A stretch of 33,200 nucleotides of DNA from Nitrospiria bacterium. Its GTDB lineage: Bacteria; Nitrospirota; Nitrospiria; SBBL01; JAADHI01. Position numbers and translations under genes: made by a program. The notes beneath the pieces are model-generated. The model was not told where the DNA came from. It searched no databases and saw only the letters and a program-made list of their open reading frames with translations. The DNA lies in the NCBI GenBank assembly GCA_945787655.1, contig CALZIJ010000047.1, forward strand, positions 1 to 33,200, given 5' to 3'. Numbering within the stretch: the first letter of the stretch is position 1; each line of letters begins with the position of its first letter. Shown here in pieces: positions 1-33,200 of this stretch.

Positions 1-129
1 GAAAAGAAGGCGATGGCCGAATACGGAAGTTCCGACTCCGGTGCCTCGCTCGGCGACATTCTCGGCGCCGCCATAAAGTCGAAGCAGAAGGCGCAACAGG
101 CGGAAACCGACGGCGACAGCGACAAGTAA
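1..129 (+). CDS. rpsA: 30S ribosomal protein S1, C-terminal end (partial)
   Basis: The open frame from base 1 ends at TAA 127-129 and encodes the last 42 residues of a protein. It contains the segment SDSGASLGDILGAAIK followed by a charged tail, which I recognise as the C-terminus of alphaproteobacterial-type ribosomal protein S1, the mRNA-binding protein of the small subunit. An ihfB start lies downstream, matching the rpsA-ihfB order of Proteobacteria. Third codon positions are strongly GC-rich, unlike everything after about base 430, so this piece probably comes from another genome. The 5' part lies outside the window. Identification rests on a short tail. Confidence 0.65.
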   Translation, partial: EKKAMAEYGSSDSGASLGDILGAAIKSKQKAQQAETDGDSDK

Positions 130-130
130 G

Positions 131-145
131 CCGCGAACCTCGCGG
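131..145 (+). terminator. Short GC hairpin after rpsA
   Basis: CCGCGA and TCGCGG form a perfect 6-bp stem with a three-base loop one base after the rpsA stop codon. No clear U-run follows, so it may be a 3'-end stabilising hairpin rather than a true intrinsic terminator. Confidence 0.3.
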
Positions 146-370
146 TTCCGCAGCGTCCGGCACCGCTATGCACGAACGTCGGAATGCCGGCCCGTATTCC
201 TTTCGATAACGGCTGGACTGGATAATGTTGCTTTGTTCATAGTGGCTTCTGTCTTGACGGACCGGTTGCGCTTTGGCACGTTCTAGGGGATGGGAACCTA
301 AAGGATGGTGGCCGTCTGCGATGGTGGTCATCAGGGGCCCGGCATCGCCATGCAGGAAAGGGTGTTCCGG

Positions 371-547
371 ATGACCAAATCCGAGCTTATTCAACGATTG
401 GCGGAAAACCACCCACACCTTTATCATTCTAAATATGCTTCAAATCGTTACGCTGGTTCCCTCTATCTATATGCTGGTTCCCTCTATCTATATATTGTTG
501 GGGACTGCAGATACCTCAAAGTACGGGTCCATTCTTATACCCCCTAA
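371..547 (+). pseudogene. ihfB: 5' fragment of integration host factor beta gene, fused to unrelated sequence
   Basis: From ATG 371 the frame reads MTKSELIQRLAENHPHLYH, the typical N-terminus of IHF-beta, a DNA-bending histone-like protein that normally has about 95 residues. Homology stops after about codon 19 (base ~427). The frame then runs through low-complexity tyrosine/serine-rich sequence made by a tandem repeat and ends at 547. Base composition changes at the same point from GC-rich to AT-rich. Together with the rpsA tail upstream, this marks a joint between two unrelated DNAs. No functional IHF protein is expected. The ATG at 305 that opens the same frame is not needed. Confidence 0.6.
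452..493 (+). repeat. 21-bp tandem repeat, two perfect copies
   Basis: Two identical 21-bp units lie head to tail at 452-472 and 473-493, each beginning GCTGGTTCCCTC. They sit just after the point where ihfB homology is lost. They may mark replication slippage or a joining artefact. Confidence 0.85.
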
Positions 548-565
548 ATAGAAAGGACTTTACTC

Positions 566-604
566 ATGAAAAAAATCAACCCAGTCGCAGGAACGTTACA
601 ATAA
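566..604 (+). CDS. Possible 12-residue peptide or truncated gene start
   Basis: An AAAGGA motif at 552-557 lies about eight bases before ATG 566, and the frame MKKINPVAGTLQ ends at TAA 602-604. The spacing is that of a real translation start, but the peptide is tiny and I do not recognise it. It could be a leader peptide, the surviving start of a lost gene, or chance. Confidence 0.2.
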   Translation: MKKINPVAGTLQ

Positions 605-710
605 AAACCCCTTTTATTTTACCTCCTCACAGCCTTTATGCCAAAGTGCTGAAAAACAAACGGTTCCCTGTGTAAATCAACCTTTGAAAGAAATGCCATA
701 AATGTGTATA

Positions 711-739
711 TTGTCATGGAATTAAAAATTGGGTATAAG
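711..739 (+). promoter_or_regulatory. Sigma70-type promoter before the membrane/lipoprotein/muramidase unit
   Basis: TTGTCA (711-716) and TATAAG (734-739) are separated by 17 bases and match TTGACA/TATAAT at five of six positions each. They lie about 110 bases upstream of the signal-peptide start at 850 and point toward the three-gene unit. Confidence 0.55.
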
Positions 740-849
740 TACACACTTCAATCGTTAAAAGTTTAAACAAAAAGTTAGAACCCTTAAAAATGACAACCCG
801 TAAAATTGCAGTCTTAAACGGGATCTGCAGTGAACACTTGGGGCACCCG

Positions 850-2196
850 ATGAAAAAAAGATTTCTCCAGAGCAGTATCAAATTAAAGCCGATTGCTTAC
901 GCCGCTGGGATGGCCTTGCTTTTTTCGGGCTTGAGCAAACTGGCTCATGCGCAAGACGGGACAGCGCCTCCCTCGAACAACATCGCGTGGATCATTGGGT
1001 CCATTATTTTTGTGATCGGTGTGATCGGTGGGTTTTTATGGTATATGCACAAACTGCAAGACCGCTTCTTTGAAGGATGCAAGGAAGAAAAACACATGGC
1101 CCTGTTTTTTGAAAGCCCGGCGGGACTGCCTGCAGGAACGGTCCGGTCCGTCCTGGCCTTGATCATTGTCACCATTTCCTTGTACTTCATTGTCGTGGGA
1201 ACCTTCACGGGGACAGGTTTTCCGGAAACGCTGACAACGGTTTTAGGGACGGTCATCGGGTTTTATTTTGGGGCGCGCTCCAGCTCAAAAGGCTCAGAGC
1301 AGGCCCAACTGGATCAAGTCAAAGCCTATCAGGAAGACCGCGACAAGGCCATGACACAACACGGAGATAATCTCGCCGGGAAAATCCAAAAAGGAATCGC
1401 CATGACAAAGGTCGCCGTGGATCTTTTACCAGATGACCTCAAGAAAAAGTACAGCGGTGTCATCGGCAAGCTGGAGAATGGATTAAGCTCCGTTAAAGAC
1501 CTTTCCAAACTCGGGAATGCCGTCCAGGCGGTCGACAAGGCGAAGGAAGTGTTCGATGCCTTTCGGAAGGAAAACCCGGTTAAGGATATTGTAAAAAAAG
1601 CCAGCCTGTCTTTTGCGACGGTACTGGGCGGGTCCGTTCCCCCTGTCGCCATTATCGGAGCCGTTGTTGCCGTGGGAACTGCGCTCGCAGGCGTCGCATA
1701 TCAAAAGTGGAAATCGCGCATTTTGCATGCCCCATTCTCCCCGGCGGACACCCCGCTTAAAATTGTGGATGCCAATACCGGCTTTACACTTTTTTTGAAA
1801 TGCCCGATCTTCAAAAAGGCTTTCATGCCTGAACTGGAAGCGAACAACCGGCCGTTTATTGGCGATGCGGTCAAAGACTTTCTTGGACCAACGGAGAAAA
1901 CAACGCTCTGGAATCAATACAAAGACCGCTTTGAATCGATGGAAGAATTTGAAGCCGGCTTGGATGAATTTCGGCGGGCCGCCGTGGATTTGGAAATTAA
2001 AAACGAGATTCCACCGGAGCTGCTCACAGAAGTTGGCGGTTATGAAAACCTGGTGGCCAGCATTGATAAAATTCACGCCAACCCGGAAGCCAAAGCGGAC
2101 TTGGATGCCGTATTTATGATTTCCCAGGGATTGCAGCAAAAAGGCGAGCCGGTCAAATCCATCTTTAAAAAAGTTCGGGAGGACATCGAATCATGA
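850..2196 (+). CDS. Holin-like multi-spanning membrane protein of unknown function
   Basis: The predicted protein is 448 residues. I chose ATG 850 because it begins a classical signal peptide (KKR, a hydrophobic run, then AHA|QD at about residues 34/35). Hydrophobic segments follow at about 45-66, 98-120 and 124-142, the last ending in the small-residue-rich motif VIGFYFGAR, and another lies at 255-285. Between them is a charged, helical stretch (150-250). The C-terminal ~160 residues are soluble and unrecognised. The closely spaced helices with GFYFGAR recall phage holin-type proteins, but this is an impression. The stop overlaps the next ATG (ATGA), so it is translationally coupled to a lipoprotein gene, followed by a leaderless muramidase. 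That context suggests a role in moving or activating a wall hydrolase. Confidence 0.7.
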   Translation: MKKRFLQSSIKLKPIAYAAGMALLFSGLSKLAHAQDGTAPPSNNIAWIIGSIIFVIGVIGGFLWYMHKLQDRFFEGCKEEKHMALFFESPAGLPAGTVRSVLALIIVTISLYFIVVGTFTGTGFPETLTTVLGTVIGFYFGARSSSKGSEQAQLDQVKAYQEDRDKAMTQHGDNLAGKIQKGIAMTKVAVDLLPDDLKKKYSGVIGKLENGLSSVKDLSKLGNAVQAVDKAKEVFDAFRKENPVKDIVKKASLSFATVLGGSVPPVAIIGAVVAVGTALAGVAYQKWKSRILHAPFSPADTPLKIVDANTGFTLFLKCPIFKKAFMPELEANNRPFIGDAVKDFLGPTEKTTLWNQYKDRFESMEEFEAGLDEFRRAAVDLEIKNEIPPELLTEVGGYENLVASIDKIHANPEAKADLDAVFMISQGLQQKGEPVKSIFKKVREDIES

Positions 2197-2885
2197 GGTC
2201 CGTTTGCCCCAAGCCCTTGCAATTCGTCTTCTTCAGTATCCTGCTCATCCCCTTTTTGATCTCAGGATGCAACCCCGCGCTAAAGCCGCTCAAAAAAGCC
2301 AAAGCCGCCTGGGAAAAGCAGGAGTTTGCCAGCTTGGCCGCCATGGAGGTCTCCTGCAAGCCCTCGGACAAAGGATGCAATCAACTTCATTTGATGAAGG
2401 GCGACGCGTGTTTCCAGCTGGGCAAACTGGGCATCGACATCAAAAAACACTTCGCTTGCGCGGTCAATGCGCTCCAAACCGGCATCACGCAAACCGGCGA
2501 CTGGCAAATGAACGCCCTTAACCTCAACCGCGCGCAGACCTATGAAAATTTAATGGAATCACTCCGGCTCTGGCAGGATACAAAGCAGGGCGCGGAAGCC
2601 GAAAAGATTACCCATCAACTCGTGAGTACGGCGCAAACCTTCTTGCAGCTTGAACCGGGACATCTTGCGGGTATTTTCTTTTTAAACAGCGGCGCATATA
2701 CCTTGCTTCGCTCCGAACTGCTTCGGCAAAACAATCCTGCAAAACTGTGTATGGATTTAAACCACATCCTCCGATCCCTGAAAACCTTTGAACCCAAGGC
2801 GCGGGGGACGAAATATGCGCCGAATTTTAAACGTTTGCGCATGGATGTCAGCACGGCAAAAACAACGGTGAGCAACTGCCCCTGA
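2193..2885 (+). CDS. Helical outer-membrane-type lipoprotein
   Basis: The predicted protein is 230 residues. A basic N-terminus and hydrophobic segment lead to a lipobox LISG|C at residues 23-27, so the mature protein should be lipidated at Cys27. The rest is alpha-helical with TPR-like spacing (for example GDACFQLGKLG and LNRAQTYENLMES), and several cysteines (CKPSDKGC and others) could form disulfides in the periplasm. ATG 2193 overlaps the preceding stop codon, which indicates coupled translation with the membrane protein. I do not recognise the family. In context it may act as a periplasmic partner between the membrane protein and the muramidase or the wall, a role reminiscent of spanin lipoproteins, though it is much longer than those. 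Confidence 0.75.
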   Translation: MRSVCPKPLQFVFFSILLIPFLISGCNPALKPLKKAKAAWEKQEFASLAAMEVSCKPSDKGCNQLHLMKGDACFQLGKLGIDIKKHFACAVNALQTGITQTGDWQMNALNLNRAQTYENLMESLRLWQDTKQGAEAEKITHQLVSTAQTFLQLEPGHLAGIFFLNSGAYTLLRSELLRQNNPAKLCMDLNHILRSLKTFEPKARGTKYAPNFKRLRMDVSTAKTTVSNCP

Positions 2886-2898
2886 ATAACGGAGTCTG

Positions 2899-3807
2899 AT
2901 GATGCCTTACACACGCGGCTTAAAATATAGTTTTCCTTTAATGCGGGGAGACGATGTCCTTGCTGTACAACACCGATTACGGGAAATCGGCCACAGCCCC
3001 TCTTTAACTCCGGACGGGCTTTACGGCGCCGAAACAAAAGACGCCATACTCACCTTTCAACGGACTAAGCAGCTCAAGGCAGACGGGATTGTGGGGCCGC
3101 GAACATGGACACTGCTTTTCGAATCGATAAAAAAAGAAACGGCTTCCAATAAAATTCAAACCATATTGAAAGATCTTCAAAACCCGCATGGGTTCCGCGA
3201 GAGTGTGACCTGGCAGCTCTCACCGGAAGGGCTGCTTATTTCTGGGAAAAAACCGGAAAATACCGGAGGGAAACCCATCACCGTCAGAAAAATCTGGGAT
3301 CAGTTTGGGGAATCGATTACGGATTGGGGCACCTCTATCGGCGTACCGGTGGAACTCATTATCGCCACAATTTGTACAGAAACTCGTGGAGACCCCAATG
3401 CCGTGCGGGAGGAACCGGGATATCTCTCTGATGAAGAGACCCCGAATAAAGTTTCTCCGGGCCTGACGCAAACCCTCATTTCCACTGCCCGTGACGCACT
3501 CGGAGACGATTCGATTGACCGAGTGTGGTTGTTAAAACCTGACAATGCCATCCGTGCAGGCACGGCCTATATCGCGCACCAATGGAAAGTCTCTCATTTC
3601 GACCCGCCTAAAGTCGCTTGCGCCTATAATGCAGGGGGTGTTTATTACAATAGTAGTGAAAAAAACCGCTGGAAAATGCGGCAATACCCGATTAACAGTT
3701 CTGAACACGCGGACCGTTATATTAAATGGTTTAATGATGCCTTCCGTCTGTTTTCGGAAGAAGATCTCAGTCCCGAAATGAGCTTTTACAAACTTCTCAA
3801 CCCCTAA
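2899..3807 (+). CDS. Peptidoglycan-binding lytic transglycosylase (SLT type), no signal peptide
   Basis: The predicted protein is 302 residues. Residues 11-75 form a PG_binding_1 domain (RGDDVLAVQHRL, DGLYGAETKDAI, DGIVGPRTW). Residues ~132-285 form an SLT/lysozyme-like fold with the likely catalytic Glu161 in ICTETRGDPNAV, then the GLTQ motif and CAYNAGG. Such enzymes cleave the MurNAc-GlcNAc bond of peptidoglycan. No signal peptide or lipobox is present, so export would need a holin-like route or a secretion system; the upstream membrane protein is the obvious candidate. A GGAG motif lies four bases before ATG 2899 and seven before ATG 2902, so the second ATG may be the real start. It is the last gene of the unit, 13 bases after the lipoprotein. 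Confidence 0.85.
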   Translation: MMPYTRGLKYSFPLMRGDDVLAVQHRLREIGHSPSLTPDGLYGAETKDAILTFQRTKQLKADGIVGPRTWTLLFESIKKETASNKIQTILKDLQNPHGFRESVTWQLSPEGLLISGKKPENTGGKPITVRKIWDQFGESITDWGTSIGVPVELIIATICTETRGDPNAVREEPGYLSDEETPNKVSPGLTQTLISTARDALGDDSIDRVWLLKPDNAIRAGTAYIAHQWKVSHFDPPKVACAYNAGGVYYNSSEKNRWKMRQYPINSSEHADRYIKWFNDAFRLFSEEDLSPEMSFYKLLNP

Positions 3808-4108
3808 GTGCCACCCCTGTTTTTTTGTTCCTTTTCTGAACACAAGAATAATCTTCTCCTATTATTAAAAATCTGCTTTTATCTATAAAGTTTTCCCGGA
3901 AAATCGCCGATAACTAACATTAGGTTCCCGGTGCGTTTTTTGAAGAATACGGTCACCCTTTCTTCTTAATCTGTATTCACCGGACCACGGGGTATTTTGC
4001 GCTGATGATTTAAATACGAACAAAACCACATCGACCTGGGAGGGCGCTGCAGTTTTTGATCATTCTCACATTAAATAGATATTTTTTAAGAAAAGGGCAC
4101 GATGTTTA
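3808..4108. other. Intergenic region with nested inverted repeats
   Basis: There is no gene in these 301 bases. CCGGTG (3928-3933) can pair with CACCGG (3978-3983), and inside it GAATAC (3945-3950) with GTATTC (3973-3978), giving an imperfect hairpin ahead of the kinase gene. A 13-base palindrome (TTTTCC-C-GGAAAA) lies at 3891-3903. I see no convincing sigma70 promoter or intrinsic terminator. Confidence 0.4.
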
Positions 4109-5632
4109 ATGAAAGTAAATCCTGAACTACCTCAACAAAAAAAACAAGCCCCAAAAAGCCAAAGCGCGCAACATTTAAAAACAGAAACAAATCAGGCGGG
4201 GCGAATACTGATCGTCGAGGATAAAACGACCGTTTATTCTCAACTTCAAAAAATATTAGGCAGCAAGGGGTCTGCGTCAGATCAGAATCCCACGATAAAG
4301 AAAGGGGAAACACATCCAAAACCTTCCAGTGACGGGACCACGTTCACAATAACATCCGTCCGGAGCGGCAAAGATGCCCTAGACCGCATTCAGGAAGCCC
4401 AAAAGAATGGGACGCCCTACACGATGGTCTTTGTCGTCCCGACGACAACACCGGGCAAAGAAGCGCTGAAAACCATTTCGACAGTACTTCATGAAGACCC
4501 GGCCCTACAAATTATCCTCTGTACTGAACATCAGGACTATCGCTGGGATGAAATCCTTAAACATATTGGAGAAACAGACCGGTTATTGATTCTGAAAAAC
4601 CCCCTCGAACCCATCGATACCCTTCAACTGGTGCATGCGCTCCAGAAAAAATGGATGGTAAACCAACAAAATCACCTTCGCTTAAAGCAAGCGGAAGCGC
4701 AACTCCTCTCTCGGACACGGGCCTTGCGTGCTGTAAATCACCGCCTCAAAGACGAGGTCTCCGGACGGGAACGAATAGAAATGGAATTACGCCTGGCCCA
4801 AAAACTGGAAGCCGTCGGACAACTGGCCGCGGGGATCGCACACGAGATTAACACCCCCATCCAATTTATCGGGGATAATGTCCATTTTTTGAAAACCTCT
4901 TTTGATGATTACCTGGGATTGATTTCAAAATATCAAGAAGCCTGTCGTCTTTTATCGAATATGCCTGAACATCAAACACTTGCAGAAGAGATCGAGGAAG
5001 AAGAAGAAATTACAGATTTGGATTTTTTACAAGAGCGGGTGCCCAGGGCGTTTGAAAGAGCCTTTGAAGGTCTGGAGCGGGTCACCACAATCGTCCAGGC
5101 CATGAAGGAATTCTCACATCCTGACCAGCGCGAAAAAGTTCCCACAGACCTGAATAACAGTATCAGCAATACCCTCACAGTCGCCACCAACGAATATAAG
5201 TATGTTGCTGAAATCGAGACCGATTTTGGGGACATTCCACCTGTCACTTGCTTGGGCGGGGACGTCAATCAGGTTTTTCTAAACCTGATTGTTAACGCTG
5301 CACATGCCATCGCCGATATCGTCAAAGACCCTGAAGAAAAAGGGAAAATATGGATTAAAACTGAAAAAGAGGATGCACATACCGTGCTGATAACCATTCG
5401 TGATTCCGGGAGCGGCATCCCGGAAGACATCCGACAGAGAATATTCGACCCCTTTTTTACAACCAAAGGCGTCGGGAAGGGAACGGGCCAGGGGCTTGCT
5501 ATCGCCCGATCTGTGATCGTCGACAAGCATAACGGCACCATGTCCCTGGAAAGCAATGTTGGCGAAGGGACTACTTTTTTTATCCGCTTGCCCATCAATG
5601 GAAACACACTATCTAAAGAGGAGGCCGCATGA
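4109..5632 (+). CDS. Hybrid histidine kinase with degenerate N-terminal receiver
   Basis: The predicted protein is 507 residues with no transmembrane segment, so it is cytoplasmic. Residues ~30-185 are receiver-like (RILIVEDKTT; LLILKNPLE keeps the conserved lysine), but the phosphoacceptor position reads FVVPTTTPG where relatives have an FVDVRMPPG-type motif, so it is probably a pseudo-receiver. A coiled coil (~185-235) leads to the H-box AAGIAHEINTP with His245. The ATPase domain has the N-box LNLIVNAAHAI, the G1 motif RDSGSGIP, the F-box FDPFFTTK and the G2 motif GTGQGLAI. The TGA overlaps the ATG of the receiver-HDOD gene, so the two are co-translated and likely a cognate pair. An AAAAGGG motif lies upstream of ATG 4109; ATG 4102 is out of frame and closes at once. 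Confidence 0.9.
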   Translation: MKVNPELPQQKKQAPKSQSAQHLKTETNQAGRILIVEDKTTVYSQLQKILGSKGSASDQNPTIKKGETHPKPSSDGTTFTITSVRSGKDALDRIQEAQKNGTPYTMVFVVPTTTPGKEALKTISTVLHEDPALQIILCTEHQDYRWDEILKHIGETDRLLILKNPLEPIDTLQLVHALQKKWMVNQQNHLRLKQAEAQLLSRTRALRAVNHRLKDEVSGRERIEMELRLAQKLEAVGQLAAGIAHEINTPIQFIGDNVHFLKTSFDDYLGLISKYQEACRLLSNMPEHQTLAEEIEEEEEITDLDFLQERVPRAFERAFEGLERVTTIVQAMKEFSHPDQREKVPTDLNNSISNTLTVATNEYKYVAEIETDFGDIPPVTCLGGDVNQVFLNLIVNAAHAIADIVKDPEEKGKIWIKTEKEDAHTVLITIRDSGSGIPEDIRQRIFDPFFTTKGVGKGTGQGLAIARSVIVDKHNGTMSLESNVGEGTTFFIRLPINGNTLSKEEAA

Positions 5633-6831
5633 AACGAATCCTATTCGTTGACGATGAACCCCGTATTCTGGAGGGGCTTCAAAACCTGCTCCGGAGACAA
5701 CGCAGGAAATGGGATATGGTATTTGCCCTGGGTGGAGAACACGCACTGGAAGAACTCAAAAAGGCCCCGTTTGATGTCATCGTCACAGATATGCGCATGC
5801 CAGGCATTGATGGCGCCGCCCTTTTAAGGGAAGTCCAGCAAACACATAAAAATACTGTGCGTATTGTGCTCTCAGGCTATACAGAACTGGAAGCCGCGCT
5901 CCGGGTTGTTCCTGTAGCGCATCAATTCCTAACCAAACCCTGTAGCCCGGAAGTCCTGGAAAATGTTGTAGAACGCGCATGTACACTGCAAGCCCTGGTG
6001 TCCAACGAAGTGCTGCTTCAAACGATCGGGAAAATAGAAAAACTGCCTCCCCTCCCGCGTATGTACAGTGCCCTGACCACTGCACTCTCCGACCCGGATA
6101 CGGGCGCGGAAGAGGTTTCCAAGATACTGGGCCAAGACATTGCCATGTGCGCCAAAATGTTGCAACTTGTCAATTCTTCTTTTTTCGCTTCCGCGATGAA
6201 AATTACCAATATCCAGTTTGCAGTCGTCCGCCTCGGATTTCAGACAATTAAAAACCTGGCGCTCTCGCTGGAATTATTTCATTCCGATATTGTCTCAAGG
6301 GTTGAAGGGTTTTCAGTTGAAACCCTTCAAAAAGAGGCCTTGATGACCGCTCACATCGCCAAAAGTCTGTTTAAGGAAAAACGACAATCAGATGATGCCT
6401 TCATGGCAGCCATGCTGCACGATATCGGAACCTTGATTATGGCGACGGAAATACCGGATGAGCTCGAGCAGGCCATTCAGGTCTCCAAAGAAGAACACAT
6501 TCCGCAACACGAAGCGGAACAAAAAGTGATTGGGGTGACACATGCCGAAGTCGGGGCCTATCTTTTAGGTGTTTGGGGATTACCCTATCCTATCGTGGAA
6601 GCTGTGGCCAATCACCATACGCCGGGACGAGTCCCTTCTCAGGACTTTGATACCCTGGCCGCCGTGTATGTTTCTGATTACTTGAGGCGTGAAGTCGAAA
6701 ATGACATCACACTTGCTCTTCCACTCGATGAAGCTTACTTGGAAAAACTGGGCGTTTCTGAGCAAATGGGGGACTGGAGAAAGATCGCTGAAAAACAGGC
6801 AGAAAACATGCAGGACCCAACAATGGCATAG
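5629..6831 (+). CDS. Response regulator with HDOD output domain
   Basis: The predicted protein is 400 residues. The receiver domain (1-120) has acidic residues Asp8-Asp9, phosphoacceptor Asp54 in VTDMRMPG, and Lys in FLTKPCSPE. Residues ~135-340 are an HDOD domain with MLHDIGTL and VANHHTPG, related to HD phosphodiesterases but usually regulatory in c-di-GMP, motility or stress signalling. The gene starts on the ATGA overlap with the kinase stop, making that kinase its likely donor. It ends in TAG at 6829-6831. The same frame then stays open for 66 more codons to TAA at 7027-7029, which is unusual but shows no recognisable domain. The gene is complete compared with family members. Confidence 0.9.
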   Translation: MKRILFVDDEPRILEGLQNLLRRQRRKWDMVFALGGEHALEELKKAPFDVIVTDMRMPGIDGAALLREVQQTHKNTVRIVLSGYTELEAALRVVPVAHQFLTKPCSPEVLENVVERACTLQALVSNEVLLQTIGKIEKLPPLPRMYSALTTALSDPDTGAEEVSKILGQDIAMCAKMLQLVNSSFFASAMKITNIQFAVVRLGFQTIKNLALSLELFHSDIVSRVEGFSVETLQKEALMTAHIAKSLFKEKRQSDDAFMAAMLHDIGTLIMATEIPDELEQAIQVSKEEHIPQHEAEQKVIGVTHAEVGAYLLGVWGLPYPIVEAVANHHTPGRVPSQDFDTLAAVYVSDYLRREVENDITLALPLDEAYLEKLGVSEQMGDWRKIAEKQAENMQDPTMA

Positions 6832-7215
6832 ACAACTGTTACAATGGGAGACACGCATGAGTTACTCAGAAGTGATCAGCAGGTTCCCATGATCGAGGAT
6901 ATCCATCTGTATACGGCTTCAATCCTTATAAAGGCCCGTCGGGAAGGTCTATCTCTCTTCCCTCTGGACACTGCTAATGACGATATGGGATCTAAAAATA
7001 AACCACAACCCATCATAGAATGCGGATAAAAACATGATATCCCGTCTGATTGATACGACTCCAAAATACAGAAGACTTTTGTCCCCTTCGGAGAGCTTCT
7101 TTGAATCAATCAACACTCCGCCTGCAAATAAGAGTCGAATACTAAACCCAAAATATTGCTTCAAGTTTAGGTCACCTGAAATATACTTCACATCTTGGCC
7201 TGTGGAGGAGGAAAA
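6832..7215. other. Gap between two regulator genes, possible gene remnant
   Basis: These 384 bases hold no confident gene. The frame continuing past the HDOD stop is open to 7029. A short frame from ATG 6857 with GGGAGA upstream (MSYSEVISRFP) ends after 11 codons at a TGA, from which the other frame continues, as in a decayed gene. A second frame (7034-7219) looks like chance. A strong GGAGGAGG just before 7216 belongs to the next gene. Confidence 0.4.
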
Positions 7216-7788
7216 ATGAAAAATGAAAATACAGTGTTATTTGTAGACGACGAACCCAATGTTGTTGAGGGCCTTCAAAACCGTTTACATAAAGAAGCCT
7301 ATCGCATACTCACCGCAACATCAGCAAAGGAAGGGCTTGAAATACTCACCCGTACACGGGTGGATGTCGTTGTCTCAGACGAGCAAATGCCTGGGATGAC
7401 GGGCTCTGAATTTTTAGCACAAGTCTATAAATCCTATCCGGAAACCATACGAATTATCCTGACAGGACAGGCCAGTTTGGAAGCCGCCATCCGGGCCATT
7501 AACGAAGGGAAAATCTACCGCTTTCTGACTAAACCCTGTAATGCTGTCGATCTTTCCCAAACCATCCGGCATGCCCTTCAGATGAAAACACTCACGAAAG
7601 AAAGCGCACGACTGCTTTCCACGGCACGCCGTCAAAACGAAATTCTTTCAGATTTGGAAAAAGAACATCCGGGTATTTCACGCATTAATCAAACGGAAGA
7701 AGGAGAAATCCTACTGGAAGAATCAAATTATGATGTGGAATTACTTTTGAAGGAAATTAACGAGGAAATCAATTTATTTGAAAACTAA
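7216..7788 (+). CDS. Single-receiver response regulator with helical tail
   Basis: The predicted protein is 190 residues. ATG 7216 follows a strong GGAGGAGG ribosome binding site; TTG 7195 in the same frame is less likely. Residues 1-125 are a receiver with Asp11-Asp12, phosphoacceptor Asp55 in VSDEQMPGMTG, conserved Thr in ILTGQ and Lys in FLTKPCN. The receiver is closely similar in style to that of the HDOD regulator. The tail (~126-190) is charged and helical with no DNA-binding domain, so it probably works by protein contacts or as a phosphate shuttle in the kinase/HDOD pathway upstream. A strong terminator follows. Confidence 0.88.
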   Translation: MKNENTVLFVDDEPNVVEGLQNRLHKEAYRILTATSAKEGLEILTRTRVDVVVSDEQMPGMTGSEFLAQVYKSYPETIRIILTGQASLEAAIRAINEGKIYRFLTKPCNAVDLSQTIRHALQMKTLTKESARLLSTARRQNEILSDLEKEHPGISRINQTEEGEILLEESNYDVELLLKEINEEINLFEN

Positions 7789-7798
7789 CCCGCCTCAT

Positions 7799-7838
7799 CA
7801 TAAAACGGAGAGAAGGTTAACCTCCTCTCCGTTTTATG
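7799..7838. terminator. Symmetrical intrinsic terminator between convergent units
   Basis: A perfect 14-bp inverted repeat, CATAAAACGGAGAG at 7799-7812 and its complement at 7825-7838, flanks a 12-base loop that itself contains GGTTAACC. The T-run on one side and A-run on the other let it stop transcription from the response regulator (+) and from rnpB (-). Confidence 0.85.
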
Positions 7839-7840
7839 AA

Positions 7841-8224
7841 AAAAGTCTCGCGTAAGCCGAGTTCTGTCCCCTGACACATTCTCAGGGGGATGATCATTTC
7901 TCTTGACCAGATGTTGCCACCTGGTTCCAGCGACCGAACCCGAGTGCATTGAATGGGCCATTCTTAATGGAGACAGGATCCCTCCATAGGCACTCCTATT
8001 TGGTCTTGCTCCGGGTGGGGTTTACCATGCCTTCGATGTCACCATCGAAGCGGTGAGCTCTTACCTCGCCGTTTCACCCTTACCTGTCCGTAAACAGGCG
8101 GTTTTTTTTCTGTGGCACTTTCCTTAGGGTCGCCCCCAGTCGCCGTTAGCGACCACCCTGCCCGATGGAGCTCGGACTTTCCTCACCTTGCACAAAGCAA
8201 AGCGCGATCATCTGCTAGACTTTT
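7841..8224 (-). ncRNA. rnpB: RNase P RNA (bacterial type A)
   Basis: This is the catalytic RNA of RNase P, which matures tRNA 5' ends. Read on the minus strand it contains the conserved GAGGAAAGTCCGAGCTCC near the 5' end, then GGGCAGGGTG and CCTAAGGAAAGTGCCACAGA, the central GGTAAGGGTGAAACGGCGAG and GGTAAACCCC, and the 3' end ACAGAACTCGGCTTACG. The 5' and 3' ends pair as helix P1 (AGTCTAGC with GCGAGACT). The length of about 384 nt is normal. It lies downstream of rnhA, and the symmetrical terminator follows its 3' end. Exact ends are uncertain by a few bases. Confidence 0.95.
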
Positions 8225-8230
8225 TTCAAG

Positions 8231-8257
8231 ATTATCCTAACGCAAAACCGCTGTCCC
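8231..8257 (-). promoter_or_regulatory. Possible promoter for rnpB
   Basis: On the minus strand a GATAAT box (8231-8236) lies about seven bases before the predicted 5' end of RNase P RNA. A poor -35 match (GGGACA, 15-base spacer) precedes it. The position supports it more than the sequence does. Confidence 0.35.
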
Positions 8258-8303
8258 ACACAAGTATTGCATCATATTCCCTGCGACCATTGCAATTTAT
8301 GAT

Positions 8304-8714
8304 TTAACGGGAATCGAGTGCCTGATTGGCCAGGCGGTCGGCTTCTTTATTTTGTTCGCGGGGGATATGATGGAAATAAACACGGCCAGGTCGTATTTTT
8401 TCACACAGCGCTTTCGCTTTTTTTGCCAATACGACCATTCCTTTGTTTTTGATTTTATATACCCCGGTCATCTGGCGCACCACCAGCTGCGAATCCAGAT
8501 AAAAATCAACGCGTTCAGGTTTAAATGGAACGACTACTTCCAGACCGCGAATCAGCGCTGTGTACTCCGCTTCGTTGTTCGTCGCCAGACCGAGAGACTC
8601 TGAAAGTGTTTTGACCAAGGCGCCGTTTTTTTCCTTTACGACCACTCCGATACTGGCTTCACCGGGATTTCCGCGTGAAGCGCCGTCTGTGTATACAGAA
8701 AAAGATTTCGACAA
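8304..8714 (-). CDS. rnhA: Ribonuclease HI family protein
   Basis: The predicted protein is 136 residues. The RNase H fold carries all catalytic acids: Asp in YTDGASRGNPG, Glu in NNEAEYTA, Asp in YLDSQLVV and Asp in KEADRLAN. It degrades the RNA strand of RNA-DNA hybrids in the cytoplasm. Compactness and motif spellings match the archaeal-like/bacterial stand-alone class often labelled reverse-transcriptase-like or RNase HI. The start is TTG at 8712-8714 because the core domain begins immediately and no in-frame ATG lies upstream. No clear Shine-Dalgarno sequence is visible, so translation may be weak or coupled. It lies 65 bases after the zinc-ribbon gene. Confidence 0.9.
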   Translation of the reverse strand: MSKSFSVYTDGASRGNPGEASIGVVVKEKNGALVKTLSESLGLATNNEAEYTALIRGLEVVVPFKPERVDFYLDSQLVVRQMTGVYKIKNKGMVVLAKKAKALCEKIRPGRVYFHHIPREQNKEADRLANQALDSR

Positions 8715-8779
8715 GGCTAAAAAGAGTCCATCGTTTTACAATGCAGGAGGGGATGCACGGACAGAGAAGGCTGCATATT

Positions 8780-9502
8780 TTATTTTGCCGCTTCCTCGAC
8801 CGGCTTGGCATATAGAATGCGGTGACAATAACCGCAGGTCAATACTTTTTCCTGCCGTTTGACTTCCGCGATCAGCTGGGGCGGAAGACTAAAATGGCAG
8901 CCCGTGCAAGTGAAGCCGTTCACAGGAACCACTGCCAAGCCCTTATTACTGGTGAACAGACGTTGGTAGGATGAAAGCAGGTTTTTAGAGATTTTCTCCG
9001 CAGTGGCCTGCCATTCGGCTTCGATTTCAGCCACTGTAGATGCAACTGCGTCCATTTCGGCCTGCATCTCTTTTTTGATCTCAGAAAATTCGGCTTCATC
9101 CTTGGACAGAGTTGTTTCCTTTTCCGAGATCTCCTCGGTTAGGCGCTCAGCCTCATCCATAGCGGTAATGAGCTGATCCTCGATCTCGCTTTTGCTGTTT
9201 CGCGCGGCGGCAATTTCCTGAAGGTGAGCGTGGTATTCTTTATTTGTCTTTAAGTCTGTCAGTCTCAATTTTAATTTGACAATTTTATCTTCGATAACCT
9301 GAAGGGCCAGTTCTTTTTCTTTTCGTTCCTGAGTAATGACTTTCAGTGTTGCGCGCGCCTCCTCAAGCTCTGACCGGGCATCTAATAACGGCTTCTCTGC
9401 AATCGCCATTTTTTCAGGAAAACTTTCCAGGATTTCCCTGTCTTTCTGACGTTTCAGATCCATGGTTTGGAGCTGAATGAGCAATGCCAGTTCTTCTTTC
9501 AC
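8780..9502 (-). CDS. Coiled-coil C4 zinc-ribbon protein (DUF164/CT398-like)
   Basis: The predicted protein is about 240 residues. Residues ~1-185 are a long heptad-rich coiled coil. The C-terminus is a four-cysteine zinc ribbon, CTGC then CGYC spaced by ~25 residues with a basic stretch between, expected to bind zinc and perhaps nucleic acid. I start at GTG 9502, preceded by GGGGGGAAAGG. The frame also extends upstream, but that would run into the tRNA. Such proteins are widespread, often near rnhA/RNase P or Nif3-like genes, and their exact role is not settled. Here it sits between the tRNA and rnhA, which suggests RNA or R-loop handling. Confidence 0.85.
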   Translation of the reverse strand: MKEELALLIQLQTMDLKRQKDREILESFPEKMAIAEKPLLDARSELEEARATLKVITQERKEKELALQVIEDKIVKLKLRLTDLKTNKEYHAHLQEIAAARNSKSEIEDQLITAMDEAERLTEEISEKETTLSKDEAEFSEIKKEMQAEMDAVASTVAEIEAEWQATAEKISKNLLSSYQRLFTSNKGLAVVPVNGFTCTGCHFSLPPQLIAEVKRQEKVLTCGYCHRILYAKPVEEAAK

Positions 9503-9541
9503 GCCTTTCCCCCCTATAATGACTTTCCACCCCAAGCAGGT

Positions 9542-9618
9542 TGGTGGGCCCACCAGGACTCGAACCTGGGACCAACCGGTTATGAGCCGGTAGCTCTAAC
9601 CAACTGAGCTATGGGCCC
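9542..9618 (-). tRNA. tRNA with CAU anticodon, likely tRNA-Ile2
   Basis: This is a 77-nt cloverleaf on the minus strand with encoded CCA. The acceptor 5' strand is GGGCCCA, the D-arm contains AGCTCAGTTGG, the anticodon loop is CTCATAA, and the T-arm contains GGTTCGAGTCC. CAU occurs in Met and in lysidine-modified Ile2 tRNAs. C4-G69 and C5-G68 in the acceptor stem are TilS recognition features in E. coli Ile2 and differ from elongator Met, so Ile2 is favoured. It lies 33 bases after rpoD and is probably co-transcribed and processed by RNase P. Confidence 0.92.
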
Positions 9619-9651
9619 TGCCGTACTGTGGATGATCACTCCCTCTTATGA

Positions 9652-11448
9652 TTATATAATTTCAACAAAACTCTTTAAACGCTTACTTCGGCTTGGGTGA
9701 CGCAATTTCCGCAAGGCTTTCGCCTCGATTTGACGAATTCGCTCACGGGTAACTTCAAAATCCTGCCCCACCTCTTCCAAAGTATGATCCGTCGCTTCCC
9801 CTATGCCAAAACGTTTTCTCAAAACCTTTTCTTCTCTGGGGGTTAAAGTTTGCAACACACTGTCAATTTGTCTCTGAAGGTCGTAACGAATTGCCGCATC
9901 AAGAGGGGAGATGACCTTCTTGTCCTCTATAAAGTCGCCAAGATGTGAATCTTCTTCTTCTCCAATCGGTGTTTCCAAAGAAATCGGCTCTTTTGCGATT
10001 TTTAAAATCTTTCGCACCTTTTCCAGCGGAAGCTCCATTTTTTCCGCAATCTCTTCCGGTGTAGGCTCCCGGCCCAGCTCTTGAACTAACTGCCTTGAAG
10101 TTCGAATGAGCTTATTGATTGTTTCAATCATATGTACCGGTATTCGAATGGTTCTGGCCTGATCAGCAATGGCACGTGTAATCGCCTGCCGAATCCACCA
10201 GGTCGCATAGGTTGAAAACTTATATCCACGTTGATATTCAAATTTATCCACGGCCTTCATCAAACCGATATTGCCCTCCTGAATCAAATCAAGAAATTGC
10301 AGTCCACGGTTTGTGTATTTTTTGGCAATGCTGACCACCAAACGGAGATTGGCTTCAACCAGTTCACTTTTTGCAAATTTGACACGCTGTTCCGCACGGT
10401 AAAGCTGCCGGATGGAATCCTTCAATTCACTGGAAGGCACCATGGATTCTTCTTCTATTTCTTCAATACGCTTCCTCGCATGCCGGTATGATTTCTCATA
10501 CATGGAAATCTGATCTGAAGAAAGCTTCAGCCGCCTTTCTGCTGCACGCCTTTCTTTTTCTCCTTTTTTTATCTTGGTGAAAAACTGGGGCAGATCTTCT
10601 TTGACGCCGCATTTTTTCTTGCAGTGCGCTATTTCCCTTTCCGCTTGGATCGTGCTGTTTGCCATACCACGGACCCGATCAATCAAACGTTCCAGTATTT
10701 GTGGATTAAGGTTTAAGCCCTCTATTTTCCGAATGATCTTCTTGCGTGTTTCCTTTCGGGTCTCAAGAGACAGGGCTTTGGATTTCACGCTTCGTACGGA
10801 TTTGGCTTTTTCAATAATCCTGAAATGCTCGCGTTGCAAACCCTTGAGCTGCGCCATGGTATGCAGTACTTTTTTCTTTAAATCTTCCTTATCCTGTTCC
10901 TCAACTTCAAATTCTTCTTCCGGGATCGAGACGACATCGTCAAGGGCAACTTCCTCTGCGCGCAAGGCATCACCGAGATCGACCACCTCCATCATCGCAA
11001 AAGGCATCCCCAAAATTGCGCTTGATATTTCCCATTGCCCGGCTTCTATTTTTTTGGCGATCGTCGTTTCACCTTCTCTCGAAAGCAAAGGCACCGATCC
11101 GATTTCTTTTAGATACAAGCGGACAGGATCATCAGTTCGACCCACTACACCCGGCGTCAGATCAATCTCTCGATCATTTTCATCAGCATTGATCTCCCGA
11201 CCGTTGTCATCATTGTCTCCACTGTTTGAATCTGATTCATCAGAAAGGGCCTCAAAGCGTGTTGACTCTTCAGGGTCAATCACTTCAATTTCCATTTCTC
11301 CAAACATCACCATAATACTATCGATCTGCTCCGGTGAAAGAATATCGACTGGGAGCGCATTGTTCAGCTCCGCATAGGTTAGATACCCTTTCTCTTTTCC
11401 CAGAGAAATGAGTTGCTTGACTTCTTCTAATTTTTCTTCTTTGGACAT
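9652..11448 (-). CDS. rpoD: RNA polymerase sigma factor RpoD (sigma70)
   Basis: The predicted protein is 598 residues, normal for a primary sigma factor. Region 1.1 lies at ~1-60, an acidic linker at ~65-100, and region 1.2 starts at [11 protein letters not shown]. The non-conserved region is charged and helical. Region 2 contains [21 protein letters not shown] and [14 protein letters not shown], region 3 follows, and region 4 ends with the helix-turn-helix [20 protein letters not shown]. It directs RNA polymerase to -10/-35 promoters such as those noted in this window. ATG 11448 has a GGAGGT site. It lies 12 bases after dnaG, the classic macromolecular-synthesis arrangement, and in the same reading frame as dnaG. 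Confidence 0.98.
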
Positions 11449-11460
11449 GAAACCTCCAGC

Positions 11461-13263
11461 CTAGTGTAGCCCTGCCAATTGGCTCGATTTTATTTTAAGA
11501 TCATAATTCTTTTTCAAAAGTGCCTTTTTTTCTTCCAGATTATCTGAAACCTGTTTTAATTGAAGCGCAATCTTGCGGCGCTCCCGTTCAATCTTTTTTC
11601 TACACAACATCTTGATACAATCTTTTTCAATCTGTTTCACTTGCTCTAAATCAAATTCAAGAACCGCCAACCGGCTGATCAGCATCTGAGAAGCCGAGTC
11701 ATTATTACGCATTCCATGTTCAGGTTGGCGCCATTGCCCTGCCTGACTGTCCCAATAGAAAGAAATCACTTTGTTCAGCAGCGGATGCGTAAAGTCCTCT
11801 ATACTCAAATAATCATTCAGCGCCTCAGGTTCAACATGCCCTTGTACCAACAGCATTAGAATTTTTTCTTCTTCATCAGGAATCCGTTCCGTTTCCGTTT
11901 TCGTCGGCGTCTTTTTTAGCAGTTGATGAGGGCGGTACGTTTTCTCCTGTGTTCTGAAACGGGAAAACTCCGCCCGCACATCCCCTTCCTGTAAGAGAAG
12001 TGCATCGGACAACACTTTCAAATAATGGCTTTTTTCAACTTGGGATTTTAAACGTTGAATCAAAGGCAGGGTTTTTCGAATCACCTGCATTTTTTCTTCA
12101 ATACGTTTGGGAGAACACTGTTCAATGGCTTGTGAAATCGCAAAATCAATGACCGTTTGACCTTGTTCCAATACGGTCAAAAATTTATCCTTGCCCATTT
12201 CCCTGATTAATAAATCCGGATCTTTCCCAGGCGGAAGCGTCACGATTCGGGCAGAAACTTCCTGCTCAATCAGAAGCGGCACCGTACGAAGCGCCGCGCG
12301 AATGCCCGCCTGATCTCCGTCAAACACAAGAATCATTCTTTCAGACAAACGACGAACCAGCTGCAAATGAGATTCCGTCAACGCCGTTCCTAGAGTTGCG
12401 ACCACGTTTGGAATACCGGCTTGTGCCGCCGTGACCACATCAAAATACCCCTCAACAATCACCAATGGGTCAGACCCCGTGTTTTTAACCAGGTCTATCC
12501 CGTAGAGAATCTTTCCTTTTGTGAAAACATGCGTTTCAGCGGTATTCAAATATTTGGGCATGCTGTCATCTAAAACCCGCCCGCCGAATCCGACCACCTT
12601 GCCCTGGCGCGTTCGAATAGGAAACAATACCCGGTTTCTGAAACGGTCAAACCCCCTGGATTTTCCGGAAGAGGGAATGCCACGCTCTGCTTTGCTCGAA
12701 ATCAAACCGGCTTTTTCAAGCTGCTCAACCGTAAAAGTATTCCCCAGGGCTTGAATGAGGTAATCCCACCCAGGCGGCGCGAACCCAATGGAAAAGTCCC
12801 GAATGCTTTCCTTTTTTAATCCCCGGTCTCTTAAATAAGAGACCGGGGCACTTGTTTCTGATTGCTTCAAGAGGTTCTTGTGGTAATAATCAGCCGCGGC
12901 CGCATTGGCTTCAAAAATCACTTCAGAGGCACTTCGATCCGCCCCGGCCATCCGGACATCCTCCTCCGGCAAGGAAATACCGCCGCGCTCGGCCAAAACC
13001 CGAACTGCTTCAGGAAAGGATAATCCCTCTATTTTGCCAACAAAATGAAAGACATCCCCTCCTTCACCACAACCGAAACAGTGGAAAAATTGCCTTATTG
13101 GATTCACCGAGAATGAAGGGGTTTTTTCCTCATGGAAGGGGCAGAGGCCTGTAAAGTTTTGACCCGTCTTTTTGAGTGAGAGGTGTTCGGAAACAATGGA
13201 AACAAGGTCCGAGCGCTCGCGGATGGTGTCAATCAACTGGTTTGAAATTGATTTTTGCGCCAA
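11461..13263 (-). CDS. dnaG: DNA primase
   Basis: The predicted protein is 600 residues. It synthesises RNA primers at the replication fork. The N-terminal zinc-binding domain carries Cys41, His44, Cys62 and Cys65 (CPFHEEKTPSF, HCFGCGEGGD). The catalytic core has the basic motif RFRNRVLFPI and the Toprim motifs VIVEGYFDV (Glu271) and VFDGDQAG. The C-terminal ~170 residues are the less conserved helicase-interacting part. The start is TTG 13261-13263, with GGGGGAG upstream. It ends in TAG, then four codons lead in frame to the rpoD ATG. It is the middle gene of yqeY-dnaG-rpoD. Confidence 0.97.
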   Translation of the reverse strand: MAQKSISNQLIDTIRERSDLVSIVSEHLSLKKTGQNFTGLCPFHEEKTPSFSVNPIRQFFHCFGCGEGGDVFHFVGKIEGLSFPEAVRVLAERGGISLPEEDVRMAGADRSASEVIFEANAAAADYYHKNLLKQSETSAPVSYLRDRGLKKESIRDFSIGFAPPGWDYLIQALGNTFTVEQLEKAGLISSKAERGIPSSGKSRGFDRFRNRVLFPIRTRQGKVVGFGGRVLDDSMPKYLNTAETHVFTKGKILYGIDLVKNTGSDPLVIVEGYFDVVTAAQAGIPNVVATLGTALTESHLQLVRRLSERMILVFDGDQAGIRAALRTVPLLIEQEVSARIVTLPPGKDPDLLIREMGKDKFLTVLEQGQTVIDFAISQAIEQCSPKRIEEKMQVIRKTLPLIQRLKSQVEKSHYLKVLSDALLLQEGDVRAEFSRFRTQEKTYRPHQLLKKTPTKTETERIPDEEEKILMLLVQGHVEPEALNDYLSIEDFTHPLLNKVISFYWDSQAGQWRQPEHGMRNNDSASQMLISRLAVLEFDLEQVKQIEKDCIKMLCRKKIERERRKIALQLKQVSDNLEEKKALLKKNYDLKIKSSQLAGLH

Positions 13264-13318
13264 AAAAAGAGCTCCCCCTTATTTAAGTTTTAAAAAATAA
13301 ATTCGTCGCTGTTGCACC

Positions 13319-13777
13319 TTATGTATTTTCCTGAAGGCAGGATTGAAGCATTTTACGAATGGCCGCCCCTTCGGCCTGCCCTCGCAAAGCAGGGACAAGG
13401 GTTTTCATGACAACGCCCATTTGCTTCATTTCCGTAATGCCTGCCGCTGAAATCGCTTCTTTAACTTTCGATCTGAGTTCATCTTCCGAAAGCGGTTTAG
13501 GTAAATACTGCATTAGCACTTCTAATTCCCGTGATTCTTTTTCGGCCAATTCATTCCTTCCGGCCTGCGTATACTGGTCAATAGATTCCTTCCGCTGCTT
13601 GGCGGCGGAAACAATCACAGACAAAAGTTCGTCTTCCGTCAGTTCCGCATCCTTTCCTTTTTCGATTTCTTTGTTTTTTATAGTCGAAAATAAAAGACGG
13701 ATCACCGACACACGGTCCATCTCCTTCGCACGCATGGCGGTTTTCAAATCATCTTTCAATTGGTCTTTAATCATCAT
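13319..13777 (-). CDS. yqeY: GatB/YqeY domain protein
   Basis: The predicted protein is 152 residues, the usual size. It has the family features DLKTAMRAKEMDRVSVIRLL, the NELAEKESRELEVLMQYLP segment and a C-terminal Lys/Gly-rich helix (EMKQMGVVMKTL). The YqeY domain is shared with the tail of GatB, the tRNA amidotransferase subunit; the role of free YqeY is poorly known. It is the first gene of the dnaG-rpoD operon, with a strong promoter just upstream. ATG 13777 is followed directly by another ATG and either could be the start. Confidence 0.93.
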   Translation of the reverse strand: MMIKDQLKDDLKTAMRAKEMDRVSVIRLLFSTIKNKEIEKGKDAELTEDELLSVIVSAAKQRKESIDQYTQAGRNELAEKESRELEVLMQYLPKPLSEDELRSKVKEAISAAGITEMKQMGVVMKTLVPALRGQAEGAAIRKMLQSCLQENT

Positions 13778-13804
13778 CCACTAACCTGCCAAACCAAATT
13801 TTTA

Positions 13805-13834
13805 ATAATATCACTAGATTTTTACCCCTGTCAA
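13805..13834 (-). promoter_or_regulatory. Strong sigma70 promoter for yqeY-dnaG-rpoD
   Basis: On the minus strand a perfect TTGACA (13829-13834) and TATTAT (13805-13810) are separated by 18 bases, 28 bases before the yqeY ATG. It would drive the operon encoding the sigma factor that recognises this kind of promoter. Confidence 0.75.
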
Positions 13835-13974
13835 ATAATGAATTGGCCCAGCTTAAAGCGTACCTTGTAATCGTGGAAAACACAAAATATTGGGGAGGAG
13901 GGGATATCCACCTACGTTTTAAAGGGTTGTTCTATTAAGCCGGTTAAAACCAGAGGGCTTGAACTGAAAAAGAC

Positions 13975-15231
13975 TTAAACAAAAACAACCGGGAGCAGAC
14001 TTTTTTGATTGACTTGTCCTATGGTGGTCAAAGAAAGGAATTCCTGTTTGAATAGTTGCTCAGCAAGGGTTTGTATGTCTTCTCTTGAAACTTGGTCTAT
14101 CTCTCGAATAATTTCCTTGAGGGAAAAGTTCCGGCCAAAGTGCAGCTCTTCTTTTGCAATTCGGCACATTCGAGTGCTGGTACTTTCCATGCCAAGTACC
14201 AGCCCCCCTTTCGTTTGACGTTTCGCCCGCGCCAATTCTGCTTCCTGCACGCCTTCCTTTTTAATTTGAGAAAGCATCCGGGTCACCACTTCGATGACCT
14301 TGTTCACGTTTTCAGGGCTTGTGCCTGCATAAACCGTAAACAGTCCACCGTCATGGTAAGAGGACGAAGATGAATAGATGGAATAGGCCCAGCCACGTTC
14401 TTCCCTGACTTCCTGAAAAAGCCGGGAACTCGCACCCCCGCCTAAAATGGTGCTTAAAAGATACAAAACATAACGTTTTGGATCGACAGAAGAAAGTCCA
14501 GCCGTCCCCAAACAAAGGTGGGTTTGCTCCAGTTTCTTCTTTTTAACCTGAACATGCGGGCGGATTTCGGGGGGTATTCTGGGTGCCCGGCGGGTCTGTT
14601 TATTGGCATAGCCCCCAAAAGCGGACTCAATCTGCTTAATCATGGAGGACAAATCAAAATGACCCGCTACGGAAATGACCATTTCATGCGGATCATAGAG
14701 CCGCCGGATATAATTCAGGATTTTACCCCTAGTCATGGCTAAAATATTTTCTGGCGTCCCCAGGATAGAATGGGCAAGCGCGCTGCCTTTCCAGGTTTTT
14801 TCAATATGCAGGTCATACACAAAATCTTCCGGGTCATCTTCGACCATTTTAATTTCTTCGACGATGACATGGCTTTCTTTCTCGATCTCCGCCTCATCAA
14901 AACGGGACTCTTGTAGAATATCAGAAAGGAGATCAACCACGATCGGGAAATGTTCATCGAGTACCTTGGCATAAAAGGTTGTGGTCTCACGGGTTGTAAA
15001 GGCATTCAACTCGCCCCCCAGCTCATCAATTTCAAGTGCAATCTCTTTCGCTGACCGGTTATTGGTGCCTTTGAAAAACATGTGTTCCAAAAAATGAGAG
15101 ATCCCTTCTTCGTCCTCCCCTTCGTCACGAGAGCCCACATTGACCCAAAGCCCGATAGAAACAGACTTCACAGAAGGAATGCGTTCTGCCACAACCCGAA
15201 TACCATTTTGAAGCACCCACCGATGGATCAC
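13975..15231 (-). CDS. M16 family zinc peptidase
   Basis: The predicted protein is 418 residues. The inverted zinc motif HxxEH is present in GISHFLEHMFFKGT (near residues 46-50), and the distal glutamate lies in ESHVIVEEIKM, so it should be an active metallopeptidase. The second half contains the conserved R/Y region GGGASSRLFQEVREERGWAYS. Related proteins (PqqL/YmxG/processing-peptidase-like) degrade small peptides. The start is GTG 15229-15231 with AGGAAA upstream. It lies 63 bases after pnp, an arrangement common in Gram-positive and many other bacteria. No signal peptide is seen, so it is cytoplasmic. It is the last gene of the rimP operon. Confidence 0.93.
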   Translation of the reverse strand: MIHRWVLQNGIRVVAERIPSVKSVSIGLWVNVGSRDEGEDEEGISHFLEHMFFKGTNNRSAKEIALEIDELGGELNAFTTRETTTFYAKVLDEHFPIVVDLLSDILQESRFDEAEIEKESHVIVEEIKMVEDDPEDFVYDLHIEKTWKGSALAHSILGTPENILAMTRGKILNYIRRLYDPHEMVISVAGHFDLSSMIKQIESAFGGYANKQTRRAPRIPPEIRPHVQVKKKKLEQTHLCLGTAGLSSVDPKRYVLYLLSTILGGGASSRLFQEVREERGWAYSIYSSSSSYHDGGLFTVYAGTSPENVNKVIEVVTRMLSQIKKEGVQEAELARAKRQTKGGLVLGMESTSTRMCRIAKEELHFGRNFSLKEIIREIDQVSREDIQTLAEQLFKQEFLSLTTIGQVNQKSLLPVVFV

Positions 15232-15294
15232 TGGTAATTTCCTGATGTTGTTATAGAAAACGAAATCAGCGGAATACGTAAAGAAATCAGAAGC

Positions 15295-17344
15295 TTATTC
15301 TGCCTTTCCGGCCTCTTCATGACTGACTTTCGTTTGGGGTTTTTCCTCTTTTGGAAGGAGTTCCTTTCGGGAAAGCCGAATCTTTCCTTGACGGTCAACC
15401 TCAAGCACCTTGACCTTGATTTCATCGCCTTCCTTGACTTCATCCCGGACATTTTTAACCCGGTGATTTGCCAATTGGGAAATATGAACCAGCCCATCTG
15501 TCCCCTTGCGAATCTCTACAAAAGCGCCAAAATCCATAATGCGGACGACTTTTCCAAGGTACACCTTTCCCACTTCAACTTCTTCGACAATGCTGCTGAT
15601 CATGTCCACGGCCTTTTTCGAGGCTTCTTCGTCCGCTGATGCAATATGAATAACACCCAGATCATCGATATTAATCTTTACTCCGGTTTCTTCAATAATG
15701 CCTCGGATGACCTTTCCGCCCTGGCCGATCACTTCCCGAACTTTTTCCGGTTTCACTTGCATGGTGATAATTCTTGGCGCATAGGTGGATAAATCCTCCC
15801 GCGGCGCGGATAACGCAGACACCATTTTTTCAAGGATATGCAAGCGGCCGGCCTTGGCCTGCTCCAGGGCTGTTTTCATCACCTCAGTGGTGATTCCACC
15901 GATTTTAATATCCATTTGCAAAGCTGTCACCCACTTGATCCCCTTCCTTAATTAAACCCATGGCAATCCCTGCAACCGGTTTTTTAATCGGCACACCCGC
16001 ATCCATAAGGGCCAGGGTTCCCCCACAGACCGTCGCCATCGAGGAAGAACCGTTGGATTCCAGAATATCCGAAACGATGCGCAAGGTATAAGGAAAATCT
16101 TCCTTGCCGGGAATCACCGGCTTTAACGCCCGTTCCGCTAAAGCGCCGTGTCCAATTTCCCGGCGTCCGGGCCCTCGAAGGGGACGGGTTTCTCCCACTG
16201 AAAATGGGGGAAAATTATAGTGGAGCATGAAAGATTTTTTGGATTCTCCTTCAAGAGAATCAATCCGTTGCTCGTCATCCGCCGTACCCAAGGTGACAAC
16301 TGCCAAGCTTTGGGTTTCTCCCCGTGTAAAAAGCGCGGACCCATGGGTGCGCGGCAGCACCCCTGCTTCACATGTAATGGTACGGATATCCGTCGTTCCA
16401 CGGCCATCAGTACGGATGCCTTTAATCAGAATCATCTGCCGGACTTCACGCCGCTCAATGTCATGAAAAATCGTTTTAACGGCCTTGATTTTCTCTTCGT
16501 CCTCAGAATCCATTTCACTTATTTTTTTATCGAGTATATGATCCAGCTGTTCCTGGCGGGCTGTCTTATTCGGGATACATACCGCCTCTCGAATGGCATC
16601 GGTCAGCGCCGCATCTATTTCAGCGATCAGGGCTTCATCCCTTTCAACAACAGGGGCCTCTCTTTTATCCTTACCGGCTTTGCCTTGAAGTTCGTTTTGA
16701 AGCGAAATGATTTTACGCACGACATCATGACCAAACTGTATTGCATCTAAAATTGCGGCTTCTGAAAGCTCCTTGGACTCACTTTCAACCATCATCACCG
16801 CATCCGCCGTACCCACCACCACGATATTAATGTCACTTTTCTCAATCTCTTCCAGGGAAGGGTTTGCGATCAATTGCTCATTGACCCGACCCACACGTAC
16901 TGCGCCCAGCGGACCGCCAAAAGGGATATCAGAAATCGTAACTGCCGCTGAGGCCGCGATAATGCCGAGGATATCACTGACCCCGCCCTGATCACTGGAT
17001 AAAACCGAGGCAATAATTTGTGTTTCAAAATGCCAATTCTCAGGAAATAATGGACGCATGGGGCGGTCAATCAGGCGGCTGGTTAATATTTCCTTTTCTC
17101 CAAGACGGCCCTCCCGCTTAAAAAACCCCCCCGGGATTTTTCCTGCGGCAAAAGCCTTTTCGACGTAATCCACAGTTAAGGGTAAAAAATTAACATCCTT
17201 GGCGACCTTTGAGGCCACAGCAGTGACAAGCACAACGGTTTCTCCGTATTGCGCCAAAACCGCGCCATCCGATTGTTTGGCCATACGCCCTGTTTCTAAA
17301 ATTAATGCCTTCCCGCCGATCTCGGTTTCTACGCGATGGATCAT
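15295..17344 (-). pseudogene. pnp: Polynucleotide phosphorylase, interrupted by internal deletion and frameshift
   Basis: PNPase degrades RNA 3' to 5' using phosphate. The first frame (ATG 17344, AAGGAG upstream) encodes the first RNase PH domain, the helical linker and most of the second RNase PH domain, then after KEGDQV (Val471) runs into a short missense tail and stops at 15905. The remaining frame resumes at [12 protein letters not shown] (base 15930) with the end of the second PH domain, KH ([11 protein letters not shown]) and S1 ([15 protein letters not shown]) domains. Compared with relatives, ~26 residues are missing at the joint, including the GDEDHLGDMDF motif with the catalytic aspartates. 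One extra base remains, so ~77 nt are lost. This is either a true inactivation or an assembly error; the rest looks fully conserved. Confidence 0.9.
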
Positions 17345-17398
17345 AATGGGTACTCCTTATCTATATTTTTGAAGGGAATGTATACAAAGGGCGGTAAA

Positions 17399-17470
17399 GC
17401 ACAGAACGACAATGAAAGACCAAGAAAACCCTGTTCAGGCATTTCTTAACCTATCATTGTATTTCTGTGC
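17399..17470 (-). promoter_or_regulatory. Long stem-loop in the rpsO-pnp intergenic leader
   Basis: Arms 17399-17415 and 17454-17470 pair over 15 of 17 positions (GCACAGAA with TTCTGTGC, ACAATGA with TCATTGT) around a 38-base loop. It lies between rpsO and pnp, where E. coli has an RNase III-cleaved hairpin used in PNPase autoregulation. The position and shape suggest the same use here. Confidence 0.6.
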
Positions 17471-17488
17471 CTTCGCCCGCGATGGGTC

Positions 17489-17758
17489 TTATTTTCTTAA
17501 GCCTAACTTTTTAATAATGGCTTGGTATCGATTGGTGTCCGATTTTTTAAGATAGTCCAGCAGCTTTCTTCGCCGCCCAACCATATGAATTAAACCTCTT
17601 CTGGAATGATGATCTTTTTTATGTTGATTGAAATGATCCATCAGACCTGAAATCCGATTACTCAAAAGCGCAATTTGAACCTCTGGTGAACCGGTATCCT
17701 TATCATGCGTTGCGTTGTCTTTAATGATATTCTCTTTAACCTCTTTCAGTAGTGCCAT
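17489..17758 (-). CDS. rpsO: 30S ribosomal protein S15
   Basis: The predicted protein is 89 residues, the exact family length. It contains [27 protein letters not shown] and [12 protein letters not shown], the signature of S15, which binds 16S rRNA in the central domain and bridges to the large subunit. It is preceded by AAGGAGAG. A CTCGGC/GCCGAG hairpin at 17820-17836 between truB and rpsO could be part of an S15-responsive leader. It is encoded just before pnp as in most bacteria. Confidence 0.98.
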
Positions 17759-17819
17759 TTAACCACTCTCCTTAAAATAGGGACAGAAGATACGCTTCTA
17801 TTGTGCCATATCCTTGTTA

Positions 17820-17836
17820 CTCGGCAACATGCCGAG
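17820..17836 (-). promoter_or_regulatory. Small hairpin in truB-rpsO gap
   Basis: A perfect 6-bp stem CTCGGC/GCCGAG with a five-base loop starts just after the truB stop. No U-run follows, so it is not a standard terminator. It may protect or regulate the rpsO mRNA. Confidence 0.35.
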
Positions 17837-17843
17837 CCTTGTT

Positions 17844-18845
17844 TTAGTTTCTTAATACCGTTTTTATTTTAAAAGGAGCCGGGCCATCCGCCCCCGGCGA
17901 TTCCTCAAACATCGAATCTCGTAAAGATTGACCGATTGCGATTAAATTTTCTTCCTGATCCAGAAAACGAAGCGGGCTGTCTTTTTCAAACGCATCCCAC
18001 TTTTCCAAGCCATCAAAATTAATTTGCACGCCATTTAAAACCGCTTTAACCTCTGATGCTTTCACCCACAAGGCCGGGAACATCTTTAAAGCGGTATTTA
18101 AAGAATAAACTGACTTCTCCCACTCACCCGTCTGGTATTGTGTCACAAAAGTCTCCAGCTCAAGCGCATCATCAAGATCAAAATTCCCCGCACGTGTTCT
18201 GCGAAGAGAGAGTAAGTGTCCACCCACACCCAGATTTCGGCCAATATCCGCACACAATGTACGAATGTAGGTTCCCTTTGAACAAGTCACCTGAAAGGCC
18301 ACATCCCGGCCATGAATTCCAAGAAACGTGATCTTTCGGATATGTACCGGTCTTTCGGGGCGCGCGACAACACCGCCGCCTCGGGCCACTTTATAGAGGG
18401 GCACACCATTAATTTTTACCGCAGAATACATCGGCGGACGCTGCATGTACGGACCCACAAACGACATCAATGACTCAATTATTTTTTTCGCGCCGGACGC
18501 GCCTGCCAATTCTCCCGGAATCGGCATGGAACAAATTACCTTCCCCGTCGCATCCTCTGTTTCAGTTTCCTCGCCCAATCTCAATACGGTGTCATAGGAC
18601 TTGTCTGCGTCATTTAAGTAAGAAGCCAGCTTCGTCCCTTTCCCGAAACAAATCGGCAAAACACCCGTGGCTTGCGGATCGAGTGTTCCCAAATGCCCAA
18701 CACGTTTTATCCGCATCACACTCCGGATTTTTGCAACAACATCGTGTGATGTCCAGCCTGTCGGCTTGTCAATATTTAAAAACCCTCCAACACGCTTTTG
18801 AGAAAGTCTTTCTTTTTGTGTATTCAAAAATCCATCCCTTTTCAT
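17844..18845 (-). CDS. truB: tRNA pseudouridine(55) synthase
   Basis: The predicted protein is 333 residues. It converts U55 of the tRNA T-loop to pseudouridine. Catalytic Asp56 lies in [15 protein letters not shown]. Other family motifs are [28 protein letters not shown] and [15 protein letters not shown]. The C-terminal ~100 residues are PUA-like and less conserved. It has a ~19-residue N-terminal extension before the core. ATG 18845 overlaps the rbfA stop (ATGA), indicating coupled translation. Confidence 0.97.
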
Positions 18846-19249
18846 ACCGCCTGCTCGGTGGTATGGCCAAAACCTTCTTCAAGGTCCGGTCCCTCGTCCT
18901 GCTTCTCTTCCCCGGCTGCCACTTCTTCCAAGACTTCCAGTAAATGGGACACCCGTTCGGTCGCGCGATCAGCGACAAAGTTTAGCGCAGGAATACGTCG
19001 TAACGGAAGACGGCGAGATAATTCCCCCCGGACAAAACCACTCGCTTTTTTTAAGCCTGTAAAGACCTGTTTTTCATCCTGGGTTTCCTGAATACAAACA
19101 TAGATACTGGCATTTCTAAAATCACGGGAAACATCGGCATGTGTCACGGTAACAAATCCAATACGGGGATCTCTCACTTTTTTTGTCAATATATCAGCCA
19201 CTTCTTTTTTGAGAAGGTCGGCCACACGGTCTACACGATCACCCTGCAT
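18842..19249 (-). CDS. rbfA: Ribosome-binding factor A
   Basis: The predicted protein is 135 residues. The KH-like fold is recognisable from DRVADLLKKEVADIL, VTVTHADVSRDFRNASIYV and LSRRLPLRRIPALNF, followed by an acidic C-terminal tail. RbfA assists late maturation of the 30S subunit and 16S 5' end. ATG 19249 lies 14 bases after the ylxP stop. The gene overlaps truB by four bases. Confidence 0.96.
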   Translation of the reverse strand: MQGDRVDRVADLLKKEVADILTKKVRDPRIGFVTVTHADVSRDFRNASIYVCIQETQDEKQVFTGLKKASGFVRGELSRRLPLRRIPALNFVADRATERVSHLLEVLEEVAAGEEKQDEGPDLEEGFGHTTEQAV

Positions 19250-19263
19250 GTTTGAAAACCCCG

Positions 19264-19554
19264 TTAAATAAACTCTAAATGATGATGCAATATTTCCGCT
19301 TCATGAAAACTGGCTATTTCACTCACAACACGATCCAGCACCCCATTGACCAGACGTTGATCGTTGGAAAGCGTTGTGACCCCCAAGATGGCATTTTGCC
19401 ATCGATCTTGCTCACCCACCTCTGCGACCACAACATCAAATTTGTTTTTTATTCTTGACTTCAGCTTTCGCAGAACCTGGCGTTTTTCCTTTAGAGAATG
19501 ACACTGAGGCATATAAAGTTCAACCATGCAAAGCCCGACGCTGACCCCTTTCAT
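19264..19554 (-). CDS. ylxP: YlxP/DUF503 family protein
   Basis: The predicted protein is 96 residues, matching DUF503 length. Motifs are SLKEKRQVLRKLKSRI, VAEVGEQDRWQNA and an EILHHHLEF end. The family lies conservatively between infB and rbfA in many bacteria. It is thought to act in ribosome maturation, but its biochemistry is unsettled. It lies 35 bases after infB. Confidence 0.95.
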   Translation of the reverse strand: MKGVSVGLCMVELYMPQCHSLKEKRQVLRKLKSRIKNKFDVVVAEVGEQDRWQNAILGVTTLSNDQRLVNGVLDRVVSEIASFHEAEILHHHLEFI

Positions 19555-19589
19555 TTTACATAGCGAAGCACAATGAGAAAACGTCTCGT

Positions 19590-22133
19590 CTACGCGGACT
19601 CAAGTTTCGTTGCAATCTTATCCAATACATACACTTCAAGCCTATCACCGACTTCGATGTCACTAAAACCTTCAATCCCAACACCGCACTCATATCCGGT
19701 TTGCACTTCCTTGACATCTTCCTTAAATCTCTTTAATGAAGCCAGTTTCCCTTCAAAAATCAATTCATTATCTCGAAACACCCTGACACCTTCACAGTTT
19801 CTGATGACCTGGCCTTCCTTGACATACCCCCCCGCGATCAAACCCTGCTTAGGCACACTGAACGTTTGTCTCACTTCAATTTTTCCAAGGATACGCTCTT
19901 CAAGCGTCGGCTCAAGCAGCCCTTCCATCGCAGAGCGCACCTCTGAAATCACATCATAAATAATGCTGTATAAACGAATATCAACTTTTTCCTGACCGGC
20001 CAGATCCTTCACTTTGGCTTCCGGTCTCACATTAAACCCAATAATGAAGGCACCGGAAGCCGCAGCGAGCATGACATCTGACTCGGTGATACCACCGACA
20101 CTGCTATGCACAACCTGAAGTTTGACTGTATCCGTACTTAACTTTTCAAGAGATTCTTGCAGCGCCTCCGCAGACCCCTGAACATCGGCCTTAATAATAA
20201 CATTCTGCTCCTTGGCAATCCCTTCTTTTATGCCTTGATAAAGATCATCCAGCGTCGTCCGACGCACTTGCGTTAGTTTTGTTGTCCGTTCGCGCTGCGC
20301 GCGGCTGGTCGCCACATCCTTGGCCACACGTTCATCTTCAACCGCAATAAAGGTATCACCCGCCTGAGGCACGCCGTCCATTCCGATCACTTCCACCGGA
20401 GTCGACGGTCCCGCTTCTTTGACCTTTTTCCCTTCATCGTTGACCAAGGCCCGTACTTTTCCATAATAAATTCCGGAAACAAATGCGCTTCCAACCCTTA
20501 ATGTGCCTTCCTGCACCAACACCGTGGCAACCGGACCACGTCCCCGCTCCATTTTCGCTTCAACGATAATTCCGACCATCGACTTCTTCGGGTTGGCTTT
20601 CAGCTCCAGTATTTCAGCTTGCAGTTGAATCATTTCCAAAAGATGATCCAGACCCTGTTTTTTCTTTGCCGATACTTCAACATAAATCGTATTTCCTCCC
20701 CAATCTTCAGGGATTAATTCATGGTCGGACAGGGCCTGTTTAATTCGGTCCGGGTTTGCATCCGGGCGGTCTATTTTATTAATGGCGACAATGATCGGGA
20801 CTTCCGCCGATTTCGCATGATCCACAGCCTCAATCGTTTGCGGCATGACCCCGTCATCCGCAGCGACGACAAGAACAACAATGTCCGTGACTTTTGCGCC
20901 CCGGGCACGCATGGCCGTAAAAGCCGCATGGCCGGGAGTATCCAGAAAAGTAACCGGTTTTCCCTCAGAAGTGACCATGTAAGCCCCAATATGCTGCGTA
21001 ATCCCGCCTGCCTCACCTGCGGTCACCTTCGTCTCCCGAATGGCATCCAGCAGCGAGGTTTTTCCATGATCAACATGTCCCATAATCGTAATGACCGGGG
21101 GTCGGGGAACCATGGCCTCAGGATCCTCCGGCACATCGGTCATCAACAGTTCTTCTTCCGTCTTCTGGGCAACGACTTCCGTGTTGACTTCAAAAGCCTC
21201 TGCAATCAAGGACGCCTCATCCAGACCGATGGGTTCATTAATGGTCGCCATTTTACCCAGCTCCATCAGCTTACCCATAATACTGTTTACTTTTTGACCG
21301 ATCAGCTCGGAAAACTCTTTTACCGTGATCCCTTCGTAAATCTTGATCACTTTCTTTCTGGGTTTGGCAACATCTACAACCGGGCCGTGCCCTCTTCGCC
21401 CAGACTTACGGTCATCCCGGCGATGAACGGGCTTAAAGTCTTGCCATTTTCGGGCATCCTGAGTCGCCGTATTTTTTAAATCCGCATCAGGCCCTGACCA
21501 TTTCGTCCGCCGTGCCCGCTTTGTTTTTTCCTTGGGTTTTGCAGGCGCCTCTTTTTTTTCTTCTCCAGAACCCGCCTCTGCCGTGACGACTTTAGCAGGC
21601 GTTTCAACCGTTGGTTCTTTGGCTGCGGCTGCAGCCGGCTCAAGCTCAGCTTCCGGGGTCGCGGGAGCGTCATCCACTGCGGGGATCTCCTTGGAGGCAG
21701 CCGCTTCTTTCGGCAATTCGCTTTTTTCTTCCTCAACCGGTGGGGCGACAGGCAGACCCTCTGCTGCGGCAAGCGGCTCGGTTTCTGTTTCTTTCGTGGG
21801 CGTTTTCGCGACAACGACTTCTTCGACAGGTTTTTCTTCTGGTATTTCCTTTTCGGGTTCCTTAGGCACAGCCTTGGGCTCAGCCTTTTTCTTTCTTAAT
21901 ACAAATCGCTTCTTCCCTGCAGGTTCCGCCGGGGGTTCTGCTTTCTTGGCTGTTTTCCCTTTTTTAGGCTTCTCAGACGGCTTCAAATGCTTTGCCTTTT
22001 TCATCACCGCCTGAACATCATCCTCTGTTAGCGTACTCATGTGGCTTTTCACCTGAATATCCAGCTTTTTCAAGAGGACAATCAGCTCTTTCGAGGGAAT
22101 ACCGACTTCTTTGGAAAGTTCAAAAACTCTCAT
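19590..22133 (-). CDS. infB: Translation initiation factor IF-2
   Basis: The predicted protein is 847 residues. An IF2-N domain (~1-50) is followed by a 160-residue Ala/Pro/Glu/Lys-rich linker, a second IF2-N-like domain (~262-325) and the GTPase domain: G1 GHVDHGKT (352-359), G2 [10 protein letters not shown]3 DTPGHAAF, G4 NKID and G5 SAKK. Domains II-IV follow, with the C-terminal fMet-tRNA-binding part ([17 protein letters not shown]). It brings initiator tRNA to the 30S subunit. It starts at ATG 22133, six bases after nusA, and ends in TAG. The GC-rich linker creates long chance frames on the opposite strand. Confidence 0.98.
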
Positions 22134-22139
22134 AAAATA

Positions 22140-23561
22140 TTAGCTTTCTGCGATTTTCTCAGTCTCTGTTTCTTGCTGTTTCGCCCGATCTTCTTCTGAA
22201 ATGTTTTCAACAGATTCTTTATTCCCTTCCAAAAGACGAACATGTTCACGGGCAGTTTCAAGTAACCGAGACGCCGTTTTTGCCCCGATCAATGGCAAGC
22301 CCGATAAAGTGGTCTCATCCGATTCCGCCAGGGCTGAAATCGTCTCGATCCCGTTTTCCTTCAAGATATCCGCCAATTTCTCTCCCACACCCGGCAGCTC
22401 CGACAATACATATTCTCCGCCGCTTTCAGAAATACGTTGTGCTTCCAACGCGGCTTCTTCTTTCTGAAGGTCCTGTTCACGTGAGATCGCCGCAGAAATT
22501 TCCTGATCCCGTTCTTTAGCACGCTCACTTTCATATTCTGTTTGATTAATAATATCAATTTTCCACCCAGTCAATTTTGAAGCCAACCGCACATTCTGAC
22601 CTTTTTTCCCGATGGCCAGCGAAAGCTGCTGCTCAGAGACCACGACCAATGCCGACTTTTCCAATTCGTTAACACCGACCTTGTCGACAACGGCAGGACT
22701 CAACGCCTCTCCGATATACGTTCTGGGGTCATCGGTCCAGGTAACAATATCAATTTTTTCTCCCCGGAGTTCCCGAACAACAGACTGGACACGGGAACCA
22801 CGAACTCCCACGCATGCGCCGACGGGGTCCACTGACGAGTCATTGGAAAAAACAGCAATTTTCGTCCGGTCACCGGGCTCACGAACAACCCCCTTAATAA
22901 CAACGACCCCTTCCCCGATTTCAGGCACTTCCATTTCAAACAATTTGGACACAAATTCAGCCCGCCCGCGGGATAAAATCACTTGTGGTCCGCGGGATGA
23001 AAGCCGAACTTCAGCCAGGTAGGCCCGAATCCGATCTCCACGGCGGTAGCTTTCCCTCGGCGCTTGCTCCGAATCAGGCTACAATGCCTGTGTTTTGCCC
23101 AGCTAAACAAGTTTATTCCGCCGATCCTGACCCAGAATCATCCCACTGATAATTTCCCCGACACGACCGGAATATTCCCGATGAACCGCCTCCCACTCAG
23201 CCTCCCTCACCCGCTGAAAAATCACCTGCTTTGCTGTTTGAGCGGCAATACGCCCCAAATCTTCCATTTCGAGCAATGCCCCGATTTCATCCCCTACTTC
23301 AGCAAGCTCATCCATTTCCCGGGCTTCCTCAAGGGAAACCTCGGTTTGAGGGTCTACAACGGTTTCCACAATCGTTTTAAGTGAAATAGCTTCAATTTCC
23401 CCGGTTTCCCGGTCCAATCGGACTTCAACATTTTCACCAACGCCGTAGCGCTTTTTGGCAGCCGATACAAGTGCGGACTCCACAGCGGTAATAATGGTTT
23501 CACTTTCAATTCCCTTTTCCCGTCCAATCTGATCAATAATGGCAAGGAGTTCGCGACTCAT
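22140..23561 (-). pseudogene. nusA: Transcription factor NusA with two in-frame TAG codons
   Basis: The full 473-codon frame is NusA. The N-terminal RNAP-binding domain (MSRELLAIIDQIGREKG...) is followed by the S1 domain from about residue 135, two KH domains (PVGACVGVRGSRVQ, LAIGKKGQNVRLA) and C-terminal helix-hairpin-helix repeats (LPGVGEKLADIL). Two TAG codons at 23105-23103 (codon 153) and 23081-23079 (codon 161) interrupt the S1 domain: RRNKLV-TAG-LGKTQAL-TAG-PDSEQ. Relatives have Asp and Leu at these positions. The frame is never shifted. Without suppression only a 152-residue N-terminal domain is made, and a GTG at 22982 could allow a second piece. NusA is normally essential for pausing, termination and antitermination. 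Confidence 0.92.
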
Positions 23562-23567
23562 CTCTTT

Positions 23568-24140
23568 TTAACCTTTCTTTTTGGGTTCAGAGGGAAACTC
23601 GACCTCAAGACACCCCGTGGAGATCAAGCAATAAGGAATTTGAACCGACATGCCCTCATCCGTCCGAAGATCAACAGTTTCATCTTTAAAACCACAAAGC
23701 CTTCCGATGAATACTTTCTGATTGATTAGTTTTTCTGTTGTTTTTATTTTCACCCTTTTCCCGATAAACCGATGATAATCTTCTTCATGCCGAAGCGGCC
23801 GGTTCAAACCAGGAGAGGACACTTCCAGAGTATATGCATTCGGAATATGATCTGCCACATCCAAAGCCGGCCCAAGCAGGCGGCTTAATTGCTCACAATC
23901 CCCCAGAGAGACGCCCCCTGTTTTATCAATAAAAACACGCAGCTGGCGGCCTGATATTTGAAGATCAAATAATTCCAGACCAAGTGACTGCAACAAGGGA
24001 GACAACACCGCTTTGATTTTATCCTTTAAGGAAGCGCGGGAAAGTTGTGACGCACGGCCCTGTTCATCTGTAGGCGATACGTCATCCTGTGCTGCGGATA
24101 TATCCTTATCTTTTATCCGGTGTTCCAAAACAGATAACAA
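23568..24140 (-). CDS. rimP: Ribosome maturation factor RimP
   Basis: The predicted protein is 190 residues. The core starts near residue 40 (LKDKIKAVLSPLLQSLGLELFDL), with the family motifs LRVFIDKTGGVSLGDCEQLSR and YTLEVSSPGLNRPL and a C-terminal SH3-like domain. RimP acts in 30S assembly. I keep the TTG start at 24140 because a GAGG/CAGG site precedes it and no better start is visible, but the first ~38 residues are an unusual extension. It is the first gene of the operon and follows a promoter and terminator-like leader. Confidence 0.93.
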   Translation of the reverse strand: MLSVLEHRIKDKDISAAQDDVSPTDEQGRASQLSRASLKDKIKAVLSPLLQSLGLELFDLQISGRQLRVFIDKTGGVSLGDCEQLSRLLGPALDVADHIPNAYTLEVSSPGLNRPLRHEEDYHRFIGKRVKIKTTEKLINQKVFIGRLCGFKDETVDLRTDEGMSVQIPYCLISTGCLEVEFPSEPKKKG

Positions 24141-24149
24141 GACCTGCCT

Positions 24150-24186
24150 CTAAAAACAAAAAAGTGGGCAAAAACACGGCCCACCA
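24150..24186 (-). terminator. Intrinsic terminator or attenuator in the rimP leader
   Basis: On the minus strand GTGGGC-(9 bases)-GCCCAC is followed by TTTTTTG and a further T-run. It lies downstream of a promoter (24211-24239) and ends about ten bases before the rimP start. It would therefore stop operon transcripts early unless antagonised, although it could also act as the terminator of the aminotransferase unit. Confidence 0.65.
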
Positions 24187-24210
24187 ACCCAAGTAGCCTA
24201 AAATCTGATT

Positions 24211-24239
24211 TTTATAACACAGTCTATGCCGGAAAGCAA
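24211..24239 (-). promoter_or_regulatory. Sigma70 promoter for the rimP-nusA-infB operon
   Basis: On the minus strand TTGCTT (24234-24239) and TATAAA (24211-24216) are separated by 17 bases. A perfect dyad TGCCGGA/TCCGGCA (24227-24233 and 24242-24248) surrounds the -35 box and could be an operator, or a weak 3' hairpin of the preceding gene. Confidence 0.55.
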
Positions 24240-24286
24240 GATCCGGCACAGGACGGGAAGGTCCATAGGCCGACACAAACCCTTTT

Positions 24287-25129
24287 TTAATCCTGGATAA
24301 ATTGATGAAAGGCTTCATACAAAAGCAGACTCACTCTGCCGGGCTTTCCCGTGCCCACCGGCTTGTCATTTAAACGGACCACCGGCAACACTTCAACCGT
24401 TGTACCGGTCAGAAAAAGCTCATCAGCCGTATAAAGATCATCCAGGCTCAAATCCGCTTCACACATCTCCAAGCCTTTTTCTCTTCCCACTTTGAGGACC
24501 GTATCCCGCATAATCCCGGAAAGGATGTAAGGCCCTTCTGGGGGGGTCATCACTTTTTCGCCGAAAACAGCAAAAACATTACTCCCCGCGCCTTCCATCA
24601 CCTTTCCTTCTCGCACAAAAAGGCTTTCAAAGGCACCCATCCGTTTTGCCGATTCACGCGCCATGACATTGGGAAGCAGGTTGAGCGATTTTACATGGCA
24701 CTTGGCCCAGCGGATATCTTCCGTTGAAATCACACCTACCCCTTCATTCCTCATGACTTCAGGCAACGGTTTGTGCGGACGAAACGTCATCACCAGGGTT
24801 GAGCGGTTTTTTTTAGGGAAGGCATGGTCTCGCGGAGCCGCACCCCGTGTCAGTTGGATATAAATCAGAATGTCTTTGAAATGACATTTTTTACACCCCA
24901 ACCGGACAATTTTTTCCAACATCTCCATCGGATAGGGGACTTCGATTTCAAGGGCCTTCGCACTGATATGCAAGCGCTCTAAATGTTCTTTCAAATCCAG
25001 AAGGGTATTCCCGTGGGACCGGATCACCTCGTACACTCCGTCCCCAAATTGAAATCCGCGGTCTTCGATGGATATTTTAGCAGATGAAACCGGACCCCAC
25101 TTCCCATTTATAAATGCAATGTTCGGCAT
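24287..25129 (-). CDS. Class IV aminotransferase, D-amino-acid transaminase type
   Basis: The predicted protein is 280 residues, a PLP enzyme of fold type IV. Lys147 in CHVKSLNLLPN is the Schiff-base lysine and Glu179 in VMEGAGSNVF is the cofactor glutamate. RGAAPRDHAFP carries an Arg/His pair (Arg100, His102) matching the carboxylate-binding residues of Bacillus D-alanine transaminase, which favours a D-amino-acid substrate over branched-chain or aminodeoxychorismate chemistry. D-Ala or D-Glu supply for peptidoglycan is a possible role. ATG 25129 lies seven bases after the methyltransferase stop, so it is likely co-transcribed. Confidence 0.85.
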   Translation of the reverse strand: MPNIAFINGKWGPVSSAKISIEDRGFQFGDGVYEVIRSHGNTLLDLKEHLERLHISAKALEIEVPYPMEMLEKIVRLGCKKCHFKDILIYIQLTRGAAPRDHAFPKKNRSTLVMTFRPHKPLPEVMRNEGVGVISTEDIRWAKCHVKSLNLLPNVMARESAKRMGAFESLFVREGKVMEGAGSNVFAVFGEKVMTPPEGPYILSGIMRDTVLKVGREKGLEMCEADLSLDDLYTADELFLTGTTVEVLPVVRLNDKPVGTGKPGRVSLLLYEAFHQFIQD

Positions 25130-25136
25130 ATTTAAA

Positions 25137-25781
25137 TCAATCTTCCCCTTTCTTCTTCATCAACACATAATAAAAAGCATACAATGCCTCACGTTCTTCC
25201 TTTATTTCAAGTACATCAAAGCATTTTCCAAATATCTTTAAAAAGTCGTCTCGCCTAAAAAAGCGGTCATAATGCCCCTGATGGGCCACCCAGTCCCGTG
25301 TACGATGTTCATCGGCATGGTGTTTGAAATGTTCTGAAAAACAACACAGCAAAAAATAACCACCCGGTTTCAATAAGGGCACCACGCTCCTTAAATACGC
25401 AGTGGTGTCGCGCCGCCTCACATGATGCAGACAGCCATAGTCCAACATCACATCAAAACTGCCTGGTAAAAAAGGAAGATGAAAAACATCTCCCTGAACC
25501 AGTTGAAACCGAGCGCTGTCACCCTCAAAAAACGACGCAGCGCGGGCAAGCGCCAGTGTTTGATAATCCAGACCCACCGCTTGATATCCGGCATTGGCAA
25601 AAAAAGCCGTGTGCCGGCCTTCACCGCAGCCGATGTCCAGCACCCGGCCGTTTTGCTGCTCAGGCTGAAACCGTTTTAAAAACTGGACAACAGGCCCAGA
25701 GGCCCCCGTCACCGGCCAACCATGCGCCCCGTTTTTATAGGCCGTTTCAAAATACTTTTTTTGGCTTTCGTAAAGATCCAT
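25137..25781 (-). CDS. Class I SAM-dependent methyltransferase
   Basis: The predicted protein is 214 residues. Motif I is VLDIGCGEGRHTAFF (~47-61), followed by the acidic motif VGLDYQ and motif IV MLDYGCLHHV, with LLKPGGYFLLCCFSEHFKHH afterwards. The fold is a soluble Rossmann methyltransferase; the substrate cannot be read from the sequence. The histidine- and cysteine-rich segment after motif V and the neighbouring metal transporter hint at a tellurite/thiopurine-type detoxification methyltransferase, but that is only a suggestion. It starts at ATG 25781 without a clear Shine-Dalgarno sequence, 84 bases after the transporter gene. Confidence 0.82.
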   Translation of the reverse strand: MDLYESQKKYFETAYKNGAHGWPVTGASGPVVQFLKRFQPEQQNGRVLDIGCGEGRHTAFFANAGYQAVGLDYQTLALARAASFFEGDSARFQLVQGDVFHLPFLPGSFDVMLDYGCLHHVRRRDTTAYLRSVVPLLKPGGYFLLCCFSEHFKHHADEHRTRDWVAHQGHYDRFFRRDDFLKIFGKCFDVLEIKEEREALYAFYYVLMKKKGED

Positions 25782-25865
25782 TCTGATTTGTCCGTTCCAA
25801 AAATCACCCGGTCACCTGTACTGTAAATGGTTACACCATCTACATCCGTACAGCTCCGGCACGGG

Positions 25866-26483
25866 TTAAGTATTTTTTAACAGTAAGATTTGTTTTTCCC
25901 TATTCGCATCCCTCATGATATCCAAACCACCGTGTATCACTAACACGGCGATCATCAGACCCACGATCACATCAGGGTATCTTGCGTCAAATAGATAGAC
26001 AAGAACGCCACTCGCAATAATACCCACGTTGGCAATAACATCATTTTTTGAAAAAATCCAGCTGGCACGCATGTGCACCTCATCTTCTTTATGTTTTGAA
26101 ATCAGCAGAAGGCAAATGATATTTGCAACGAGCGCCGCACCTCCGACAATAACCATGAAATACGGTTCCGGCTCACTCCCGAATAAAATTCTTCGCACAA
26201 TATCTGCCAGAACCAAGGCCCCCAATATGATTTGAAAAATGCCGCTGAGGTGAGCCGCGCCGACTTTTAGCCTTGCTGCCCGGCCAACCGCATAAAGTGC
26301 GATTCCATAAACAGCCGCGTCCGAAAGCATGTCCAGAGAATCCGCAATCAATGCAGTCGAATCACTCATTATACCCAGCGTTATCTCAATAAAAAACATT
26401 GAAATATTAATCACAAGAAGCGTCATCAACACACGGCTTTGCGCTTTATTTTTGATTTCTATTTCGCAACCGCAATCAGACAT
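25866..26483 (-). CDS. Short cation diffusion facilitator (CDF) transporter
   Basis: The predicted protein is 205 residues with five to six transmembrane helices. The metal-site helices read ALIADSLDMLSDA (helix 2) and FSKNDVIANVG (helix 5), the CDF signature positions. CDF proteins export Zn, Co, Ni, Cd or Fe with proton antiport. This one lacks the usual ~90-residue C-terminal cytoplasmic metal-sensing domain and instead begins with a short SDCGCE motif that could bind metal. ATG 26483 has AGGGTG upstream. The metal specificity is unknown. Confidence 0.87.
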   Translation of the reverse strand: MSDCGCEIEIKNKAQSRVLMTLLVINISMFFIEITLGIMSDSTALIADSLDMLSDAAVYGIALYAVGRAARLKVGAAHLSGIFQIILGALVLADIVRRILFGSEPEPYFMVIVGGAALVANIICLLLISKHKEDEVHMRASWIFSKNDVIANVGIIASGVLVYLFDARYPDVIVGLMIAVLVIHGGLDIMRDANREKQILLLKNT

Positions 26484-26518
26484 ATCACCCTAACCGCCAA
26501 TGTTCAAAACACAGCCCT

Positions 26519-27727
26519 TCAAATATCCGTCTCTTCGCTGACCAGGTGGCCCGTTTCAAACCGTCTTCCCGACAACACACTTAAGTCCAGCGTTTGATAA
26601 GCCCCGCTAAGAATCAATTCAGCCAGGCCGCGGCCAGCCGCGTACGACTGCATTACGCCATGACCCGAAAAGGAATGGGCCTCATACACATTGTCGAGGC
26701 CGGATACCGCTCCGATAATAGCACTTTTGTCAGGGGAAACGGCATATAATCCGGCCCACCCGCCAGTGCGTTTCAGCCGGTCAAACCGGCTGCTGCGTGC
26801 GGACAGCCTCGGCCAAACTTCGGTCATAAAGAAGCCCTCTCCCTCGTCATCAAAGCAGTATCCTGGTGCTTCCGAAGGCACGGCATACCCCGAAAGAATG
26901 TGGCCTGCCTCATGATGAAAATAAAGACCAGTCGTATCAACCACCATACCGTAAGGGGACAAATCTATATCCTGTCCGTGTATTATGGCGACCTGTCGCC
27001 GCAGAGGCCGTGCCGGAGTCGTTTGGCCATATAATGCCGAAAGACGAGGCGCCCAGCATCCGGCGGCATTGACCAAAATTCCGGTTTTAAGGGTCGTCTT
27101 TTCCGCCTCGTCCGGAAGGTTTTCATCCACAAGGTATTGCGCCACGGCCTCGTCTGTTTCAATCCGCTTCAATTCGACAGATTGCACCTTATCTGACTTG
27201 ACCGTGACTGACGACACGGCCTGGTGGTCGATCCACTGAACCCCCGATGATTCGGCCTTCGAACGATAATAGGATTTCAACAAATTCGGATTAATCAGCC
27301 CGTCATTGGGAGAGAAAATCGCCTTGTAAACGCCGCCCAATCGATCCAAAAAAGGAAAACGTCGAGGGATCGCGTCTTGCGGTAACGGCACCACGGTCAC
27401 CCCTAAACGGGTTTGTAAATCCATTCGCCGCGCCGCTTCGGGCCACGCGCTTTCATCATACAACCAGAGATACCCTTTTTGCTGGAAACCGACTGCTTCG
27501 GCGACGGACTGATAAAACAGGATGGATGCATTCGAAAGATCGATATTGACCGCCGCACCCCAAGTCGCGCGGACGCCGCCTGCGTTGCGTTCGGACGATC
27601 CCCATTTTCCACTCAGATCACAATCAACAACCCCAATGCCCGTTGCGCCCTGCTCGGCCAGGGCCATCGCAATGCTGCTGCCAATAATACCGCCGCCCAC
27701 GATCAGGATATTGAATGATTGCGCCAT
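26519..27727 (-). CDS. FAD-dependent amine/amino-acid oxidoreductase (DAO family)
   Basis: The predicted protein is 402 residues. The N-terminal dinucleotide-binding motif is ILIVGGGIIGSSIAMALAE, and SSERNAGGVRATW is the segment that binds or links flavin in sarcosine/glycine-oxidase-type enzymes. The C-terminal DAO motif is EAHSFSGHGVMQSYAAGRGLAELI. It should oxidise a secondary amine or amino acid such as sarcosine, dimethylglycine, proline or a D-amino acid. It lies 15 bases after purU, which fits one-carbon metabolism: demethylation units can be released via formyl-THF to formate. There is no signal peptide, so it is cytoplasmic. Confidence 0.87.
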   Translation of the reverse strand: MAQSFNILIVGGGIIGSSIAMALAEQGATGIGVVDCDLSGKWGSSERNAGGVRATWGAAVNIDLSNASILFYQSVAEAVGFQQKGYLWLYDESAWPEAARRMDLQTRLGVTVVPLPQDAIPRRFPFLDRLGGVYKAIFSPNDGLINPNLLKSYYRSKAESSGVQWIDHQAVSSVTVKSDKVQSVELKRIETDEAVAQYLVDENLPDEAEKTTLKTGILVNAAGCWAPRLSALYGQTTPARPLRRQVAIIHGQDIDLSPYGMVVDTTGLYFHHEAGHILSGYAVPSEAPGYCFDDEGEGFFMTEVWPRLSARSSRFDRLKRTGGWAGLYAVSPDKSAIIGAVSGLDNVYEAHSFSGHGVMQSYAAGRGLAELILSGAYQTLDLSVLSGRRFETGHLVSEETDI

Positions 27728-27742
27728 GATCTGTGGTACCCC

Positions 27743-28618
27743 TCATGAAAACAGGATGGTCTTGTTTTTAAACACCGTCACCTTTCGGTTCAGGTGCTGC
27801 CATATGGCCCGCGACAACACGACTTTTTCCAGATCACGTCCTTTCCGGATAAAATCCTCGACACGATCGGTATGGCTCACCGGAACCACATCCTGCTCGA
27901 TAATCGGCCCGCCATCCAGTTCCGCCGTCACATAATGGCTCGTCACCCCGATAATCTTCACGCCCCGCTCATACGCGGAATGATACGGTCTTGCTCCGGG
28001 AAAGGCCGGTAAAAAAGAGTGATGAATATTAATGATGCGATGGGGATAGTGACGGACAAAGTCATCTGATAAAATTTGCATATAGCGGGCCAGTACAACG
28101 AAATCAATATGATATTGCTTCAATAGCGCCAGCTCTTTTTCTTCTTGTTCTTTTTTATTTTCCTTGGTGACGGGAAGCACATGGAAATCAATGTCCAGAT
28201 TTTTAGCGGCGGGTTCCAGGTCCGGATGATTGCTGATGATGAGCGGAATCTCCACTTGCCATTCCCCGGCCTGATACCGCGACAACACATCATAAAGACA
28301 ATGCGCATGTTGAGAGACAAACACCGCCATGCGGGGCCGCTCATCCGAGGTGTACAGGGACCACTCCATCTTGAAAGGACTTGCGATGACCTCCTGAAAT
28401 CGTTTTTTAAACAAGTCCACCCCAATCTCAAAACCCGCAAAGTCCCATTCAATCCGCATGAAAAAATGGTTTTCGATGGGGTCCACATACTGCTCCAAAT
28501 TGATGATGTTACCGTTTCTTTCCCGAATAAAAGCCGTTACCGACGCGATCAACCCTTTCTGGTCCGGACAAGAAACAATCAGGGTGGCCGAAACATCGGT
28601 CTTATGCTCAGAACTCAT
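27743..28618 (-). CDS. purU: Formyltetrahydrofolate deformylase
   Basis: The predicted protein is 291 residues, typical length. An N-terminal ACT domain (~10-85; LIVSCPDQKGLIASVTAFI) is followed by a formyltransferase-fold domain with LARYMQILSDDFVRHYP, NIHHSFLPAFPGARPY and the catalytic Asp region AELDGGPIIEQD. It hydrolyses 10-formyl-THF to THF and formate, balancing one-carbon pools. ATG 28618 has a strong GGAGGAA site. It is the first gene of the leftward cluster with the FAD oxidase, CDF transporter, methyltransferase and aminotransferase. Confidence 0.96.
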   Translation of the reverse strand: MSSEHKTDVSATLIVSCPDQKGLIASVTAFIRERNGNIINLEQYVDPIENHFFMRIEWDFAGFEIGVDLFKKRFQEVIASPFKMEWSLYTSDERPRMAVFVSQHAHCLYDVLSRYQAGEWQVEIPLIISNHPDLEPAAKNLDIDFHVLPVTKENKKEQEEKELALLKQYHIDFVVLARYMQILSDDFVRHYPHRIINIHHSFLPAFPGARPYHSAYERGVKIIGVTSHYVTAELDGGPIIEQDVVPVSHTDRVEDFIRKGRDLEKVVLSRAIWQHLNRKVTVFKNKTILFS

Positions 28619-28798
28619 CTATTCCTCCGTGTCATCATTCGCGGTTTACATTGGTTCAATTGATTTTGAAGATAGGACTTATTTTAAAAAGATGCAAATA
28701 TTTTGACTATTTTCTTCTCCGACCGCCTTCCGTGTCAATGCCTGCATTATTCCGGAGCAACCGAAGACAAAGACGGCATTTATGATATGATGCCCCCC

Positions 28799-30172
28799 AT
28801 GAATACATATGACGTGATGGTTATCGGCGCGGGCAGCGCAGGACGTTATGCGGCGCGGGCCGCCGCCGGGCAGGGGGCAAAGGTCGGCCTGGTGGAAGTG
28901 GGTCCCTTCGGCGGGCTTTGCATATTAAAAGGCTGCATGCCGACAAAGGCCTATTTGCGATCAGCTGAACTGGTTGGTCTTATCCAGCGCAGTCCGGAAA
29001 TCGGTGTCCATACCGAAGGGAACATCCGGCTCGATTTTAACCACATCAAAAAAAGGAAAGACCGGCTCATTGCGGAAATGGCGGACTACGCGAAAATGGG
29101 CATCGACAGCGAAGACAATATCACGCTGCTCGAAGGCCCGGCCCAATTTTTATCCCCCCGGTCCATTCAAGTGGGCAACACCGAGTACACCTGTGAAAAA
29201 TTTGTCATCGCCACCGGATCAAAAGAAATCATTCCGCCTTTTCCGGGCCTGAAGGAAACGGGCTTCATCACCAGCGACGATGCACTCGAACTGGGGAAAT
29301 TACCCGCCTCGCTCATTGTGTTGGGCGGCGGGGCGGAGGCCCTGGAATTTGGACAGTTTTTCCACCGCATGGGCGTTCAAACCACACTCATTCAGCGCAG
29401 TGCACACGTTTTAAGCTGGGAAGACGCTGATGTCGGCGAAGCCCTGGGGAAGATTTTTCGGAAAGACGGCATCGATCTGAAAACAGGCACAAAAATCACG
29501 CATATCGAAAAAACCGGCTCCATTAAAAAAGTGACTTTTGAACACGAAGGCAAACCCCTTACGGTTGAAGGCAATGAGATACTGCTTGTCACGGGCCGGA
29601 CAGGGAATGTCGAAAACCTGCGTCTCGATCAAGCCGGTGTCGAAATGGATAACTCGGGAATCCGCGTCAATGCGTATTTACAAACCAGCAATCCGAATAT
29701 TTATGCGGCGGGGGATGTCACGGGTCTGAACCTGGTCGTCAATGTCGCCACCCATCAGGGGGATATCGCCGGGACAAACGTGATCAACGGGCCTGAAAAA
29801 AAAGCGGACTACCGCGTCATGCCGATTGCCGTGTTTTGCGATCCGCAATTTGCCAAGGTCGGACTGTCAGAAAAAGAGGCCGAGGCACAGGGAATTGCCG
29901 TGCAAGTCGGCAAATATCCCTTTGACGATCTGGGCAAAGCTATCGTGACAAACCAGACGGAAGGGTTCATGAAAATTTTGGCGAACCCCAAAAGCGGTGA
30001 AATTCTGGGCGCTCAAATTCTCGGCGCAGAGGCCTCGAACCTCATTCACCAGGCCGCCATCGCCATGCATTATCGGGCGACCCTGAAGGACTATGCCAAC
30101 ATTGCCCACATCCACCCCACGCTGGCCGAGATTATGCTTTATGCGGTGGAAGACATGCTGGGGATCGATTAA
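28799..30172 (+). CDS. Dihydrolipoamide dehydrogenase-like flavoprotein disulfide reductase
   Basis: The predicted protein is 457 residues. I start at ATG 28799 because YDVMVIGAGSAGRYAA, the FAD motif, follows at once; the frame opens at 28703, and ATGs 28787/28790 are possible. The redox disulfide GGLCILKGCMPTK has the CX4C spacing. The NAD motif is LIVLGGGAEALEF, and the second FAD motif is IYAAGDVTG. The C-terminal catalytic pair lies in HIHPTLAE. It transfers electrons between NAD(P)H and a disulfide substrate. No E2 or glycine-cleavage gene is nearby, so a lipoamide role is not proven; the family also includes mercuric reductase-like and soluble disulfide reductases. Confidence 0.92.
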   Translation: MNTYDVMVIGAGSAGRYAARAAAGQGAKVGLVEVGPFGGLCILKGCMPTKAYLRSAELVGLIQRSPEIGVHTEGNIRLDFNHIKKRKDRLIAEMADYAKMGIDSEDNITLLEGPAQFLSPRSIQVGNTEYTCEKFVIATGSKEIIPPFPGLKETGFITSDDALELGKLPASLIVLGGGAEALEFGQFFHRMGVQTTLIQRSAHVLSWEDADVGEALGKIFRKDGIDLKTGTKITHIEKTGSIKKVTFEHEGKPLTVEGNEILLVTGRTGNVENLRLDQAGVEMDNSGIRVNAYLQTSNPNIYAAGDVTGLNLVVNVATHQGDIAGTNVINGPEKKADYRVMPIAVFCDPQFAKVGLSEKEAEAQGIAVQVGKYPFDDLGKAIVTNQTEGFMKILANPKSGEILGAQILGAEASNLIHQAAIAMHYRATLKDYANIAHIHPTLAEIMLYAVEDMLGID

Positions 30173-30194
30173 AGCTTGTTGAAAAAAATTGAAT

Positions 30195-30947
30195 TTATTG
30201 CCTGACGGTGTTTTTTTCGGGCAGGGCGCTGAGGGCTTCTTTGATCACCGTCGATGTCGCCGGAATCGTATCCACGGCCGGGAATTTAATGGTTTCAATG
30301 CCTTTAACCATGCCGATGTCGCGTGCGAACCAGCTAGTGGTTTCATCCACCAGCTCGAATAATTCGTTATTTTTAGAAAGGGTCAGTTTGATTTTCATCA
30401 GTCCGGTCAATTTGAGTGCCTTTTCAAATCGGCCCGCCGGGACAGAAACCGCTTCAAAACCTTCGACGGTCACCTTGGCCATCACAGCAGCCAGTTCCTC
30501 AATCCCGTCACCGTCCAAATCCTGACCGTAAGGCACGGCAGATTTTTCAACCTGAGTGAATGATTGGCCCACCCGGAGCGGGAACTGCATCACCAAATAA
30601 GGCACCAATTTGCTTTCAAAGGGTGTCGTGGGTTCACCGCCGTGATATACCACGCTGTCATCATTTCGGGAAAAATAATGTTCCGCCGGCCCCTGGTTGG
30701 CCTGATTGCTTTCCGTAAATATTTTTACTTCGACCCCGTCTTTTCTCGTCGTTCCTTTTACGGTGGAAACATTGGTATACGTTGCAATTTTCTGTACTTT
30801 TTCATCAATCGTCCCCTCATAAGTCCAGCGCATGCCGATCTCATCGGGGAAATACCGTTCAAGTTCGGGGATGGGGCCTTCTTCGGCATTGGCGGTGAGC
30901 GTCGATGTCATCAGCAGGGCGATTACTATAATGTTCATCACTTTCAT
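30195..30947 (-). CDS. Secreted protein of unknown function
   Basis: The predicted protein is 250 residues. The N-terminus MKVMNIIVIALLMTSTLTANA is a signal peptide with likely cleavage after ANA (residue 21). The mature part starts with YFPDEIGMRWTYEG, a pattern seen in many uncharacterised periplasmic proteins. It is beta-rich and holds one EF-hand-like calcium loop, DLDGDGIEEL. No catalytic motif is recognised. It is convergent with the flavoprotein gene (22 bases apart). Confidence 0.8.
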   Translation of the reverse strand: MKVMNIIVIALLMTSTLTANAEEGPIPELERYFPDEIGMRWTYEGTIDEKVQKIATYTNVSTVKGTTRKDGVEVKIFTESNQANQGPAEHYFSRNDDSVVYHGGEPTTPFESKLVPYLVMQFPLRVGQSFTQVEKSAVPYGQDLDGDGIEELAAVMAKVTVEGFEAVSVPAGRFEKALKLTGLMKIKLTLSKNNELFELVDETTSWFARDIGMVKGIETIKFPAVDTIPATSTVIKEALSALPEKNTVRQ

Positions 30948-31236
30948 AGACCTGATCCTGTCTCACCATTTACAACGACGGTGCGCTACTGTACGACAGC
31001 ACAACAGCCAAAAGCAACCGGAGGCGAGACACAAAAAAGAGGGCAGGCCAAAAACCCATTCCCTTCATTGCTTTTTTCTTTGGGATCGGTTAAAAATCGT
31101 TGACACAACATTCGTTTTGTTTTTTCAGGCTGATTCCCCGAACACATCGTCGTTTTCTCCACTGCCGGGAACACCATCCTGAACTTTTTTCACATCATGA
31201 CAGACCGATCACTCAGGAAGGGATGTCGATTTAATA
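30948..31236. other. Divergent intergenic region before the STAND gene
   Basis: There is no gene in these 289 bases. On the plus strand a perfect TTGACA at 31100-31105 could be a -35 box for the STAND gene, but the position 17 bases on reads TTTCAG, a poor -10. An AGGAAGGG motif (31215-31222) lies 14 bases before the STAND ATG, farther than usual, so that start may be weak or regulated. Confidence 0.4.
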
Positions 31237-33200
31237 ATGAGCACAATCAAAATATTTCTGGCTTCGTCCTCGGAACTAAAAGCCGACCGCGAACAATTCG
31301 AGATATTCATTAACCGTAAAAACAAGGACTGGCACGACAAAGGGGTTTTTCTGGAATTGGTGATCTGGGAAGACTTTCCCGACGCCATGTCACAGACCCG
31401 TTTGCAAGATGAATACAACACCGCCCTCCGCAAATGCGATCTTTTTGTCATGTTGTTTTGCACGAAAGTCGGCCTCTACACCGCGGAGGAATTTGAAACC
31501 GCCTTCGGCGCGTTTCAGAAAAACAACACGCCCCTGATCTACACCTATTTTAAAGATGCCCCAATCACGACAGGCAGTGCGGTTGAAGAAGATATGATGA
31601 GCATGTGGACCTTTCGGAAAAAAATAAAAACGCTGGGTCATTTTGTTACCGTCTATAAAAACATCGAGGATCTACAGCTTCAATTCGGCCAACAGCTGGA
31701 CAAACTGGCTGACGCGGGCTTCATTAAACTCACAACAAACGCGCCCGCGCGTTTTGCCGAAAACCAGCATACCATCCCTCACTTGCTCACGCCGCCGCCC
31801 TTTTTGCCGGACAATTTTTTAGGGCGGGATGAAGACCTCAAGACGATTAAAAACCAGTTGTTTGATGAAAACAATCTTTTGCTGCTCGTGAACGGCGAAG
31901 GCGGCATCGGCAAAACCTCGCTGGCTTCGAAATATTTTCACGATTATCAAGGGGAATACACCCATGCCGCCTGGGTGCTGAGCGAGGGCGATATCGCCCA
32001 GGCGCTTTTGCAGGCGCTGCCGGGGCCTTTGGGGCTGCGCTTTGCGGAAAAGGCGCCCTCCGAGGCGCGCTTAGCCGAGCTGCTGCGGGTCTTGGCCGGG
32101 CTTCAAGCGCCCTGCCTTTTAGTCATCGATAACGCCAATGCGCTTGCGGACCTTGAGCGGCGCTACCTGGACCTGCGGCGCTGCCCCAATGTTCATATAT
32201 TGCTCACAAGCCGCATCACCGCCTTCGGCCACGCGCCCGCCTTTAAAATCGAGGGGCTGCCCGCGGGCGAGGCGCTTGCCCTTTTCCGTCGGCATTACCC
32301 CGCACATCTTGCCAGCGAAGATGCGCTTTTTGAAGACATTCGGGCTGCCACGGGCGGCAATACGCTCGTCATCGAATTGCTCGCAAAAACCCTGCACGCC
32401 GCCAATCAGCTCAAAACCCGCACCACCTTAAGCGGCCTGCTTTCAAACTTGCGCGAAAAGGGCCTGCTCGCCCTTGGACAGAGCCGGGCCGTATCTACCG
32501 CCTATCAAAGCCAAGGCACGCTGCGGCAGGAGAAGCCAGAGGCCATTATTTCCGCCATGTACGACCTCACCCCCTTGTCGCAGGAAGAATGCGCCCTGCT
32601 CTCTGTTTTCTCGGTTCTGCCTGCGGAAAACATCCCTTTTAACATTTTGGAAAGCCTGCTCGGCGGCGGGGACGCGCTGGAAACACCCCTGCTGTCACTC
32701 GCCCGGCAGGGCTGGGTCGAATACAACGAAAACACCCGCGCCTTCAAGTGCAGCCCGGTCGTGCAGGAAATCACAAAGAAGAAAAACCCGAAGCTTTTTG
32801 AAGACTGCCAGTCACTCATCGCCGCCTTGTCGGACAAGCTGAAATTCGAAGGGTACACAGGCCATTTACTAAATGCCAGCTATGCGGAGGCCGCGCTGTT
32901 TGCCCGTTACGGACAAAGCCTCGTGCCCCCCTTTTCTGTCGCCACCCATGAAGTCGCCGTCCTCTGTGAACGGATCGGCAATTATCACACAGCGACCGGC
33001 AATTTTCCGCAAGCCCTGCAATTTTTTGAAGACTACGAACGTCTCGAAAAAGACCTGCATAAGGCGCACCCCGACAATGTCACCTTTAAAAATAGTCTCG
33101 CCATCGCCTGCCAATTTCTCGGCAATACGCATGCAGCGCTCGGGGACCCGAAAAAGGCTCTCGGCTTTTTTGAAGACTACGAACGTCTCGGAAAAGACCT
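31237..33200 (+). CDS. STAND NTPase with TIR-like N-terminus and TPR C-terminus (partial)
   Basis: At least 654 residues; the frame has no stop and runs off the window. Residues 4-105 resemble TIR/DUF4062-type domains (IFLASSSELKADR; CDLFVMLFCTKVG; YTAEEFETAF with Glu84, 85 and 87 as possible catalytic acids). Residues ~190-460 form an NB-ARC-like NTPase: Walker A GEGGIGKTS (220-228), Walker B CLLVIDN (Asp298) and sensor ILLTSR (321-326), then winged-helix-like sequence. From ~580, TPR repeats begin with a 48-residue period. This is the layout of NLR-like proteins that sense phage proteins and trigger host death or NAD loss. ATG 31237 is the only possible start after an upstream in-frame TGA. 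Bases ~31970-32500 are notably GC-rich compared with the first 600 bases. Confidence 0.85.
   Translation, partial: MSTIKIFLASSSELKADREQFEIFINRKNKDWHDKGVFLELVIWEDFPDAMSQTRLQDEYNTALRKCDLFVMLFCTKVGLYTAEEFETAFGAFQKNNTPLIYTYFKDAPITTGSAVEEDMMSMWTFRKKIKTLGHFVTVYKNIEDLQLQFGQQLDKLADAGFIKLTTNAPARFAENQHTIPHLLTPPPFLPDNFLGRDEDLKTIKNQLFDENNLLLLVNGEGGIGKTSLASKYFHDYQGEYTHAAWVLSEGDIAQALLQALPGPLGLRFAEKAPSEARLAELLRVLAGLQAPCLLVIDNANALADLERRYLDLRRCPNVHILLTSRITAFGHAPAFKIEGLPAGEALALFRRHYPAHLASEDALFEDIRAATGGNTLVIELLAKTLHAANQLKTRTTLSGLLSNLREKGLLALGQSRAVSTAYQSQGTLRQEKPEAIISAMYDLTPLSQEECALLSVFSVLPAENIPFNILESLLGGGDALETPLLSLARQGWVEYNENTRAFKCSPVVQEITKKKNPKLFEDCQSLIAALSDKLKFEGYTGHLLNASYAEAALFARYGQSLVPPFSVATHEVAVLCERIGNYHTATGNFPQALQFFEDYERLEKDLHKAHPDNVTFKNSLAIACQFLGNTHAALGDPKKALGFFEDYERLGKD
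33022..33200 (+). repeat. 144-bp in-gene repeat encoding TPR units
   Basis: The stretch beginning TTTTTTGAAGACTACGAACG at 33022 recurs at 33166, exactly 144 bases on, with one mismatch over ~35 bases. The unit encodes FFEDYERLxKDL within a 48-residue TPR. The near-identity at DNA level points to recent duplication, and more copies probably lie beyond the window. Confidence 0.85.

What the first reader, a model, noticed from the sequence alone, without database searches (positions are those of the whole stretch)
31237..33200. NLR-like STAND protein with a TIR-like effector and freshly duplicated TPR sensor repeats
The domain order is TIR-like, NB-ARC-type NTPase, then TPR, as in bacterial and plant immune receptors. 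The Walker A, Walker B and LLTSR sensor motifs are all intact, so it should be an active ATP switch. The TPR units repeat with a 144-bp period and near-identical DNA, a pattern expected of a sensor that evolves by repeat gain and loss. The N-terminal family is short and may be an under-described effector. It is the best candidate defence system here; the partner genes, if any, lie beyond the right edge.
Basis: partly seen in the sequence, partly recalled or inferred. Interest (0 to 1): 0.72.

Follow-up and report, generated by a model that had tools for sequence, protein, structure and literature searches.

The report
Bacterial NLR with TIR-like NADase head
A horizontally acquired bacterial gene encodes an NLR-style immune receptor whose predicted NAD-destroying head belongs to the TIR-like DUF4062 superfamily (the one found in human TEP1 and NPHP3) and whose sensor is built from swappable TPR repeats; it probably kills the infected cell to stop a phage, but this has not been tested at the bench.

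Summary
The gene is real. The window ends at a contig end; a second contig (C145) overlaps it by 96 identical bases and completes an 823-aa protein: TIR-like domain (1-165), NB-ARC with winged helix (about 180-560), five 48-aa TPR units. The head is a DUF4062-like subfamily, below Pfam's cut-off but matched by profile comparison (98%, E 2e-13); its model resembles TIR and nucleoside-hydrolase folds. Invariant Glu85 aligns with the catalytic Glu of antiphage NADase KpSwz and human TEP1. The NB-ARC-TPR chassis is absent from the other 197 same-phylum genomes searched, lies between two genes that are neighbours in three congeners, and recurs in Bacteroidota and Methylovulum. In 17 of 23 chassis loci the same head is fused (6) or encoded by the adjacent upstream gene (11); two pairs sit in type I restriction operons. 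TPR units are homogenised within each protein except at coupled hypervariable positions 27/28/31, whose states recur across lineages. Best reading: a one-gene NLR that senses an unknown ligand through TPRs, oligomerises and depletes NAD+. NADase activity and antiphage role are inferred.

The parts
31237..33200 (+). NLR-like gene, first 654 codons; continues on contig C145 (L006:97-604) to a stop after 823 aa
31237..31731 (+). N-terminal TIR-like (DUF4062-like) effector domain, residues 1-165; 35 invariant columns in 27 relatives
31489..31491 (+). codon of Glu85 (KVGxYTxEEF motif), aligned with KpSwz E97 and TEP1 E1008: predicted catalytic residue
   Evidence: PMC13174449
31771..32910 (+). NB-ARC NTPase and winged-helix region (about residues 179-558), the exchangeable 'chassis'
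31894..31920 (+). Walker A, GEGGIGKTS, residues 220-228
32116..32133 (+). Walker B, LLVIDN, residues 294-299
32200..32214 (+). LLTSR (RNBS-B / sensor-like), residues 322-326
32743..32769 (+). MHD-equivalent FKCSPVVQE, residues 503-511; the usual His is replaced by Ser here and by Ser or Asn in the two chassis relatives aligned
   Evidence: assignment as MHD-equivalent is inference
32956..33099 (+). TPR unit 1 (48 aa, residues 574-621), the N-cap unit
33100..33200 (+). TPR unit 2 (residues 622-669), truncated at the contig end and completed on C145 (to L006:139); units 3, 4 and C-cap 5 at about L006:140-283, 284-427 and 428-571
33105..33200 (.). 96-base exact overlap with L006:1-96 (contig C145), the assembly junction inside the repeat array
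30195..30947 (-). left flanking gene (hypothetical, 250 aa), adjacent to the PD-(D/E)XK gene in congeners that lack the receptor

Best explanation
A single-gene bacterial NLR (STAND NB-ARC protein). The C-terminal superhelix of 48-aa TPR units binds an unknown trigger, most likely a phage protein (inferred). Binding releases autoinhibition, the NB-ARC module exchanges ADP for ATP and oligomerises as in Apaf-1 or plant TIR-NLRs (inferred from fold and motifs). This clusters the N-terminal DUF4062-like TIR-fold domains, which become NAD(P)+ hydrolases using Glu85 and drain NAD+, killing or arresting the infected cell (inferred from KpSwz and TEP1). Shown here: domain order, intact nucleotide-binding motifs, conserved putative catalytic Glu, exchangeability of effector and chassis (fused or adjacent genes), presence of the gene at a site where three congeners lack it, and concerted evolution of the TPR array with a few hypervariable positions.
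For: Domains and motifs. Head model is a five-strand beta-alpha fold; top PDB hits include plant TIR RRS1, RPS4/RRS1 and nucleoside N-glycosidases. Profile match to DUF4062 98%, E 2e-13, with E85 on the invariant Glu, the column that is E in TEP1 and the mutated Ala in the KpSwz E97A chain. [quoted passage not shown] E85 motif kept in every chassis-associated head whose motif region was found. Whole model hits Apaf-1, CED-4, RPP1, NRC. Head fused or directly upstream in 17 of 23 chassis loci, 13 of 14 in a Bacteroidota scan made with the chassis alone. Other heads on the same chassis: NNH5. Empty site in congeners; chassis in none of the other 197 same-phylum genomes searched. Two pairs inside type I RM operons. 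Repeat homogenisation plus hypervariable positions.
Against: No activity data. Human NPHP3, NWD1 and NWD2, with a similar layout, showed no NADase activity in PMC13174449, so the fold does not guarantee catalysis. The head misses Pfam's DUF4062 and TIR_2 cut-offs and finds no solved chain by sequence. TM-scores to TIR structures are modest, 0.5-0.6. The window's neighbourhood is housekeeping, and the pooled PADLOC comparison of chassis neighbours with control regions was not decisive. The head is poorly modelled in the full-length prediction.
Confidence: 0.68

Rival explanations
1. The head is a TIR-like enzyme of another kind: it makes an ADP-ribose or nucleotide-derived signal, or cleaves another nucleotide, and the real executioner is elsewhere.
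For: Foldseek also hits CMP N-glycosidase BcmB, DNPH1 and nucleoside deoxyribosyltransferases. Several canonical TIRs make signals (PMC13174449, introduction).
Against: No partner effector gene next to the insertion. The characterised DUF4062 enzymes KpSwz and TEP1 hydrolyse NAD+ to ADP-ribose; TEP1's domain made no other ADP-ribose derivatives (PMC13174449).
Confidence: 0.15
2. The head is a non-catalytic oligomerisation or recruitment module, as may hold for NPHP3 and NWD1/2, and the protein signals by assembly only.
For: Layout like NPHP3/NWD1/2, which were inactive in the assay of PMC13174449. 35 invariant positions could also reflect an interaction surface.
Against: The putative catalytic Glu is invariant in all 27 relatives and kept in the chassis-associated heads. 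Stand-alone head genes ride with very different partners (NB-ARC-TPR, NACHT, FGE-sulfatase-ATPase, TPR-only), as expected of an effector.
Confidence: 0.1
3. A STAND-type regulator of housekeeping or stress genes (MalT-like).
For: Neighbours in the window are housekeeping genes; STAND-TPR proteins include metabolic regulators (general knowledge).
Against: No DNA-binding effector domain found. Patchy distribution, empty sites in congeners, plasmid and restriction-operon locations, exchangeable heads and repeat turnover.
Confidence: 0.03
4. The protein polices something other than phage, for example plasmids, gene transfer agents, or self/non-self in multicellular consortia (allorecognition), by the same NLR mechanism.
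For: Fungal NB-ARC-TPR NLRs with internally conserved repeats and positions under positive selection are tied to non-self recognition (PMC4986451).
Against: DUF4062 protein KpSwz and bacterial STANDs such as bNACHT25 and Avs are antiphage (PMC13174449, PMC12169576).
Confidence: 0.12

Closest known systems
Swarozyc (KpSwz), bacterial DUF4062 antiphage NADase (PMC13174449; PDB 10wc, 11cq, 11cv)
   Same: Same TIR-like superfamily by profile comparison; catalytic Glu column conserved
   Different: KpSwz has helical stalks and a portal-binding HTH/winged AUX domain; here the head is fused to NB-ARC-TPR and is a distinct subfamily that misses the Pfam DUF4062 cut-off
Human NPHP3, TEP1, NWD1/2 (DUF4062-NACHT architectures)
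   Same: Same order: DUF4062-type domain, STAND NTPase, superstructure-forming C-terminus
   Different: Eukaryotic, NACHT rather than NB-ARC; NPHP3 and NWD1/2 inactive and TEP1 active in the published assay; weak NPHP3 head match (18.5 bits against cut-off 33)
Plant TIR-NLRs (RPP1, Roq1)
   Same: TIR-fold head + NB-ARC + repeats; structural hits to RPP1 and Roq1
   Different: LRR instead of TPR; canonical TIR instead of DUF4062-like head
Fungal NB-ARC/TPR NLRs with high internal repeat conservation (PMC4986451)
   Same: Homogenised TPR units, copy-number variation, few hypervariable positions
   Different: Fungal, other N-terminal domains; here the hypervariable positions 27/28/31 are mutually coupled and their states recur across lineages
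Bacterial two-gene amyloid (BASS) NLR/effector pairs (PMC7889193)
   Same: Effector gene next to NLR gene with matching tail motifs (seen in L019, L021, L022, L024, L027, L031, L046)
   Different: The window protein is fused and has no such tail; whether the tails of relatives are amyloid was not tested
AVAST (Avs) STAND defence proteins
   Same: STAND NTPase with N-terminal effector and C-terminal repeat-type sensor (general knowledge)
   Different: Only a marginal PADLOC match at the P-loop (Avs4, E 0.027)

Membership tests
STAND / NB-ARC NLR-like proteins | NB-ARC domain over curated cut-off with Walker A, Walker B and RNBS-B | tested here: met
   PF00931 37.5 bits against 23.5; motifs at 220-228, 294-299, 322-326
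STAND / NB-ARC NLR-like proteins | NBD-winged helix-repeat fold | tested here: met
   Model of 1-654, mostly pLDDT 70-90 over 200-654; top hits Apaf-1, CED-4, plant NLRs
STAND / NB-ARC NLR-like proteins | MHD motif histidine (typical, not universal) | tested here: not met
   FKCSPVVQE; Ser or Asn at the His position in all three chassis sequences aligned, so a subfamily trait; register assigned by eye
Pfam DUF4062 (PF13271) | score at or above gathering cut-off (24.7 bits) | tested here: not met
   18.0 bits, E 0.0033; all 27 relatives match only weakly at E<=0.1, best 2e-5
Pfam DUF4062 (PF13271) | homology by profile-profile comparison with conserved catalytic Glu | tested here: met
   98%, E 2e-13; E85 aligned with invariant Glu
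TIR-fold NADases | five-strand TIR-like fold | tested here: met
   Model pLDDT 82; top hits include 4c6s, 4c6t; modest TM-scores
TIR-fold NADases | NAD+ hydrolysis | not testable with these tools
   Needs biochemistry
Swarozyc | DUF4062 plus C-terminal stalk and AUX portal-binding domain | tested here: not met
   C-terminus is NB-ARC-TPR
PADLOC PDC-S60 (candidate defence protein) | full-length match to the 906-position model | tested here: not met
   Only positions 4-163 match (36.8 bits, E 3.5e-10)
FxSxx-COOH system TPR protein (NF040586) | curated cut-off of 300 bits | tested here: not met
   100.2 bits, best stretch over NB-ARC
AVAST (Avs1-5) | full-length Avs model match | tested here: not met
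   Avs4 10.8 bits against 1500
BASS-type two-gene NLR/effector pair | shared motif in effector C-terminus and NLR N-terminus | tested here: not met
   Window protein is fused, without a tail. In related split loci cognate tails match in 7 of 8 pairs (0 of 500 shuffles)

The most novel reading that the evidence does not exclude
Each TPR unit carries a three-residue 'letter' at coupled hypervariable positions 27/28/31 (for example Glu-Thr-Phe, Asp-Ala-Ser, Tyr-Asn-Glu). The same letters recur in different lineages inside species-specific, homogenised frameworks, so the sensor would be a modular read-out (a TPR recognition code) that diversifies by shuffling interchangeable units in front of an exchangeable TIR-like NADase.
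Probability: 0.2. Interest if true: 0.85.

Novelty: new variant of a known kind. Interest (0 to 1): 0.6.

Why it matters
DUF4062 was described as a TIR-like NADase family only in a 2026 preprint, whose bacterial antiphage example lacks an NLR chassis; the preprint's text as held does not mention TPRs. This gene and its relatives are a bacterial counterpart of the TEP1/NPHP3/NWD layout (DUF4062-type domain, STAND NTPase, repeats), so the question of how such receptors are switched on can be asked in a lab bacterium. The split/fused series (same head fused to, or encoded next to, the same NB-ARC-TPR chassis) suggests that head and receptor work together. The repeat array, with a homogenised frame and coupled hypervariable triads, makes a testable prediction about where specificity lies.

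Tried and rejected
Partner gene beyond the right edge: rejected. The gene ends on C145 and is followed by a convergent PD-(D/E)XK gene that all 7 other genomes of the family searched have without this receptor. Phage-borne gene: no match to the head in 50,697 phage records, and one IMG/VR contig that carries a Roc-COR fusion instead. Foreign base composition: gene GC 0.53 against 0.45-0.53 for flanking genes, uninformative. Defence-island enrichment of chassis neighbours: 71 neighbour proteins against 71 control proteins in PADLOC showed type I RM parts in the first set but also scattered methylase, helicase and RtcR-like hits in the controls, and the tool gives family tallies only, so not claimed. 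Sequence search of solved structures with the head profile: none. Promoter and terminator scan upstream: one site of each kind, expected 0.4, uninformative. Freshly duplicated near-identical repeats: replaced by older, homogenised units. GC3 of the TPR part was computed out of frame and is discarded.

Full report
1. What is there. The frame opens at ATG 31237 and runs to the window end (654 aa). The window is the whole of contig C47 of the source genome and its right edge is a contig end. A second contig, C145 (L006, 3,135 bp), begins with 96 bases identical to the window's last 96, continues the reading frame and the 144-bp repeat, and ends the gene at L006:604, giving 823 aa. The join is supported by synteny: in congeners G001, G002 and G004 the gene left of the receptor (250-aa hypothetical) and the gene right of it on C145 (PD-(D/E)XK, PF12705) are direct neighbours, and G001 also keeps the dihydrolipoamide dehydrogenase-type gene that lies left of both. 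The same comparison shows three empty sites: a gain in this lineage is the simplest reading. The next gene on C145 is convergent and belongs to the family core, so no partner gene was found.

2. The head. Residues 1-165 belong to a strongly conserved family: 27 loci in Bacteroidota, Cyanobacteria, Gammaproteobacteria, Planctomycetota, Verrucomicrobiota, Nitrospira and others (54-82% identity), 35 invariant columns. Pfam sees only sub-threshold TIR_2, NPHP3 and DUF4062; PADLOC sees the first 160 positions of candidate PDC-S60. The AF2 model (pLDDT 82) has strand-helix alternation with five strands; the best solved structures include plant TIR domains RRS1 and RPS4/RRS1, then CMP N-glycosidase and nucleoside deoxyribosyltransferases, relatives of the kind that PMC13174449 also names for DUF4062. 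I built a DUF4062 alignment from other genomes of the same phylum plus L042: profile comparison gives 98% probability, E 2e-13 over 144 columns. Window Glu85 falls on the invariant DUF4062 Glu. The same column is Glu in TEP1 (11gz) and Ala in KpSwz (10wc), whose solved construct is the E97A mutant (PMC13174449). It is invariant in the 27 relatives and present in the chassis-associated heads whose motif could be found. PMC13174449 shows that KpSwz and TEP1 hydrolyse NAD+ and that KpSwz gives abortive infection on sensing a phage portal; the same paper found NPHP3 and NWD1/2 inactive, so catalysis here remains an inference.

3. The chassis. NB-ARC, winged helix and the first TPRs share 52% identity with a gene on plasmid pHALHY02 of Haliscomenobacter, which has a different head (NNH5), and with L025 from a Bacteroidia MAG, which has the same head. 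The model of 1-654 hits Apaf-1, CED-4, RPP1 and NRC proteins. A chassis-only search found it in 1 of 198 same-phylum genomes, the source genome itself, and in 12 of 395 genomes of the phylum of G411 (Bacteroidota by the record title of L030). Across the 23 chassis loci examined the DUF4062-like head is fused in 6 (window, L025, L135, L137, L144, L141) and is the adjacent upstream gene in 11 (L145, L146, L148, L149, L150, L152, L154, L155, L158, L024, L027); in L154 a 250-aa ORF lies between. Six have another head, only a short tail, or none detected. In the Bacteroidota scan alone the association is 13 of 14; several of those genomes are close relatives, so the counts are not independent. L145 and L154 place the pair inside type I restriction operons (hsdM-hsdS-head-NLR).

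4. Related arrangements. Elsewhere the head is a stand-alone gene with a Gly/Asn-rich tail, followed by a sensor gene whose N-terminus repeats that tail: NB-ARC-TPR (L024, L027), NACHT (L019), ATPase-FGE-sulfatase (L021), TPR-only (L022, L031, L046). Cognate tails match better than all 500 shuffles in 7 of 8 pairs. This layout is that of bacterial BASS NLR/effector pairs (PMC7889193), but amyloid formation was not tested. The head is also fused to GUN4 and FGE-sulfatase in cyanobacteria, to a canonical TIR plus NB-ARC-TPR in L023, and to the C-terminus of LRR-Roc-COR proteins.

5. The sensor. Units are 48 aa; columns 1-24 follow canonical TPR numbering. I collected 73 internal units from 17 chassis proteins. 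Within a protein units differ at 29% of positions, between proteins at 52%: the frame is homogenised, while first and last units stay recognisable across species (by eye). Positions 27 and 31 vary about as much within a protein as between proteins (0.84 against 0.87; 0.80 against 0.88), as do 2, 5 and 9 nearly. In a scan of 741 column pairs with shuffles inside lineages, the three strongest couplings are 27-31 (z 8.3), 27-28 (7.0) and 28-31 (5.2). States recur across lineages: Glu-x-x-x-Phe in five, Asp-x-x-x-Ser in five, Tyr-x-x-x-Glu in six. Lineages were assigned by me from sequence similarity, not from a tree. Fungal NB-ARC-TPR NLRs show comparable homogenisation with three positions under positive selection on the concave face (PMC4986451). 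Packing between helices is the sober explanation for the coupling; a recognition code is the bold one.

6. Mechanism and status. Shown by sequence: architecture, motifs, fold similarity, head/chassis exchangeability, patchy distribution with empty sites, repeat dynamics. Inferred: ligand sensing by TPRs, ATP-driven oligomerisation, NAD+ depletion, abortive antiphage defence. The host's own neighbourhood offers no defence context; that inference rests on relatives.

Noticed in passing
L034, L035, L038, L043, L044, L050, L064; L066:4485-6492: The same DUF4062-like domain sits at the C-terminus of bacterial (LRR-)Roc-COR (Roco) proteins, once on an IMG/VR viral contig (L064); on conjugative plasmid pMB06 it is a separate gene next to LRR and COR genes.
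   Followed up: partly
L019, L021, L022, L024, L027, L031, L046: Stand-alone effector genes whose C-terminal tails match the N-terminal tails of the adjacent sensor gene, as in amyloid-signalling NLR pairs.
   Followed up: partly
L145; L154:3618-16221: Head + NLR pairs inside type I restriction-modification operons; in L154 the chassis carries a ParA-like N-terminal domain.
   Followed up: partly
L128, L129 (G003); L130 (G007): The junction between the 250-aa gene and the PD-(D/E)XK gene also differs in G003 (other genes, a transposase-like ORF, separate contigs) and G007 (an aminoacyl-tRNA-synthetase-like gene between), so it may be a variable site.
   Followed up: partly
L027:8643-9456, L150:10732-11535, L153:8816-11476: Broken copies of the system: interrupted chassis or effector frames.
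   Followed up: no
L028, L029, L033, L039, L040: Cyanobacterial fusions of the head with GUN4-like or FGE-sulfatase-like domains, two folds tied to conflict systems in PMC8195603; GUN4 confirmed by Pfam in L028, FGE-sulfatase in L039, the others judged by eye.
   Followed up: no
window 452-493: Perfect 21-bp tandem duplication between open reading frames.
   Followed up: no
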